Origin: Rhodothermales bacterium
GTDB lineage: Bacteria > Bacteroidota > Rhodothermia > Rhodothermales > Bin80
Length of the DNA: 64,000 nt
Reading direction: 5' to 3'
Assembly (NCBI GenBank): GCA_022822185.1
Contig: JAJECE010000050.1
Coordinates: 62,001 to 126,000, forward strand
Shown here: piece after piece, positions 1-64,000 of the stretch
Numbering within the stretch: position 1 is the first letter of the stretch
Layout: the number at the start of each line of letters is the position of its first letter
The notes under the pieces: model-generated
What the model was told of the DNA's origin: nothing
The model's database searches: none
What the model saw: only the letters and a program-made list of their open reading frames with translations
Translations under genes and position numbers: made by a program

Positions 1-1263
1 CGTCAAGACACCGGCCGTCCAGGGATGACCTATTGGAGCATTCTTGTGCTGTTGCTTTTGAAGCAATCCATGAAAGCGACGTTTGATCTGGTGACCGAAT
101 TGTCCAATCAGCACAAAAACTTGCGGATTATGCTGCAAGTGGAAACCGAGTACAAGGATGAGTTGCGTTTCAAGCGGCAGACGATTACCCAAAATGTGGG
201 TTTGATCAGCGAAGCGAGTTGGCAGCAGATCAATGAGATCGTGGTGGAGATGGGCTACAACCTGATGGCCAATTCAAAGGCGACTCCCGAACAAGGGAGT
301 TGCGATTCGTATGTGGTGGAAACCAATGTTCGTTTTCCCACCGATGTTCGCCTGCTCCATGATGCCACATGGAAATTATTGCGGCGTTCGTACAAAGCCT
401 GGAAGGTCCTGGAGTTGAGGCAGGTCTGCAGTCTGAAGGGATGGCGACAACTCGCCCATCTGAGGAAATCCTTGTATGCGGCCTACCTGGTGGTGAGCAC
501 CACAAGGAAGTGCAGATCCAATCCGGATGCGGTTCTATCGTATCTAGATCTCTGCATGCTCCGCATCAACAAGTGTCTCATACAGTTGGAATGGATCCAG
601 AAGCGGTTTCCCGACTCGGAGTGGGTGCAGGAACTTCAAATCCTCTCCGAACAGGCCCTGAAACTTCATGATCAGGTTCGGCGACGTTTAGTGGAGGGTG
701 AGGATATCCCGAATGCGGAGAAGATTTACTCGTTACATGCCCCGCATACGCGCTGGATCCGCAAGGGGAAGTCTCGTCCGAAGGAGGTGGAATTGGGGGT
801 TCCGGTCACGATTTGTCAGAGTCCGCTCGGTCTGATTTTATGGTGGAAGATCATGTGGACGGAGGTGGATGTGGCCATCACCGAGGAGGTGGTACGAAAA
901 ATCCTGGACCGCTATCCGACGATCCACACGCTCAGTTTTGATCGTGGCTTCTCTTCGAAGGAGAATCTGGAAGCGATCCAGTCCCTGTTGCCGCATCCGA
1001 TCCTTCCAAAGAAGGGCCGTCTCAGCAAGGCGGATCGGGAACGCCAATCCACGCCGGAATTCAAGAAGGCACGCAAGCAGCATGTTCTGATTGAATCCCG
1101 GATTAACTGCTTGGAGCATCATGGCGGCGACCGGGTTCGCACCAAAGGCGGCAAGGATGGATTTGCGCGAACGGTGGGCGCAAGTATTGTTGCGACCAAT
1201 CTGTGTCAGATTGGAAGGTTCCTGATGGCGCAGGATCGGGAACAGTTGCGGAAGGCAGCGTAA
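1..1263 (+). CDS. ISNCY-like DDE transposase, 5' end cut by window edge
   Basis: The reading frame is open to base 1, and the residues before the first ATG in the track (RQDTGRPGM) read like the RPGM-type N-terminal segment of ISNCY-group transposases, so the true start lies outside the window. The protein continues with a helix-rich N-terminus and a DDE catalytic core. I see candidate catalytic positions in the FPTD segment, in SFDRGF, and in the IESRINCLEHHG segment near the C-terminus. Its role would be cut-and-paste movement of its insertion sequence. It sits directly upstream of a beheaded permease, which suggests the element inserted there. Family placement is from remembered motif resemblance, not a search. 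Confidence 0.8.
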   Translation, partial: RQDTGRPGMTYWSILVLLLLKQSMKATFDLVTELSNQHKNLRIMLQVETEYKDELRFKRQTITQNVGLISEASWQQINEIVVEMGYNLMANSKATPEQGSCDSYVVETNVRFPTDVRLLHDATWKLLRRSYKAWKVLELRQVCSLKGWRQLAHLRKSLYAAYLVVSTTRKCRSNPDAVLSYLDLCMLRINKCLIQLEWIQKRFPDSEWVQELQILSEQALKLHDQVRRRLVEGEDIPNAEKIYSLHAPHTRWIRKGKSRPKEVELGVPVTICQSPLGLILWWKIMWTEVDVAITEEVVRKILDRYPTIHTLSFDRGFSSKENLEAIQSLLPHPILPKKGRLSKADRERQSTPEFKKARKQHVLIESRINCLEHHGGDRVRTKGGKDGFARTVGASIVATNLCQIGRFLMAQDREQLRKAA

Positions 1264-1515
1264 GCGACTCCCCCCGCAATTCTTAAAATGCAGATCGGAC
1301 TCCATTGACCGGAGGGCCCGAGGTGTGTCCAATTGTAGTGAAAATGGGCGTACAGTCCCTTTTTCCTGCTCTCGAAGAGGCCAAATCTCCCGATTTTTAG
1401 ACTCACCAACCCACGCTGGACCGCAAATCGACAAAAATCATCGGAAAATTGAACCCGAAATCTGCCCCGGAAAATTCGTTCGTGAAAAAACACGTAGTTT
1501 TCAGCCTGACACTAT
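1264..1515. mobile_element. Probable right end of the ISNCY-like element
   Basis: This 250-base stretch between the transposase stop and the first recognisable permease residues holds no gene. It should contain the right terminal repeat of the insertion sequence. The left end lies outside the window, so the terminal repeat and target duplication cannot be defined. The junction is probably just before the AELGTRLPVTGGEYV permease motif. Confidence 0.45.
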
Positions 1516-1516
1516 T

Positions 1517-2670
1517 TATGCTGAACTCGGCACGCGCCTGCCCGTCACGGGCGGGGAATATGTGTTATCCGCCGTGCTTTCGGCCCGCTAGCCGGATTCA
1601 TCTTTGGATGGGCCCAGATCTTTATCATCCGGTCCAGCCCTCTGGCCGGTCTTTCGATGGTTGCCGTTGCCTACTTTGAGTTTTTTGTGGACCTGCTTCC
1701 CTGGCAGGAAACTGTGATGGCGCTCAGTATTATTGCCGCTCTCTGCTACCTGAATTACACCGGGATCCAGCGTGCCAAAATCTATCAGAATTTTTCAACC
1801 GTCGTGAAAGCGGGCGGTCTCCTGCTTTTGGTGATCATTGCGCTGATCGCCCTTCCAGGCAGCGAAAACAAACTTGGCGAGACAGCAGCCAGCCAAAGCA
1901 GACTTGGATTCACCGGGAGTATTGCCGACTCGTTACTTCTGGTTCTCTTCACCCTGATTGGATGGGAGCGCCTTGGTTACGCGGCGGGCGAGATGAAAAA
2001 CCCGAACCGATCCCTTCCCCGCGCACTGCTGATTGGATTTCTCATTGTATTCGTCCTTTACCTTGCCGTCAATATTGCCTATCACGGCATTGTAGGGCTG
2101 GAAGCCATTCGCGAAACCAACCGGGTTGGTGCTGACATGGCAACCATTCTGTTAGGCCCCATTGGGGCAGGTGCCTTTGCGATTCTGGTGATGATTTCAG
2201 CCACGGGAAGCGTGAATGGGACGATCATTGCTGCGCCCAGAGTTTACTATGCGATGGCAAAGGACGGCATTTTCTTTAAGTGGCTTAACTATATCCATCC
2301 CAAATACCGCACTCCTTCCCGCGCAATCCTGCTTCAGTGTGGCTGGGGTGCGGTCATTTTACTGGTCCGGGGATCTTTTGAAACGATTGTAACGGGGATG
2401 GTCTTTGTCATTCTGATCTTCTACGCCGTCACCACGATGGCATTGTTCGTACTTCGACACCAAAATGTAGGGGGTGAGCATACGATTTTCAAGATGCCGG
2501 GATACCCTGTGCTCCCCGCCCTTTACCTGCTCCTCCTGGTGGCATTAATTCTTGTTCGCGGTACGCTGGACTGGCAGCAGTCTCTGATTGACTTATCCTT
2601 TGTACTTTCGGGGCTTCCTGCCGCAGCCTACTTCTTCTGGCGGCGACGGACAGGTGCTGCCAGAGCGTAA
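1517..2670 (+). pseudogene. APC-family amino-acid permease remnant (beheaded and frameshifted)
   Basis: The long open part (from 1657, 337 residues) is a polytopic membrane protein of the amino acid-polyamine-organocation superfamily, with the typical segments GWERLGYAAGEMKNP and VNGTIIAAPRVYYAMAKDG. Upstream homology continues: in another frame at 1517 the motif YAELGTRLPVTGGEYV is visible, and frame 1 then resumes with RRAFGPLAGFIFGWAQ. A frameshift near 1560-1572 therefore breaks the gene. The first 50-60 residues of a normal roughly 430-450 residue permease are missing and are replaced by insertion-sequence DNA. No transport function is expected unless a downstream start gives a partial protein. 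Confidence 0.85.
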
Positions 2671-2748
2671 CTACGCCGAACCAATCAAAGAACATTGTGA
2701 TTTGATGTTCGCTAAAGCAACATTCCTGGAAATGTCCTCGCAGAGTAA

Positions 2749-3057
2749 TCAATTATCCGGCAGATCCCCGGAATCACTCGTTGAATTTTCGCAAAAATAG
2801 ATCGGGGCTGGTGTCCAATGGCAGACTATACTCGTAATTTTTGAAGATGCAAAGCTCAATGCAAATGCAACCCCTACGATCAGAATAGACCAGCGGATAA
2901 ACGTCTGTGTACTTTTATGAAATTTCCCGTACTCCTGACTGACTAAATTCCAGAGAGAATTGTTGGTCGTTGGATTGACGGTTTCCGGAGCGGGAAGACT
3001 GTCCACTTTATCTGGCCAATCAGCGGCGTCTTGCACCTCTACGGGATCAGAACTCAT
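2749..3057 (-). CDS. Small single-pass membrane protein, possible toxin of a Panacea locus
   Basis: A 102-residue protein with no family I recognise. The N-terminal half is acidic and polar, followed by one hydrophobic segment at about residues 56-73 (RWSILIVGVAFALSFA) and a polar tail. Its start codon overlaps the end of the upstream Panacea-like gene by four bases (ATGA), so the two are translationally coupled. Panacea-domain antitoxins are known to pair with very diverse neighbours, including short membrane-active peptides. By context this could be the cognate toxin, but the sequence alone does not prove toxicity. Confidence 0.55.
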   Translation of the reverse strand: MSSDPVEVQDAADWPDKVDSLPAPETVNPTTNNSLWNLVSQEYGKFHKSTQTFIRWSILIVGVAFALSFASSKITSIVCHWTPAPIYFCENSTSDSGDLPDN

Positions 3058-3768
3058 GCCTGCTGGTGCCTCTTCATCCGACTTCTGTAATAGGCATGAA
3101 TGATCGGATCAGGAATAGGTATGTTGGGCATACTGGAAGTAAGCCCCCATCTTTCCAGAACCCCCGGTTGGTGTCCCTGATAGCATTCATACCAGGGCGT
3201 TCCCACCTGATGCGTCAGCGTGATCAGTTGCCCTCCGCTATATCGTGTGTAATTCTCGTATACCCATTTTAGCCCTTTGACTACCTCTGGATGCTGTTTC
3301 TCGAATTCCACCAATTCGGAAGACCTAGTATCCCCGCGGCATCAAACCGGAATCGTAGTAACCATTGGATCGGACAATCTTTGCAAAAAAATCAAACACA
3401 TTGATCGGTTGATCGCCATAGGATTTTAGCATGTGATAGACCCCTACGACAACAGGCCCGTATTTCCAGGCCTGAATCTGGTTATTGCGATTATCAATGA
3501 GAGGTCTGCCGAAAACTCCCAGTATCCAGCCATGCGCAATATAGACCAGTTTATTGATCTGAAGTGGGGTTAAGGCTCTTCGATCATCCTTGAACGCAGA
3601 ATGCAACATATACAGCACCACCTGCCCCTCCGGTAAATAGGGGGCATGAATCATGCCGTTTTTGATCCCATTCGAACGAAGCGATGTGTCGGAATGCATA
3701 GAGATCTCATTCCCTGCCTGAGACCTAGATACTTGGGAGGATGAGGACTTCAGAGTCTCCCGTGCCAT
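3054..3768 (-). pseudogene. Panacea (DUF4065/SocA-like) antitoxin gene, split by a frameshift
   Basis: Two adjacent ORFs encode the two halves of one Panacea domain. ORF 3325-3768 carries the N-terminal half (LQINKLVYIAHGWILGVFGRPL ... QAWKYGPVVVGVYH). ORF 3054-3314 carries the C-terminal half (YSGGQLITLTHQVGTPWYE ... IPDPIIHAYY). The frames join if one base is removed from the four-base G run (C run at 3332-3335 on the plus strand), so a single-base insertion is the simplest explanation. Panacea proteins neutralise toxins and are often autoregulators. The gene overlaps the downstream membrane protein by four bases and is preceded by a long dyad. It may be a real pseudogene or a homopolymer sequencing error. 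Confidence 0.75.
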
Positions 3769-3779
3769 TTTGTAGAAGT

Positions 3780-3818
3780 ATTCGTACGCTTAGCGTAATA
3801 TACGCAAACCGTACGAAT
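3780..3818. promoter_or_regulatory. 39-bp nested dyad upstream of the Panacea locus
   Basis: Outer arms ATTCGTACG and CGTACGAAT (9 bp, perfect) and inner arms GCGTA/TACGC (5 bp, perfect) share one centre at 3799, with two further matches between them. It sits about 12 bp upstream of the minus-strand start codon at 3768. The position and symmetry fit an operator for autoregulation of a toxin-antitoxin operon. The regulator is not known. Confidence 0.6.
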
Positions 3819-3974
3819 GTGTTCCAGATCTGACTCGTTAAGGGCCATATTCAATCCTGGGGAAGACCTTGATTAACGGAGGGACTGCACCATCATAGCG
3901 AATGAAACCCAAATCACGCATACTTCGTAAAGGGTTTGTTGCGGAGTATCCACTGATAAATCTTAGTTTTACCC

Positions 3975-6719
3975 ATGAAACACATCCTATTCACCCTTGT
4001 AGCCCTGCTGCTCACCGCGCCAAGCGTCTGGGCACAAGAAGAAACAACGATGCAAATACCCACGATCACATACGAAAAATTTCATCTGAGCAACGGACTG
4101 ACCGTCATTGTCCATGAAGATGACAAGGCCCCTCTGGTGGCCGTAAATCTCTGGTATCATGTCGGATCAAAAAATGAACCAGAGGGACAAAGCGGATTCG
4201 CGCATCTGTTTGAGCATCTGATGTTCAACGGTTCCGAGAATTTTAACGACGACTATTTCCAGGTGCTGGAACGACTTGGGGCAACCGACCTGAATGGCAC
4301 AACCAGCAGGGACCGCACCAACTATTTTCAGACGGTACCCAAAAATGCCGTGGATCTGGTGTTATGGATGGAATCGGATCGAATGGGACATCTCCTCGGT
4401 GCGATTGATCAGGCCAAACTTGACGAGCAGCGCGGAGTCGTACAGAATGAAAAACGTCAGGGCGAAAACGCCCCGTATGGCCAAGTCTTCAATCACATTA
4501 CAAAAGCAACCTACCCCGAAGGACATCCCTATGCCCACACCGTGATTGGATCCATGGATGATTTGAATGCTGCCGAACTGGAGGATGTACAGGAATGGTT
4601 CAATGCCTACTATGGCCCCAATAATGCCGTCATCTCCATTGCAGGAGATATCACCGTGAGTGAAGCGCGGACACTGACCGAAAAATATTTTGGGAATATC
4701 CCACCTGGACCTCCAGTATCGCAGTTTGATACATGGGTTGCAAAACGTACCGGTGAACAGCGTGAGAGCATGCAGGATCGTGTGCCGCAGGCACGGGTCT
4801 ACAAGGTCTGGAATGTCCCCGAGCGCTATACCAACGATTTTCACCTGCTGGATCTTGCTTCAAGCGTCCTGTCTAGTGGCAAGAACTCAAGATTCTACAA
4901 GCGCCTCGTTTATACCGACCAGATTGCAACCAATGCCAGCGCCTACCTCTATTCGGGCAGCATTGGCAGTCAGTTTATCATCGATGCAACCGCCCGCCCC
5001 GACGTGTCCCTTGAGGAGGTCGAAACAGCCCTTGATGAAGAATTGGCAACCTTTCTCACCGATGGGCCAACTCCCGAAGAACTCCGCCGGATCATAACAC
5101 AGGAGAAAGCGAGTTTTATTTACGGGATGGAACGGATTGGCGGCTTTGGTGGAAAGTCGGATATCCTGGCATCCTCCGAGATTTACGGAGGAAGTCCTGA
5201 CGCATATCTCCAATCATTCAAGGACAAAGATGCCGCGACTCCTGAGGATGTTCGGCAGGCAGCCGAAAGATGGCTCTCGGACGGCGTTTATGTGATGGAA
5301 GTCCATCCGTTCCCCGAACTTGCGGCAACCGCAGAAGCAGTGGACCGGTCAGCGCTACCGGAAACCGGCCCCGAACCGGATGTAAAATTCCCTGAATTGC
5401 ACCGGGCAACACTCAGTAACGGACTAGAGATTATTCTCGCAGAACGCAGTACAATCCCTTCGGTAAATCTTACCCTGATGCTTGATGCAGGCTACGCCTC
5501 GGATCAGGGAATCGCCCCGGGAACCGCCAGTATGGTGATGTCTATGCTGGATGAGGGCACCACCAGCCTCACCGCTCTGGAAATTAATGATCGTATCGCA
5601 AACCTGGGCGCAAACCTGAGCACCGGCACTGGACTAGATGGCTCATTTGTAAGTCTGGTCTCCCTGACCGCCAACCTGGAACCGAGCCTGGATCTCTTTG
5701 CAGATGTGATTCTTAACCCCTCCTTTACAGATTCGGAATTTGACCGGTTGAAAGGAGAACGACTTGCAGGCATTCAGAGGGAAAAAGTCAACCCGGTGCA
5801 GATGGCCCTGCGGGTCATGCCTGCACTCTATTACGGAACCGATCATGCCTACAGTAACCCGCTGACCGGCAGCGGCACCGAAGAATCGGTTACCAATATG
5901 ACTCGTGAGGATCTTCTAACCTATCACAGCACCTGGTTCAAGCCAAATAATGCGACTCTGATCGTTGTAGGAGATATTAACCTGGATGCCATTGTGCCAC
6001 TTCTGGAGGCCCGCTTAGGCGACTGGGAACCCGCAGAGGTCCCTGCAAAAAATATAGCTTCCGTTCAGAACGAAGGCGGTTCACGCGTCTATCTGATGAA
6101 CCGCCCTGAATCGCAGCAGTCCATTATTCTGGCCGGCCACCTTGCACCGCCCCGAAATACGCCGAACAATATCGGGATTGAGACAATGAATACCGTCCTC
6201 GGGGGCAACTTTGTTTCACGTATCAATATGAATCTGCGTGAAGATAAGGGTTGGTCCTACGGAGCAAGTTCCTTGCTGCTTGCAGCCCGCGGTCAGCGCC
6301 CCTTCCTGGTGTATGCTCCCGTACAAACGGACAAGACCAAGGAATCCATGATGGAGATCAAAGGCGAATTGGAAGGCATCCTCGGGGACAGCCCTGCAAC
6401 GGAAGAGGAGGTTCTGAAAGCACAGGAAAGCCAGACTCTGGCACTCCCGGGACTGTGGGAAACCAACGGATCCGTTGCAGGAAGTATCCAGAACCTTGTC
6501 CAGTATGATTTGCCGGAAAATTACTACGAAACGTATCCCGGCAAGGTACGTGCGCTGAATGTGAATACCATTGCATCCGCGGCCGAAGAAGTGCTGCAAC
6601 CCAGTGACATGATCTGGCTGATCGTCGGCGATTTAAAGGTCATTGAGTCCAGCGTTCGGGAATTGGGCTACGGCCCGGTAGTCCGACTGGATACGGAAGG
6701 AAACATTATCGACAACTGA
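3975..6719 (+). CDS. Exported M16 family zinc metallopeptidase (two-domain, PqqL-like)
   Basis: The protein starts with a clear signal peptide (MKHILFTLVALLLTAPSVWAQ). The first M16 domain carries the inverted zinc motif HxxEH at H77-E80-H81 (HLFEH) and a downstream glutamate-rich helix (EQRGVVQNEKR) supplying the third ligand. A second, non-catalytic M16 domain starts near residue 475 (LHRATLSNGLEIILAE). At 914 residues it has the normal length for periplasmic two-domain M16 peptidases, which degrade peptides in a closed clamshell chamber. It is monocistronic between opposing genes, and a GC-rich hairpin follows the stop. Substrate unknown. Confidence 0.93.
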   Translation: MKHILFTLVALLLTAPSVWAQEETTMQIPTITYEKFHLSNGLTVIVHEDDKAPLVAVNLWYHVGSKNEPEGQSGFAHLFEHLMFNGSENFNDDYFQVLERLGATDLNGTTSRDRTNYFQTVPKNAVDLVLWMESDRMGHLLGAIDQAKLDEQRGVVQNEKRQGENAPYGQVFNHITKATYPEGHPYAHTVIGSMDDLNAAELEDVQEWFNAYYGPNNAVISIAGDITVSEARTLTEKYFGNIPPGPPVSQFDTWVAKRTGEQRESMQDRVPQARVYKVWNVPERYTNDFHLLDLASSVLSSGKNSRFYKRLVYTDQIATNASAYLYSGSIGSQFIIDATARPDVSLEEVETALDEELATFLTDGPTPEELRRIITQEKASFIYGMERIGGFGGKSDILASSEIYGGSPDAYLQSFKDKDAATPEDVRQAAERWLSDGVYVMEVHPFPELAATAEAVDRSALPETGPEPDVKFPELHRATLSNGLEIILAERSTIPSVNLTLMLDAGYASDQGIAPGTASMVMSMLDEGTTSLTALEINDRIANLGANLSTGTGLDGSFVSLVSLTANLEPSLDLFADVILNPSFTDSEFDRLKGERLAGIQREKVNPVQMALRVMPALYYGTDHAYSNPLTGSGTEESVTNMTREDLLTYHSTWFKPNNATLIVVGDINLDAIVPLLEARLGDWEPAEVPAKNIASVQNEGGSRVYLMNRPESQQSIILAGHLAPPRNTPNNIGIETMNTVLGGNFVSRINMNLREDKGWSYGASSLLLAARGQRPFLVYAPVQTDKTKESMMEIKGELEGILGDSPATEEEVLKAQESQTLALPGLWETNGSVAGSIQNLVQYDLPENYYETYPGKVRALNVNTIASAAEEVLQPSDMIWLIVGDLKVIESSVRELGYGPVVRLDTEGNIIDN

Positions 6720-6727
6720 CATCCAAT

Positions 6728-6758
6728 CCGGGCCGGGGGCCCAAAGCCCTCGGCCTGG
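6728..6758 (+). terminator. GC-rich hairpin after the M16 peptidase gene
   Basis: GGCCGGGGGC and GCCCTCGGCC form a ten-pair stem with one G-U pair around the loop CCAAA, extendable to about 13 pairs. It lies ten bases after the stop codon. There is no U-tract on either side, so it may be a weak terminator or a 3' end stabiliser. Confidence 0.45.
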
Positions 6759-6888
6759 AATCGTCCGACAATCATTCACCGGTGCTCCGCATCGTCAGTG
6801 CTCTGCAAGTTCATTAACTCCACTCTTCCTGTGTGTCTCACACGGCGATGACCGCAGCGATTACTCACCGCCCTTCTATCTCCGCCTC

Positions 6889-8124
6889 CTACTCACTTTC
6901 CTCAGACGAGGCCGATGCGCCGCTCAGCATTGCGGCAACATCAATGCCGGTTGATGCTTTGAGGCTTTCCAATAAAGCCGGCGTTGATCCAGCAATCTGA
7001 TTAAATACGGACGGAACCCCGGTCCCGTTGCCACTGTCAACGACCGTGAGTTTGTCAATTGAGAGATTGTCCACGGTCTGAACGACCTGTTTCAGGATAT
7101 CCGGCAACATCTGGATCAGAAATAACCGCTCGGCATTGGGGCCCGCCTCTTGCCAGAGTTTCAATTTCTGGCGTAGAACTTCCACTTCTGCCTGCCCATC
7201 TTCAAAGATCCGGGCGGCATTCCCTTTTGCAATTTCCTCTTTTGCCTGACGCTCTGCCTCCGCAGCCACAATTACCTCTGCCCGCTGTCTCTTCTCTGCG
7301 AGTTTGATCTCTTCCATTGCGAGCTGCTGCCGGGCCTGTGCGGCCGACACTTCGGCGGCAACATCAATCCGCGCCTCCTCTGCGGCACTTTTCGCCGACA
7401 GTTGCGCCTTCAGGATACGCAGATCATTTTCTGCCTGTTCAATGCTCTTGTCCGCATTCGTTTCTGCGAGTCTTGCCTGTTCGCGTTTCTCCGCTTCCGC
7501 AACACGCGCTGCGGCAATAATGTGTGCGGACTGCTGCCGCCCGATTGCATCCAGATAGCCTGCATCATCCTCAACACTCTGGATTTTCATGGTGTCAAGC
7601 TGCAGACCCAGATTACTTAAGTCAATATCGGCCTCGGCCAGAAGTTCTTTTGCAAATTTCAGACGATCCTCATTCACTTCTTCCGGTGTGAGCGTTGCCA
7701 GTACGCCCCGCAGATTCCCTTCCAGAGTTTCTTTTGCAATCATCTGAATTTCGTGTGGATCTTTCCCCAGAAGCCGCTCAACCGCGTTCGCGAGCTCCGC
7801 TTCATTGGAGGCAACTTTAACATTGGCAATCGCCCGCACCGTAAGCGGGATGCCTCCTTTCGAGTAAGCATTCTGAACCGTCAAATCTAGAGGGATGGTG
7901 TTCAGACGAATCCTTTCCACCTGCTCGATGATGGGAATCCTGAACCCGCGCCCTCCCTTGATGAACCGGTAGCCTACTTTGGTTCCATCTTCCATACGAC
8001 GCCTGCGCCCGCTGAAGATCAGGACCTCATTGGGTTGACAGATTTTTAAATTGGCTCGCACAATGCCAAACACCACGAAGATGGCCGTGACGAGCACTCC
8101 ACTAATAACAATGATGGCTTCCAT
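6889..8124 (-). CDS. Flotillin-like SPFH/band 7 membrane scaffold protein
   Basis: A 411-residue protein with an N-terminal membrane anchor (residues about 3-23), an SPFH/PHB domain (about 30-200) and a long Ala/Glu/Lys-rich coiled coil (about 200-330), ending in a hydrophobic, Ser-rich tail. This is the standard flotillin architecture. Flotillins oligomerise in the inner membrane, organise fluid or ordered domains and are often encoded beside an NfeD/YuaF-type partner. Here the NfeD-like gene lies upstream on the same strand, 270 bp away, which supports the assignment. Confidence 0.9.
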   Translation of the reverse strand: MEAIIVISGVLVTAIFVVFGIVRANLKICQPNEVLIFSGRRRRMEDGTKVGYRFIKGGRGFRIPIIEQVERIRLNTIPLDLTVQNAYSKGGIPLTVRAIANVKVASNEAELANAVERLLGKDPHEIQMIAKETLEGNLRGVLATLTPEEVNEDRLKFAKELLAEADIDLSNLGLQLDTMKIQSVEDDAGYLDAIGRQQSAHIIAAARVAEAEKREQARLAETNADKSIEQAENDLRILKAQLSAKSAAEEARIDVAAEVSAAQARQQLAMEEIKLAEKRQRAEVIVAAEAERQAKEEIAKGNAARIFEDGQAEVEVLRQKLKLWQEAGPNAERLFLIQMLPDILKQVVQTVDNLSIDKLTVVDSGNGTGVPSVFNQIAGSTPALLESLKASTGIDVAAMLSGASASSEESE

Positions 8125-8394
8125 TTTGATTTTTTATGAATAACAGTGGACACCTTCCATGCCGCTAACAGAAAACTGCAATCCAGTTCTATACGAGAAT
8201 GGAAACTACACCCTTAATATAGAACAGGGAATTTTTAGTTCGTCTCCGCAGCTGCGACCGCATGTGCCGTAATAAGAATACAGAATCCTGGGGAATTTTT
8301 TCCGAATTGAAGAGGAATGGAGATTGCTCTATGCGATAGCACCGCCTGTCTTGAACACATCCCCCATCCACAATAGATTACAACTTTGAAAATG

Positions 8395-8937
8395 CTATGT
8401 TTTCAATACCTCCGCCACCGCTCCCTCCATACGGACGACAACCACCTCCTCGCCTTGCTCAAAGACATCTTCGGCACCTTCAAATCCACGCGCTTTGAAT
8501 TGCATACGCTGCCCTTTCGCCACCAGAACGATTTTTCCCACATCCGAGCGCCCGAATGGAATAATCACCTCGGCCGTCCGACCCGTAAGATCCGAAGCCG
8601 TAACCTCGCTGGAAACATGTGCATATCCGATCCGCTTGATCAGATAACTCCCGCCGGTTCCAACCGTTAAACCAACAGTCAGGGACACAAACAGTCGTAC
8701 GATCTCATGTACATTCGCAAGGGATAACAGTACCCCGCACATGCCAAAGAATGCCGCGAACAGGAATATTGTACGTACCGAAAACAGATCAACCCAACCC
8801 GCCCCTACATCCGAATCCACATCCAGATCTGTCTCCATGTCCAGATCCGAATCCATATCCGAGTCGCCTCCACCGATCATGGAAAGCACAACAAATACTC
8901 CACCGACAATGAGGCTGATCCAATATAATGCGTCCAT
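8395..8937 (-). CDS. NfeD/YuaF-like membrane protein with OB-fold, flotillin partner
   Basis: A 180-residue protein with an N-terminal membrane helix, an Asp-rich repeat (DSDMDSDLDMETDLDVDSD), two further membrane helices (about 52-95) and a C-terminal beta-rich OB-fold domain starting with DLTGRTAEVIIPFGRSDVGKIV. The arrangement matches NfeD-like proteins, which work with flotillins. The acidic repeat between helix 1 and 2 may bind cations. It is the upstream gene of the flotillin pair. Confidence 0.8.
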   Translation of the reverse strand: MDALYWISLIVGGVFVVLSMIGGGDSDMDSDLDMETDLDVDSDVGAGWVDLFSVRTIFLFAAFFGMCGVLLSLANVHEIVRLFVSLTVGLTVGTGGSYLIKRIGYAHVSSEVTASDLTGRTAEVIIPFGRSDVGKIVLVAKGQRMQFKARGFEGAEDVFEQGEEVVVVRMEGAVAEVLKT

Positions 8938-9359
8938 TCCAGATCATGTGCAGGGTTCATCCCTACAACCGAGTAGCACGCCAAGGGATCCCATTACTCC
9001 CACCTTTCTTGATCTATTATTCGATCTGCCCCGCTGTAGGCAGGAACGCATGCACTCCAAAAGCCCCTATTGCTGCAAAAAGCCGAGGTATCTGGAAAAA
9101 CAATCCAGATACCCCGGCTGAATATGGCCGATTCGGGGGAACCAAAACAGGCACTCCAAGGCAGCGCACCGAATGAGTTATCGGACGTTTCGGTATTCGT
9201 GCCTACCGGCATTTCACAACGCCTGAGATGGCTCCGAACCCGTCCTATCGCGATTGGCTTTCTGGCCGGTTTGCTTCTTTTGAAACAGAACAGCCACAGG
9301 CATGCAGAGGGAGATCCCAGGCTTTTTCTGCATGATACCGTGCATGATTGTTCTCCCGG
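8938..9359. other. Gene-free interval between the NfeD-like gene and glnK
   Basis: No convincing gene in 422 bases. It holds the promoter region of the NfeD-like gene and one strong hairpin (9081-9119) that fits a terminator for the amt-glnK transcript. Short ORFs here cross that hairpin and show no family resemblance. Confidence 0.6.
9081..9119 (-). terminator. Rho-independent terminator for amt-glnK
   Basis: AGCCGAGGTATCTGGA pairs with TCCAGATACCCCGGCT (16 positions, one mismatch) around a 7-base loop. On the minus strand the stem is followed by TTTTGCAG, giving a short U-tract in the transcript of the upstream amt-glnK operon, about 240 bases after the glnK stop. Confidence 0.7.
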
Positions 9360-9710
9360 TTAACGTACAGGAGTCACCGCAGCCATATCCTCTTCTCTGG
9401 TGCGAACACGAATCACGCGCTCAACCGGTAAGACGAAAATCTTACCGTCACCGACATTGCCGGTAAAGGCGCTTTTACAGATTGCATCCACAGCGATGTC
9501 AACAAAATCATCAGAGATACCGATGTCAATCATGATCTTGTCCTGTAATTCCATTTTTGCGGTCGTCCCGCGATACGTTCCAACCACTTCAACCTCACCG
9601 CCATGTCCGCGCACATTCGATACGGTGAGTCCAGTAATATCTGCTGCATAGAGAGCACGAAGTACATCCGACAGAGTTGAGGGTCGGACAATTGCTTTTA
9701 CGAGTTTCAT
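9360..9710 (-). CDS. glnK: P-II family nitrogen regulator with atypical T-loop
   Basis: The 116-residue protein has the P-II core, with the C-terminal signature TGNVGDGKIFVLPVERVIRVRT and the start MKLVKAIVRP. P-II trimers bind ATP/ADP and 2-oxoglutarate and plug ammonium channels through the T-loop. The T-loop here differs from E. coli GlnB: without gaps, Tyr51 (the uridylylation site) is Ala, Gln39 (which helps hold Mg-ATP and 2-oxoglutarate) is Glu, and the RQKGH stretch is replaced. Lys58 and the B/C-loop Lys/Arg are kept. It lies 14 bp after amt, so channel gating is the likely role. Uridylylation is not possible at the usual site. Confidence 0.93.
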   Translation of the reverse strand: MKLVKAIVRPSTLSDVLRALYAADITGLTVSNVRGHGGEVEVVGTYRGTTAKMELQDKIMIDIGISDDFVDIAVDAICKSAFTGNVGDGKIFVLPVERVIRVRTREEDMAAVTPVR

Positions 9711-9724
9711 TTTGATTGATTTTA

Positions 9725-11086
9725 TTAACTGCCGTTTTTGATACCGTTGACGCGGGCAGGGGCCTCCAGTTCATTCAACAGAACCGCCCCTTCTCCTGTC
9801 GCATAGGCTTCTTCTCCATGTGCGACAAGATCCATTCCCAGGCCTTCATCGGACGATTCCGCCCGCAAACCACCGGTCACCATCCCAAGCACTTTCAATA
9901 TACCAAAGGTCAAGCCGCCGCTATACACCGCAACTGCGCCAATTGATAATGCCTGGATTCCCAACTGCCCAAATTCGCCGCTGAAAAACAAGCCCCCATC
10001 CTCTGTGAACAAAGGTGAAGCCAGCATTCCGGTCAACAGCGCCCCCATGATTCCTCCCATACCGTGCGCCGCAAACACATCCAGCGAGTCATCCAGGCTG
10101 GTTCTTGTACGCCATTTGATGATGAAATAACTCGGAATTACCGCAACTGCACCTAAGATGATCGCCCCGCCAGGGCTCACAAAGCCTGCGGCCGGTGTAA
10201 TGGCCACCAGCCCCACCACAATCCCGGTCGCAATCCCGACTGCAGTGACCTTCCCTGTCGTAAACTGATCCAGAAGCGTCCAGACAAAGACCCCTGCTGC
10301 CGGAGCAAGGAGGGTATTTACAAGCGCCAGTGCAGCAATCCCATCTGCTGCGAGCGCACTCCCGCCATTAAATCCAAACCACCCAAACCAGAGAATTCCA
10401 GCTCCCAGAAGCACAAAGGGTACATTGTGCGGAAGAAGGGCCTCCCGGCCATAATCTTTTCGCGGCCCCAGCACCAGTGCAGCAACCACCGCGGCAACTC
10501 CTGCGTTAACATGAACCACTGCACCACCGGCAAAGTCTAACGCGCCGAGTTCCCCAAGCCAGCCGCCTCCCCATACCCAGTGGCATACCGGTGCATACAC
10601 AATCAAGCCCCAGAGGCCAATGAAAATGACGTAAGGGATGAACTTCATCCGCTCCACGACTGCACCAGAAATAAGTGCGGCAGTAATGATGGCAAACGTT
10701 CCCTGAAATCCCATGAACAGAAGATCCGGGATGCTGCCATTCGGATCCAGCCCGACACCTGTCAGGAAAGACATCGAAAAATCACCCATCCAGGCACTCC
10801 CCTCCCCAAAGGCAATGGAATACCCGGCAATGGCCCATAGCGTGCCGGAAACCCCCAGCGCGACAAAACTCATCATCATGGTGTTGAGGGCATTCTTGGA
10901 ACGGACAAGTCCCCCATAAAAGAATGCCAGCCCAGGGGTCATCAGCAATACAAGCGCCGTGGAAATCAGTAACCACGACGTATCTGCGCCGCTGATCGCA
11001 GGGACAGCTTCCGCTTCCTGAGCGAACGCTGAAAGAGGCATTAGCAGACCCAATCCTGCTAATGTGCAAAGCATTTTATTAAGCAT
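9725..11086 (-). CDS. amt: Ammonium transporter Amt
   Basis: I chose the start at MLNKMLCTL (11086) because it begins a good signal peptide (cleavage near SAFAQ), as is usual for Amt, and because the longer track start adds AT-rich leader translation. The protein has 11 membrane helices with the family signatures FFYGGLVRSKN, DFAGGAVVHVNAG (first pore His) and FAAHGMGGIMGALLTG (second pore His). It conducts ammonium/ammonia into the cytoplasm. glnK follows at 14 bp, the conserved amt-glnK arrangement. A dyad lies just upstream of the start and a structured leader precedes it. Confidence 0.93.
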   Translation of the reverse strand: MLNKMLCTLAGLGLLMPLSAFAQEAEAVPAISGADTSWLLISTALVLLMTPGLAFFYGGLVRSKNALNTMMMSFVALGVSGTLWAIAGYSIAFGEGSAWMGDFSMSFLTGVGLDPNGSIPDLLFMGFQGTFAIITAALISGAVVERMKFIPYVIFIGLWGLIVYAPVCHWVWGGGWLGELGALDFAGGAVVHVNAGVAAVVAALVLGPRKDYGREALLPHNVPFVLLGAGILWFGWFGFNGGSALAADGIAALALVNTLLAPAAGVFVWTLLDQFTTGKVTAVGIATGIVVGLVAITPAAGFVSPGGAIILGAVAVIPSYFIIKWRTRTSLDDSLDVFAAHGMGGIMGALLTGMLASPLFTEDGGLFFSGEFGQLGIQALSIGAVAVYSGGLTFGILKVLGMVTGGLRAESSDEGLGMDLVAHGEEAYATGEGAVLLNELEAPARVNGIKNGS

Positions 11087-11094
11087 TGAAACCA

Positions 11095-11134
11095 AATTTA
11101 TTAAGGAATAAAGAAGTTGAAACCTTAATAAATT
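11095..11134. promoter_or_regulatory. 12-bp inverted repeat just upstream of amt
   Basis: Perfect arms AATTTATTAAGG (11095-11106) and CCTTAATAAATT (11123-11134) with a 16-base spacer, ending 8 bases before the chosen amt start. It could be an operator for a dimeric regulator or an RNA hairpin over the ribosome-binding region. A nitrogen-dependent role is an inference from its position. Confidence 0.55.
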
Positions 11135-11263
11135 AGGAAAAAGAATTGAAAAATCCAAATAATTAAGGATTTTTATCCTTTTTTCTGAATACTTTCAGCA
11201 AAAACCTTGTGTTTGCGGGTCACAGGCATCTCCACGGGTTTTGATTTTTGTCTGATGAACTGG

Positions 11264-11410
11264 GGAACGTTCCGCCTTCCAGGTCGGAGACATGCCCCTC
11301 CCAGGCACCGCCATCCGGCCTCTGGCACTACACCCAGTTGCACGGATCGAATTACTTCCGTGCAAAGGAGCCCCCTGCCACAACCGGTACTTACGGATCA
11401 CGGCAGGGGG
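11264..11410 (-). promoter_or_regulatory. Structured, GC-rich leader region upstream of amt
   Basis: Between the phosphofructokinase stop and amt lies a 290-base stretch with several dyads. These are CCCCCTGCC/GGCAGGGGG (arms 11371-11379 and 11402-11410), GCACGGA/TCCGTGC (11340-11363) and the palindrome GGAACGTTCC (11264-11273). No U-tract follows the large stem, so a simple terminator is not obvious. It could be a structured 5' leader of amt, a small RNA, or the 3' end of the upstream transcript. No known riboswitch class is recognised. Confidence 0.4.
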
Positions 11411-11448
11411 GCGCACGGATCGGGGGATTCCGTCAAGGGAACATCACC

Positions 11449-12642
11449 CTAATCGGAATTCATAATAAAGAGGGGAGCATCCTGGAGATCCTTGAAATTA
11501 GGACGGAGCCGCTCCACATTGTAGAATTTTTCTATATCCACCACCTTATGCGGACCGTTGATCACCTCCATTGAAATATTCCCGTACACGCCGTTGCGGA
11601 TATTCACCAAACGCCCGGAGGTACCTTTCAGAATTAAATCCAGCGCTAAATTACCGTATGCCATCGGTACAACTGAATCCAGAGCGTCCGGGGCACCACA
11701 GCGCACCAGATAACCCAGTCTCTGGTTCACCACATTGATCCGCTTTCCCTGATTGTATTCGGGAGAACGCTGCTTCAGTTCTTCGCCAACCCGATTCCCA
11801 ATTCCCCCCAGTTTTGCATGTCCATACTGATCTTTTTCAGCCCCTAGGAAAGACATCCTGTCATCCCCCTTGATCTTTGCCCCCTCAGAAACCAGCACCA
11901 CCGAATAGCGGCTGGGATGTCGATTGCGATCATAGACCATAAGACTTGTTAACTGATCCATATCAAAATCCGTCTCTGGAATCACGCAGCGATCCGCTGC
12001 ACCCGCCATGGCAGGCAACAATGCGGAATACCCTGCGTAGCGGCCAAATACTTCAATGACCAGAAAACGCTCATGCGAGCCGGCAGAGGTCCGCAGTGTG
12101 TTGGTTAACTCAATCGTCCGGGTCACGCAGGTCCCGAACCCGATACAGTAATCCGTACCGGGCACATCATTGTCCATGGTTTTGGGGATGGCAACGACCT
12201 TTACACCTTCTTTGTGTAAGCGGTAACCATAGCTAAGCGTGTCATCTCCCCCGATGGGGATGAGATAGTCAATCCCTAGGTACTCAATATTGGAGAGCAC
12301 GGCAGAGGTGACATCATTAATCTCGTCTTTGAACTGATTGCGCAGATGCACGGGTAAGGTGCTCTTCGGCAAGTGGCTTGGCCGAGTACGTGAACTGTGC
12401 AAGAAGGTCCCCCCTGTACGTGCCGCAGCATTCACAGTGGGTTCGTTGAGTTCTTCCACACTTGCCGAATTGTCCGCCTCGGGATCCTGTACAAGATCCA
12501 CCAGTCCTGCCCAGCCTCGCTTGATGCCGAGCACTTTATATCCTTCACGCAGTGCGCGAACTGTAACCGCACGGATTGCCGGATTCAGCCCCGGCACATC
12601 CCCTCCCCCCGTAAGAATTCCGATTGTACCTTTGTAAGCCAT
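11449..12642 (-). CDS. pfp: 6-phosphofructokinase, predicted pyrophosphate-dependent
   Basis: The 397-residue protein has the phosphofructokinase fold, with GILTGGGDVPGLNPAIRAV at the N-terminus (phosphate donor site) and the fructose-6-phosphate contacts in FGRYAGYSALLPAMAGAADR. At the donor pocket it reads GGDDT (131-135) and PKTMDND (153-159). In characterised enzymes, Gly at these two positions marks ATP enzymes while Asp and Lys mark pyrophosphate enzymes. Residues therefore point to a reversible PPi-phosphofructokinase. It stands alone upstream of amt on the same strand. Residue rule is known; donor use here is inferred. Confidence 0.88.
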   Translation of the reverse strand: MAYKGTIGILTGGGDVPGLNPAIRAVTVRALREGYKVLGIKRGWAGLVDLVQDPEADNSASVEELNEPTVNAAARTGGTFLHSSRTRPSHLPKSTLPVHLRNQFKDEINDVTSAVLSNIEYLGIDYLIPIGGDDTLSYGYRLHKEGVKVVAIPKTMDNDVPGTDYCIGFGTCVTRTIELTNTLRTSAGSHERFLVIEVFGRYAGYSALLPAMAGAADRCVIPETDFDMDQLTSLMVYDRNRHPSRYSVVLVSEGAKIKGDDRMSFLGAEKDQYGHAKLGGIGNRVGEELKQRSPEYNQGKRINVVNQRLGYLVRCGAPDALDSVVPMAYGNLALDLILKGTSGRLVNIRNGVYGNISMEVINGPHKVVDIEKFYNVERLRPNFKDLQDAPLFIMNSD

Positions 12643-12814
12643 GATGAATTTCGATTTGGTGAGTGAATTTCTCCGAAAATTACGACATAGCCAGCAATCG
12701 GTTACACTGTTTACAAAATGATAATCTTGGCAAATTCGTTTTTCTCACAAGTTCGGGAAGATTTTCCCGGATGAATCGTCTAAATGGTCGAAGTATCTGA
12801 ATATTTGCCAAGCC

Positions 12815-13237
12815 ATGCGTCCTGTATCGTACTTTCCGTGTTGTATTCTATTTCTAAGCGGACTGCTTTTCATCCAGAACAGTTTTGCCCAGCAGGGCCC
12901 CCGCGGTCAGCGCGGCAACGTTCTGGAAGTGCAGGCCTCCATCATGGATACCCTGATTTCCATCCTTGACCTCACCGAAGAGCAATTGCCGGCAGTTCAC
13001 GCAATCCTGCAGGCCCGGACCGACTCTTTGATGACACTTCGGCCGGAATCTGGCAGGGGGCGCGGACAGTTTGAGGCCATCCGGGCCAAACGCCAAGCTA
13101 TTGATCAGGAAACCGAAACCGCACTTGCAGCACTTCTGACCCCCGAGCAAATGACCTCGTACCGAACATTTATGGATCATCAGTTCAGAGCACGAAGACA
13201 GCAGATGCGACGCTGGAATCAACAGAACCTTCTATGA
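12815..13237 (+). CDS. Spy/CpxP-like periplasmic LTxxQ protein
   Basis: A 140-residue exported protein: signal peptide to about residue 25 (NSFAQ), then an all-helical, basic region with two LTxxQ-type motifs (LTEEQLPAVHAIL and LTPEQMTSYRTFM). This is the signature of Spy/CpxP proteins, which act as periplasmic chaperones or stress sensors. It is the first gene of a plus-strand run leading into an ECF sigma factor and an efflux system, so a role in envelope stress is likely. Confidence 0.75.
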   Translation: MRPVSYFPCCILFLSGLLFIQNSFAQQGPRGQRGNVLEVQASIMDTLISILDLTEEQLPAVHAILQARTDSLMTLRPESGRGRGQFEAIRAKRQAIDQETETALAALLTPEQMTSYRTFMDHQFRARRQQMRRWNQQNLL

Positions 13238-13343
13238 TTCCCGGCAATGGATCACGGATCAGGACATGTTACCGCTAAAAAGATGATCCCTAAGACGGTC
13301 ATGCCCCGTAATAACGTGAACTGTAGCGCTGATCTGTGAAAAA

Positions 13344-13910
13344 GTGAACCCCATTCCTTCGGATGAAATCCTGCTTGATCGTGCACGAAACGGAGATCAG
13401 AATGCATTTCGAGAGATCTTGGAACGGCATCAACCTGCCGTGGCACGTACCGTTGCGGGGATGTTGGGTAATCCATCTGAAGTGGATGATGTGGTGCAAG
13501 TGGTCTTCATCCGATTTTATAAGGCAATGGACCGATTTCGCGGAGATGCTTCCTGCAGTACATACCTCACAAGGATTGCAATTAATGCATCCCTTGATGT
13601 TCTTCGACGAAGAAAAAAACTCCGTTCACGATTTATCAGCCGGGATAATGCAGACAAAGCGCTGTCCGAACCGGGGGCTGATGATCCCGAATCAGAACGT
13701 TTTGACCAGATAAAACTCATTAACTCCGCGATGAATCAACTCAAACCCAAGCACCGCGCTGTCGTTGTACTTCGGCTGATTGATGGCTGCTCGGTCATTG
13801 AGACGGCTGAACTACTCGGGATTGCCCAGGGAACCGTAATGTCCAGACTGAGCCGTGCAACTGCGCATCTGCGCCAGATTCTAGGCCCGATCCTTGAAAA
13901 AGAACGTTAG
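13344..13910 (+). CDS. ECF-type RNA polymerase sigma factor (RpoE-like)
   Basis: 188 residues starting at a GTG codon. Region 2 (residues about 15-85: DDVVQVVFIRFYKAMDRFRG, then STYLTRIAINASLD) and region 4 (about 125-180: LKPKHRAVVVLRLIDGCSVIETAELLGIAQGTVMSRLSRA) are both intact, and nothing else is present, as in group IV sigma factors. It redirects RNA polymerase to stress promoters. The two following small genes and the efflux genes are closely spaced and are likely its operon and part of its regulon. Confidence 0.93.
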   Translation: MNPIPSDEILLDRARNGDQNAFREILERHQPAVARTVAGMLGNPSEVDDVVQVVFIRFYKAMDRFRGDASCSTYLTRIAINASLDVLRRRKKLRSRFISRDNADKALSEPGADDPESERFDQIKLINSAMNQLKPKHRAVVVLRLIDGCSVIETAELLGIAQGTVMSRLSRATAHLRQILGPILEKER

Positions 13911-13940
13911 CATAAAAAACCCCATTGAATCAGATTTATC

Positions 13941-14285
13941 ATGACACCCTTAGGAGATTCCCGTTTGCCGTCCCTGCTCCAGGAAGCGGCACAAATGAAT
14001 GCCGACTCTGGCATGAAGCCTTTCCTCGCTGACCGAATTATGCGGAGAGTGCGGAGTATCCATTCTCGGGAAGAGCAGTTTTTTCAAGCAATTTGGCTCG
14101 TGTTCAAGCCGGTTATCCTTGCAAGTGCACTCTTTATTCTGGGGGTTCTGTCTTATAATGCACTGGTCAGCCGCAACTATGAGATCCGGCCCACAACAAC
14201 AGAGATGGTCTTTGGACTGCAGCCTCTGACCCTTACAACTGCCTACTCTGCAGATTTAGATGAACTATCGTCAACAATTCCATGA
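13941..14285 (+). CDS. Single-pass membrane protein, candidate anti-sigma factor
   Basis: A 114-residue protein with a cytoplasmic N-terminal helical part (about 60 residues), one membrane helix (about 60-78, IWLVFKPVILASALFILGV) and a short periplasmic tail. It follows the ECF sigma gene by 30 bp and overlaps the next gene by four bases, the usual place for an anti-sigma factor. It lacks the HxxxCxxC zinc motif of ZAS-type anti-sigma factors. The function is inferred from position only. Confidence 0.6.
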   Translation: MTPLGDSRLPSLLQEAAQMNADSGMKPFLADRIMRRVRSIHSREEQFFQAIWLVFKPVILASALFILGVLSYNALVSRNYEIRPTTTEMVFGLQPLTLTTAYSADLDELSSTIP

Positions 14286-14722
14286 GTACCCGTGTTAAAT
14301 CGCTGATCCTCCTTGGATGTACCCTGATCGCTGGAATTGCCATTGGCATTCTGGGAACCGGTGCATGGCAACATCGCCGAAATGTTACATTATCGGAAAC
14401 ACGAGTTCAAGGTGGCCTTACCCGCCATATTGAACGAATCATTCACTTTGAAAATGAAGACCAGCGCAGTGAAGTCCGAGCCATTGTACACCGTGCGGAA
14501 CAATCCTTTATGCAGCAGCGCCGAAGCATGTCTGACAGCCTAGCCGTTCACCGCCAGATTCTGGTTGCGGATCTGCAGCAGGCGCTCACACCCGAGCAGT
14601 GGCAGCAACTTGAAATCTGGCTGGATCGAAAACCGCGGTATCGAAAAAAACACCGTGGGCGTTCATCTGGACAGTACCGCTCATCTCGGAACGATTCTTC
14701 AAATCATAAACCCGCTTATTAG
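14282..14722 (+). CDS. Membrane-anchored Spy/CpxP-like protein
   Basis: 146 residues: an N-terminal membrane anchor (about 8-27, LILLGCTLIAGIAIGILGTG), a helical region with RHIERIIHFENEDQRSEVRAI and one LTxxQ-like motif (LTPEQWQQLEIWLD), and a basic Ser/Arg-rich C-terminus. It resembles the heavy-metal-resistance/CpxP group that senses periplasmic stress. The ATGA overlap with the preceding gene indicates translational coupling, and the MacA-like gene starts 10 bp downstream. Confidence 0.65.
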   Translation: MSTRVKSLILLGCTLIAGIAIGILGTGAWQHRRNVTLSETRVQGGLTRHIERIIHFENEDQRSEVRAIVHRAEQSFMQQRRSMSDSLAVHRQILVADLQQALTPEQWQQLEIWLDRKPRYRKKHRGRSSGQYRSSRNDSSNHKPAY

Positions 14723-14732
14723 TCTATCTCTG

Positions 14733-15995
14733 ATGCGACTCTCTATTATCGTAACCGCAATCGTGATTACCGGTGCCTCTTTGTGGTATTTCAATCGGGG
14801 ATCCGCCGAGCCTGTCAGCCCCTATCGGTTCGTAACTCTGGAAGAAGGAGACCTTGAAGCCGTTGTGGCAAGTACCGGTGCACTGGATGCGGTAACCACG
14901 GTCCAGGTCGGCACTCAGGTTTCCGGAATTATTGCCAGTATTTATGTTGACTTCAACGACCGTGTACGTGCGGGACAGGTGATTGCCCGGATTGACACCA
15001 CACTCCTGTGGAGTGCAGTACGTGATGCAGAGTCCAATCTGGAACGTAATCAGGCACAACTCCGACAGGCCCAGCGGGAACTCGAGCGGCTAGTCCCCCT
15101 GTTTGAGCAACAGTTCGTGACCGACATCGACTACTCGCGGGCGCAATACGACCTTGACATTGCCGAGGCCGCAACCAAAAGCGCGGAAATCAGCCTGGAC
15201 CGTGCCCGCCAAAATCTGAGTTATGCGACGATTATTGCTCCGATTTCCGGGACGGTCATTGAACGGAATGTGGATGTTGGCCAGACGGTCGCAGCGAGTT
15301 TTTCTGCACCGCAGCTATTCCTGATTGCGGACGACCTCTCCCATATGGAAATCCTTGCCTCGGTAGATGAGAGTGATATTGGGCAGATCCAGGAGGGACA
15401 ATCTGCCCGATTTACCGTGCAGGCCTATCCTGAAGAAACCTTCACCGGACTGGTCCGACAGGTGCGCCTTCAGTCAACCGTTGAGGAAAATGTGGTGAAT
15501 TACACCGTTGTCGTTGATGTTGAAAATCCTGATGGACGTCTTTTGCCCGGCATGACCGCCACCGTTGATTTTTTAATTGAATCGGCGACGAATGTGCTCA
15601 AGCTCCCCAATGCTGCACTGCGTTTTCGGGCAACTCCGCAAATGTTTGAGGTAATCCGTGCACGCAGGGAAGCCGCGGGAAGCACGCCTGGAGGAAATGC
15701 AAACCAAGGCAGCGGGGGCCGATCTGGCAATGGTGGCACATGGAGCGGCGGCGGAGCAGGCGGCTTCGGCGGCAGAGCAAATAACTTTGCTATGATCTGG
15801 TATCTAGATGAAAATAACGAGCTGACGGTCATTCCGGCGCAAACCGGCATCACCGATGGGCAGATGACGGAAGTAACCAGTTCACGCCTTCAACCTGGCC
15901 TGCAGATCATTGCGGGAGTCACCCAACAGGATGATGAAGACTCAAATAACCCATTTCAGCGCACCCAGAGACGTTTTCGTCCAGGAGGATTTTAG
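14733..15995 (+). CDS. macA: MacA-like periplasmic adaptor (membrane fusion protein)
   Basis: I place the start at MRLSIIVTAIVITG (14733), ten bases after the previous stop; the longer track ORF would run back through that gene. The 420-residue protein has an N-terminal anchor, a biotinyl-lipoyl-like half (VGTQVSGIIASIYVDFNDRV), an alpha hairpin (about 100-150), the second lipoyl half (APISGTVIERNVDVGQTV) and beta-barrel domains. A glycine-rich insert of about 35 residues lies near residues 312-348. It links the inner-membrane ABC transporter to an outer-membrane channel, which is not encoded nearby. Confidence 0.9.
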   Translation: MRLSIIVTAIVITGASLWYFNRGSAEPVSPYRFVTLEEGDLEAVVASTGALDAVTTVQVGTQVSGIIASIYVDFNDRVRAGQVIARIDTTLLWSAVRDAESNLERNQAQLRQAQRELERLVPLFEQQFVTDIDYSRAQYDLDIAEAATKSAEISLDRARQNLSYATIIAPISGTVIERNVDVGQTVAASFSAPQLFLIADDLSHMEILASVDESDIGQIQEGQSARFTVQAYPEETFTGLVRQVRLQSTVEENVVNYTVVVDVENPDGRLLPGMTATVDFLIESATNVLKLPNAALRFRATPQMFEVIRARREAAGSTPGGNANQGSGGRSGNGGTWSGGGAGGFGGRANNFAMIWYLDENNELTVIPAQTGITDGQMTEVTSSRLQPGLQIIAGVTQQDDEDSNNPFQRTQRRFRPGGF

Positions 15996-16000
15996 TCTAC

Positions 16001-16726
16001 ATGGAACGCGAACCAGTGATGCAAACACAGGGATTGACCAAGGTTTATACCATGGGCAAGACCGAGGTACATGCTCTCCAGGGGGTTGACCTAACCGTCG
16101 AACGAGGGGAGATGATTGCCATTGTAGGAGCTTCCGGCTCAGGGAAGTCCACCTTGATGAATATTATTGGCTGCCTGGATTATCCTACATCAGGAACCTA
16201 CTTTCTGGATGATGTGCATGTAGAAAACCTGTCCCGCAACCAGTTGGCCGATATTCGCAACCGTAAGATTGGCTTTGTATTCCAGGGGTTTAATCTACTT
16301 GCCCGAACGACTGCCCTTGAAAATGTTGAATTACCGCTACTCTATGACCGGTCCCGGCGTAAACTTCAAATCCGAAAAGCAGCCCGGGAAGCGCTCGAAC
16401 GGGTTGGGCTTGGTGACCGTATGGACCATGAACCGAATGAACTCTCCGGCGGCCAGCAGCAGCGTGTCGCCATTGCACGTGCTCTGGTGACGAATCCATC
16501 CATCCTGCTGGCAGATGAGCCGACTGGAAATCTGGACAGTCAGACCTCCATCGAAGTTCTTACGCTTTTCCAGGAACTTCACGATCAGGGCATGACGGTC
16601 CTGCTCATCACGCACGAGTCCGATGTGGCAAATTGTACGCAACGTATCATTGAGTTGCGGGATGGGAAGATCATTCAGGATCAGCACATTCAGGCGGTCA
16701 AAGCTCAGGAGATGGCTGTCGCATAG
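16001..16726 (+). CDS. MacB/LolD-type ABC transporter ATPase
   Basis: 241 residues with all ABC motifs: Walker [10 protein letters not shown] (43-51), Q-loop FVFQGFNLL, signature LSGGQQQR (about 147), Walker [10 protein letters not shown] (about 168-176) and the switch His in LLITHE. It is closest in pattern to the MacB/LolD/FtsE group, in which ATP hydrolysis drives a mechanotransmission permease rather than direct transport. It starts 5 bp after the adaptor gene and precedes the permease by 33 bp, forming one tripartite system. Confidence 0.93.
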
Positions 16727-16759
16727 ACACTGAACCAGCATTTAGATCGAACGAAATCC

Positions 16760-17977
16760 ATGAAAGCTTCAAGACTCATCAAGGTCGCCTCTGCAAGCAT
16801 CTTGAAAAACAAAATGCGCACCCTCCTGACCATGTTGGGAATCGTGATTGGGGTTGGTGCGGTCATTGTGATGGTGGCCATCGGACAGGGTGCACAGTCA
16901 CAGATCCAGGAGCAAATCAATACACTGGGAACCAATATGATCGTCATCACCCCGGGAGCCAGCAGCCAGGGCGGGGTGAGCCGGGGGGCACAAAGTTATA
17001 ATCGTCTCACGGTCAAAGATTTTGAGAAAATTAAACGGGAGAGCCTGATCGTGTCTGCGGTATCCCCGGTGGTGTTTAGTCGAACGCAGGTGATTGGAGG
17101 TCAGGGAAACTGGCGTACGACCATTAACGGGGTCTCTACCGATTACCAGATCATTCGGAACTGGGATCTCAAGTATGGCCGGTTCTTTGATCAAAGTGAA
17201 CAGCGCCAGATGCGGCGGGTTATCGTGCTAGGACATACGGTAGCTGAAAACCTCTTTCCCGGAGAAGATCCGGTCGGACTGACCGTGCAGGTACGGAACG
17301 TTCCCGTACAGATCATTGGCGTTCTTGAGCCGAAGGGGCAAACCGCCAGTGGTACGGATCAGGACGATGTGATTTTTGCTCCCCACACAACCGTTCAGAC
17401 ACGGCTCAGTGGATGGAGTCGGATATTTCAGATTTTAGCGAGTACGCCTTCGTCGCGTGACATCCCCGCCGCACAGGAGGAAATTCGGGCCATTATGCGA
17501 GAGTCTCACGGCTTGGCAGAGTTTGCCGATGATGACTTTACGGTACGCAACCAGAATGATCTCGCTGCCGCGGAACAGGGAACCACCGAAGTCATGACCA
17601 TGCTGCTGGCTGCAATTGCCTCCATCTCCCTCCTCGTTGGGGGAATTGGAATCATGAATATTATGCTCGTATCGGTGACCGAGCGTACGCGAGAGATCGG
17701 GATCCGTATGGCGATTGGTGCTCGCGGACGGGATGTGCTGACTCAATTCCTGGTTGAGAGCATCGTTATGAGCGTATTGGGGGGCGCAATCGGGGTCGGG
17801 CTTGGGTTTGCGGGCTCCAGTATATTGAGCCAACTGACGGGTTGGAACACGGTCACCTCACCCGCCACCATCATGATTGCGCTGGCATTCTCTGCAGGTG
17901 TCGGGATTTTCTTCGGCTTTTACCCTGCACGTAAAGCCTCCGCACTGAACCCAATTGAGGCACTCCGCCACGAATAA
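16760..17977 (+). CDS. MacB-like ABC permease (FtsX fold)
   Basis: 405 residues with the MacB/FtsX layout: one N-terminal membrane helix (about 25-47, MLGIVIGVGAVIVMVAIG), a large periplasmic domain (about 50-270), then three helices with the conserved motif IGIMNIMLVSVTERTREIGIR. It would act with the preceding ATPase and adaptor to expel substrates such as peptides, macrolides or lipoproteins from the periplasm. Last gene of the run that begins with the Spy-like gene at 12815. Confidence 0.92.
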   Translation: MKASRLIKVASASILKNKMRTLLTMLGIVIGVGAVIVMVAIGQGAQSQIQEQINTLGTNMIVITPGASSQGGVSRGAQSYNRLTVKDFEKIKRESLIVSAVSPVVFSRTQVIGGQGNWRTTINGVSTDYQIIRNWDLKYGRFFDQSEQRQMRRVIVLGHTVAENLFPGEDPVGLTVQVRNVPVQIIGVLEPKGQTASGTDQDDVIFAPHTTVQTRLSGWSRIFQILASTPSSRDIPAAQEEIRAIMRESHGLAEFADDDFTVRNQNDLAAAEQGTTEVMTMLLAAIASISLLVGGIGIMNIMLVSVTERTREIGIRMAIGARGRDVLTQFLVESIVMSVLGGAIGVGLGFAGSSILSQLTGWNTVTSPATIMIALAFSAGVGIFFGFYPARKASALNPIEALRHE

Positions 17978-18202
17978 ACGCGTCACCTCCCCTTGTTCTA
18001 TCTCAAGGAGAGCGATTCATTACACCCGGACGCAACCCCCCAGAGTGACAGGGAGAGTCTCTCATGTACGGGAGAAGACCCCAAAAGCAAAAAAAGACTG
18101 CGGTGGAGGGCAGATATTGCACCCCCAACGCAGGCACTACGGAAGATTGAACCGTTCGTTTCCCGAATCGGATAAAGCACCCATCGGGAGACCTTCTGTC
18201 CT

Positions 18203-18388
18203 TTAACCCGACTTTCTACTGTTCCTTTCCTCCTGCACTTCCTTGCGGATCACATTGGCAAGATTCCGCAAGTCCAACATAGCTCTGCGAATACGTGCAC
18301 CCGCAGCATCTACATTTTTGTCGTGGAACTTATTGAAATCAGACTCAAGGTCATCAACAATTGACTTAAGTTCACTGTATCTGCTCAT
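18203..18388 (-). CDS. Histone H1-like (Hc1-type) small protein
   Basis: I choose MSRYSELKSIVDDLESDF (18388) as the start, giving 61 residues; the track start adds 30 unrelated residues. The sequence, with FNKFHDKNVDAAGARIRRAM and LRNLANVIRKEVQEERNS, matches the small Hc1/histone H1-like proteins found throughout Bacteroidota. Their DNA-related role is assumed from the family name and is not well established. It is alone, convergent with the efflux operon. Confidence 0.75.
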   Translation of the reverse strand: MSRYSELKSIVDDLESDFNKFHDKNVDAAGARIRRAMLDLRNLANVIRKEVQEERNSRKSG

Positions 18389-18771
18389 TGTAATTTGCTT
18401 GCTAAGCGTTTGGTTGTAAAAGTTTGTGTGATTAGGATTGAGTACCCGAATAAGACCAGTCAATTTAGACTGGCCCATTCAAAATTCCCGTTGAAACCGC
18501 CAATATACACAATTTGTTCAGATATACGGTGCAATTTCGAGTATTTATCTCTTATTTTTGCGTCTCTGCCATAAATTCAGCGCGAAATCGGGGAAATTTC
18601 CACTGAAACAAGCGCCCGAGGGAATGCAATCCACAGTTGGCATGCATCTTTACGAGGATGTAGCACTCAGGTATGACAGATGCATGGTGTCATTTACAAC
18701 GGAACGCCCGCGCTTCCTGGGGGATTCTCCAATCTCACTAGCTGCATTGGGCGCTTCCTATGCCTTTTTCA
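18389..18771. other. Gene-free interval
   Basis: No gene seen in about 380 bases. The right part is overlapped by a plus-strand ORF (18558-19040), which is antisense to the nuclease pseudogene and has no recognisable family. The left part should hold the promoter of the H1-like gene. Confidence 0.5.
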
Positions 18772-19979
18772 TTACCTGCTTGATTTTCGCTGATTGCATT
18801 TGCTGCAGAGTACCTGACAGTTTTCTATCACGGTACGCCCCCTTTTACCCAGGGTTCAATGTGATCCGCCTGAGCATCCTCCCAGGGCATCTCATCTTCC
18901 TGTGGATCAATGCATGCAAAATCGTGGAGCGGTTGTATCTGATACGCACACAATTTGCCCTGCTGTTGCCAGACTGTCTCCCGCGTTTCCTCATCAAAAA
19001 ATCTCGGTTCGAGGATCTGCGGATTCCTCTCCCCTTCTAGGATATATTGGTAGATCTGTCCTTTCTTTTTGAGTTCGGGGTAGTCTAGCATCTCCTGTGC
19101 ACGCGCATGTGTGTGCTCGGTATCATACTGCTGCTCTCTGTAGTTTGCATAGCGCATCCCCCAGTTGGGCTGCCCCATGATAGTACGCAGTCTGCTCGCA
19201 TCTGATTTTTTTTTGCGTTGAGCAGATGCCACATTAAAAAGAGAAGCAACCCATGTATGTACCTGCAGATAGTAGTCCCAGAGATCTTCGGCATTCTCTC
19301 TGTTACGCTTACACTGCATATAGGTGAGTATCTCCCTGTCATCCTTCGTCCCCAAACGCCAACGCAGAATCCGTTCAAGGTGCTGCTGGCGTTTTCTCTG
19401 ACCATCCAGTAGGTCATTGCACAGAATCGTCTGTCCGGCTGTTGTTGATGAGAAGTATGTTTTTGCTGAAGCGACCCAGGGACCGTCGCAAAGAGCATTC
19501 CGCACTTCCTGATTGGTTAGCTCCGCCGCCCCCTTATTGATGATCTTGAACCACATCATGTAATCGTCTCCCGATCCCTCCTCGCAAAAACACACCAGGA
19601 TTGCATAATCCATGAAGCGTGCATGCATTTTGTCATTGACCTCAACCTGATCATAGATGTATGACTCTCCGTCTAGATCAACTGCAAAGGCACTGTCTTT
19701 GACAAAGTCGCAAATTGTTCGGAGGCGCTGCTGCCCGTCAAGTACGCTGTAAAAACCGGGGGTCTCTTCGGCGAAATATATCAAGTTGATCGGATGTCCG
19801 CGATACACTGACTGGATCAGAGGAACCTGCCATTTGGCATCCCCTGATCGGATGTGCTCACGCTGGCAGGAGGGCGTAATGTTCAACTTTTCGCCTCAAC
19901 CGATTACGCTGTCGTCCTCTCGAACCTGATAGCCGTCAACGATCTCACTGATCTTGATCTGCTCTACATGTATTTTCAT
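18772..19979 (-). pseudogene. DUF262-HNH nuclease, inactivated by a nonsense codon and a frameshift
   Basis: The gene starts 4 nt after the methylase stop (MKIHVEQIKISEIVDGYQV) and has two lesions. Codon 28 is TGA (19896-19898), where relatives have an aromatic residue before GEKL; a TGG-to-TGA change would explain it. Near the 3' end, a five-base G run (18838-18842) shifts the frame; with one more G the protein continues ADHIEPWVKGG then RTVIENCQVLCSKCNQRKSSR and stops at 18772, completing an HNH motif. The DUF262 domain keeps its DGQQR motif. Intact, it would be about 402 residues, a ParB/Srx-fold NTPase fused to an HNH nuclease, probably restriction-like. Confidence 0.82.
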
Positions 19980-19983
19980 TGAT

Positions 19984-20976
19984 CTATCTTTTGTGACGGA
20001 TTAAGATACGGGCGTATTTCTTCTTTCCGTTTATGTAGGGGTACCCAAAATTAAACTCCGTGATCTTGGTGGTGGCCATCTGCCCCAATATCTCGAATTG
20101 TTCCGGGTTGTACTTATCCAGGAAGGTAATTGGCACCCCCATCGCACCATCGTAGTCACGCGGGATTTCGACGGTCTTACGCATCTCAATGGCATTATAG
20201 TTATCGTAGTGCGGATACTCCTCAAGGCTGTAGTCTTTGTACAGCACCATTTTTCTGTTGCGCTTCGCATGAGGAAGATTCGTAAACCAGATGCTTTGTG
20301 ATCTTCCCTTAACAGTGCCGTCAACTATCTTGTAAGCACTGCCTTCTTTTCTGGTTGCGATTAATTCATCAGCATAATTCTGGGGTACATCAAATAGGAG
20401 GTCTCTGCTCATGGGCGTATTCCCCACCCACAATCTACCGTCTCTAATCAGCGGAAATATCTCTTTATAGGTAATGGCATTTTTGTTGCCAATAATCAGA
20501 AATTGCTTCTCATGCCTCATTAGTTGGGCAACATACCCGCGAAAGAGTGAGAACGGTGGGTTCGTGCATACGATGTCGAACTGCTTTAGCAGTTCAATAC
20601 ATTCCGCACTCCTGAAGTCCCCGTCTCCCCGCAGCAGGGTCACATCAATTTCGTGCCGGTCTGCTCGTTTGTTGCCATCGCGATCACCTGTGTACTCCAT
20701 CATAACCGCCCGCTCAGAGTTATGCTGACTGAACAGATCCATGTTCTGGTTTTTATAGCATGTGTCGATGAGCCTCTTCAGCCCTAACGACTCGAAATTA
20801 TCACTGAAGTACTTCCAGAAATTGGATACCCGTAGATCATCACAGTTGCAGTAGACCGTCTTGCCCGTGAAGTGATCTCGGTAGTGTCTGACTTCGTTTT
20901 CGATGTCCCTGCGCTGCGTATAGAACTCATCATTCTTTGCCCGCTTCGCAGCGTTGACGTTTTGGTTCTGTGCCAT
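19984..20976 (-). CDS. EcoRI-family adenine-specific DNA methyltransferase
   Basis: 330 residues, essentially the length of M.EcoRI and its relatives (PF13651-type). It opens with AAKRAKNDEFYTQRRDIENE and has VYCNCDDLRVSNFWKYF, both hallmarks of this family, and the amino-methylase catalytic motif NPPF at 139-142. It transfers a methyl group from SAM to adenine N6 in a target site. It stays intact while the nuclease-like gene four bases downstream is broken. Such methylases are often paired with DUF262 proteins, so a modification/restriction-type defence pair is likely. The recognition site cannot be read from sequence. Confidence 0.88.
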   Translation of the reverse strand: MAQNQNVNAAKRAKNDEFYTQRRDIENEVRHYRDHFTGKTVYCNCDDLRVSNFWKYFSDNFESLGLKRLIDTCYKNQNMDLFSQHNSERAVMMEYTGDRDGNKRADRHEIDVTLLRGDGDFRSAECIELLKQFDIVCTNPPFSLFRGYVAQLMRHEKQFLIIGNKNAITYKEIFPLIRDGRLWVGNTPMSRDLLFDVPQNYADELIATRKEGSAYKIVDGTVKGRSQSIWFTNLPHAKRNRKMVLYKDYSLEEYPHYDNYNAIEMRKTVEIPRDYDGAMGVPITFLDKYNPEQFEILGQMATTKITEFNFGYPYINGKKKYARILIRHKR

Positions 20977-21562
20977 CCTACTTGGTAATCACTCACATAC
21001 GTGCAACTTATTCAGCCCCTCGGTCAGCCGATTATAGATCAGACGTTTGCCTGTAAATCCCATGACCGTCTGCTTCATTTGATCCTGTGTGTGTTCAGAC
21101 TCCGAACGTTGTGTCGGCCTGCGAACTCATATCCATTTGTAAAGATCCCAATAATCCTCATTCGTTCAACCCGTTTACCGCATATATCACCGGACCTGCA
21201 TATGCATCCCTGCTCACAAATACCACACCGAATTTGAGAAGCATATTCCACTGCTAAGTCAGACCTGTACCGGTTTCCATGCTTTCACCATCCTAACATG
21301 CACTTGCCTCTGCGTAGAGACCTATTCCGGCTGTGATCTGGGCCGTTACTTCCAAGCCTTCACGGATCTGGCAGGCTGATGTAGCGATGTCACGCGCTTC
21401 AATCTCTGCATCCATTACCAGAATATTGCGATGTCAGTTGAGTCTGCTGACATCGCTGAAGATCTGCGTTCCCGTCTTTGCCAGAACAAGATGTTAGATA
21501 CCCTCCGGCTTCATCTACAATTGACGCTGACCTTATTCAGTATTTGACACGAGACAACTTGT
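20977..21562. other. Gene-free interval upstream of the methylase
   Basis: About 585 bases without a convincing gene. On the minus strand around 21300-21480 an open stretch (NILVMDAEIEARDIATSACQ) is interrupted by TGA and matches no family I can name; it may be a relic. No tRNA, repeat array or strong hairpin was seen. Confidence 0.45.
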
Positions 21563-22234
21563 TCAGGTCAGGGTAAAGACAAAGGTCAGAGATGTGATGA
21601 CATTGACGGGAACTCCCTTGAGTTGACCAGGCAGAAACCGTGCAAATTGAACGGCCCGCAGAACTTCTTCATCGCATCCCGCTCCCAGCCCCCGGATCAC
21701 TGTCGGGAAGCGGACATGTCCATCTTTATCAATGATGAAGGCTACGGTCACCTGTCCCTCAAGGCTTGCCCGCCTCGCCCGTTCTGGATATCGAATTTCT
21801 TTGACCAGACTTTCCATGTTGCCGAGTAGGATTGGGATCTGATCTAGAAAGTCAGATAAATCCGGCAGGTTGTCGTATCCGCGAAAAGCGACCGGCATCG
21901 TCATTTCTATACGGGATGGCTGCAATCCAGCACGACGGGTGGAGAATCGACTATATCGGATGGACTGAATCGCTTTCTGTTTTATCATCTCGTCTGATCC
22001 CTGAGTAACAACAGGGTTCACGATCTGTCCGGTCTGATCCACAATAAAGGATACGAACACATGCTGATTCTCTGCTCCATTGTGAGGGATTAGAGGGGGC
22101 CCCTTGATCATGCTGAGAAACTCTGAAGGCTTCCTGTTGATTTGATCTACTTCCTGTAATGTCGCCTTAGGTGTGACACATGCGCTGAAACCTAGGCCAA
22201 GGAAGATGGCAAACAGTACGGTGATGCGGGTCAT
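21563..22234 (-). CDS. Lipoprotein with two TonB-like C-terminal domains
   Basis: 223 residues with a lipoprotein signal (lipobox GFSAC). Two successive TonB-C-like units follow. The first is at about 45-117 (VFVSFIVDQTGQIVNPVVTQG ... MPVAF). The second, at about 140-223, is RYPERARRASLEGQVTVAF with GLGAGCDEEVLRAVQFARFLPG. There is no membrane helix or proline-rich spacer, so it cannot work as a classical ExbB/D-driven TonB. It is the outermost member of an array of related lipoproteins next to a true tonB. Role unknown; it may bind TonB-box peptides or be a structural lipoprotein. Confidence 0.78.
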   Translation of the reverse strand: MTRITVLFAIFLGLGFSACVTPKATLQEVDQINRKPSEFLSMIKGPPLIPHNGAENQHVFVSFIVDQTGQIVNPVVTQGSDEMIKQKAIQSIRYSRFSTRRAGLQPSRIEMTMPVAFRGYDNLPDLSDFLDQIPILLGNMESLVKEIRYPERARRASLEGQVTVAFIIDKDGHVRFPTVIRGLGAGCDEEVLRAVQFARFLPGQLKGVPVNVITSLTFVFTLT

Positions 22235-22565
22235 GATAGTCTCCAGATACGCCCACCTTGGTGGGCTGGTTTAGGTCATGAGCGATTAATTTTAACACTC
22301 TCTTAACATTGAAGTAACAATAAGATAATACATTTTGTCCAATATTGCAAGAAAAGCCGATCATGGGTACTTCTTCCACGCTGAATCGATGAGGATCGGG
22401 CAGGAACACAGGGATGGCGTTCCAGGAAATGACCGTGTACAGCTACGCTCCTGACGAAGGGGTCATCAAGGGCGATGTCCGGGAGGAGATGCCGGTCTCA
22501 CAAATCCGAGATCAACCCGTCCAGTGTTGATACACGCGAATGATTTCTGGAGGAATGGAGGCGAT
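22235..22565. other. Intergenic stretch with only short unassigned ORFs
   Basis: About 330 bases. A 38-codon plus-strand ORF (22414-22530, MAFQEMTVYSYAPDEG...) shows coding-like composition and faint resemblance to IS3-type OrfA helices (REEMPVSQI), too weak to call. The AT-rich part near 22290-22350 probably holds the promoter of the two-domain lipoprotein gene. Confidence 0.35.
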
Positions 22566-22957
22566 TCAGTATAGCTTTCCTACCACAATCGACATTTTCA
22601 TTCTCCCGTTCACGGCGCGGCTATCTTGGTGACCGGGAGTGCATCTTACCTATTTGGTGATGAGCCGGATTACGTCCGCATTGCAATGCCGATCCGTACC
22701 CCGATAAAAGGATCACGCACATTCCCATTCTGATCTGTAACGAACTGTATGATGATTCGCCTGATTACATTGCAACACGCGCTATGGTCTAGATTCTGCA
22801 ATAGTACGTCAGGTTCCACAGTCAAGTCTGACGGCCTATCAATCACCTCATACACTTCGGGTAATTCACCCGTATTCAATGGAGACAGGACGGATTGAGA
22901 TGTGCAGCCGGCACACACAACAGCGAAGACAGGAAATAATAGAATTTCCCTTTCGTA
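22566..22957 (-). pseudogene. Decayed TonB-CTD lipoprotein gene
   Basis: A lipoprotein-like start (LLFPVFAVVCAGCTSQ) without an in-frame ATG is followed by a TonB-C segment (VIRRIIIQFVTDQNGNVRDP). One frameshift then leads to CNADVIRLITK, an in-frame TAG, and TPGHQDSRAVNGRMKM. These align residue by residue with CDEEAIRVLNEHAKFTPGRQDGRAVNVKM of the paralogue at 23747. Start loss, frameshift and stop make this a clear pseudogene of the same family. Confidence 0.7.
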
Positions 22958-23128
22958 ATGCAGTCAGCAGTTCTAATTTGAACTCCATTGAACCGTATCC
23001 GCTGATTCCAGGATCCTCCTGCACAGACAGAATTCTCTCTAATCCGAACGACTGGTTCAGGTATACGGGACACTTGGTTCAGGAATCATTGCAGATCTAT
23101 GTCGAGAGGTCATTGCGTGGATGAGACA

Positions 23129-23518
23129 TCATTGAAATGCGACAGGAAGAGTAAATTTCACCTTTACCAGCTCTCCGTTTAGCCGTCCTGGAATAAACTT
23201 GGCATGTTCTCGAACAACCCGGATTGCTTCCGCATCACAGGCAGGACCAAGGCCTTCAGGAACAGAGGGGGCAAGCACATTTCCATTTTCGTCCACGGTA
23301 AAATACACATCCACACGCCTCCACATCTTCGGGGAGTTCTCACGACACGCACGATGATTGACATGCTCTTGCAATCCGGCAATCCCTCCAATCAGTTGTG
23401 GCATTTGGCCACCGGGAGTGGAAACCGTCTCGGAAGGTAAAAACTCTGTTAAGGGTTGAGGTGTGCCGCAGGCGCTCACGCCAACGAGGAGCAGGAGTCG
23501 CAGGAGAGTACGGGGCAT
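23129..23518 (-). CDS. Lipoprotein with TonB-like C-terminal domain
   Basis: 129 residues: lipoprotein signal with lipobox GVSAC at about residue 16, a short linker with QMPQLIGGIAGL (shared by the whole array and by the true TonB), and a diverged TonB-C domain (VDVYFTVDENGNVLAPSVPEGLG ... HAKFIPGRLNGELVKVKFTLPVAF). The helix before the domain is disrupted by an insertion (NHRACRENSPKMWRR) compared with its paralogues. It lacks the transmembrane anchor and spacer of energy-transducing TonB. Confidence 0.75.
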   Translation of the reverse strand: MPRTLLRLLLLVGVSACGTPQPLTEFLPSETVSTPGGQMPQLIGGIAGLQEHVNHRACRENSPKMWRRVDVYFTVDENGNVLAPSVPEGLGPACDAEAIRVVREHAKFIPGRLNGELVKVKFTLPVAFQ

Positions 23519-23691
23519 GATCTACGATACATTCTATGGTCACTGTCGCTAAACAAATATAATGCCCGACCTCAAAAAAAAACAACTCCGTGCAAATCTC
23601 TCCTGCCCAAGGACACCATGATTTACGAACGGCCCCATCTGTGCTGACCAGTATTCTTTTGACCGGGATATGCTCCGGTTAAGGATCAAAA

Positions 23692-23728
23692 GATATGCCC
23701 TGCACCTCAAACAGGCACAGGGCATATC
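23692..23728 (-). terminator. Terminator-like hairpin after a TonB-CTD lipoprotein gene
   Basis: GATATGCCCTG (23692-23702) and CAGGGCATATC (23718-23728) form a perfect 11-bp stem. On the minus strand it is followed by TTTTGATCC. It lies 18 bases after the stop of the lipoprotein gene at 23747, so it probably ends that transcript. Confidence 0.65.
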
Positions 23729-23746
23729 CATTGGACGGGGGAGGAT

Positions 23747-24127
23747 TCAAGTCAATTTGAACGTGATTGGAAGTGTCATCTTCACATTTACGGCACGGCC
23801 ATCCTGACGACCGGGTGTGAATTTTGCATGCTCATTCAGGACTCTGATTGCCTCTTCATCACACCCCCCGCCGAGGCCCTGTACAATGGAAGCATCACGC
23901 ACATTTCCCTTTACGTCTACAACAAACTCTACAATAACTTTTCCCTCAATGCCCGCCATACGGGCGATCTCAGGGTACGTCGCATTTGTCAGCAGACTAT
24001 TTATGCCTCCAATGAGTTCAGGCATCTGCTCAACCGTTTCAAAAATTTCAGAGTCATCAACCGATTCAGACGTACTGCAGGCACTGACACTAATGAGAAT
24101 GAAGAAAAATAACAGGGTACGGATCAT
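23747..24127 (-). CDS. Lipoprotein with TonB-like C-terminal domain (duplicate 1)
   Basis: 126 residues: lipoprotein signal (lipobox SVSAC, Cys at about 17), acidic linker with FETVEQMPELIGG, then a complete TonB-C-like domain (TYPEIARMAGIEGKVIVEFVVDVKGNVRD ... CDEEAIRVLNEHAKFTPGRQDG). It is the tandem duplicate of the next gene upstream: both are 381 bp and begin exactly 627 bp apart, with similar upstream DNA. It has no TM helix for ExbB/D coupling. Confidence 0.78.
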   Translation of the reverse strand: MIRTLLFFFILISVSACSTSESVDDSEIFETVEQMPELIGGINSLLTNATYPEIARMAGIEGKVIVEFVVDVKGNVRDASIVQGLGGGCDEEAIRVLNEHAKFTPGRQDGRAVNVKMTLPITFKLT

Positions 24128-24373
24128 GGAAGTAGATTTCTATAGTTGGATTTCAATGACCACCAAAGCGAAGTTCAAGGTCATCATGACTAAATCTCTT
24201 GCCTGCCATGACAGATCGCTCAATCCTCTGGACGAGAGATCTCAACGATACAACCACCGACCTATGCACATCACACAGGGGGCTTTCCGGCAGGAAAGGG
24301 CTGCTGAAAGGGGTAAAAAATATTCTCTGCATCTTCGACAGGAACAGGACAGATCTGTGGCAATGATGGTCAC

Positions 24374-24754
24374 TCAACTCAACTTGAATATGACCGGAAG
24401 TGAGAATTTCACTTTTACCGGGTGCCCATCTTGTCGACCGGGAACGAATTTTGCGTGTTCCTTCAGGACTCTGATTGCCTCTTCATCACAGCCGGAACCA
24501 ATGCCGCGCACTACGGAAGGATCGTACACAGTGCCATTTTCATCCACAATAAACTGTACAATCACTCGGCCTTCCACCTTCATTCTGCGAGCAATCTCAG
24601 GATATCTTACCTTGGCCTGCAGCCCTGCAAAGCCTCCAATCAATGCAGGCATCTGCTCAACCATTTCAAAGGCTTCAGAATCATCAACCGACTCTGACAT
24701 ACTGCAGGCACTGACACCAATGAAGATGAAGAAAACTAACAAAATGCGGATCAT
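24374..24754 (-). CDS. Lipoprotein with TonB-like C-terminal domain (duplicate 2)
   Basis: 126 residues: lipobox GVSAC, the array-wide linker FEMVEQMPALIGGFAGL, and a TonB-C domain (RYPEIARRMKVEGRVIVQFIVDENG ... CDEEAIRVLKEHAKFVPGRQDG). This domain is closer to that of the neighbouring tonB than the other copies are, which suggests the array arose from tonB by loss of the anchor and gain of a lipoprotein signal. No own hairpin terminator was seen. Function unknown. Confidence 0.78.
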   Translation of the reverse strand: MIRILLVFFIFIGVSACSMSESVDDSEAFEMVEQMPALIGGFAGLQAKVRYPEIARRMKVEGRVIVQFIVDENGTVYDPSVVRGIGSGCDEEAIRVLKEHAKFVPGRQDGHPVKVKFSLPVIFKLS

Positions 24755-24941
24755 GGAAATAGATTTCTATAGTCTGGGTTTAAATGACCGTCAAAACGAA
24801 GTTCAAGGTCATTACGAATAAATGTCCTTCCATGACGGGTTGCTCAATTCCCTGAGCGATATCACAACAGTACCATCACCGAACCTATGCGCACACGAGA
24901 ACTGTCCTTCTGGCAGAAAAGGATTTCTGTCATGGGCCAAA

Positions 24942-24980
24942 AAAATGCCCTGAATCTTAGGAAGGTGCAGGGCATTTTTC
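24942..24980 (-). terminator. Terminator after tonB
   Basis: AAAAATGCCCTG (24942-24953) pairs perfectly with CAGGGCATTTTT (24969-24980) around a 15-base loop; the stem is flanked by an A run and a T run, so it gives a U-tract on either strand. It lies 15 bases after the tonB stop. Confidence 0.75.
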
Positions 24981-24995
24981 TTGAAAAGTAACGGA

Positions 24996-25661
24996 TTAAC
25001 GCAACTTGAACTGAATTGGAAGCGAGAATTTTACTTTCACCGGGCGACCACGCTGCCGTCCAGGAATGAACTTGGCATGCTCGGTAATGACTCGGATTGC
25101 TTCCTGATCGCAACCACCCCCAATACCGCGCACAACCGTAGGTTCGCTCACATCACCGTTTTCATCAACGATAAACTGCACAATCACGCGACCTTCCACA
25201 TTCGCCTTACGTGCGATTTCAGGATATCTTGCTTTAGACTGCAAGCCCGGAATTCCTCCAATCAATTCAGGCATCTGCTCAACAATCTCGAAGATTTCAG
25301 GCTCCTCAATCACCTCTTCTTCTTCCGGTGGAGGTGGCGGTGGCGGAACATTGATCGGCGCATCCAAGTCAAGCGAAGCATCAAGATCCAACTCGTCATC
25401 TTCCAGGATCTCGTCATTTGGGACTTCCACTGGAACAGGGGGACGCGGAGGTGGCGGCGGCTTTTGAATTTGCTCCGTCTGCAGGATTTCCTCCATTTGG
25501 ACAACTTCCTGCTGAACTTGCTCAATTTCCATCGCTTCCCCACGTTCTAGGTTTGCGTTGAACGCAAGAATGAGCAAGAGGAGTGAAGCGATCATTCCAA
25601 CCTGGACAAAGAAGCCGTAAGTTCGTTTTAGATCGGCTGCTGGAGCCTTACGTAATGCCAT
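24996..25661 (-). CDS. tonB: Energy transducer TonB
   Basis: 221 residues with the full TonB layout: cytoplasmic basic N-terminus, one membrane helix (about 18-36, GFFVQVGMIASLLLLILAF), a proline/acidic spacer with QKPPPPPRPPVPVEVP and NVPPPPPPPEEEE, and the TonB-C domain (about 135-221; YPEIARKANVEGRVIVQFIVDENG). It would carry proton-motive energy from ExbB/ExbD (not in this window) to outer-membrane receptors. Downstream lie at least four lipoproteins and one pseudogene that share its linker motif VEQMPELIGG and C-terminal domain. A strong terminator follows the gene. Confidence 0.93.
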   Translation of the reverse strand: MALRKAPAADLKRTYGFFVQVGMIASLLLLILAFNANLERGEAMEIEQVQQEVVQMEEILQTEQIQKPPPPPRPPVPVEVPNDEILEDDELDLDASLDLDAPINVPPPPPPPEEEEVIEEPEIFEIVEQMPELIGGIPGLQSKARYPEIARKANVEGRVIVQFIVDENGDVSEPTVVRGIGGGCDQEAIRVITEHAKFIPGRQRGRPVKVKFSLPIQFKLR

Positions 25662-25762
25662 GATTCAGCGGGGTTTGTAACTAATTAAAAACACGTTGAT
25701 AAATATACACAACGAACATCACATGCTCCTACATTGATAAAAAGCATCTGGTTCCCCAGAAA

Positions 25763-27361
25763 TTATTTTTTCCTCAACGAGGTCAATGCAGTGACGATAC
25801 CGTCAATCATATCTCCAGCAATCATCGTGCCAGAATGATTTTTAAGCGAGTACTGGTCTGCGGCTAGTCCCCCGATATGAGACGCGCAGATGGCCGCCGT
25901 TGATCTTGCGCAGCCTTGTGCAAGGAGTCCACCACACAGGCCCGCCAACACATCCCCTGTCCCTGCAGTGGCAAGAGCAGGATTTCCTGTTCCGCACACG
26001 AAGGCCGAATCCTGCGAGCGGCCGATTACCGTTGGATGCCCTTTAAGCACAAGTGTGCAGTTCCATTTGGATGACCACTGACACGCTGCGTCAAGAGGAT
26101 CAAATTTCCCGAACTCCGGGGCCACACGATTGAATTCACCCGAGTGAGGAGTAAATATCCAGTTTCTTTTCCGCGCAGAGGTCAACAACAGTACGGCAGC
26201 GGGGAGCGCATCCGCATCCACGACAACCGGCAGCTCCGAAGATCGAAGGATGGATTGCACGAAATCCTGCGTGTTCGGATGTCTGCCTAAACCAGGCCCA
26301 ATGACCAATGCATCCGCTTTCGCAAGCCATGGCTGGAGTACATTCATAGCAGCATCCGCAGCAATGCCCCCCTCCGGGCTTTCGGGCAGGCCGATTGCCG
26401 GGACTTCGGTCATAGCCGTTGCCAGAATGCTCTGTATACTTTCTGGTACAGCACAGGCAACATAGCCCGCACCGACACGTGCCGCCGCGCGTGCCGTCAG
26501 CGTGGGAGCCCCGGAAAACCCCGGGGATCCTCCAATCACCAGAACCATCCCTGCAGTATACTTATGTGCCTGTAAATCCCGATCTGGCATACAAGACGAG
26601 ATGACTGAATCGGTTGTAAGCCAGTGAATTGGGAGAGATGGTTCCCGGAGGATTGCAGACAGGGGGATTCCAATATGGACCAGTTCGATACGGCCCGAAT
26701 ACTTCGGCCCTTGCCCGAACAGCAATCCCGGCTTGTATGCACTGAACGTGACCGTCAGGTCAGCCTGCACGGCGCTTCCAAGCGGGGTCCCCGTATCGGC
26801 ATGCAGCCCCGAGGGCAGATCCAGCGCAACCACAGGTGCATTCATTGTATTCAATGCGTCCGCCAAATTCAGGACATCTCCCTGCAGTGGCCGATTCAGC
26901 CCCACGCCAAACAGAGCATCAACGTACAGGTCCGCCGGTGGAAGTGGTTGCCCCGTATAACCTTCAATCTTCAGTCGGTGTGATTGATCAAGTTCATTCA
27001 GCTTTTGGAGGAAATGCCAATTCTGTTTTGCTTCGGGTGTAGAGGGCGGTTTCAGAACCATCACACAAACCGATGCCCCGCGGTTATAGAGTGTCCGCGC
27101 AGCCACATATCCATCCCCACCATTATTCCCGCTGCCGCAGCAGATGACAACCTTGCGTCCACACATAGCGCCATAGATGTTCTCAATGGCCAATGCCGCG
27201 CCTCTCCCCGCATTTTCCATGAGTGTGAATGCAGAAAACCCGAAGGACTCAATCGCTAATTGATCAAATTTTTGCTGCACACTGCCACGCAGGAGTGGGA
27301 GAAAACCTGTAACAAAAGGATCTGAATCAAGAGATGGGTTTTTCGTGATCTGGACTTGCAT
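25763..27361 (-). CDS. nnr: Bifunctional NAD(P)H-hydrate epimerase/dehydratase
   Basis: 532 residues joining two domains. The N-terminal YjeF_N epimerase is at about 25-235 (CGSGNNGGDGYVAARTL). The C-terminal ribokinase-like dehydratase is at about 250-525 (VIGGSPGFSGAPTLTARAAARVGAGYV, VIGPGLGRH, GTGDVLAGLCGGLLAQG). It repairs damaged NAD(P)HX: the epimerase interconverts R and S forms and the dehydratase restores NAD(P)H using ADP or ATP. Length is normal for the fused enzyme. It follows the Ig-like lipoprotein gene by 6 bp, last of a tight minus-strand operon. Confidence 0.94.
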   Translation of the reverse strand: MQVQITKNPSLDSDPFVTGFLPLLRGSVQQKFDQLAIESFGFSAFTLMENAGRGAALAIENIYGAMCGRKVVICCGSGNNGGDGYVAARTLYNRGASVCVMVLKPPSTPEAKQNWHFLQKLNELDQSHRLKIEGYTGQPLPPADLYVDALFGVGLNRPLQGDVLNLADALNTMNAPVVALDLPSGLHADTGTPLGSAVQADLTVTFSAYKPGLLFGQGPKYSGRIELVHIGIPLSAILREPSLPIHWLTTDSVISSCMPDRDLQAHKYTAGMVLVIGGSPGFSGAPTLTARAAARVGAGYVACAVPESIQSILATAMTEVPAIGLPESPEGGIAADAAMNVLQPWLAKADALVIGPGLGRHPNTQDFVQSILRSSELPVVVDADALPAAVLLLTSARKRNWIFTPHSGEFNRVAPEFGKFDPLDAACQWSSKWNCTLVLKGHPTVIGRSQDSAFVCGTGNPALATAGTGDVLAGLCGGLLAQGCARSTAAICASHIGGLAADQYSLKNHSGTMIAGDMIDGIVTALTSLRKK

Positions 27362-27367
27362 AAGAAC

Positions 27368-29029
27368 TTACTGATCAGATGGAACGGGGAATTCTAGGAT
27401 AGATTGACCGATTTTAAGGGTTTCAGGCAGGGCAGTATCCCATCGGGGACGAATGGTCAGGGCTTCAGATGACCAGGTAATCGGCTCAACAGCCTGATAC
27501 GGATCAATCCAACCCCCATCCCAGCGGCCATTACGGTTTCGGTCAATAAATGCATGTAACTGATAGGTGTTTTCCGGGAGGTTATTGAAAAAGAAGGCAC
27601 CCTCTGAATCGGGCACATCTACGGCCAGAACATGGCCGTCCGAGTCCGTGAGTGTCACTAATACACTATCTCCGGCGGGAACCGTTACTCCACTTAAACT
27701 CCCTAGTGACCGAGGTCCAAGCCGCTCAAAAAACCGCACATGCATGCTGTCGGGCTGCTGTACCGCAACCCGGTAAATCTGAGCCGGATCATTCAGGGAC
27801 ATTAAGGAATAACGGATTCCGTTTGAAGTCTGGAGTTCATGATTTACCATCGTACCGGTGGAGTCCTGAACGCTGACCAAGCTATCCAGGCGATCTTCGT
27901 TAACGGGTTGATCAAACACAATTTGAGGGGTTTCCCAGGGGGGCAGTCTGTATGGATTCTCGTTACCCTCTGGAAAAAATCCTGCGAACGTTGGTTCCTC
28001 TGTGCGAATTCTTGCGGATCCCCTAAAATAAATCGTATCCAGATGCACCGTATTTCCGCTGGAGTCCTGTATGGCGGGATCAGGAAAGAGTGCATAGGTT
28101 TTTTCCTGAATCGGGTCTGTTACCAGATAGAGCAGGCGTGCATTTGACTCTGACTGATAACTGGAATGAACCATGATCGGGGCATGAATCACAGAGTCCC
28201 GAATGCTCCAGGGCTCGCCTGCCGGACTTTGCAGGGATACGCTTTCGCTGAAACGAATTTCTATAAGTTGATTGGCCGTTGCACGCACTCGTTCAATAAA
28301 CGGCCCCAGTGTGTCCACTTTTGTATACACCCAGTCTGCATACCGGCGACTTGTATCCGGCATTGCCCTGATCACTGGAACCGGCGGAACTGCAAACCAC
28401 TCTCCTGGATCCGGTTTCAGATTCCGGTTCAGATCCCGCAATCCAAGAACGAAAAAATCGGATTCCCGAACGTAGTCGAATGCAAATCGCCCTTCCGTAT
28501 CGGTTTGGGTTTGATAGGCCGGGCCTTGATCAATGGTCTCCTGTGACGAATAGGCGAGGACCAGCAGGCCGGCAACGGGCATCCCCTGGGCATGATCAAC
28601 AACGCGTCCACGTAACCGGCCCTGGTCAATCACCGGCCCGGTAGCGAATGCGAAGGAGATTGGACGTGTCAGCCGAACCCCGCGCCAGTCCCTGAATTCA
28701 TCATCAAGCGTAACCACATACGTAGTGGAGTCTCGCAGCGGCTCGGGCAGTCGCACCGTCACGGACCGTCGCCGCCATCTATACTCCAATCTCCCCTGCG
28801 GGGTCGGGACGATAGATAGAGCACTCGCAAAGGATCCCTCATTCACATATTCCGAAAAAACCAGCTTAAGTTCACTGGGAGAGACCTCTACCGATTCATG
28901 GGGAGGTTCGGTCGAGAGCAGGGCGGGTGGAATTTCGTCACGCGGACCACCGGTTGGGGGCCGGGGATCTGCGCAGCTGCAGACCAGCAGGACACTCAGT
29001 ATAGCAATCCGATTAGTCAGCACGATCAT
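27368..29029 (-). CDS. Lipoprotein with N-terminal Ig-like (Big_5-type) domain
   Basis: I choose MIVLTNRIAILSVLLVCSC (29029) as start because it gives a lipoprotein signal (Cys near residue 18); the start overlaps the upstream gene by 17 bp. The mature protein of about 535 residues opens with PPTGGPRDEIPPALLSTEPP and a bacterial Ig-like domain (FSEYVNEGSFASALSIVP ... TTYVVTLDDEFRDWRG). Later segments look like carboxypeptidase-regulatory-like domains (GRLRGRVVDHAQGMPVAGLLVLAY; LPENTYQLHAFIDRNRNGRWDGG). Such lipoproteins are common and uncharacterised in Bacteroidota; a cell-envelope structural role is likely. Confidence 0.8.
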   Translation of the reverse strand: MIVLTNRIAILSVLLVCSCADPRPPTGGPRDEIPPALLSTEPPHESVEVSPSELKLVFSEYVNEGSFASALSIVPTPQGRLEYRWRRRSVTVRLPEPLRDSTTYVVTLDDEFRDWRGVRLTRPISFAFATGPVIDQGRLRGRVVDHAQGMPVAGLLVLAYSSQETIDQGPAYQTQTDTEGRFAFDYVRESDFFVLGLRDLNRNLKPDPGEWFAVPPVPVIRAMPDTSRRYADWVYTKVDTLGPFIERVRATANQLIEIRFSESVSLQSPAGEPWSIRDSVIHAPIMVHSSYQSESNARLLYLVTDPIQEKTYALFPDPAIQDSSGNTVHLDTIYFRGSARIRTEEPTFAGFFPEGNENPYRLPPWETPQIVFDQPVNEDRLDSLVSVQDSTGTMVNHELQTSNGIRYSLMSLNDPAQIYRVAVQQPDSMHVRFFERLGPRSLGSLSGVTVPAGDSVLVTLTDSDGHVLAVDVPDSEGAFFFNNLPENTYQLHAFIDRNRNGRWDGGWIDPYQAVEPITWSSEALTIRPRWDTALPETLKIGQSILEFPVPSDQ

Positions 29030-29612
29030 TCCGCAAATTAAAGAAGAGGAATGCAGCGAGCCCCGTCGCAGCCGCAATGATCACCGGCTCAAAATGACGA
29101 CGAATCCAATGCTGTGGAGGGAGTTCGGCCTGGGTTTCAGGGTAGGCAGGCGATTCCAGTTCAGGAATCAGACTCTTTCGAATCTGGTCTGAAAACACCT
29201 GCTGACAGGTATTCTGAGACAAAATCTCGCCATTCAGCCCTAAATATGTGTAACGCAAGTTCAGTTCTGCTGAGCGGGATAGCGTTTTGCGCCCGGCACG
29301 CATATAGGAGATGGTCGCATTGAACACTTCCCAGGAAAGTAGAAAAGGCGGATCTTGGGTATTCAGCGAATCGGCAAAGAAGAGGATTTTGTCCTGCTTT
29401 TGCCAGCGACGAATCAGTGCACCGGTCATATAGGGGAGAGTGGCTGATGGAGACAGAGCCAGAGAATCTGCCTCCGCAGGGACGGATTCCAGGCATGAAA
29501 TACCAAGGTTTTCGAAGATTTGCATATTCGTCAGCAGTTCCTGCGCCGAAGAGGATGCGGACAGGCTAAGTCCCCCCCAGCCTGCAAACAAGAGCGCCAG
29601 AGTATACTTCAT
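29013..29612 (-). CDS. Exported protein with C-terminal membrane helix, unknown function
   Basis: 199 residues: signal peptide (about 1-24, SASSSAQ), an exported domain of about 140 residues with no family I recognise, and a C-terminal membrane helix (about 172-190, FEPVIIAAATGLAAFLFF) with a short cytoplasmic tail. It overlaps the start of the Ig-like lipoprotein gene by 17 bp and the end of moaB by four bases, so it belongs to the same operon. Its frequent-looking pairing with an Ig-like lipoprotein suggests joint envelope work, but nothing more specific. Confidence 0.6.
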   Translation of the reverse strand: MKYTLALLFAGWGGLSLSASSSAQELLTNMQIFENLGISCLESVPAEADSLALSPSATLPYMTGALIRRWQKQDKILFFADSLNTQDPPFLLSWEVFNATISYMRAGRKTLSRSAELNLRYTYLGLNGEILSQNTCQQVFSDQIRKSLIPELESPAYPETQAELPPQHWIRRHFEPVIIAAATGLAAFLFFNLRNDRAD

Positions 29613-30109
29613 GCTACATCCTTGTGTAATTCGGCAACTAGATGCCGGGCTTCGGGAAGGATCAGTTTTTCCATGGCCAACTCAACCGCCTTGGGGGATC
29701 CGGGGACTGCAAAAACAACCATACCCGCACATGTACCCGCAATCGCCCGGGAGAGCATCGCTCGGCTACCGACCTGTTCCCAGGAGAGTAAGCGAAAAAG
29801 TTCTCCGAACCCAGGCAATCTCTTGTCCAAAAGAGGATTGACTGTTTCAAATGTCTGATCTCGATGACTGATCCCGGTTCCTCCGCTCAAACAGATCACA
29901 TCGGTATATCCAGACTGGGCATGAATGGTCTCCCGTATGATGTCCGGTTCATCAGGAATAATACACTGCGAGGCAATTATGTGTCCACTTTCCTGAATAA
30001 ATCCGGCCATACATGCTCCGCTCTTATCGGTGGCTTTTGTCCGTGTATCACTTACCGTTATGAGTGCAAATCGCAGTTTCGCAGGTGCACCTGATTCATG
30101 TATGCTCAT
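29609..30109 (-). CDS. moaB: Molybdopterin adenylyltransferase-like protein (MoaB/MogA)
   Basis: 166 residues of the MoCF/MogA fold with the signatures LITVSDTRT near the N-terminus, DVICLSGGTGISHRDQTFETV (nucleotide and molybdopterin binding) and FAVPGSPKAVELAMEKLILPEARHLV. It adenylates molybdopterin before molybdenum insertion, or, in the MoaB subgroup, may be less defined. No other molybdenum cofactor genes are in the window. Four-base overlaps with both yidD and the downstream gene show operon membership. Confidence 0.92.
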   Translation of the reverse strand: MSIHESGAPAKLRFALITVSDTRTKATDKSGACMAGFIQESGHIIASQCIIPDEPDIIRETIHAQSGYTDVICLSGGTGISHRDQTFETVNPLLDKRLPGFGELFRLLSWEQVGSRAMLSRAIAGTCAGMVVFAVPGSPKAVELAMEKLILPEARHLVAELHKDVA

Positions 30110-30348
30110 CTCTGCTCCTCCGGCGACTCACCAAACCAGCGGGGAGGGTCATATCCATGCTTTGCCCACGGATGACATCGCAGAACGCGCCATATCGCCA
30201 GTATAATCCCTTTCGGCACTCCATACTTGTTTATGGCCTGAATTGCATAATTTGAGCACGAAGGCGTATACCGACATGCATTATGGAGATGCGGTGACAA
30301 TAGCAGTTGATATGCGCGTATGGGTAACGTAAAAAGTCGCCGTACCAT
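30106..30348 (-). CDS. yidD: Membrane protein insertion efficiency factor YidD
   Basis: 80 residues with the family core: amphipathic N-terminal helix ([19 protein letters not shown]), [19 protein letters not shown] and [17 protein letters not shown]. The cysteines of CRYTPSC and RCHPW match the conserved ones. YidD assists YidC-dependent insertion of inner-membrane proteins. It is first in a five-gene overlapping operon and is transcribed away from hisI across a 72-bp gap. Confidence 0.94.
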
Positions 30349-30420
30349 GTTTTGTTCGTACCTTATCCGTCAATCTTACATTTCTATTGTATAAAGGTCC
30401 CTCACAACGACAGTATCATC

Positions 30421-30759
30421 ATGAGTGAACTTACCATCGCAAAGATAACGGATGTCGCATTCAATCAGGATGGACTTGTGCCTGTAATTGCGCAGGAAGC
30501 CACCACATTAGAAGTTCTAATGATGGCGTACATGAACAAGTCGACTCTGGAGCAGACACTGAGGACGAAAACCATGACCTATTGGAGCCGCTCACGACAG
30601 TGTGTATGGGTGAAGGGAGAAACCAGCGGACACTTCCAAATCGTTCGGTCTGCAAAATTGGATTGTGATGGCGATGCGTTACTCTTTATGGTGGATCAGC
30701 AGGGCAGTGGCGCATGCCATACGGGAGCCCGAACCTGCTTCTATCAAGATTTAACGTGA
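30421..30759 (+). CDS. hisI: Phosphoribosyl-AMP cyclohydrolase HisI
   Basis: I choose [11 protein letters not shown] (30421), giving 112 residues, the normal size of stand-alone HisI; the longer track start has no support. Family motifs are complete: [40 protein letters not shown] and [11 protein letters not shown], which contain the zinc-binding cysteines and magnesium-binding aspartates. It opens the purine ring of phosphoribosyl-AMP in histidine synthesis. It is not fused to HisE and is not in a his operon here. Confidence 0.94.
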
Positions 30760-30861
30760 TGGGGCTTCAGGTGAAGATACAGACCCAAAATTCGAATGCA
30801 CAGGTACGATCCTACGATGGTTCTGTGCTGCACAGTTTCGCACCGTCCATCTGATCGTTGA

Positions 30862-31617
30862 ATGGATTCAATGGGTTTCTGGAATCACTCATTTTGGCTT
30901 GCATGTGCAATTTTGATGGCAGGATGCCTGATTAAAAACCAGATGCCCGAACCGGACTGGATGGTGGACCAGGCAGATGTGTTAGATGTCGAAGATGAGC
31001 ATGCCCTGATGAATCTCCTTTCGGATTTCTACGACAGTACATCCGTTACACTCGCCGGTCTTACACTGGCATCTCTGCAGGGGAAATCTATAGAATCGTA
31101 TGCGGCATCGATGTACGCATACTGGGAATTAGGTTCCGCCGAAACGCATAATGGAATCCTGGTGACACTTCTGGAATATGAGCGCCTGGTACATATTACA
31201 GTGGGCAGTGGCATGTCGCAGCAGTTACCCGTTCATGTACGTGATTCAATTCAGGTGGCAATGGCGCAACGGTTCGGTCTGGAAGACTACTATGGTGGCT
31301 TTGAACTGGGTTTTGAGCTGCTCATGCGCCGTGCCAGTGCGGTACCGTGGAGGATCGCATATACAAGCATTTTTGATGCCGAACGTGACTCGCTCCACAA
31401 TATGGATCAGATTCTTTCCACCGAAGGTGTCATTACGGGTTTTGAAGAGGATTTGGTTTTGATTACGGACTCCGATGGAAAAGAAATCCAACTGATGATT
31501 CCCACAGAAGCCCCCATTCTCTCTATAGAGGATGTGATCGGATTCACCGGGCGCATTGTGGAAATTCAACCGATGCGGATTCAAGCGCTGAATCTGGATG
31601 TTGATTACACCTTCTAG
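30862..31617 (+). CDS. TPM-domain lipoprotein
   Basis: 251 residues with a lipoprotein signal (LMAGC; MGFWNHSF at codon 4 is a possible alternative start). Residues about 35-150 form a TPM (DUF477) domain: DWMVDQADVLDVEDEHALMNLL, HNGILVTLLEYERLVHITVGSGMS, then the DYYGGFELG segment. TPM domains occur in envelope proteins, some with acid phosphatase activity. The final about 90 residues (GVITGFEEDLVLITDSDGKEI ...) look like a small beta-barrel I do not recognise. It stands alone, 100 bp after hisI. Confidence 0.72.
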   Translation: MDSMGFWNHSFWLACAILMAGCLIKNQMPEPDWMVDQADVLDVEDEHALMNLLSDFYDSTSVTLAGLTLASLQGKSIESYAASMYAYWELGSAETHNGILVTLLEYERLVHITVGSGMSQQLPVHVRDSIQVAMAQRFGLEDYYGGFELGFELLMRRASAVPWRIAYTSIFDAERDSLHNMDQILSTEGVITGFEEDLVLITDSDGKEIQLMIPTEAPILSIEDVIGFTGRIVEIQPMRIQALNLDVDYTF

Positions 31618-31740
31618 TCTTGGGACTTCGCTTCAGATGGATCAATCCTGTGTACGTATCGGGGAATTGGTATGCCGACCCAGCGTGTTACCTCGAATAC
31701 CTCCAATCAATGAACATAATCTTCAAACTTTCCAGCGACG

Positions 31741-32793
31741 ATGAATCGACGTAAATTTTCTCAGCGTACTGCCCAGGCAGTGGCATCAATATTTTTTCCC
31801 GTGAATATCCTCAGTAAACGACCTGTGCCCAATGAATTGATCGGTCACGGAGACTACCGCTATCGTGTACATCGAACATGGGGGAATCTGGATCCAAAGG
31901 CGATACCCATTAATAACTGCCACGAGATGGTACAGGATCGTTCTGGGCGGCTGTTCATGATCGGAGATGAATTGCGCAACAATATCCTGATCTACAATAC
32001 CTCAGGGAGGCTTCTTGATACTTGGGGGACGGATTATCCCTTTGGGCACGGATTAACCATTTGGGATGAAGGTGACGAAGAATTTCTGTTCATTTGCGAC
32101 AACGGGTTCAATGGGAATCCGCAGGTGGTCAAGACCACACTGGCTGGAGAAGTGGTTTTGAGATTACCGCATCCCAGCGCGTTGGGGGTGTACGGGGAGT
32201 CCGACACCTATCATCCTACAGAAACAGCGATTGCTCCGAACGGAGATATCTATGTAGCCGACGGATACGGATCCCAGTGGATTCTCCAGTTTAATTCCAA
32301 AGGAGAATATATCCGCAAGTTTGGAGGGAGAGGAGATGAAGATCACCAGTTTCAAACGGCGCACGGTGTATGTGTGGATCCTCGAAATCCAGAGATGCCC
32401 TCACTGCTGTGTACAAGTCGAGGACATAATGCCTTCAAGAGGTTCTCATTGGATGGAGACTATCTTTCCACGATTTTCCTGCCGGGTGCCTATGTATGCC
32501 GCGCAGTCATCCATGGGGAAATGATGTATTCGGGCGTATGCTGGTCTCGGCTTCGCTATCTGAACCAAACCCCTGATTCCGGTTTTGTCACGATCCTGAA
32601 TAAAGATGATCGTGTCGTATCCAATCCAGGGGGAACCCCGCCGATCTATGAGAACGGGGAATTGCAACTCATGCTGCAGCATGAACCGGTCTTCAATCAT
32701 TGTCACGATGTATGTGTGGATCAGGACGAGAACCTGTATGTTTGCCAATGGAACGCAGGAAAAACCTATCCCATCAAACTGGAACGGATTTAG
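31741..32793 (+). CDS. NHL-type six-bladed beta-propeller protein
   Basis: 350 residues. The N-terminus MNRRKFSQRTAQAVASIFF has a twin arginine followed by a short hydrophobic stretch, a weak Tat-type signal. The rest shows repeated NHL-like blades with the pattern Asp-x-x-Gly-x-hydrophobic-Tyr/Phe-Val (DRSGRLFMIGDELRN, APNGDIYVADGYGSQWILQF, DQDENLYVCQWNAGKTYPI). Propellers of this kind occur in peptidyl-alpha-hydroxyglycine lyases and sugar lactonases as well as binding proteins. No catalytic set is clear, so only the fold is claimed. Confidence 0.7.
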   Translation: MNRRKFSQRTAQAVASIFFPVNILSKRPVPNELIGHGDYRYRVHRTWGNLDPKAIPINNCHEMVQDRSGRLFMIGDELRNNILIYNTSGRLLDTWGTDYPFGHGLTIWDEGDEEFLFICDNGFNGNPQVVKTTLAGEVVLRLPHPSALGVYGESDTYHPTETAIAPNGDIYVADGYGSQWILQFNSKGEYIRKFGGRGDEDHQFQTAHGVCVDPRNPEMPSLLCTSRGHNAFKRFSLDGDYLSTIFLPGAYVCRAVIHGEMMYSGVCWSRLRYLNQTPDSGFVTILNKDDRVVSNPGGTPPIYENGELQLMLQHEPVFNHCHDVCVDQDENLYVCQWNAGKTYPIKLERI

Positions 32794-33315
32794 CCTGTTT
32801 TGACAAATATTTCTATGATCCGTGGACGGTTCATGTTAATGCGCGTTCACGGAATCGCAGCATCCATGGAATGAACGATCATGTCCCATTACTGATCAAG
32901 TATGATTGTGCTGGAAAAATTTGTGGGGATTGTATCCCTAACCGTATCATAAGGAGATACCGTGAATTGGACTCAAGAATTGGGAACTACTGGAACGAAC
33001 GCTGCTCACCATGCGGTTATCTGCTTCCTAAATGCTAATGGCAGATTATGAGCCATGGACAGACCAACCCTGACACCCGCCCATTGTGGACGCAGAGGAG
33101 TTAACAAAGCGCACAGGGGGAACGTTTGCAGGCTAAAAAGCCCCCGTCGTGTGGTTTCGCAGAAAACAGGAAAATGCAGTATCTTTATAGACACTGATTG
33201 TAATCCAGACACATTGTGCAGTCATATCAACCCTGAAGACTAAGGTTGAGAAGCCCGGACAGCACGTTATTTTGACACCAGACCACAAATCTATGTCTTT
33301 GTTGTACCCACAATC
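32794..33315. other. Gene-free interval
   Basis: About 520 bases with no supported gene; the short ORFs on both strands have no signal peptide or family resemblance. The 3' part should contain the promoter of the large Asp-box protein gene. Confidence 0.5.
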
Positions 33316-36300
33316 ATGAGATTCAAGTTCGCGGCTATTGCTGGATTCGTTGTTCTGCTATTGACACTTACGGCTACCCTGCTACAGAAAGGAGAGATTT
33401 CAGAGTCTGATTCTTCAGAGACTTTGCACCACGAAGATACCTCTCCCTCAAAAGGGGATCCTGATCGCTTTTTCAAATACCACCGTGATATTAGAACCCC
33501 CATAGATGGCACAGAGGAGTATTCAGCAGGATATCAGATCAGGGAATTCCAGAAAGCGCTTGCAATGGCGAAAACCCCCGGGATCAAACTGGACTGGAGT
33601 GAACGGGGACCGGGAAATGTCGGTGGACGGACGCGGGCGCTTCTTGTAGATCCAGAGGATCCAAATATGCATACATGGTATGCAGGATCTGTGTCCGGCG
33701 GACTGTGGAAGACGACAGACGGGGGAGAAAACTGGGTGTCTCTGACGGACCATTTACCAAATCTGTCCGTCTCAGCCCTGGCCATGGTAGAAAGCAATCC
33801 CAATATTATCTACATGGGGACTGGCGAAAGTATGGCACAAGCCGGTTCGGTCGCAGGATATGGTATTTTCAAGTCATCTGACAAAGGTGAGACCTGGACA
33901 CAACTGGCTTCAACCGCAGATCGTGATCAGTTCAGATATGTGAACCGGCTAGCCGTAGATCCTTCAAATCCAGATGTGGTGCTGGCAGCCACCAATTACG
34001 GGATTTTCCGATCCACCGACGGTGGATCGAGTTGGGAACAGACCTCACAGGAAAGGGTCGTACAGGATTTACGAGCACAACCGGACAATTTCAACCGGCA
34101 GATTGCGTCTGCTAGACAAAGCGGGGAAATCCTGGTTTCAGATGATGCAGGGCAAACCTGGGAGTTTGCCTGGATTAACCATATCGACGAAATGCGCAGA
34201 ACCGAATTGGCGTATTCGCCCTCGCATCCAAACATCGCATATGCCTCTGTAGACGGAGCCGTTGAAGCACAACTCTATCGGAGTGATGACGGTGGTTTGA
34301 ATTGGTGGCCAACATCAGAAACAACGGACTGGAGTGGGTGGATGGGTGGACAGGGATGGTTTGATAATTCGATTGCAGTACATCCTTACGATCCGAACAT
34401 TGTGTTCGTTGGTGGAATTGAACTGTTTCGTCTTGTACTGTCTGGTGAAAAAATACCTGGAGACCCATTGCCGGGCAGGCTGAATGATGGAGGCACGGAT
34501 TCGTGGCTCGAATTTCGGAATATTGATGGGGAGGCGTTTGACGGCAGAGCCTATTCCGGAAGATTCCGGTCACTCGACACCGAAGAGGAGGATTTTACCA
34601 ACATCGAAATAAGGTTCGGCCAAGGTTCGCAAAAAGCCCACCGTTTCTGGGTTTCCAAAACCGCGGGCAGATATGGCAATGGAGGCCCCGAGGTTCCCTT
34701 CTTTCGCTACATGTTTGCCGATTATGTTGATATTCCTTTTCAGGTATGGGATGTGGACAATAACCGTCAGCTTATGGTTTCTTTTCGTGATCAGGCGGAG
34801 GATGGCAAATTCAATCTGATTGAATACTATCGCAGCGAAGATCTGGAGACCCGTGATTTGCAGAGTTATGAATTCATTTTTATTCATAAATACGATTACA
34901 GTGATGCTGCTCCTGATTCCCGTATCGCCCAAAATGGGGGCGTTGACAAAGGGATGGTTTATGGTCTGTTACCGGTTCTGGCATCCGGCGCTGCATGGAC
35001 TCCGGATCACCTGCCAAATCAGACGGTCACACTAGAATTCATCTATAACAGTTATTCCTATGTTCGATCCTTAGATGAGGAAATTGATCCAAGGAGGACG
35101 GTGCATGTGGACCATCATGGTATCTATCCATTACCAATTAATGAAGCTGAAAACAAATTCTGGATCCTGAATGTAAATGACGGGGGAGTTGCCGTATCCA
35201 AAGACAACGGCAAAACCTTTCGTGAGACGGACAGAGCCCACTCCGGTTATAATACTTCGCAGGTTTATGGTGTAGCAAAGGCACCGGGAATATCCGATTA
35301 TGTCACAGGCCTGCAAGATAATGGGAGTTGGAGATCGGGTGCCGCACCGACCAGTGGAAGTGGATGGAAATTCCTTCACAGTGGTGATGGTATTGAAACA
35401 GTCTGGCATCCCAGGGACAGCCGCAAAATCCTGATCACTGCACAAAGAGACCTCGTAGCCCGAACGACTGATGGCGGTGGAAGATGGGATCGAACGTCCC
35501 CCTTTGATGCCATAAATGGCATCTTTCTCACATCTATTGATAACAGTGATCGTGCTCCAGACGACGTATATCTGGTAAAGGCGGAGGGGGTTATGGTTTC
35601 GAGAGACTTCGGATTGACCTGGAATCTGACAGCAATTGAAGATTCGTGGAATTCCTGGGATGGATGTAAGGTTAGAGTTTCGCTTTCCAGATCAAATGTA
35701 GTATGGGCAGGCTGCGGACTGTATCCTTATCGGATGCTGCATGTTTCCAGAGACAGGGGCCAGTCCTTCAATCAAGCCGCCTTGCCCACAATGGACAATG
35801 CGCCTTGGGGTGAAATTTCCGGACTCGCAACGCATCCACTTGAAGATGGGACGGCATATGCACTCTTTTCCCTGCCATCTCAACCCAAGATTCTGGAGAC
35901 GAAGGATTACGGACAGACCTGGACGGATCTATCCGGTTTTTCGCCATCAGGAACCAGTATGAACGGATTCCCGAACGTCGCTGTGTATGACTTGATCATT
36001 ATGCCGCATGCACCGCATGTATTCTGGGCGGGCACAGAGATTGGTCTCTTTGTGTCAAATAATCATGGTGCTCAGTGGAATTATGCGGATAACGGTTTAC
36101 CTGCTGCATCTGTGTGGAGAATGAAGATTCGGGATGATGAACTCATTGTCGGCACGCATGGGCGCGGTGTATGGACGCTGCCTCTATCGGAAATTGACAT
36201 TTACACATCCACGGAAGAATTAGCTTCCGAATTGCCGTCTGAATTTAGCCTGAGCCAGAACTATCCGAATCCATTTAATGCGTCAACGAATATAGAATTT

Positions 36301-36504
36301 TCCATATCTCACGATTCACATGTCCGTCTTGCTGTTTTTGATGTGACCGGACGGAAGGTGTCGGATTTAACGGACCGGGTTTATGCGCCTGGGATACACA
36401 GATTACAATGGAATGCCAATGCTTATTCCAGTGGCATATACATCTACCGGATGGAGTTGGACGGCAGTATGGTTCACACGCGCAGAATGACCCTTCAGAA
36501 GTAA
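33316..36504 (+). CDS. Large exported Asp-box (BNR/sortilin-type) propeller with T9SS-like C-terminal domain
   Basis: 1062 residues with an N-terminal signal anchor (MRFKFAAIAGFVVLLLTLTA). I count about eleven Asp-box motifs of the S-x-D-x-G-x-x-W type (for example KTTDGGENW, KSSDKGETW, RSTDGGSSW, RTTDGGGRW, ETKDYGQTW), which mark sialidase/VPS10-like propellers, with an inserted jelly-roll-like domain around 375-610. The last about 80 residues are a sorting domain (SLSQNYPNPFNASTNIEF ... GRKVSDL). It is probably secreted or surface-attached; the ligand or substrate is unknown. Confidence 0.88.
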   Translation: MRFKFAAIAGFVVLLLTLTATLLQKGEISESDSSETLHHEDTSPSKGDPDRFFKYHRDIRTPIDGTEEYSAGYQIREFQKALAMAKTPGIKLDWSERGPGNVGGRTRALLVDPEDPNMHTWYAGSVSGGLWKTTDGGENWVSLTDHLPNLSVSALAMVESNPNIIYMGTGESMAQAGSVAGYGIFKSSDKGETWTQLASTADRDQFRYVNRLAVDPSNPDVVLAATNYGIFRSTDGGSSWEQTSQERVVQDLRAQPDNFNRQIASARQSGEILVSDDAGQTWEFAWINHIDEMRRTELAYSPSHPNIAYASVDGAVEAQLYRSDDGGLNWWPTSETTDWSGWMGGQGWFDNSIAVHPYDPNIVFVGGIELFRLVLSGEKIPGDPLPGRLNDGGTDSWLEFRNIDGEAFDGRAYSGRFRSLDTEEEDFTNIEIRFGQGSQKAHRFWVSKTAGRYGNGGPEVPFFRYMFADYVDIPFQVWDVDNNRQLMVSFRDQAEDGKFNLIEYYRSEDLETRDLQSYEFIFIHKYDYSDAAPDSRIAQNGGVDKGMVYGLLPVLASGAAWTPDHLPNQTVTLEFIYNSYSYVRSLDEEIDPRRTVHVDHHGIYPLPINEAENKFWILNVNDGGVAVSKDNGKTFRETDRAHSGYNTSQVYGVAKAPGISDYVTGLQDNGSWRSGAAPTSGSGWKFLHSGDGIETVWHPRDSRKILITAQRDLVARTTDGGGRWDRTSPFDAINGIFLTSIDNSDRAPDDVYLVKAEGVMVSRDFGLTWNLTAIEDSWNSWDGCKVRVSLSRSNVVWAGCGLYPYRMLHVSRDRGQSFNQAALPTMDNAPWGEISGLATHPLEDGTAYALFSLPSQPKILETKDYGQTWTDLSGFSPSGTSMNGFPNVAVYDLIIMPHAPHVFWAGTEIGLFVSNNHGAQWNYADNGLPAASVWRMKIRDDELIVGTHGRGVWTLPLSEIDIYTSTEELASELPSEFSLSQNYPNPFNASTNIEFSISHDSHVRLAVFDVTGRKVSDLTDRVYAPGIHRLQWNANAYSSGIYIYRMELDGSMVHTRRMTLQK

Positions 36505-36742
36505 TTCATGGGCGGAGACTGCGTGTAGAGTGAGGATGCCCAATCGGGAGGGAGTCTGGTGGCGGGGATAGTGTTTGTACACGACTTGCAGGTGAGGATC
36601 CTGATGACCATATCGGATCTATTCAATAATCTATGATTACTTCGCACTTGATTGTCCAAAAGTAAGTGACACCGAGCAGCAAGACCGACTGTGGCAATGT
36701 ATTTGTACGTTCATGGACTTTGCTGCGAAAATTGACCGTTGA

Positions 36743-38419
36743 CTACGGCATAGAGGTGCAAGACCGTGAATCGTGATCGTGTTGTAATCCAGATGTTACG
36801 CCGCTCTGGTATGAGACTTTTTCAAATACCACCTTTCGATTGCGCGTGCTGTTCGCCTCAAAATGTGTGATGGTTTGATGGTCAGGATTGGCAAAAAATC
36901 GGATTACCGGCATGAACCATGAATTACTGGTGAAGACATGTTCAAGTGTACTTGAAAACTCAAAGCTCCTGCCCCGAGGACCGGTTGCAATCAGTTGATC
37001 ATCCTGAATATGCATCCGGTAGGACACGCCGAGTTCCCTGCTGTGATAGCATCCTTCAATTGGGGCAAGGTTCAGTTCTTGGGGTAATGGGACACGCTTG
37101 GCCGCAAGCTCACCTGTGAAGGCTTGCACAATCTGATCCAGTGTGTCACGTGAGAAAGCGACCGTCAAATTGAGTGCTGGAACGTACAGAGAATCTGTCC
37201 CGATTGACTGGACCGGCACGCCCGGAGTCGGAGGCAGGTAAGCGAAAAGTGATGGACCATTCACGGAAAGTCGTAAAATGTGCGCTTCACCAAAGTCATA
37301 GATTCCCTCATAATCACTTGGCATCTGATCAAAATTCAAGGGAACTGGAGGCATTTCCGGTGGCCCCATGAACGCTCCCAGATAATGTTCTGCGACACGT
37401 TCGGCCATCATGGTGGCATTCAGAGATGCATGGTTGCCGAGTATAATGACCGTGAACTCATGATCGGGAATCCGCAGAATGACCGTCCGAAAACCAGCCC
37501 ATCCGCCCGAATGGGAATGTGTCTTCAATCCTCGGTATACCCCTCTGACCAGTCCAAAGCCATAGGGAATGACCGTACTATCGCCGAGATGGCCCTGTAA
37601 ATTCATCATCGCATGCACCGCAGGAGTCCCCAGACTCGGTTCCTCAAAGTTTCGGACCCATTTGAGCAGGTCGTCGGTTGTTGCATGCAGTGAACTGGAT
37701 CCAGTGGCCATCAGACCGTTCCCGACACGATGAAAACGCCCCGTCTGCAGGCGGTAGCTGGTTACGCGTCCAGATACAATCTCTTCATGATCATCCTGAA
37801 AAAATGTATGGGTCATGCCGAGCGGGGAAAAGATTCTGTCCTCCATGAATGATCGGAAAGACTGCCCGCTGACACGCTCAATAATCAGGGCTAGAAGCGT
37901 ATATCCTGTATTTGAATAACTGAATTTTGTCCCTGGGACAAAATTCAGGGTTTGCTGGTGCATCACAAAGGAGCGGATTTCCTCCATAGAGATCATATCC
38001 TCCATCTCACGCCCGGATAGGCCGAGCATGCCCGGCCAGTCTCTAAGCCCACTGGTATGATAGATCAGGTTTTGGACTGTAATTGTGCGGCCAAAATCCG
38101 GCAGTTCCGGCAGATAGGTCCGCACATCTTCATCCAGTGCAATCTTTCCTTCGTCAATCAGCATTGCAATTGCGAATGCACAGAATTGTTTGGACACCGA
38201 GGCAACATCAAAGACACTGGCGGAGGTAACAGGAACATTGTGTTCCAGATTGGCCATCCCATACCCCTTATGATGAATGACTTCTCCCCGGTACAGCACG
38301 GCAACCATGGCACCGGGGCTTTTACTGGAGTCCCAGGGGCGGAAGATTCTGTCTACCTGTCCATAGACCGGGACCGTCATTACTGTGATCAACCATAGAA
38401 GGAGGAGCCGGTACATCAT
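36743..38419 (-). CDS. Exported beta-lactamase-family serine hydrolase
   Basis: 558 residues with a signal peptide (to VYG at about 20) and a class C beta-lactamase/penicillin-binding-like domain (PF00144): SxxK at S74-K77 (SVSK) and the YxN motif at Y168-N170 (YSN). The HTSGLRD segment is typical. The C-terminal about 190 residues form an extra beta-rich lipocalin-like domain. It may hydrolyse D-amino-acid peptides or esters. It directly follows a shorter paralogue, with the stop and start codons sharing a base. Substrate cannot be read. Confidence 0.88.
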   Translation of the reverse strand: MMYRLLLLWLITVMTVPVYGQVDRIFRPWDSSKSPGAMVAVLYRGEVIHHKGYGMANLEHNVPVTSASVFDVASVSKQFCAFAIAMLIDEGKIALDEDVRTYLPELPDFGRTITVQNLIYHTSGLRDWPGMLGLSGREMEDMISMEEIRSFVMHQQTLNFVPGTKFSYSNTGYTLLALIIERVSGQSFRSFMEDRIFSPLGMTHTFFQDDHEEIVSGRVTSYRLQTGRFHRVGNGLMATGSSSLHATTDDLLKWVRNFEEPSLGTPAVHAMMNLQGHLGDSTVIPYGFGLVRGVYRGLKTHSHSGGWAGFRTVILRIPDHEFTVIILGNHASLNATMMAERVAEHYLGAFMGPPEMPPVPLNFDQMPSDYEGIYDFGEAHILRLSVNGPSLFAYLPPTPGVPVQSIGTDSLYVPALNLTVAFSRDTLDQIVQAFTGELAAKRVPLPQELNLAPIEGCYHSRELGVSYRMHIQDDQLIATGPRGRSFEFSSTLEHVFTSNSWFMPVIRFFANPDHQTITHFEANSTRNRKVVFEKVSYQSGVTSGLQHDHDSRSCTSMP

Positions 38420-39738
38420 TACTTTATCTTCTCAAACCAGACATTCTGCGAACGTCCGGAACTGATATGAACTCCGGTCAGGCGGTCATCTTCCCGTTTG
38501 AACTCAAAGGAATTCATGTACCATGTATCACTGGAAAAGGAGTCCCGTCCTGTTCGGGATAGTGTCGCCAATTCACCTCGTCGGGAACGCACACGAAGGG
38601 TATCCGACCTGATGGAGATATAAATTGTGCTTCCGAGTTCCCTGCTGTGATAGGTCCCCTCGTACGCGCCCAGATTTTTTTCTTCAATGAAGAAAGCGGC
38701 GATCTTCTGTGCCATATTTGACGGATTAAATTCCTCCAGATTGCCAAGCACGGCAATACCTAGGTCATATTCAGGAAATCGTCCTGCCCAGGTGCGGTAT
38801 CCCCGGTGTGAGCCGCTATGACCAATGGACCGTGTCCCCCGAAACCATCCATGACTGATCCCGAATGCATAGGTGAGCGTGTCCCCATCGGAGAGAATTC
38901 CGCGGGAATGGACTAGATCACGCGTCTCAACGCCGCCGACATCGCCCCGCTTCAGTGCAATGAGCCATCGCCCCAGATCCAGCGCTGTCGTATAGAGCCC
39001 GCTGGCACCGACACTGGAATAATTCACACGCTGCGCTTTATATCCATCGGAGGCAGTGATATATCCGGAGGCGACATTTTCAATCATCTGCCCCCGTTCT
39101 GAACGAAACTGTGAACGGGTCATTCCAAGCGGACGGAAGAGATTCTCGTGCATCCAGTCACGGAAGGACTGTCCGCTTACGCGTGTGATGATTTCTGCTA
39201 TCAGCGTATAGCCGGAGTTGCTATACATATATCGTTCTCCGGGATCAAAATTCAGATCCTTTTGCTGATAAATGAGTCGCAAAATATCATCTTTGGTGAT
39301 TACATCGTCCATTCGGTATCCCGCCAATGCCAGGAGGCTGAACTCGTCGCGCAGTCCGCTGGTGTGATGCACTAAATGCCGAATGGTCATCGGATACTGA
39401 AAGTTTGGAAGTTCCGGTATGTAGTCGGTGACCGGGTCATCCAGTGAAATCTTTCCCTGATTCGCAAGGAGTGCAATTCCGTAAGCGGTGAACTGCTTTG
39501 ACACGCTTGCGGCCATGAAGACGGTATTGGGGGTAACCGGGATATCATGCTCTAGGTCAGCAATCCCATATCCCTTGGCAAATTGGACGCTATCGCCGCG
39601 CACAATGGCAACGGCGGCACCGGGCGTATCTATCTGATCCATCAAAGCGAACAGGGAATCCATGTGCGCCTCCAGTGACTGACCGAATGTGGGCCAGGCG
39701 AACATAAGCAGGCATGGAGTTAAAATCTTGCGTAACAT
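38419..39738 (-). CDS. Exported beta-lactamase-family serine hydrolase (paralogue)
   Basis: 439 residues: signal peptide (to FGQ at about 20), SxxK at S78-K81 (SVSK), YSN in RYMYSNSGYTL, HHTSGLRDEF, and HSGSHRGYR in the third active-site position. A shortened C-terminal beta domain (YEGTYHSRELGSTIYI) is shared with the downstream paralogue. The two genes are a tandem duplication and share one base (TAATG), so they are co-translated. Likely periplasmic or lipid-facing peptidase/esterase. Confidence 0.9.
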   Translation of the reverse strand: MLRKILTPCLLMFAWPTFGQSLEAHMDSLFALMDQIDTPGAAVAIVRGDSVQFAKGYGIADLEHDIPVTPNTVFMAASVSKQFTAYGIALLANQGKISLDDPVTDYIPELPNFQYPMTIRHLVHHTSGLRDEFSLLALAGYRMDDVITKDDILRLIYQQKDLNFDPGERYMYSNSGYTLIAEIITRVSGQSFRDWMHENLFRPLGMTRSQFRSERGQMIENVASGYITASDGYKAQRVNYSSVGASGLYTTALDLGRWLIALKRGDVGGVETRDLVHSRGILSDGDTLTYAFGISHGWFRGTRSIGHSGSHRGYRTWAGRFPEYDLGIAVLGNLEEFNPSNMAQKIAAFFIEEKNLGAYEGTYHSRELGSTIYISIRSDTLRVRSRRGELATLSRTGRDSFSSDTWYMNSFEFKREDDRLTGVHISSGRSQNVWFEKIK

Positions 39739-39927
39739 GGGAATGCAAAAATCACAATTTAATCATTGATAGTGAAGTTTCAAAGTTCAGTATCTGGAGA
39801 CGGCCCCAAGCGATGAGCACAGTGAGCAAGAACGATGCTACAGGGGTACGTTTGGTATACATGCCAAAAATATGTATTTTCGGATCATACAACTCTTTTC
39901 TTAACATGGACAAATCAATCGCTTATC

Positions 39928-41928
39928 ATGCCAACAGTTGACAGCATTCTCGTTAACATAGCCGCCGAGAAGCTCATTCTTCCGGAATTTCAACGCGGAT
40001 ATGTTTGGAAGCGGAGGCAAGTACGAGATTTCTTTGACTCACTGTACCGGAAACATCCAGTAGGAAGTCTTCTCACATGGACCACTAAACGAGATGACGT
40101 TCATGTAGATCTATTATTGGATGGGCAGCAGAGAGTAACTTCGCTCTATGGTGTGATTAAAGGCAGTCCCCCTAATTTCTTCTCTGGAGACGAAAAGGCA
40201 TTCAAAGGCCTCTATTTCCACGCTATAGAAGAAAGGTTTGAATTTTATCAACCAATCAAAATGAAAGGTGATCCATTCTGGTTTGACGTGACAAAGGTCA
40301 TGAAAGCAGGACCTGGTGGGATAGAAAACATCATACTTGAACAATGCGCAACTAATTTTGACTCGCCCGAAACTACTTCACAGTTGAAATTGCAGATTAA
40401 AATTGGACACCGCCTAAACCGTTTGCTTGATTTACGAGAAAAGGATTTCCATATTGACGAAGTTATAGCCAAGGAAGGTGAATCTGATGAAGTCGTTGAT
40501 ATTTTTAACCGCTTGAATAGTGCAGGCACCCGATTATCAACGGGTGATTTGGCACTGGCGAAAATTTCTGCAAAATGGCCGAACGCAAGAGAAGCAATGC
40601 GCAAAAATGTCAGAAAATGGAAAAAACAGGGCTTCTACTTCACACTGGATTGGCTTTTGAGATGTGTCAATGCGGCCGTACATGGAGAGGCAGCTTTCCG
40701 ACACTTGCACACCACCCCACGAGATACATTCGAAAATGGACTTAAAAAGACTGTTGTGCATGTGGATGAGGCACTGAACCAGATTGCAGTTAAGCTGGGA
40801 CTAGATCACGACCGAGTACTGTTTGCCAAATATGCGATTCCCGTTATCGTTCGGCATTTGGAATTGCACGAAGCTAAATTCCTGGACCAGAAAGAGTGGA
40901 ACTTGCTGCTCTACTGGTACTTGAGGGCGGGAATGCATGGACGCTTTTCCGGGAGTACCGAAACAAAAATCAAGCGAACTTTGGAAAAGATTGACGGCAC
41001 ACCAAAAGGGATAGAACGGCTGCTTGCAGAGATTGGGACGACCTGGGGGCGTCCTCAAATTATTCCCGCTGACTTTGACTCCTGGTCAATCGGGGCCTAC
41101 TCCTATCCGATACTCTACTGGATGACGAGAATGGGCGGGGCCAGAGATTTTTGTACCGGAATTCAACTTAAGACCGGGCTACTGGGGAAGGGGGCAAAAT
41201 TGCAGGTTCATCATATCTTCCCCAAAGCGGTACTTTATAAAGCAGGATACCCGCGGCCCCAAGTGAATGCAGTTGGAAACTTCTGCTTCCTTACCGCGAA
41301 TTGCAATCAATGGATCAGCGCTGCTGCACCGGCCGAACCCTCCAGATTTGTGAAAGGGAGTCATGATGATGACCTTCGCCGCATGGGTACAGAAGGATAC
41401 TTCCCCTGGGTTCAAGAGCATCACCCGGAAGTACTGGAATCTCAGTGGATTCCGATGGATGCGGAGTTGTGGAAGGTTGAGAATTACCCTGATTTTCTAG
41501 AGGCGCGACGTCAACTGCTGGCAGACGCTGCAAACAGGTATTTAACGGAACTCAGTCCTGAACATTCCCAAAATAAAGATACTGCCTATGGGCAACGCAG
41601 TGGAATTGCACCGTCCAAACCTGATTCCCATATTTCCAGTGTCGACGAAGAGGAGGAATTGAAAAATCTTCAAACATGGATGGCATCCCACGGACTGCCG
41701 GCCGGTGAATTCGGCTATGACTTGGCGGGCGAGTCTGAAACTGGTAATCGTGTAATCATCGACTTGGCCTGGCCGAATGGGATTCAAGAGGGGCAGGGAC
41801 GGCCTGTGGCACTGCTTCTGAATGAGCCCGCTGAAACCTATCAGATCGTCAACCAGACCGGCTATGACTGTTACATTGATGTTGGCACCTTTAAGCAGTA
41901 CGTGAGAGACACAATCATTGGAGAATGA
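39928..41928 (+). CDS. DUF262-HNH (GmrSD-like) nuclease protein, intact
   Basis: I choose MPTVDSILVNIAAEKLILPEF (39928), which begins exactly where DUF262 proteins begin; this gives 666 residues. The N-terminal DUF262 domain (ParB/Srx fold NTPase) has FQRGYVWKRRQVRDFFDSL and DGQQR at 65-69. A middle helical part follows, and then an HNH module (VHHIFPK from 427, then NAVGNFCFLTANCNQ). The last about 100 residues carry an extra domain (PNGIQEGQGRPVALLLNE). Such fused GmrSD-like proteins restrict modified phage DNA or act as stand-alone defence nucleases. It has no methylase neighbour. Confidence 0.87.
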   Translation: MPTVDSILVNIAAEKLILPEFQRGYVWKRRQVRDFFDSLYRKHPVGSLLTWTTKRDDVHVDLLLDGQQRVTSLYGVIKGSPPNFFSGDEKAFKGLYFHAIEERFEFYQPIKMKGDPFWFDVTKVMKAGPGGIENIILEQCATNFDSPETTSQLKLQIKIGHRLNRLLDLREKDFHIDEVIAKEGESDEVVDIFNRLNSAGTRLSTGDLALAKISAKWPNAREAMRKNVRKWKKQGFYFTLDWLLRCVNAAVHGEAAFRHLHTTPRDTFENGLKKTVVHVDEALNQIAVKLGLDHDRVLFAKYAIPVIVRHLELHEAKFLDQKEWNLLLYWYLRAGMHGRFSGSTETKIKRTLEKIDGTPKGIERLLAEIGTTWGRPQIIPADFDSWSIGAYSYPILYWMTRMGGARDFCTGIQLKTGLLGKGAKLQVHHIFPKAVLYKAGYPRPQVNAVGNFCFLTANCNQWISAAAPAEPSRFVKGSHDDDLRRMGTEGYFPWVQEHHPEVLESQWIPMDAELWKVENYPDFLEARRQLLADAANRYLTELSPEHSQNKDTAYGQRSGIAPSKPDSHISSVDEEEELKNLQTWMASHGLPAGEFGYDLAGESETGNRVIIDLAWPNGIQEGQGRPVALLLNEPAETYQIVNQTGYDCYIDVGTFKQYVRDTIIGE

Positions 41929-42392
41929 GTTTCTGCCTGATCCGGGGATTGCAATCCATGAACCCCTGCTCCCGAATTGATACGCAACGCAAAACCGGGA
42001 TCATCAAATACAGATACTGAAACTGCACAGTGTAAAATGTTGGATCAGTATTTCACTGCAACTGTAATGGGGCGGTATTCCCCTCCCCTATTTGGTGTCT
42101 GTACGAATATAAGCCCAAATAAAATGCATGGACTGACAGGAAAATTCATCAGGGAATGATGGAGTGCACTGGTTAACGCATTTTGAATTTGCCGAGTCGG
42201 ATTGGGCCTGCCGGGTTGTCTGCTAAATTCTAAGTCGTGTCGGGTTTATATTATGAGAACGGAAACCAACAGAAATGCCGGGTTCCTAGAAACCATTTTT
42301 CGCTCTTCAGCCGAAAACCCTGAATTCTTGCAGTTACGTGAGAAAGTGCTATTATTCAGGTGGACATGCAAACGATCACTTAGTTCAATATC
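41929..42392. other. Gene-free interval
   Basis: About 460 bases with no ORF of note and no strong hairpin. The base composition is like that of the neighbouring intergenic DNA. It separates the DUF262-HNH gene from the deacetylase gene and presumably holds the latter's promoter. Confidence 0.5.
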
Positions 42393-43313
42393 ATGAAAAC
42401 TCAAGATTCAGCCCGCTGGGTGTTTATCTGTCTATTCCTGATTGGAATTATCCTTCCTACCTGTGTAGAGGCACAAGAACAGAAGCCCCTCCGGATTATT
42501 GCCTTCGGAGGACATCCAGATGACTGCGAGGTACGCGCGGCCGGCGTTGCTTCCATGTGGGCCGCAATGGGACACAAAGTGAAATTCGTCTCCGTCACGA
42601 ATGGAGATATCGGACATTACGCAATGGCAGGCGGCCCACTTGCCCTTACACGAAAGGCCGAGATTGAAGACTGCCGGGACATCCTGGGGATAGAAGAGAC
42701 CGTCATGCTTGATAACCATGACGGAGAACTCATGCCTACGCTGGAGAACCGCAAGATTATTGCTCGACTGATTCGGGACTGGCAAGCCGATATCGTCCTG
42801 GGGCCGCGCTCAAATGATTATCACCCTGACCACCGGTATACGGCAATACTGGTTCAGGATGCCGCATTCATGGTAACCGTTCCCTTTTTTACACCTACGA
42901 CTCCGCGTGTAGAAAAAAATCCGGTATTCCTGTACTACTACGATCATTTTCAACGGCCCTATCCCTTTGAACCGGATATTGCCGTGGATATTGGTCCGGT
43001 CGGAGACCAGAAGTATGGTTGTATGGCTGCACTCAGGAGTCAGTTTTCCGACTGGAATGCATGGCTTGCCGGGTACCACGATCAGGTTCCTCAAGAAGAG
43101 GAGGCCCGCAAGGCCTGGATTCGGGAACGCTTTCAGGCCCGGGATGCACATGTGGCAGACACCTACAGAGATTTACTCATACAGTATTATGGAGAGGAAC
43201 GTGGACGGGCGATTGAATTTGCAGAAGCCTTTGAGATCTCGGAATACGGGAGTCAGCCAACATCAGAGCAACTGAGAGCACTATTCCCGTTTTTTGATGA
43301 ACGGCCAGAATAG
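42393..43313 (+). CDS. Exported PIG-L (LmbE-like) deacetylase
   Basis: 306 residues with a signal peptide (to EAQ at about 28) and the PIG-L zinc site: HPDD at 41-44 (AFGGHPDDCEVRAAG) and a second histidine motif HPDHR about 95 residues later. NGDIGHYAMAGGPLALTRKAEIEDC is typical of the family. These enzymes remove N-acetyl groups from GlcNAc-type or related substrates. The signal peptide puts it outside the cytoplasm. It precedes an SDR and a carbon-nitrogen hydrolase, perhaps a small catabolic set. Confidence 0.9.
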   Translation: MKTQDSARWVFICLFLIGIILPTCVEAQEQKPLRIIAFGGHPDDCEVRAAGVASMWAAMGHKVKFVSVTNGDIGHYAMAGGPLALTRKAEIEDCRDILGIEETVMLDNHDGELMPTLENRKIIARLIRDWQADIVLGPRSNDYHPDHRYTAILVQDAAFMVTVPFFTPTTPRVEKNPVFLYYYDHFQRPYPFEPDIAVDIGPVGDQKYGCMAALRSQFSDWNAWLAGYHDQVPQEEEARKAWIRERFQARDAHVADTYRDLLIQYYGEERGRAIEFAEAFEISEYGSQPTSEQLRALFPFFDERPE

Positions 43314-43466
43314 GAGGTGACTCAACAACAACCCCCGTTCATAGGATGCTTCCGGGGAGTACAGGATTAGCCAACCGCACTATCGCTGCGATCAGATGCC
43401 TCCACTGATCCACGATTGCACCTCAATTCAACGGTAATCCCATCAAAGTAAAATGCGGGAATTAGA

Positions 43467-44252
43467 TTGATCATGCAGTTACAGGGAAAAACATTTATCA
43501 TTACAGGATCTGCAGGAGGCATTGGACGCGCCATTGCCCATGCGTGTATTCAAGAGGGCGCACAGGTTCTTCTGGTAGACCGGAATGAAACTGGGCTGCA
43601 TGAGTCGCAGAGAATTTTAGGTGAGCACAGTAAGATCCATGTTGACGACCTACTGGATCCGGAATCTGCACCCCGTATTGTTAATTCAGCACTCAGTCAG
43701 TACGGAGCATTGGATGGGGTCGTGAATAATGCTGCACTCCTGACAAGATCAACAATTAAAACGACGACCCCCGATCTTTTTGACCGTGTCGTGAACGTCA
43801 ATGCAAAGGCCCCACTCCTATTGATTCAGGCTGGATTAGAGTACTTAACCCAACGTAAAGGAAGTATCGTAAATATCGGATCCATCAATGCACACTGCGG
43901 AGAAGAACCACTTCTGGCTTACAGCATGTCCAAGGGGGCATTAATGACCATGACCCGCAATCTTGGCAACAGTCTTCATATGCAATACGGTGTTCGAGTA
44001 AACCAGATTAATCCTGGATGGGTGCTGACCGAAAATGAATACCAGATCAAGATTAACGATGGACTGCCCGAGGATTGGCCAAATCGTATACCACATGATG
44101 TGGCCCCGTCTGGCGCACTGATTACACCTGAGACGATTGCCGCCGCCGCGGTTTATTGGCTGAGTGATCGTTCCCGTCCCATCAGTGGGACGGTAATTGA
44201 TATGGAACAGTATCCAGTTATCGGGCGATACCCGGTGAAGGAAGTCGCATAG
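43467..44252 (+). CDS. Short-chain dehydrogenase/reductase
   Basis: 261 residues with a classical SDR pattern: cofactor motif TGSAGGIG (13-20), NNAA (87-90), catalytic Ser139, Tyr152 and Lys156 (YSMSK), and the PGW motif after the active site. Asp38 after the second strand (LLVDRN) favours NAD(H). The substrate is probably a sugar or small alcohol. It lies between the deacetylase and hydrolase genes on the same strand, so a shared pathway is possible but not proved. Confidence 0.9.
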   Translation: MIMQLQGKTFIITGSAGGIGRAIAHACIQEGAQVLLVDRNETGLHESQRILGEHSKIHVDDLLDPESAPRIVNSALSQYGALDGVVNNAALLTRSTIKTTTPDLFDRVVNVNAKAPLLLIQAGLEYLTQRKGSIVNIGSINAHCGEEPLLAYSMSKGALMTMTRNLGNSLHMQYGVRVNQINPGWVLTENEYQIKINDGLPEDWPNRIPHDVAPSGALITPETIAAAAVYWLSDRSRPISGTVIDMEQYPVIGRYPVKEVA

Positions 44253-44344
44253 TATTGTGCTGCATCTTACAGATTCGGGATCGTCTTTGCTTTGGAGCCT
44301 GATTACATGAATTTTTGAGCTCAAATAGGTTTGGGAAATCTCAT

Positions 44345-45175
44345 ATGGAGACAGGATCGGATTCATTGAAGATTGCGCTGATCAGTGAGGTTTTCAGCGC
44401 AGAAGAGGCGCTGATTGCATGTCTGCAGGAAGCACATAAGCAAGGAGCAGATTTGGCCGTCCTGCCCGAATTGCCACTCAATGAATGGTCTCCAGCTACC
44501 AGACAGGCAAGAACTGAAGATGCCGAAACTCCAGGTGGCTGGCGGGAAACTGTGCAGCGTAATGCCGCCCGGAGAATAGGGATTGCCGTACTGGGAGGTG
44601 TGATCCGTGTCATGCATGATGGTCACCGCATAAACCTTGCAATGCTCATTGATGCACACGGAGATATCGTAGGCACATCAGAAAAACACGTTCTGCCTGA
44701 CGAAGAGGGATTCTGGGAATGTGACCACTATGAACCCACGGATAATCCTCCGCGCGTCATTGAATGTATGGGTACAAAGTTCGGGGTCCAGATTTGCTCG
44801 GATGCCAATCGGCCTACCGCGGCACAGCTGCTTGCAGCGCAGGGGGTACAGGTGATTCTGGCCCCGCGTGCAACCAGTCCATCTTCATGGAACCGATGGC
44901 ATCTGGCTTACCGGGCAATGGCACTTACCGCCTCCGCCTGGGTGATGTCCGTGGGCCGCCCCCGACCGGAGTTCGGTGTTGAGATGGGAGGTCCATCTCT
45001 GGTTGTGGATCCAATGGGAGAGGTGGTTTTGGAGACCATGGAGCGCATTTCGACTGTGGAGATTGATTGGCGTGCGGTCAAAGATGCCCGTCAATCGTAT
45101 CCCGGCTACCTTGCATGGCCGGCCAAGGCATATGTGGCGGGCTGGCAGGAAATTTTCAACAACCAACAAAAATGA
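44345..45175 (+). CDS. Carbon-nitrogen hydrolase (nitrilase superfamily)
   Basis: I choose METGSDSLKIALISEVF (44345), giving 276 residues; the track start is ten codons earlier. The catalytic triad is visible: Glu42 (VLPELPLNEW), Lys114 (SEKHVLPDEEG) and Cys151 (GVQICSDANRP). Nitrilase-fold enzymes cleave C-N bonds, mainly as amidases. The neighbours (SDR, PIG-L deacetylase) hint at breakdown of an N-acylated compound. The substrate is not identifiable. Confidence 0.9.
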   Translation: METGSDSLKIALISEVFSAEEALIACLQEAHKQGADLAVLPELPLNEWSPATRQARTEDAETPGGWRETVQRNAARRIGIAVLGGVIRVMHDGHRINLAMLIDAHGDIVGTSEKHVLPDEEGFWECDHYEPTDNPPRVIECMGTKFGVQICSDANRPTAAQLLAAQGVQVILAPRATSPSSWNRWHLAYRAMALTASAWVMSVGRPRPEFGVEMGGPSLVVDPMGEVVLETMERISTVEIDWRAVKDARQSYPGYLAWPAKAYVAGWQEIFNNQQK

Positions 45176-45350
45176 TGACGGACATGAACTGTCTAGCGTC
45201 AGCAAAACTTCCTGCGTTAAAATTTGTGCCGAAAAAGATTTGCTTTCATTGGTGAGCAGTAGCCGGCCTGGGAAGTGGATCCAGTGACTCTTTAGGTCCA
45301 TCGGCGGTCAGACTGAACAATGATTCTGTGCCCGGCGAATCGGATAGTCC

Positions 45351-45953
45351 TCAATTTACCTTGTGGAACAGCTTATCCACGATGTGGGTCGGCTCGCCGA
45401 TATATCTCTGAAAATATATACGTTCCACTCTGCGGTTACAGTCGTGAGCCAGGATATGTTTGCAGTTCAAATTTGATGCAGAGAAGATGCTTTGCATGCG
45501 GCCGGGAAACCGTCCTTTATTACCTCTTGGAGCGTCAATAAACACTACATCCCAGAAAGTTTCAAGAACAGCCCGGGGTAAGGATAACTGGAGTTTTTCG
45601 GGTTGGTCAATAATCCGCCTCCACTGCCTTCGCTTGGTCGTATAAGTTATTTCTTCCACCACAATGGTCGGATTTTGGGATTTTACCTTTTGAATCCAAT
45701 ACGTGCTGTCTTCCAGAAATAGCGTCTGTCCGCCAGAATTAATATCCATCCAGTAGGGGGAGTCATAGCCGATACCAAAGACGAGAATATTCCCGGGAGC
45801 GTGCAAGTCAATCAGATTGCCGATATATTGATATTCTCCGAGAGAGCAGTTCCCGGGATTGGAATCTACCAATTTTTGAAAATCAACATCCATGCCTCTG
45901 CTCATTACCGTTGTTGTCTGTAAAATGATATTGGGCGCAGTCATTATGGTCAA
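45351..45953 (-). CDS. DUF579 / glucuronoxylan 4-O-methyltransferase-like protein
   Basis: 200 residues showing the order of motifs known from the plant GXM/IRX15 (DUF579) family: NILVFGIGYDSPYW (SAM-binding loop region), GGQTLFLED, ITYTTKRRQWRRI, and DVVFIDAPRGNKGRFPGRMQSIFSA, then HDCNRRVERIYFQRY. Plant members methylate glucuronic acid in xylan using SAM; bacterial members are rarer and undescribed as far as I know. It could methylate a sugar of the cell surface. The start is uncertain (several Met near the N-terminus). No glycan genes surround it. Confidence 0.75.
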   Translation of the reverse strand: MTIMTAPNIILQTTTVMSRGMDVDFQKLVDSNPGNCSLGEYQYIGNLIDLHAPGNILVFGIGYDSPYWMDINSGGQTLFLEDSTYWIQKVKSQNPTIVVEEITYTTKRRQWRRIIDQPEKLQLSLPRAVLETFWDVVFIDAPRGNKGRFPGRMQSIFSASNLNCKHILAHDCNRRVERIYFQRYIGEPTHIVDKLFHKVN

Positions 45954-46149
45954 ACTTGCGGGCCCTGTTTACTCCTGCGGGTAGGATGATTTTAATTGAC
46001 CGCAATGGTCATTAATCGAAACATGAACAGGGATCTTCCATTTCCACATGCATACTTCAAGTAGAAAGCGTTTTCCCGAACTTAATCCATGGACATCGTA
46101 CATCTCGAAAGGGTCGTAGTCGGGGCCCGTTACGCCAGTATTCCTGCAA

Positions 46150-46260
46150 AGTTAGGGAATTATATCCATGAGTCACAACTCTCATGGTCTTTTTGGTGTT
46201 TCATCGCCCGTTGCCTGTCATTGCAGGCTTGCACTCCGCAATGACAGGTCTTACATAGGC
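46150..46260 (-). ncRNA. Predicted omega-RNA (guide scaffold) at the 3' end of tnpB
   Basis: In known TnpB systems the guide RNA scaffold spans the last part of tnpB and the element's right end, and the guide starts in the flanking DNA. Here the 3' end of tnpB is followed at once by a perfect hairpin at 46166-46187 and the inverted repeat. The exact 5' and 3' ends are inferred, not seen. Confidence 0.4.
46155..46178. repeat. 24-bp inverted repeat, right arm of the TnpB element
   Basis: Matches the other arm (47557-47580) as a reverse complement in 23 of 24 positions, starting at the tip GGGAATTATATCC. It overlaps a perfect 7-bp hairpin (CCATGAG/CTCATGG, 46166-46187) next to the tnpB stop codon, the usual position of the IS200/IS605 right-end hairpin and of the guide RNA scaffold end. 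Confidence 0.7.
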
Positions 46261-47490
46261 TCCACAACCCGTTCGGTACAATTCGTGCCAGGATGCCATC
46301 CCCGACGCCCGGATATTTACGGACGCATTCGTGTCCGCATTCGCCTGGTACCCGCACGCCAGACATAGAAACTCGGACTGCTTTTGCCGATTCTTTGCGT
46401 TCACATAGGAACACTTGCTACATGTCTGCGATGTATAATGCGGGGGTACCTTGATCACCACGCCTCGCTCCCGCAGGAACTGCTCCAGTATCGCCCATCC
46501 TGTTCCCAGTATTGAGCGGTTCAGTCCTGCTTTCTGCTTCACGTTCCTGCCCGGCTTCTCGACCGTTCCTTTCGCGCTTGCGGTCATACCCTTGGTTTTC
46601 AGGTCTTCCAGGATTACAAGCGTAGAGATTTCGGTGAGCGATAAGGCAATATGACGCAAGTCATTCCTTCGGATGTTCTTGATCTTGCGTTCGTGGCGTG
46701 CAATGGTTTTCTTTAGTTTCCTCCAGGAATAACTTCCTTTCTGTTTTTTCGATAATCGACGTTGAAGCTTCTGAATGCGCTTTTCAATACCCGATGTGTC
46801 GGTCAGATAGAAGATCCTTCCCGCACTGTCCGCAACCTGCCCGCAATTGCGGTCGACCCCAATGCCAATGCCGTCCGCGTATTGTAGGGTCGCGTCCACT
46901 TCATAGACGACCGTCATATACCAGTTCCCGTTTTCTTCAAAGATGCGAGCCGTCTTGGGTACGGGGTTTGTGTAGCGGTTCACTCGATAAAATCGCAGCA
47001 TCTTCATATGCATTCCCCGCTTTAGCCGAACGTATTCATTCGTTGAAAATATCTTCCCCCCTGACACAGCTACGCTGAAGCTTTTTTTCGCCTTGCCCCT
47101 TTTCTTGAACCTGGGCAGCCCCCGCTTTTTCTTGAAGAACTGCTTGTAGGCATCCGCCAGATCCTTCAGTCCAGTGCGAGTCGCGTTTACGGGATACTCT
47201 CTTAGCCAAGGTGCGACCGTATCCTTGTGTACTTTATACCACTTGTAGAAATCAAACTGAGAGGTCTGGGATTGCCCGGTTTCCGCATAATCGTCTTTGG
47301 CTTTCGCCAGCGCCGCATTCCAGAGATACCGGTTGACACCCGCCAGTTTATTCAGAAACCGGCAGGTCTTTTTGTCGCCTCGCAGACGAAAGCGGATCGT
47401 CACATGCTGCCGTGTCCTTGAACCAGCGGGGGACTTTGTCTTACAATCTTTAATGGGCATAGCATCAAGCGGATGATGTTGTGTAGACAA
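46201..47490 (-). CDS. tnpB: TnpB RNA-guided nuclease of an IS200/IS605-type element
   Basis: 429 residues with helix-turn-helix domain (OrfB_IS605), RuvC residues D213 (GIGVDRN), E295 (ILEDLK) and D386 (ADTNAS), and the zinc ribbon C357-C360/C376-C379. All catalytic positions are present, so it is probably active. TnpB cuts DNA using an omega-RNA made from the 3' end of its gene and the transposon right end. No tnpA lies beside it, so movement would depend on a transposase elsewhere. Start may be the second Met (MPIKDCK). Confidence 0.92.
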   Translation of the reverse strand: MSTQHHPLDAMPIKDCKTKSPAGSRTRQHVTIRFRLRGDKKTCRFLNKLAGVNRYLWNAALAKAKDDYAETGQSQTSQFDFYKWYKVHKDTVAPWLREYPVNATRTGLKDLADAYKQFFKKKRGLPRFKKRGKAKKSFSVAVSGGKIFSTNEYVRLKRGMHMKMLRFYRVNRYTNPVPKTARIFEENGNWYMTVVYEVDATLQYADGIGIGVDRNCGQVADSAGRIFYLTDTSGIEKRIQKLQRRLSKKQKGSYSWRKLKKTIARHERKIKNIRRNDLRHIALSLTEISTLVILEDLKTKGMTASAKGTVEKPGRNVKQKAGLNRSILGTGWAILEQFLRERGVVIKVPPHYTSQTCSKCSYVNAKNRQKQSEFLCLACGYQANADTNASVNIRASGMASWHELYRTGCGAYVRPVIAECKPAMTGNGR

Positions 47491-47556
47491 TCAGGGAGGC
47501 ACTATCCTTTCCGATTGTATCCATTTTATCCACCTGAATGGGAAAGGTTCCCCTCA

Positions 47557-47580
47557 TTGTGACTTATGGATATAATTCCC
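47557..47580. repeat. 24-bp inverted repeat, left arm of the TnpB element
   Basis: Reverse complement of 46155-46178 with one mismatch; outer tip reads ATATAATTCCC on the plus strand. Similarity stops abruptly on both sides of the arm, as expected for a true terminal repeat. It lies 67 bp upstream of the tnpB start. Confidence 0.7.
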
Positions 47581-47611
47581 ATTTGTATCGGTAAAGGAAC
47601 AGAAAGATACT

Positions 47612-49189
47612 TCACGGGAGCGCAGGTTCCACCATCACCACTTCTTCCCGGCTTACCGCAACCTCGCCAAGTGGAGTCCCACGTACCTTACGAACATATT
47701 TCCTGGGGGTTACGATGACCGGAGCAATGCTGCTGGTGCGTGCCTTGCTGTGCCAGGCCGCAATCGCCGCCGCCTGTTCAATCAGGTGGCGGCTTGGCTG
47801 CGCATCACGTTTCGGAAGCCGCAATACCGCGTGGGCACCGCTTACTCCACGCGCATGAAGCCACAAATCGTAGGGGCGGGCATGCCGAAGCGTAAGCATC
47901 TCACTTTCTTTTGCATTACGCCCGACCCATAATTCATACGGAGGCGCAAGAGCATAGCGACGGAATGGCCGCCCAGGTGATCCCGGCTTCGTGCGACCCT
48001 TCTGAAATGCTTGCAACTCCTTATAGGTCTTCGCCTTTTCCAGTTCCGTCAGGTCTCTTTTCAATGAGAGCACTTTCTCTTCGACCTGCCTGATGAGTAT
48101 ATCCAGATGGGTCCGGGATGTGCGTGCCTTTCGGGCTTTTAAATAATAGCGCTCGGCATTCTGCAGCGAGTTTAATGCCGGATCCAGAGACACCGTGACC
48201 TTTGTTCCCGGATGAAATACATCCGGCAGTTCCACACGGGAATTGCCGGCGGACAGCGGTGGCGAAGCCATCAGAATATGCCCGATCCGTTCGTATTCAT
48301 CTGCGCGTGAGGGGGTTGAGCGTTCCATACGCATTCGCTTTGCCGAGCGCTCGGCCTTGTCTAGCATCCGCACGAGGTTTTTCCGCAGCGGCTCATACCG
48401 GGCCCGGTAGGCTCTCTCGGAGAGTACGCGCTGTGCATAGGTGCGCAGCGCATCATCCACATCATCATATTTCTGCACCTCCGCGTCCATTCGCCCGGCA
48501 AGAGGAATCAGAGAAAGTGCAGGCGGGTTCTGATATACATACAATGCATCCCGGGTATTCAATAATTGCAGGTGCAATGCCTGTGCCGCTTCATAGACTG
48601 CAGCGGGGTTCGGTGGATCTGTCCCTTCGCAGGGCTTCAGCACTTCTCGGGCCTGATCTCGATTGAAGCGTACATAGATGCGCTGCAGTGCTTTGATTCG
48701 GTTCTCTGCCACCGGATTCCATTTAGCGGTAAACTCGGTCAGACTCTGAGGCTCCGGTGCCGCGCGTGCCGGCGGGAACTCCACCGGACCACCTTTACGA
48801 AATGCTTCCTGTACATGTCCGCTTTCATTTCCTAGAAGCACATTCGCCCGACTCCCGTACAGATGCGCCTGCAGTTGAAGCCCACCCGTAAACGCCAGAA
48901 TCAGAATTCGATCCCCCTCGGAAACACGCACGCCTGTAACGGACTGCTGCCGCAGTGTACGAAAAAGAGATTTTGCATTACGCCGGGGGCGACCAGCATC
49001 CTTGCGTCGAAATGCGCCAACGATGGGTGCATGCGTCAGAAACGAGATCGCTGTGGTTTCTGCGTGGTGCTCCAGTGCAATAATGAGTTCCCCAGGTGCA
49101 TGGCACCATGCATCCGTGAACGCAGCACCCAGAATGGATTGATCCCAGATACGGGCAAGCCTGTGCAGAATATAGTAATTGTTGAGCAT
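47612..49189 (-). CDS. rqcH: Ribosome quality control protein RqcH (NFACT family)
   Basis: 525 residues: NFACT-N domain, helical coiled-coil region (about 330-390, LDILIRQVEEKVLSLKRDL), and the NFACT-R/DUF814 domain with its signature YELWVGRNAKESEMLTLRHA and DLWLHARGVSGAHAVLR. RqcH/Rqc2 proteins bind the stalled 50S subunit and add alanine tails to incomplete chains for degradation. It is a little shorter than the Firmicutes enzyme (about 570), as is common in Bacteroidota. Monocistronic. Confidence 0.9.
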   Translation of the reverse strand: MLNNYYILHRLARIWDQSILGAAFTDAWCHAPGELIIALEHHAETTAISFLTHAPIVGAFRRKDAGRPRRNAKSLFRTLRQQSVTGVRVSEGDRILILAFTGGLQLQAHLYGSRANVLLGNESGHVQEAFRKGGPVEFPPARAAPEPQSLTEFTAKWNPVAENRIKALQRIYVRFNRDQAREVLKPCEGTDPPNPAAVYEAAQALHLQLLNTRDALYVYQNPPALSLIPLAGRMDAEVQKYDDVDDALRTYAQRVLSERAYRARYEPLRKNLVRMLDKAERSAKRMRMERSTPSRADEYERIGHILMASPPLSAGNSRVELPDVFHPGTKVTVSLDPALNSLQNAERYYLKARKARTSRTHLDILIRQVEEKVLSLKRDLTELEKAKTYKELQAFQKGRTKPGSPGRPFRRYALAPPYELWVGRNAKESEMLTLRHARPYDLWLHARGVSGAHAVLRLPKRDAQPSRHLIEQAAAIAAWHSKARTSSIAPVIVTPRKYVRKVRGTPLGEVAVSREEVVMVEPALP

Positions 49190-49409
49190 TCCCGGAAAGA
49201 TAATGCGTAACCGACCATTTCATGCGAAAGAGTTGATGGTTAGTACCGGATCACCGATTCCTGCCGCGGCGACCTTTCCAGTGGACGCATCATTTGAACG
49301 ACATTAAAGCTTGGATGCACAATCACTGTCTGATCTTTCCCAATTGCTGACTATACTGGAACAACGATCAGAGGATCAGGTATAACGCGCTCACTCCCCA
49401 AAACGCCTG

Positions 49410-50972
49410 ATGAGAAAGATCTGTCACTTCGTATTGATTGCCGTCTTATCCTCCCAGTCCGTCTGGGCACAGTCGTCTCATTCAAGTATTCGTGGATCCC
49501 GCGTAGCGTGCGTAAATAAGATGGCCTCTGATCATGCGTGCAGGGATATTGACCTCCTAGCCCGCCTGTCTAGAGTGGATATGGAGGCGCAGGAAATTCT
49601 GCTCAACGATATCTGGGGTTGGACCGATCCTGAGACAAAACGTGAATATGCCCTCGTAGGCACCGCGAAGTTTGTGGCTTTCGTAGATGTGACGGATCCC
49701 GTCAATCCCATCTACCTTGGAAAACTTCCAGGTCATGATTCGCAGGTTCCCATCATTTGGCGGGATATGAAGGTCTACAACAACCACATGTATGTGACCG
49801 TTGACGGGGGTAACAATGGAATGCAGGTTTTTGATCTTCGTCAACTGCGCGACGTTGTGGGGACTCCCCGGGATTTTAAGGAAACTGCACATTACGATGG
49901 AATTCTAACAGCACATAATTTGGCGATCAACGAAGAGACCGGCTACGCCTACATTACCGCTTATCGCCTTTCACGCTCAGATGAGGGTGTAAAAGACACC
50001 TGTAATGGCGCGGGACTGCACATCGTGGACATTCGAGATCCAGGCAATCCGACGTATGCAGGCTGCTTTGCAGATCACAACACCGGTTATGCAGGAAGCG
50101 GGTACTCCCATGATGCGCAGTGTGTGATTTACCGCGGCCCGGATGCAAACTATCAGGGCCGGGAAATCTGTATCGGATCGAATGAAAACCACATCAGTAT
50201 TGCTGACGTGACGGATAAGGCAAATCCTGTGTCTGTAGGAATTGCAACATATCCCAACGTGGGATATGCGCATCAGGGCTGGCTGACCAGCGATCAGGAT
50301 TACTTCATCATGAATGACGAGACTGACGAAGGAAACCCGGATATCACGAACACGAGGATGATTATCTGGGATCTGCAGGACATTGAAGATCCAGTCTACC
50401 ATTCTGCATTTTATTTTTCCTCTACTGGCGCGGACCACAACCTTTATGTGCACGGGGATTATGTGTTTGCGGCCAACTACACAGAGGGACTCCGCATTGT
50501 GGATATTTCAGATATTAATGAGCCCCGGGAGATTGCATTCTTCGACACGCATCCAGAGCGTAGCACTGGTCTTGACGGAGCCTGGAGTTCCTATCGATTT
50601 CCCGGGAGCGGTACGACCATCGTCGGGAGCCACCCGCATGGACTGATGATTTTGGATCCGCGCTCGGTCACCGTCGCCACACATACCGAAACATCCGTCA
50701 CAATTCCAGAGGCTTTCTCGCTGTCGCCCGCGTACCCAAACCCGTTCAATCCTGTAACCTCCACCATACTCTCGCTGCCTGAGCAGGCCGAGGTTCGTGC
50801 AGATGTTCTGGATTTGCTTGGACGTTCTGTTGAAGTCCTGGAGGACGGTGTCCTGTCTGCCGGGGAGCATACGCTCACCTTTGATGCCAGCCAACTCCCG
50901 AGTGGCACCTATTATATTCGTGTCCAAACCGACGGATATTTGACCGGTACCCGGGCTATTCTGGTCAAGTAA
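49410..50972 (+). CDS. Exported LVIVD-repeat (choice-of-anchor B) protein with T9SS-like domain
   Basis: 520 residues with a signal peptide (to VWAQ). The central part carries LVIVD-type repeats (FVAFVDVTDPVNPIYLG, LHIVDIRDPGNPTYAG, LRIVDISDINEPREIAF) forming a beta-propeller. A sorting domain of about 85 residues ends the protein (SLSPAYPNPFNPVTSTIL ... GTYYIRVQTDG). It is expected to be secreted or held on the surface; such proteins have no known enzyme activity. Its 3' end overlaps the convergent yqaA-like gene by eight bases. Confidence 0.88.
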   Translation: MRKICHFVLIAVLSSQSVWAQSSHSSIRGSRVACVNKMASDHACRDIDLLARLSRVDMEAQEILLNDIWGWTDPETKREYALVGTAKFVAFVDVTDPVNPIYLGKLPGHDSQVPIIWRDMKVYNNHMYVTVDGGNNGMQVFDLRQLRDVVGTPRDFKETAHYDGILTAHNLAINEETGYAYITAYRLSRSDEGVKDTCNGAGLHIVDIRDPGNPTYAGCFADHNTGYAGSGYSHDAQCVIYRGPDANYQGREICIGSNENHISIADVTDKANPVSVGIATYPNVGYAHQGWLTSDQDYFIMNDETDEGNPDITNTRMIIWDLQDIEDPVYHSAFYFSSTGADHNLYVHGDYVFAANYTEGLRIVDISDINEPREIAFFDTHPERSTGLDGAWSSYRFPGSGTTIVGSHPHGLMILDPRSVTVATHTETSVTIPEAFSLSPAYPNPFNPVTSTILSLPEQAEVRADVLDLLGRSVEVLEDGVLSAGEHTLTFDASQLPSGTYYIRVQTDGYLTGTRAILVK

Positions 50973-51576
50973 GAAATTTCAGGACGGCAAAGCCTCCTAT
51001 CAGCAGTACGGTGAAGGCGACTGCAAGCCAGTTAAAGTAGCGATCAATAAAGGCCTGTACAGGCTCACCAAATCGCCAGATTAAACCGCTGACAAGCATG
51101 AACCGGGCCGTTCGACTGGTCGCAGAGGCCAGCAGGAATAGCGGAAAAGAAATCCCGAAAGCGCCCGCGCTGATGGTGAACAGTTTGTAGGGTACCGGTG
51201 TGAATCCGGCAGTGAAAATAATTGCAAAGCCCCACTCTTCAAATCTTTGCCCCAAATCCGTATAGACTGCCTCGTTGAATCCAGGCACGTTGTGAAAGAA
51301 GAACTGTGCAAGGGGCGTGAATCCATCCGCAGCGATCCATGCATAATGGCCGAGCATATAGCCTACTGCGCCTCCACATAAGGAGCCGACGCTGCAGATC
51401 AGTCCAAAGTACAATGCTTTTTTTTGCCGTCCCAGTGCAAGTGCAATCAGGAGCACATCCGGGGGGACTGGAAAGAAAATTGACTCACAGACCGCCAACA
51501 CAAACAGCGACAATGCTCCATAGGGGGTTTGCGCCCAGCTGAGTACCCAGTTATATAACTGCCGAATCCAGTGCAA
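50965..51576 (-). CDS. YqaA-type DedA/SNARE-associated membrane protein
   Basis: 203 residues with a re-entrant/TM pattern like YqaA and other DedA-fold proteins: ESIFFPVPPDVLLIALALG, GGAVGYMLGHYAW, and FTPVPYKLFTISAGAFGISFPLFLLAS, where the PVPPD and TPVPYK turns are typical. DedA-fold proteins move lipids or support proton-motive-force homeostasis; YqaA itself is poorly studied. It lies 2 bp after the TPR protein gene on the same strand, so the two are probably co-transcribed. Confidence 0.85.
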   Translation of the reverse strand: MHWIRQLYNWVLSWAQTPYGALSLFVLAVCESIFFPVPPDVLLIALALGRQKKALYFGLICSVGSLCGGAVGYMLGHYAWIAADGFTPLAQFFFHNVPGFNEAVYTDLGQRFEEWGFAIIFTAGFTPVPYKLFTISAGAFGISFPLFLLASATSRTARFMLVSGLIWRFGEPVQAFIDRYFNWLAVAFTVLLIGGFAVLKFLT

Positions 51577-51578
51577 GA

Positions 51579-52991
51579 CTAACTGTGCTCGTCAATGCAC
51601 TCCCGAAAGAGTGGATGGTGATAGACCTCAGTCGGACATTGTTCGATGAATACATCCACATAAGTAGGGTCCAAAGTGAAGGATTCGCGGAGTGCATCCA
51701 GGCACGGCTCAATCTGTCCCAGCATAAATAGAACACCGGAATAATGATACCAGGTCGCTGCATACTTCGGTTGCAGGTGAAGGGCATGCTCATAGGCCGT
51801 ACAGGCTTCCTGAAGTTTTTTGTTGATCGAAAGCGCGGACGCATACCGCATCCATACATGATGACTCTGCGGTTCCAGTTCGGTCATTTTTTTGAAGGAT
51901 CTCAGGGCTTTTCTCGTATAGCCCGCCCGCATTTCCGCATCGGCTTTACTGTACCAGTACTCGGAACTTCCCGGATTCAGTTCCGCCGCCCGTGTGTGCG
52001 CTTTCGCGGCTAACCGATACCTCTTTTGAAGCATATACTCCCGCCCCAAACCATTCCAGACTTCCGGCAGGTTCGGGTCCAATCGGGAGGCCTTTTCATA
52101 GAGGCGAATACTGGCTTGGTGATCTCCCCGTTCGGCCATGACCAGTGCCATATTGCAATAGGCCGGCGCATCCTCCCCCTTGCGTGTGATCACTTCTTGA
52201 TAACAGGCCAGCGCCTCATCATAACGCTCAATAATAGAGAGGATATTCCCCCGGTTATAATATGCGGGGACAAAATCGGGATCGATATCCAAGGTTAAAT
52301 CATAGCAGCGAAGTGCATCTTCCATGCGTCCCATTCTGGCGAGTACCACGGCTTTATTGAACCAGGCCTCACAGGAATACGGATCCAGATCAATCTGATG
52401 GTCATACGCGTCCAGACATCCCGTAAGGTCTCCCAGAATATCGTAGCAGTACCCAAGTTCAAACCAGGCTTCGGGGTGTTCTGGATTTCTCTCAATACAG
52501 GTTTCCAGAGCCGCCGCTGCATCGGAAAAATTTTCTGCCTGAATCATTGCATACCCGATATAGAAATGAGCATCATCATTGAGCGGATCTACACGGATTG
52601 CATCGTAAAAATAATTCATGGCATCCTGATGATGCCCCATCATGTTCAGCGTGATCCCTAAATTCAGAAGTACCTCACTGTCCGCTGGATTCAGACTCAG
52701 TGATTTCTCGAATGCCTGCTGCGCATCTTCCAGATGTCCCAGGTTGCCCATCAGGATCCCACGTCTCAACCATGTGTACGAGCAGAACGGCTGTCTTGCC
52801 AGAATCTTGTCTATGACGGTGAGGGAGTCTTCGATTCGTCCGGTCTCGAAATAATGCAGTGCAATGTCCTCCAGCGAACTCACGTCAAAATACGCCTCTG
52901 GCCCCCCGCGCTCAAAGGCATGAATCAGCGCATGAAGGTCCTCTTCATCAAACGGATCATCATCCCCGTAGCTAAAATCAAATGTACTCAT
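51579..52991 (-). CDS. Tetratricopeptide repeat protein
   Basis: 470 residues, soluble, with no signal peptide. After an acidic N-terminus (SYGDDDPFDEEDLHALI) there are about a dozen consecutive 34-residue TPR units with the usual W/LG/Y/F/A/P pattern (for example AEVLLNLG-type and WFELGYCYDILGDLTGCLDAYD segments). TPR arrays mediate protein-protein contacts; partners are not known. It is transcribed divergently from fur and precedes a YqaA-like gene by two bases. Confidence 0.9.
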   Translation of the reverse strand: MSTFDFSYGDDDPFDEEDLHALIHAFERGGPEAYFDVSSLEDIALHYFETGRIEDSLTVIDKILARQPFCSYTWLRRGILMGNLGHLEDAQQAFEKSLSLNPADSEVLLNLGITLNMMGHHQDAMNYFYDAIRVDPLNDDAHFYIGYAMIQAENFSDAAAALETCIERNPEHPEAWFELGYCYDILGDLTGCLDAYDHQIDLDPYSCEAWFNKAVVLARMGRMEDALRCYDLTLDIDPDFVPAYYNRGNILSIIERYDEALACYQEVITRKGEDAPAYCNMALVMAERGDHQASIRLYEKASRLDPNLPEVWNGLGREYMLQKRYRLAAKAHTRAAELNPGSSEYWYSKADAEMRAGYTRKALRSFKKMTELEPQSHHVWMRYASALSINKKLQEACTAYEHALHLQPKYAATWYHYSGVLFMLGQIEPCLDALRESFTLDPTYVDVFIEQCPTEVYHHPLFRECIDEHS

Positions 52992-53157
52992 TGAACTAGT
53001 CTTATGGCCCCCTCTAAATTACGTCAATATCTTCGAAACGTCAAAATTTTGGGCGTATTTGAGGTCCAAAGTTTTTTTATTCTGGTAATTCTTAAACATT
53101 TAAGTCGGAACCCCCCAGAGTCCCCGGTGTAGACGGGTATGATCAAGCCGTAGTACG

Positions 53158-53646
53158 TTGGCAAAACTCTCTCAAATCCAGCAAGAGGAAGTCCGGGACC
53201 ACTTCCGGTCATTCCTGAAGCAGCGCGGTCTTCGGGAGACCAGGGAGCGCCTTACTGTGCTTGATGCCATATACGAGGTCACGGGGCATATTGATGCGGA
53301 TGCACTGCACCTTCGCCTGCAACAGCAGAAGCATTCAATCAGCCGTGCAACTGTCTACAATACACTCAGCCTTCTGTTGGAGTGTGATCTGGTGGTGCGC
53401 CACCAGTTTGGTAATTCACAGGCCAAATATGAGTCCTCTTATCTTTTTCGGCAGCATGATCATCTTATTTGTCTGGACTGTCAGGAGATCATGGAATTTT
53501 GTGACCCCCGTATTCAGAATATCCAGGAGATGGTTGCCGATGTCTATGCATTTGAGATCAAGCGGCACGCGCTCAATCTCTATGGTCACTGTCAGCGGCC
53601 CGATTGTGCGAACCGCCGCACATCCCAGCCTGATACAGCGACTTAA
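53158..53646 (+). CDS. fur: Fur-family metal-dependent transcriptional repressor
   Basis: 162 residues from a TTG start. It has the winged-helix DNA-binding half (RGLRETRERLTVLDAIYEV, ISRATVYNTLSLLLECDLV) and the metal/dimerisation half with HDHLICLDCQEIMEF and the second cysteine pair CQRPDC. This is the Fur pattern, binding ferrous iron as co-repressor. It stands alone, divergent from the TPR gene. Other Fur-family metals (Zn, Mn, peroxide) cannot be excluded. Confidence 0.9.
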   Translation: MAKLSQIQQEEVRDHFRSFLKQRGLRETRERLTVLDAIYEVTGHIDADALHLRLQQQKHSISRATVYNTLSLLLECDLVVRHQFGNSQAKYESSYLFRQHDHLICLDCQEIMEFCDPRIQNIQEMVADVYAFEIKRHALNLYGHCQRPDCANRRTSQPDTAT

Positions 53647-53859
53647 TCCATAAACCCGTTGTCCACCTCTGAACACTTCCGGCAGAATTGGAGACTTGTC
53701 ATCGGTGGGTGGACGATTTCGTTCAGGATCATTGCATGATTGGGGTGTTCATCCCACAAGAAACGTGCGATATGTTGAAGGATACCCGCAGATCCTGGAG
53801 CGTATTTCTTTGAAGAGGCTCTGAAATGAAAGGGAATGTCGAGTAGCCGGGGCGATTTT

Positions 53860-54510
53860 TCATGAGTTTGTGTTTATGATAGAACTCCATATATCTTGCG
53901 GCAGCGGGAGTCCGCGGTTGAGCCAGTTTTGAATCTGTTTCAGGCCTGCAACTTGATAAATGGGGATCTCTCTTTTTGCTGACTTATTTCCAACCTCACT
54001 ACTCTGTTTGGAATTACGCGCAAGTACGAGTATCTGGGGGGTAGCATTCACACCTTGGATGTTCATTGAGTAGATACTTGCTCCTGTTCCATGCCATTTT
54101 CGTCCTGTCATTACTTCGTCGAAATAGCCGAATTTCTTCAAATGAGTAATGCCTTCCGCGGTTATCCAGTCAACCGACACACCAATTACACTGAAGGCCC
54201 AGCCTTGATCATAAGCTTTGCGTTGCAGTTTCAGTTTAGCCTCTTCAATCAAATCCGGCAGGGAACGGTCATTGCTGTATCCGCAGGTTGACGATCCAAT
54301 AAACACCATCACAAGTTCCTTATCAGGAATTGTTCCATAGGACGGGACATATCTGGGGTATACGCCCTCGCTGTGCCAACGAAGTTCTATGGTAGGAATA
54401 AAATGGAATCTTCCACTGAAGCCTAAAACAAATGAGGCAGAGATCAAGATGATTGCAGACACCCTCCACCAGAGGCTACCTACTCCGATAATGTTAGACT
54501 TTATTCTCAT
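53860..54510 (-). CDS. Membrane-anchored thioredoxin-fold protein
   Basis: 216 residues with an N-terminal membrane helix (about 15-32, VSAIILISASFVLGFSG) and an exported thioredoxin-like domain: VMVFIGSSTCGYSNDRSLPDLIEEA has the beta-strand plus CxxS-type active-site turn, and VIGVSVDW and VNATPQILVLARNS follow the TlpA/peroxiredoxin order. Only one cysteine is at the active site (CGYS). It is the last gene of a trio with a secreted cysteine-rich peptide and a beta-propeller, so a role in disulfide handling of the peptide is attractive but unproved. Confidence 0.6.
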   Translation of the reverse strand: MRIKSNIIGVGSLWWRVSAIILISASFVLGFSGRFHFIPTIELRWHSEGVYPRYVPSYGTIPDKELVMVFIGSSTCGYSNDRSLPDLIEEAKLKLQRKAYDQGWAFSVIGVSVDWITAEGITHLKKFGYFDEVMTGRKWHGTGASIYSMNIQGVNATPQILVLARNSKQSSEVGNKSAKREIPIYQVAGLKQIQNWLNRGLPLPQDIWSSIINTNS

Positions 54511-54533
54511 TACAGTTTATCTAGCCTCAAGGC

Positions 54534-55724
54534 CTATTGGGATTTGTGGATCCGAATCTGAGGAAACCCTAAACTTTCTGTTGTAGTGAAGCGATAGTTC
54601 CCGTCTATCCCCCTTAATATCTCTCCAATTCTTGGGCCTGCCGCTCCCAGATAGATACCGAGTCCAGTTTGTGCATGGACTCTGAACGCGTGGCTGTCCG
54701 AAATTTCTTTCGGTCCGAATGAAAACCGTGAGGGTTTTTCGAGGAAGGCATAAACCACATAGAAATACTCCCCATCAGAGAATAATGCCAAAAACATGGA
54801 TCCATCAACTTCGTGATTCACTGCAATGTATGTTTTCCCATCCCTCCGGTACTGTTTATATCCAACGGAGCGATAATCTGGAAAAGTAACCTGCCAAAGT
54901 ATTTCACCCTGATCTGAATAGCCAGTCATTGCAGGAATGTGATTTGCGACTAATGCAACGGTTTGATGCTCAGAGTTACAGGCAATGAAGGTGTCGTGTG
55001 CAAAAGACTGCACAGGAAATGGATCTTCGTGGCTATACGCTTCTCCAAAAGACGTAACCCATGTACCATCTAGCATGTACTTGTGAACTATCTTCCTTTC
55101 AGCGGGGGTCTTCATGCTATAATCGATGAGGTAGTAGTGTCCATTCATTGCACACATTCTACCATTCATGCTTGAATATTCCGGCCACTGGGTCGCCGCA
55201 AGTACGAATGATGAATCCTTACGTTCGAAAACATGATTTATGAGTTGATCAGCAATCATGACTTGATTACGATCAGGGAAAATGGTCATGCCAAGAGGGC
55301 TATCAAGTTCTCCTGGCCCAGTTCCTGAAGAACCGACATTTGCTATCCAGTCCCCCTTGTAATCATAAGCCCGAACTTCCTTATGGATGATATCGAAATA
55401 ATAAATCGTCCCGTTACCATCGATCTTTAAATCCCAGACAAACCCGAGCATTTGAGAATAATCTCCCTCATTGACTCCAATCTCTACCACATCCGATGAA
55501 TCCCATTTCCAGAAATCGGCACCGTCCACTTCGTGTCGCAATTCAAAGCGGGAATCCGAAGAAACAGGAATATTCTCTTTGGTAGGATGGATCACGACCT
55601 GAGACGATGCTGATGTATGAAGCGAAAAAAGCAGAACGGCAAAAAATATGCAACGGCCCTTGCAGGGAAAGGAGAAAATGGTGTTATGCAGAACTTCTGG
55701 AAAAAGCTTCATCAGATCAATCAT
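54534..55724 (-). CDS. Exported 6-bladed beta-propeller protein
   Basis: I choose MIDLMKLFPEVLHNTIF (55724), 396 residues; the ORF-track start adds 13. A signal-like hydrophobic stretch (CIFFAVLLFSLHTSASSQ) precedes propeller blades (MLGFVWDLKIDGNGTIYYFD, VRAYDYKGDWIANVGSSGTGPGELDSPLGM, VMIADQLINHVFER). This is the pattern of the 6-bladed propeller proteins (BF3164-like group) that Bacteroidetes keep beside small secreted peptides. It sits between the peptide gene and the thioredoxin-fold gene on one strand. Confidence 0.75.
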   Translation of the reverse strand: MIDLMKLFPEVLHNTIFSFPCKGRCIFFAVLLFSLHTSASSQVVIHPTKENIPVSSDSRFELRHEVDGADFWKWDSSDVVEIGVNEGDYSQMLGFVWDLKIDGNGTIYYFDIIHKEVRAYDYKGDWIANVGSSGTGPGELDSPLGMTIFPDRNQVMIADQLINHVFERKDSSFVLAATQWPEYSSMNGRMCAMNGHYYLIDYSMKTPAERKIVHKYMLDGTWVTSFGEAYSHEDPFPVQSFAHDTFIACNSEHQTVALVANHIPAMTGYSDQGEILWQVTFPDYRSVGYKQYRRDGKTYIAVNHEVDGSMFLALFSDGEYFYVVYAFLEKPSRFSFGPKEISDSHAFRVHAQTGLGIYLGAAGPRIGEILRGIDGNYRFTTTESLGFPQIRIHKSQ

Positions 55725-55895
55725 GTTTGAATAAATGCCCCCAATCTGGTTAGTCAACCACAATTCCCAAAATCAAGGTCTCAGGTTATGCAGGTCAAAT
55801 CGCTTGATTCTCCTGCACGAAAGTGTTTTTGCAAAGTATCTACAGGGAGTACAGAGATGTACTTCCTGCGATACGGAAGGTCATCAAGGGCTCTC

Positions 55896-56111
55896 TCAAT
55901 TCATCTCACAACTATAGGTTCTGCACCCCCCGCCTGTTTTGTCACAGCCGGTATTGGCATTCGGATTATCTGAGCACAAGCCCAACCCCCCGACTTTATT
56001 GCAGACATCGTTCTCGCAGAATTCAAACTCAACGGTGGCCGTTGCTTGATCAAGCCACATGCCACCGGTATAGGCTAGGAACGATAAAACGAGCACTACA
56101 ATTGCACGCAC
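55896..56111 (-). CDS. Small secreted cysteine-rich peptide precursor
   Basis: 71 residues from a GTG start that follows an in-frame TAA. It has an N-terminal signal-like segment (MRAIVVLVLSFLAYTGGMWL) and a mature part of about 47 residues rich in Gly and Asn with six cysteines (EFCENDVC, LCSDNP, TGCDKTGGGCRTYSC). The layout recalls the NVEALA-type peptides of Bacteroidetes, which lie beside 6-bladed propeller proteins, as here, although the NVEALA motif itself is not clear. It may be a signalling or antibacterial peptide stabilised by disulfides. Function is inferred from context. Confidence 0.65.
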   Translation of the reverse strand: MRAIVVLVLSFLAYTGGMWLDQATATVEFEFCENDVCNKVGGLGLCSDNPNANTGCDKTGGGCRTYSCEMN

Positions 56112-57144
56112 GGACCAAAATTAATTCTGTTTGTCATGATTTGCTGATTTTAGCGTTGAAGAAATAGAGTCAAATTCAGAGACGGTGTCTTAGCGGCGTA
56201 CCACACCGCCGCAACCGCAATTTCCTTCAAGGCTCTTGCAACTGCTACAGACACAGAATTCTAAATGACCAACACGAACATTGAAGCCCTGCGAAGAGCA
56301 TCTGGCTGTTTCACAGCCGCCGGATCGCAACCCAGAAATACAATGTTCTGTCTTAAGATACAACATTCTTTAGAAAGATACAGCATCCGTCTTGATTTTT
56401 ATTTTCTGAACTACGTTCGAGGTGCTGTGAGTTCTTTTCGGGGATGTGTCGTTTTCAGCGGGGTTGCAGACAGGCACAACTGAAATCACGTAAATATCTG
56501 CACTCACGAACTTACAGCAAACGCCTCCCTTCCACCTTAAGAGAATGCAACTGCTCAAGGATTCCATATAGAGTCAGGTTGGTACTACTCGAATGTACCT
56601 GATCTGATGACCGAGTACACCTCATCCGCGCCTGCGAGGCCCAGTTCGGCACCCGTCCAGACTGAAACGCGGCTGGAGATCAAGCGCAGGCCTCTGCAGG
56701 ATAGAGCAGGCCTTCAGCCTGTGGATAAAGTTCAGAAAAAATCTGAGCAACGCTTTTCGGGTTGGTTTTTGGAGATTAAACTGCTCAAAATAGCCATAGA
56801 AGAGAGATTTTTCGCTCTTCAGAGTCTCAAAAAGGACGCAAAACAGATGATTTGGCCATCTATGACACGCAGGTGTGCTGTCTGGCTCAGTGATCATATT
56901 TTATTCACGGGCTGCTGGCCATCCTCAATTGGAGTCCGTCAAGGCCGCTCAACAAATCAAGCATCATCGTTTCGCCGTTTGGACCGAACACTGGATTCCT
57001 CTCGGTCTATTCATCGGCCGTGAACAGAGTCATCCTGCGCGGGCATGCATTGCCAAACCGCCTGCTGCGGAACCACATTTCGGTGATTTGCATGGCCAGA
57101 CTCAAGCCGGGAGAAGTTCGGATCTCCTGAACCTGCGGGAGTGC
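56112..57144. other. Long interval without a supported gene
   Basis: About 1 kb. Several ORFs of 60-140 codons exist on both strands, but none shows a signal peptide, motif or believable composition. A 63-codon minus-strand ORF (56175-56366) is rich in cysteine (EFCVCSSCKS) and may be a relic of a second peptide gene; it lacks a signal peptide. The right part is downstream of fabF, with no clear terminator. Confidence 0.5.
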
Positions 57145-58410
57145 TTATTCCTCAAATTTCCGGAACGCAACCGAAGTATTGTGGCCGCCAAATCCAAATG
57201 CATTCGAAACCGCCACATTGACCGGACGCTTTTGCGGCGTATTGAACGTATAATTCAGATCGCACTCCGGGTCCGGATGCACAAAATTGATGGTCGGGGG
57301 CACGCAGTCATTGCGAATGGCCTGAATCGTTGCAATAGCCTCCACCGCCCCCGCCGCTCCCAGCAAATGACCGGTCATGCTCTTGGTCGAGGAGAGATTC
57401 ATCCGGTAGGCATGACTGCCGAAGACATTCTTGACAGACTTCGTTTCTGCAATGTCTCCCAGTGGTGTGGAGGTGCCGTGCATGTTGAGATAATCCACCT
57501 CCTCCGGTGCCAGATGCGCATCTGCCAGCATATTCCGCATAGCCAGCGTTGCCCCGCTTCCCTCGGGGTCAGGAGCCGTAATATGGTTTGCGTCTGCACT
57601 CATGCCGATACCGATAATTTCGGCATAGATTTGTGCTTCACGTGCCTGTGCATGCTCCAGGGACTCAATCACCAGCACACCTGCCCCCTCTCCCAGCACG
57701 AACCCGTCGCGGGTCTTGTCAAACGGGCGACTAGCGGTTGCCGGATCCTCGTTTCGGGTGGAGAGTGCGCGCAGTGCATTGAAGCCCCCGATCCCCAGTT
57801 CGCTGACCGCGGCCTCGGTCCCGCCGCACAGCGCAGCATCAATCATCCCCCGCTGCATCATCATGTAGACATCACTGATGTTGTTGTTCCCCGTCGCACA
57901 GGCACTCACCACACAGTAGTTCGGCCCGCGAAACTTATAGCGGATGGAGATGTGACCACTCACGATATCCGGGATCAGCTTGGGAATAAAGAACGGCGAA
58001 ATGCGGCGCGGGCCCTTGCCCAGATAGGCGGAGGTCTGTTCCAGGAACACCTGAATCCCGCCGATCCCGCTCCCGATGATGACCGCCACCCGGTCCCGTT
58101 CATCCTGAGACATACGCTCGGGCGCAAGCCCTGAATCTTCAACGGCCTGGACCGCTGCAACCACGGCATACTGCGCGAACGGATCCATTTTGCGGGCTTC
58201 ACGGCGGTCAAAATGATCCATCGGATCAAATCCCTTCAACTCGCAGGCAAACTTGGTTGCGAAGCGCTCCGTATCAAAGTGGGTAATGGGGGCGGCCCCA
58301 CTCCTGCCCTTCATCAGCCCATCCCAGAATTCATCCAGAGAGTGCCCCAGGGGCGTGAGCATCCCCATTCCCGTGACAACAACGCGGCGCGGCTTGTCTT
58401 GAATCGCCAT
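57145..58410 (-). CDS. fabF: 3-oxoacyl-ACP synthase II FabF
   Basis: 421 residues, the usual length. It has the full KAS II active site: Cys171 (SACATG), His311 (NMHGTSTPLGD) and His348 (KSMTGHLLGAAG), with the N-terminal VVVTGMGMLTPLG and C-terminal NAFGFGGHNTS. It elongates acyl-ACP with malonyl-ACP in fatty acid synthesis. acpP lies 24 bp upstream on the same strand, the standard acpP-fabF order; rnc does not follow here. Confidence 0.96.
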   Translation of the reverse strand: MAIQDKPRRVVVTGMGMLTPLGHSLDEFWDGLMKGRSGAAPITHFDTERFATKFACELKGFDPMDHFDRREARKMDPFAQYAVVAAVQAVEDSGLAPERMSQDERDRVAVIIGSGIGGIQVFLEQTSAYLGKGPRRISPFFIPKLIPDIVSGHISIRYKFRGPNYCVVSACATGNNNISDVYMMMQRGMIDAALCGGTEAAVSELGIGGFNALRALSTRNEDPATASRPFDKTRDGFVLGEGAGVLVIESLEHAQAREAQIYAEIIGIGMSADANHITAPDPEGSGATLAMRNMLADAHLAPEEVDYLNMHGTSTPLGDIAETKSVKNVFGSHAYRMNLSSTKSMTGHLLGAAGAVEAIATIQAIRNDCVPPTINFVHPDPECDLNYTFNTPQKRPVNVAVSNAFGFGGHNTSVAFRKFEE

Positions 58411-58434
58411 GCCTCTAGGCTTCTAAAAGAAGAG

Positions 58435-58671
58435 TTATCCGCTCTTTTTCGTGAGATACTCTATGGCATCTCCAACGGTGGCAATCTTTTCAGCATCCTC
58501 ATCCGGGATACTAATGTCGAATTCTTTCTCGAATTCCATGATCAATTCAACCGTGTCAAGCGAATCCGCCCCTAAATCATCCGAGAAAGAAGCCTCGGGG
58601 GTAATTCCATCCTCGGCAACCCCCAACTGATCCACCACAATTGCCTTGACCTTATCTGCAAGTTCTGACAT
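58435..58671 (-). CDS. acpP: Acyl carrier protein
   Basis: 78 residues, acidic, with the phosphopantetheine attachment site Ser37 in [16 protein letters not shown]. Length and sequence are those of the housekeeping ACP of type II fatty acid synthesis. It is first in the acpP-fabF pair and divergent from metK, sharing a 180-bp intergenic region. Confidence 0.96.
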
Positions 58672-58786
58672 AATTATCTGATTAGTAGCTTATTTGAAGA
58701 AACCGCAGCGATTATTCGCGCGGCAAAGGACAACTAAATTACGGCAAATTCATACAACTTTCCCTAAAGTGCCTGAATTTCACCGT

Positions 58787-58838
58787 AAACAGGGGAGTTG
58801 AACCAACAAGAACCGCAACCGGTTCAATGCCCCTGTTT
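58787..58838 (+). promoter_or_regulatory. metK leader hairpin with two alternative stems
   Basis: Outer arms AAACAGGGG/CCCCTGTTT (9 bp) enclose TTGAACC/GGTTCAA (7 bp), a strong composite stem ending 15 bases before the metK start. A second stem, GAACCG (58810-58815) with CGGTTC (58820-58825), uses the same GGTTC strand, so the two inner stems exclude each other. This is what a switch would look like. It does not match the SAM riboswitch classes I know. Regulatory role and ligand are inferred. Confidence 0.5.
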
Positions 58839-58853
58839 GATTCTATTTAGCTT

Positions 58854-60056
58854 ATGTCCAATTACTTATTCACATCTGAGTCTGTGTCGGAGGGACACCC
58901 TGATAAGGTTGCCGATCAGATTTCAGACGCAATCCTGGATGCATACTTAGCCCAGGACCCCGACAGCCGCGTGGCCGTTGAGACGATGGTGACCACCGAT
59001 ATTGTGATCCTCGCCGGAGAGGTTCGATCGAAAGCTGACATTTACTATGAATCCATCGTCCGTGGGGTCGTCCGGGATATCGGTTATATATACCCTGATC
59101 TTCGTTTTTGTGCAGATACCCTTAAGGTAATTAATCTTGTTCACGATCAGAGTGGTGATATTGCTCAGGGAGTGGACGCGGATGCTTCTAGCGGGAAACC
59201 TCAGGGGGCCGGCGATCAGGGGATGATGTTCGGGTTTGCCTGTAAGGAGGTTGAAGAAGACGGCCAGGGGAATTCGGTGCTGATGCCCATGCCGCTCTAC
59301 TATGCACATGGACTGGTGAGAGAATTGGCACGCATTCGAAAGAATGAATCCATCATGCCCTATCTGCGCCCGGATTCCAAAAGCCAGGTCACCGTTGAGT
59401 ATGGCCAGACCGGGCGAACCCCCAAAAGAATTGACACTATCGTGATTGCAACCCAGCATGATGCAGGCGTAGAGCGGGATCAGATCAAACAGGATCTGAA
59501 CGATCATCTTCTGCCGCGTGTGATTGCTGACGATCTGCGGGATGGCGAAACCAAACTTATCGTGAACAAGACCGGCCAGTTTATTGCGGGCGGCCCGCAC
59601 GCCGATGCGGGACTCACCGGACGCAAAATCATTGTGGACACGTACGGCGGCCGGGGAGCACACGGCGGCGGTGCCTTCAGTGGCAAAGATCCCTCGAAAG
59701 TTGATCGATCTGCTGCCTATGCCGCACGGCATGTCGCCAAGAATCTGGTGGCCGCCGATCTAGCCGATATGGTCGAAATTCAATTTGCCTATGTCATTGG
59801 CAGAGCGGATCCCGTATCCATCTTTGTTGACTCGTTCGGTACGGCCAAACATGGGTTATGTGATCATGATCTGTCCAAAATCGTAGAAAGCACATTTGAT
59901 CTGAGACCCGAGGGCATCATCAATCACCTCGGACTCAAAAAACCAATCTATCAGCAGACTGCTGCTTATGGCCATTTCGGGCGCATTCACCTCCCCTGGG
60001 AGCAATTAGATGCCGTAGAAAAATTGCAGAGATATGCAGGGTTGCATTCAGGCTAA
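58854..60056 (+). CDS. metK: S-adenosylmethionine synthetase
   Basis: 400 residues, with the family signatures FTSESVSEGHPDKVADQISDA (ATP/Mg binding), GAGDQGMMFGFAC (hexapeptide region) and GGGAFSGKDPSKVDRSAAY (P-loop-like). It makes SAM from methionine and ATP. SAM is the donor for the EcoRI-type methylase and the DUF579 protein in this window. The 5' leader contains an unusual two-state hairpin. The metallopeptidase gene follows after 16 bp, so they may share a transcript. Confidence 0.96.
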   Translation: MSNYLFTSESVSEGHPDKVADQISDAILDAYLAQDPDSRVAVETMVTTDIVILAGEVRSKADIYYESIVRGVVRDIGYIYPDLRFCADTLKVINLVHDQSGDIAQGVDADASSGKPQGAGDQGMMFGFACKEVEEDGQGNSVLMPMPLYYAHGLVRELARIRKNESIMPYLRPDSKSQVTVEYGQTGRTPKRIDTIVIATQHDAGVERDQIKQDLNDHLLPRVIADDLRDGETKLIVNKTGQFIAGGPHADAGLTGRKIIVDTYGGRGAHGGGAFSGKDPSKVDRSAAYAARHVAKNLVAADLADMVEIQFAYVIGRADPVSIFVDSFGTAKHGLCDHDLSKIVESTFDLRPEGIINHLGLKKPIYQQTAAYGHFGRIHLPWEQLDAVEKLQRYAGLHSG

Positions 60057-60072
60057 TGACTAAATATTCTGC

Positions 60073-63000
60073 ATGATACGCTCATCCATCACCACACTGC
60101 TGACCTTGTTTTGTGTGGTGACAACTGTTGCGCAGGATCATCGTCTGGAAGCCGTCCAGTCACTTCCAGAGGCTTCCCGCAGTTTGGTTGCGGAGTTGAA
60201 TATCTGGACGGACTTTTCCACAACCCAGACAGCAAACGGGCGGATTGATAACGAACTGGGCATCCTGCGGGCCGCCTACCGACTAAGTCTGGATATGACT
60301 CCAGAGTCCACGCTGGAGGCTACTGTAAGGTCATGGCTCACACGGGATGGGGAGGACTTCGGGATTGGTGCGCCGGAGGCGCTGCAGCTGGTGCAGGAAA
60401 AAGAGACCTATGGAGCCCATCACCTGACCTTTCAACAGACGCTGGCCGGTGTTCCGGTTTACGGCCGTTATGTACATGTAAATCTGAACCGGGCCGGATT
60501 GCCCGTGATGGCCATCAGCGGCTACGCCCCTCATCTGGAACGCGTGGATGCATTTCATTCTGTACCTGCGCTCAGCGCAGCACAGGCCGAATCTCTGGCA
60601 CAGCGTGCCGTCTCCAGAGATGGAGCAACCTCAACCCCTGCTGAACTTCTGGTCCTGCCCGGCCAGCCGCCGCGGCTGGTCTGGCGGACGGTTGCATGGC
60701 CGGACGATACCCCGGAAGAATGGGAAGTTCTCCTGGATGCCAATACCGGAGAGTTGATCCAATTACTGGATCAGCGCGTGCACTCGCACGCTCACCCGGA
60801 TCCGCCCCCTTCTAAAGTAGATGGGGAGGGGCAGGTATGGCTGTATGATCCGCTGACCGCCTCCGGCGCGTCCTATGGAGGCGACTATGTCGACAACAAT
60901 GATAAGAATAACGCAGCACTGTCTGCTCTGCTTCAGACCGTTACACTTCAAGATATTGAACGGGGCGGCGATGGAGACTACCGGCTGCGTGGACCGTGGG
61001 TGAGAATTACCGGTGAGGATGCGCCCGTAGAGAGTGATCCGACGGACTTTAAGTATACACGGGATAATCCGAATTTTGAGGCGGTTATGGTGTACTACTA
61101 TATTGATATGAGCGAGCGTTATATCCAGTCTCTGGATGTAGGAAGATCTCCACCGTCCCGCCCGATATCCGCAGATCCCTATGCATTTTCGCAGGATAAT
61201 TCCTATTACCTTCCGTCAAGGAGATCCCTGCACTTTGGATATGGCGGCGTGGACGATGCCGAGGATGCCGGCGTGATCCTGCACGAGTACGGCCATGCCA
61301 TCATGCATCATCATCTTGGATTTAGTACACGTCCATTACAGGAATGGGGAGTTCTTGGTGAGGGGTTTGGCGATTATTGGGCGGTCTCTTACCGCCGGGA
61401 TCTTATGGATCGTGGACTGGTTCCTGCAAGAGACTGGAAGCAGGTCTTCCCCTGGGATGGCGTTGCCTGGGGAGGGCGCCGCGTCGACGGGAATCATGAC
61501 TACGATGTGATCCAGCGGGACTGCAGAGGCACATGCAATATCTATACCTACGGACGAACCTGGGCGAGCCTGATGATGAAACTGTGGGAACGAATTGGCC
61601 GTGAGAATGCGGACCGTCTGCATCTGGCCGGGTTTTCATATCTGGAGCCCAGTAATTTCAAGCTTCCCGACATGGTTGAAGCAATCATAATGGCCGACGA
61701 AGCACTGAATAACGGACAATATACTGCCGACATTTATGACATCTTTGAACCCAAAGGATTTATTGAGTCCCCGGATGGGATTCCCGCCATTACCCACACT
61801 CCCCCGGATTGGCATATGGATCTCACGCTTCCCCTGAAACTTGAGGCGGATATTGAAGCGGCCGAGTTTTCGATTACCAGCGCGGATCTCCATTACCGCC
61901 TGGATTCGGGAGAGTTTGAAATAAAAGCATTAACGCACGAGGGGGGCACCAAATGGAGCACCGAACTCATGTTTCCTGCATCGGCCGCGCTTCTGGAGTA
62001 CTATTTTCGGGCTTCAACGGAAGTGGCAGCGGTGACCCAGCCGCGATCCGCGCCTGAAGACCTCTGGTCCGTACGTTTAGGTCCGGATACCCAGGCCCCA
62101 GCGATCACCTACACGCCTGTAATGCATGTAGTGCCGGAGGAAGTTCGGGACCCGCTCTCCATCCAGGTAACCGATGATAATGCCGTGTCCCGGGTTACAC
62201 TTGCCTATACGATCCATGACCCAAGGCAGGAAAGAACGACTTCCGGCACGCTTGAATTGCAGCGCTCAGGTAGCAGCACCTATACCCTGAAGATGCCATT
62301 TCCTGATGTTCCTGAAAGTGCCTTGCCGGGGGTATGGGTAGAGTATCGAATTATAGCATATGATGTTGCAGATCCGCCAAACAGGGCAGTATTTCCATCT
62401 TTGGAAGCACCGCAGTTGCGACTGGATGTGATCCCCGGCCCTGAGCAGCTTGGCGTATGGAATCCTGAAGATTGGCCAAATTTGGGCGATGGCGAGTGGG
62501 CCCCCAGAGAGGATGGGTTCGGATATGATGGGATGCTCTGGGTGACGGTGCCTGATGGGCCGTATAGTGACAAACCCGCGCAGAGTGTACTCTCTTTCCC
62601 CGAGGTCAATGTGGCCGGACACCCTGATGCGCATCTGGAATTCTGGCACTGGCATGACTTTGAGCACTCGAATGTTCCCAGGCCAGGAGAGGCGGGCGGT
62701 ATTCTTTATGATGGCGGACAGATTCAGTTTTCAACGGATGGCGGGCAGTCCTGGAGCGTTGCTAAGCCGCAGTGGGGCTATAACGGGGACATTGAATCCA
62801 CGCTCTCGAATCCGCTGTCGGGGACCCGTGCCTTCGGAGGGTCCAGTTTTGGCTGGCGCCGGGTCCGTGTACCTCTGCCGGATGCACCTGCAGGTGCTTA
62901 CCGCTTTGAAGTCCATACACGGCTTGCGTTTGGAACTGGAACCGGGAACTCAAATGCCACCACGGACAATTATGCAGGATGGGCCGTTCGGGATATACGT

Positions 63001-64000
63001 GTATTTACCGATCCGCCGGTGGAGACAACCCCGCCTGTGGTCCACCGTGCTCCGCTTGCGCACCAGTTTATCCCTCCCGGTAAAACAACAAGCACCATGC
63101 AGGTCGCTGCATCCGACGATACGGGGATTGAATCGGTTCGTCTTTATCTATACAGATCCGATCAGGTACAACTGCCGTTTCTGGGAGATTATCGGCTCAA
63201 TCCGCTGTGGACGAACCCGGACTGGTTCCGTGCATCCATTCCCATACCGGATCTTCCGCCGGGTGCAGAGTTGGGCTACTACATCATGGTCCGAGACTTT
63301 GACAGTAATCTTCGCATTCTTGGCGAAGAGCCACCAGGAGAACTTCTTAAACTGTATGCCCCTTCTCGTACCCCGCAAACGGCATTGACCAATGGCCGCC
63401 TTAACGGTACATGGACGGATTCCGAAGAGGGTTATCTTGCGCGAACCAACACGTCTGAACGGCAATCGTCCCTCGTATTGGCACCCGCCTATTTTGCGGA
63501 TCGTCCAGCACGAACGATGCTGCGCCTGCGTCACGCCTATCAGCTGAGTGAAGAAAGCCTGGGGCAGATAAGCGTAACCGAGGATGGTGGCGGAACATGG
63601 AATGCGTTGGTAGCCGGCATCGGTTATTCTGACATACACCAGTCGGGCACAGATATATTTTTCGGGAATTCTCCCGAAGTCGTTGAGTCCTGGTTTGATC
63701 TTACATCCCTGCAGCAGCCCTATCAGTTGCGTCTGGATTTAATTCGGGGGAGACAGCAGAGAGCAGATGGGTTCTGGCAGATTTTCAGTGCAGAGTACTA
63801 CCACTTAGAACGAGATACACCGGCGATTCCTTCTCCTGAAGATCTTGTACTCTATCCAAACTTCCCGAATCCATTCACCGGCGAGACGACCATTAATTAT
63901 ATCCTCCCGGAAGCCGCAGATGTGCGGATTACGGTCTATAATCTTCTGGGGCAGAATATCCGGAATGTGACGGACCGGAGGCATGAGGCGGGAGGGTATG
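60073..64000 (+). CDS. Exported fungalysin/thermolysin-like metallopeptidase, 3' end cut by window edge
   Basis: This frame stays open from ATG 60073 to the window end (over 1309 residues), so the ORF track omits it. It has a signal peptide (LLTLFCVVTTVAQ), an FTP/PepSY-type propeptide (YGAHHLTFQQTLAGVPVYGR), and a gluzincin catalytic site HEYGH at 404-408 with the glutamate ligand E430 in GEGFGDYW. Beta-rich domains follow, and a sorting domain begins near residue 1257 (VLYPNFPNPFTGETTINY). It is a secreted zinc protease whose propeptide is probably removed on maturation. Several shadow ORFs overlap it. Confidence 0.9.
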   Translation, partial: MIRSSITTLLTLFCVVTTVAQDHRLEAVQSLPEASRSLVAELNIWTDFSTTQTANGRIDNELGILRAAYRLSLDMTPESTLEATVRSWLTRDGEDFGIGAPEALQLVQEKETYGAHHLTFQQTLAGVPVYGRYVHVNLNRAGLPVMAISGYAPHLERVDAFHSVPALSAAQAESLAQRAVSRDGATSTPAELLVLPGQPPRLVWRTVAWPDDTPEEWEVLLDANTGELIQLLDQRVHSHAHPDPPPSKVDGEGQVWLYDPLTASGASYGGDYVDNNDKNNAALSALLQTVTLQDIERGGDGDYRLRGPWVRITGEDAPVESDPTDFKYTRDNPNFEAVMVYYYIDMSERYIQSLDVGRSPPSRPISADPYAFSQDNSYYLPSRRSLHFGYGGVDDAEDAGVILHEYGHAIMHHHLGFSTRPLQEWGVLGEGFGDYWAVSYRRDLMDRGLVPARDWKQVFPWDGVAWGGRRVDGNHDYDVIQRDCRGTCNIYTYGRTWASLMMKLWERIGRENADRLHLAGFSYLEPSNFKLPDMVEAIIMADEALNNGQYTADIYDIFEPKGFIESPDGIPAITHTPPDWHMDLTLPLKLEADIEAAEFSITSADLHYRLDSGEFEIKALTHEGGTKWSTELMFPASAALLEYYFRASTEVAAVTQPRSAPEDLWSVRLGPDTQAPAITYTPVMHVVPEEVRDPLSIQVTDDNAVSRVTLAYTIHDPRQERTTSGTLELQRSGSSTYTLKMPFPDVPESALPGVWVEYRIIAYDVADPPNRAVFPSLEAPQLRLDVIPGPEQLGVWNPEDWPNLGDGEWAPREDGFGYDGMLWVTVPDGPYSDKPAQSVLSFPEVNVAGHPDAHLEFWHWHDFEHSNVPRPGEAGGILYDGGQIQFSTDGGQSWSVAKPQWGYNGDIESTLSNPLSGTRAFGGSSFGWRRVRVPLPDAPAGAYRFEVHTRLAFGTGTGNSNATTDNYAGWAVRDIRVFTDPPVETTPPVVHRAPLAHQFIPPGKTTSTMQVAASDDTGIESVRLYLYRSDQVQLPFLGDYRLNPLWTNPDWFRASIPIPDLPPGAELGYYIMVRDFDSNLRILGEEPPGELLKLYAPSRTPQTALTNGRLNGTWTDSEEGYLARTNTSERQSSLVLAPAYFADRPARTMLRLRHAYQLSEESLGQISVTEDGGGTWNALVAGIGYSDIHQSGTDIFFGNSPEVVESWFDLTSLQQPYQLRLDLIRGRQQRADGFWQIFSAEYYHLERDTPAIPSPEDLVLYPNFPNPFTGETTINYILPEAADVRITVYNLLGQNIRNVTDRRHEAGGY

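Follow-up and report, generated by a model that had tools for sequence, protein, structure and literature searches.

Why should a tonB gene, whose product energizes nutrient uptake, be followed by a row of lipoproteins that carry its own C-terminal domain? In TonB this domain is usually regarded as the working end of a powered transducer. The window analysed here (the whole stretch of 64,000 nucleotides, which belongs to a 3.7 Mb draft genome of a Rhodothermales bacterium) contains on its minus strand, in this order, tonB, LpA, LpB, LpC, a frameshifted remnant and Dbl (Table 1). A first reading, made from the sequence alone, had recognized one canonical TonB, four lipoproteins and one pseudogene here, and the open reading frames, the Pfam matches and the lipoboxes all agree with that description.

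Table 1. Features of the tonB locus, with positions counted from the first nucleotide of the window.
Feature	Positions	Strand	Evidence
TonB, canonical: TM anchor, Pro-rich spacer and C-terminal TonB_C domain	24996-25661	minus	ORF, Pfam
Strong hairpin followed by T run, 3' of tonB, probable terminator	24945-24985	minus	-18.6 kcal/mol, z -3.8
LpA, TonB_C lipoprotein, lipobox VSAC	24374-24754	minus	ORF, Pfam, structure model
LpB, TonB_C lipoprotein, tandem duplicate of LpA	23747-24127	minus	ORF, Pfam
Strong hairpin 3' of LpB, probable terminator	23690-23735	minus	-33.1 kcal/mol, z -6.6
LpC, TonB_C lipoprotein, YPEIAR helix replaced, extra Cys	23129-23518	minus	ORF, Pfam
Pseudogene of TonB_C lipoprotein, lipobox CAGC, frameshifts and stops	~22580-22965 (ends approximate)	minus	three-frame translation
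Dbl, lipoprotein with two TonB_C domains, orthologue genus-wide	21563-22234	minus	ORF, Pfam

All five intact reading frames (TonB and the four lipoproteins) score above the Pfam cut-off of 24.6 bits for the TonB C-terminal domain (TonB_C), with E-values of 5e-20 for TonB, 5e-22 for LpA, 1e-22 for LpB and 1.6e-9 for LpC. Dbl (E-value 3.6e-26) is matched in two separate stretches, in keeping with its earlier description as a tandem of two such domains, and its domain 1 is without the N-terminal part, including the N-terminal helix (it matches profile positions 17–78). A profile search found TonB_C at three further loci of the genome. Each of the four lipoproteins begins with a signal peptide whose n- and h-regions end in a lipobox (VSAC, VSAC, VSAC and FSAC; that of LpC escaped our strict regular expression owing to an Arg at -10 and is plain by eye), and this signal replaces both the N-terminal transmembrane (TM) anchor that meets ExbB/ExbD and the Pro-rich spacer, as had been proposed. 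The distance from the lipobox Cys to VEQMP is about 14 residues in LpA and LpB, whereas the spacer of TonB spans about 93 residues, 19 of them Pro. Since anchor and spacer are both missing, ExbB/D cannot power the lipoproteins in the known way, a point on which the sequence-only reading stands. The linker it had taken to be common to all members, VEQMPELIGG, occurs unaltered in TonB and LpB alone; variants of it are present in LpA (VEQMPALIGG), LpC (GQMPQLIGG) and Dbl (LDQIPILLGN), and the motif is absent from the pseudogene remnant. The residues that follow the lipobox Cys in the four lipoproteins are SMSES, STSES, GTPQP and VTPKA, and none of the four has an Asp at +2 or a K(D/E)2, SDDDD or SDDFE signal after the Cys.

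The AlphaFold model of LpA has a pLDDT of about 96–98 over residues 31–126. Its top PDB match by Foldseek is 6i97 (TonB:FoxA), other TonB C-terminal domains are matched as well (BtuB:TonB, 2gsk; FhuA:TonB, 2grx), and LpA is predicted with high confidence to have the TonB C-terminal domain fold. Strand 115–123, which we equate with the TonB-box-pairing strand of the 2gsk and 2grx complexes, is intact in both LpA and LpB. The model of Dbl, for which there were too few sequences, is of low confidence (pLDDT 58) and was set aside.

The YP helix is lost in LpC and in Dbl domain 1, so the members of the array need not share one binding mode. This helix is among the best-conserved features of TonB, and its disappearance from these two domains counts against the explanation that we judge best (below). 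LpC and its relatives have a changed YPEIAR helix that includes a Cys, and every one of the eight domains with this helix Cys has another just before the DEEA segment, a position at which Cys is found in 80 of the 172 domains overall (about 47%). This co-occurrence suggests a disulfide between the helix Cys and the pre-DEEA Cys in LpC-type domains, and it is less than proof because several of the eight domains are related to one another.

How did such genes arise? LpA and LpB are related by a tandem duplication that extends into upstream DNA (72.7% over 670 nt). Because the DNA 3' of tonB matches that 3' of LpA, the unit duplicated was probably the end of tonB and the DNA behind it, to which a lipoprotein signal became attached at the front. 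In the tree, the first domains of Dbl make up a single genus-wide clade (support 100/99), and the second domains another (98/99). A single origin of all the lipoprotein domains is rejected in the family tree (AU p = 0.007), and conversion of TonB to lipoprotein therefore appears to have recurred; this test rests on 95 columns, gene conversion with tonB could give the same pattern, and one lipoprotein clade for the genus alone is not rejected (AU p 0.067). Transcription of the array in one operon with tonB is disfavoured by the strong hairpins behind tonB and LpB, which make separate transcription more likely; a consensus scan for promoters gave no more matches than chance. With respect to a possible defence island, PADLOC flags only the neighbouring type II restriction-modification genes and none of the lipoproteins.

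Across the genus the locus has the order yjeF, tonB, array, Dbl and MacB-type permease. Orthologues of tonB are present in all ten genomes of the genus. Dbl is found in G000, G001, G004, G006, G007 and G008, and its copy in G009 is broken. In its central part the array has single-domain lipoproteins in G000, G002, G006 and G009, and in G004, G007 and G008 an inner-membrane-anchored protein that combines two or three TonB_C domains with the lack of a spacer; a two-domain stretch resembling this last form lies on another contig of G009. The arrays of G002, G003, G005 and G009 reach contig ends, so absences in these genomes are not safe. It is hard to see how the inner-membrane multi-domain proteins of G004, G007 and G008 would reach the outer membrane, and this too counts against the best explanation. 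In the family as a whole, a TonB_C lipoprotein adjoins tonB in 11 of 16 genomes (G000, G001, G002, G004, G006, G007, G008, G009, G010, G011 and G014); it lies after tonB in G010 and before it in G011, and in G014 a two-domain lipoprotein precedes tonB. Within the order, at least seven families have TonB_C lipoproteins. In a census of 36 genomes a strict lipobox rule flagged 28 of 149 distinct TonB_C reading frames, a fraction that is not a frequency because the sample of reading frames was chosen partly by length; four of the flagged frames were discounted by eye (the M56 proteins L161, L153 and L143, with an internal match, and L212, with a TM helix), the rule failed to pick up LpC, and the Dbl of G008 was merged with that of G004. 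TonB_C also ends signal-peptidase-I-type, TPR, cytochrome, VWA, M56 and CarboxypepD_reg proteins, which marks it as a promiscuous C-terminal module of the order.

What, then, might the lipoproteins do? The best explanation, which we hold tentatively and rate at somewhat below an even chance, is that they are outer-membrane, periplasm-facing, unpowered binders of TonB-dependent transporters; in this we infer their acylation, location, orientation, partner and effect on uptake. Copies of the 3' end of tonB would have exchanged the TM helix and the Pro-rich spacer for a lipoprotein signal peptide, and the mature lipoproteins would be anchored at the outer membrane's inner leaflet, where the tether of about 14 residues in LpA and LpB would hold TonB_C near the periplasmic face of outer-membrane proteins. 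The domain could there bind the plug, the TonB box or the N-terminal extension of at least one TonB-dependent transporter. Such docking would draw no energy from ExbB/ExbD, and an unpowered counterpart of TonB might compete with TonB, park it or gate it. We favour transporter docking because a short tether could not bridge the periplasm, so that the useful site should be the membrane of anchoring; because the lack of an Asp at +2 and of known surface-export signals fits the periplasmic side of the outer membrane; because the genome has 46 Plug-domain matches, as well as an ExbB gene grouped with two ExbD genes on contig C87, and thus many possible transporter partners; and because TonB_C has parallels at the outer membrane (the MxcH and Wzi-like proteins discussed below). 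The predicted fold of LpA, the intact strand in LpA and LpB, the low dN/dS ratios (below) and the recurrent position beside tonB in the family also speak for this explanation. Against it, TonB_C is promiscuous in the order, so the partner need not be a transporter, and LpA is broken in the nearest relative (below). A broader proposal, which we regard as doubtful, is that lineage-wide unpowered outer-membrane mimics of TonB shield or hold TonB boxes, and in this way determine which receptors are energized or block the import of TonB-dependent bacteriocins and phages, and that they arise repeatedly when a lipoprotein signal is fused with the tonB end.

Peptidoglycan affinity of the TonB C-terminal domain has been proposed, and the lipoproteins could accordingly link the outer membrane with peptidoglycan, or with the C-terminal domain of TonB itself, in a Pal-like or docking role. 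Tandem domains (those of Dbl, and the two or three of the inner-membrane forms) would suit multivalent binding of this sort, and the presence of TonB_C on many kinds of anchor fits a generic target; however, no peptidoglycan-binding family is matched in the lipoproteins by Pfam, and the peptidoglycan binding that has been demonstrated is that of ExbD and not of TonB_C (PMC10771500), and we consider this role unlikely.

The young single-domain copies might instead lack a settled function and be short-lived by-products of duplication in tandem and of the capture of signal peptides, Dbl alone being maintained. Several findings point that way, and they also bear out an earlier suggestion of repeated birth and decay at this locus, as does the apparent plurality of origins. 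The array contains a pseudogene; a second lipoprotein paralogue, on contig C129, has decayed (dN/dS 0.62 versus its intact G003 orthologue); the number of copies differs among genomes; and in G003, the nearest relative (95.8% identical over 7.3 kb), LpA is broken, its homology ending in codon 7, and is therefore dispensable there. Selection for diversity, which the same suggestion had included, finds no support in the rates of substitution (Nei-Gojobori): the maintained copies tested are under purifying selection, and dN/dS gives no sign of positive or diversifying selection. For TonB the ratio is mostly 0.03–0.08 at unsaturated dS (up to 0.16 in close pairs) and for Dbl orthologues about 0.13–0.23 at unsaturated dS, with both Dbl domains better conserved than the Dbl N-terminal part; the C-terminal domain of TonB gives 0.10 against LpA (dS 1.5) and 0.07 against LpB (dS 3.3). 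The dN of LpA and LpB relative to TonB is only 0.15–0.23 despite a high or saturated dS, so these two have long been kept as proteins, and similar lipoproteins adjoin tonB in other genera, both of which argue against by-products, an account that we find distinctly improbable. The lipoprotein genes are real, conserved and under selection.

It is slightly more improbable still that TonB_C here binds an unrelated periplasmic partner, as it may do in TPR, M56, cytochrome or VWA proteins, and that adjacency to tonB reflects tandem duplication only. TonB_C does end proteins with very different N-terminal parts, both in the order and in Bacteroidota, and the Cys-pair subgroup without the YP helix would accord with another partner, but adjacency to tonB recurs across genera, with the lipoprotein upstream in G011 and G014, which exceeds what one duplication predicts. 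We know of no export signal or sorting rules established for lipoproteins of Rhodothermales, a point in favour of their being surface-exposed or otherwise not periplasm-facing. Surface exposure is common among Bacteroidota lipoproteins, whose export signals K(D/E)2, SDDDD and SDDFE follow the Cys (PMC5080379), yet no known signal of this kind follows the Cys here, and such an orientation seems very unlikely.

Searches of the open-licence literature gave no description of this class, whether as lipidated TonB, TonB_C lipoproteins, tandem TonB_C or periplasmic TonB decoys. If lipid-anchored TonB_C domains do bind transporters at the outer membrane, as in the explanation we prefer, the traffic of TonB gains a passive competitor or gate, which would bear on how a few TonBs can serve dozens of transporters. 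A further caution is that, in this phylum, the annotation "energy transducer TonB" may be wrong for many proteins. Should the lipoproteins have no part in uptake, the locus still exemplifies a recurrent route by which the end domain of a motor protein is turned into a lipoprotein.

Among known systems the TonB energy transducer (PF03544, TIGR01352) shares with the lipoproteins the C-terminal domain, its fold, the receptor-binding strand and the linker motif (in LpA and LpB), whereas the lipoproteins have no TM helix or Pro-rich spacer, would be lipid-anchored and sometimes have two domains. The MxcH-type TonB-dependent siderophore receptors (NF038079) have a TonB_C-like domain in an outer-membrane receptor family, and positions 8–85 of that model, the TonB_C-like part, match LpA, LpB and Dbl at E-values of about 1e-12, far below the whole-protein cut-off; there the TonB_C-like part lies within the receptor, while here it is a separate small lipoprotein. 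M56/BlaR1-type and CarboxypepD_reg proteins likewise end in a TonB_C module without being canonical TonBs, and differ in their N-terminal domains; some of them adjoin TonB_C lipoproteins (L035, L047). We know of no settled function for TonB_C in these proteins. A Wzi-like barrel fused to TonB_C, in an outer-membrane protein of FCB-group bacteria encoded in an operon with a TonB-like protein (PMC12419801), resembles the present case in placing the domain on an outer-membrane protein, and is unlike it in having a barrel as anchor and a different operon. Finally, GltG and GltJ of the Myxococcus gliding machinery employ TonB_C outside nutrient uptake (PMC5349195), as inner-membrane proteins that work with a proton channel, unlike the lipoproteins of this array.

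Between the array of TonB_C lipoprotein genes and the MacB-type permease gene, the window carries a type II restriction-modification pair. In relatives, our locus comparison finds permease homology close behind the double lipoprotein gene, with no gap like the one these two genes occupy in the window. A gene for a histone H1-like Hc1 protein (18203-18478) adjoins them, and elsewhere in the window a Sortilin/BNR-repeat protein (33316-36504) has a C-terminal signal for type IX secretion.

At the array's locus, three genomes of the same genus (G004, G007 and G008) each encode a protein with an inner-membrane anchor in which TonB_C occurs two or three times in tandem and the Pro-rich spacer is missing. 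A second decayed TonB_C lipoprotein gene of the window's genome lies on its contig C129 (L109:5938-6201), and its orthologue is intact in G003, the nearest relative (L111:3426-3905).

TonB_C is also C-terminal in a probable lipoprotein family of the order (L168, L171, L185 and L206) that has an RWWxxGVDTT-like motif, in a set of apparently secreted paralogues (about 435-507 amino acids) whose N-terminal parts have no Pfam match and which form a tandem pair in G004 and likewise in G009, and in three long TPR proteins (L226:3100-5976, L227:2515-5820 and L228:2851-5451), one of which includes a protein-kinase domain.

Coordinates of the restriction-modification genes and of TonB_C proteins in related genomes
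Feature	Genome	Coordinates
Type II restriction-modification pair	window	18828-20976
EcoRI-type methylase of the pair	window	19984-20976
GmrSD/REase-like gene of the pair	window	18828-19886
Tandem-TonB_C inner-membrane-anchored protein	G004	L096:10899-12134
Tandem-TonB_C inner-membrane-anchored protein	G008	L100:5380-6615
Tandem-TonB_C inner-membrane-anchored protein	G007	L099:8782-9579
Apparently secreted TonB_C paralogues		L104:9542-10948, L105:2777-5842, L106:397-3303, L107:371-1678
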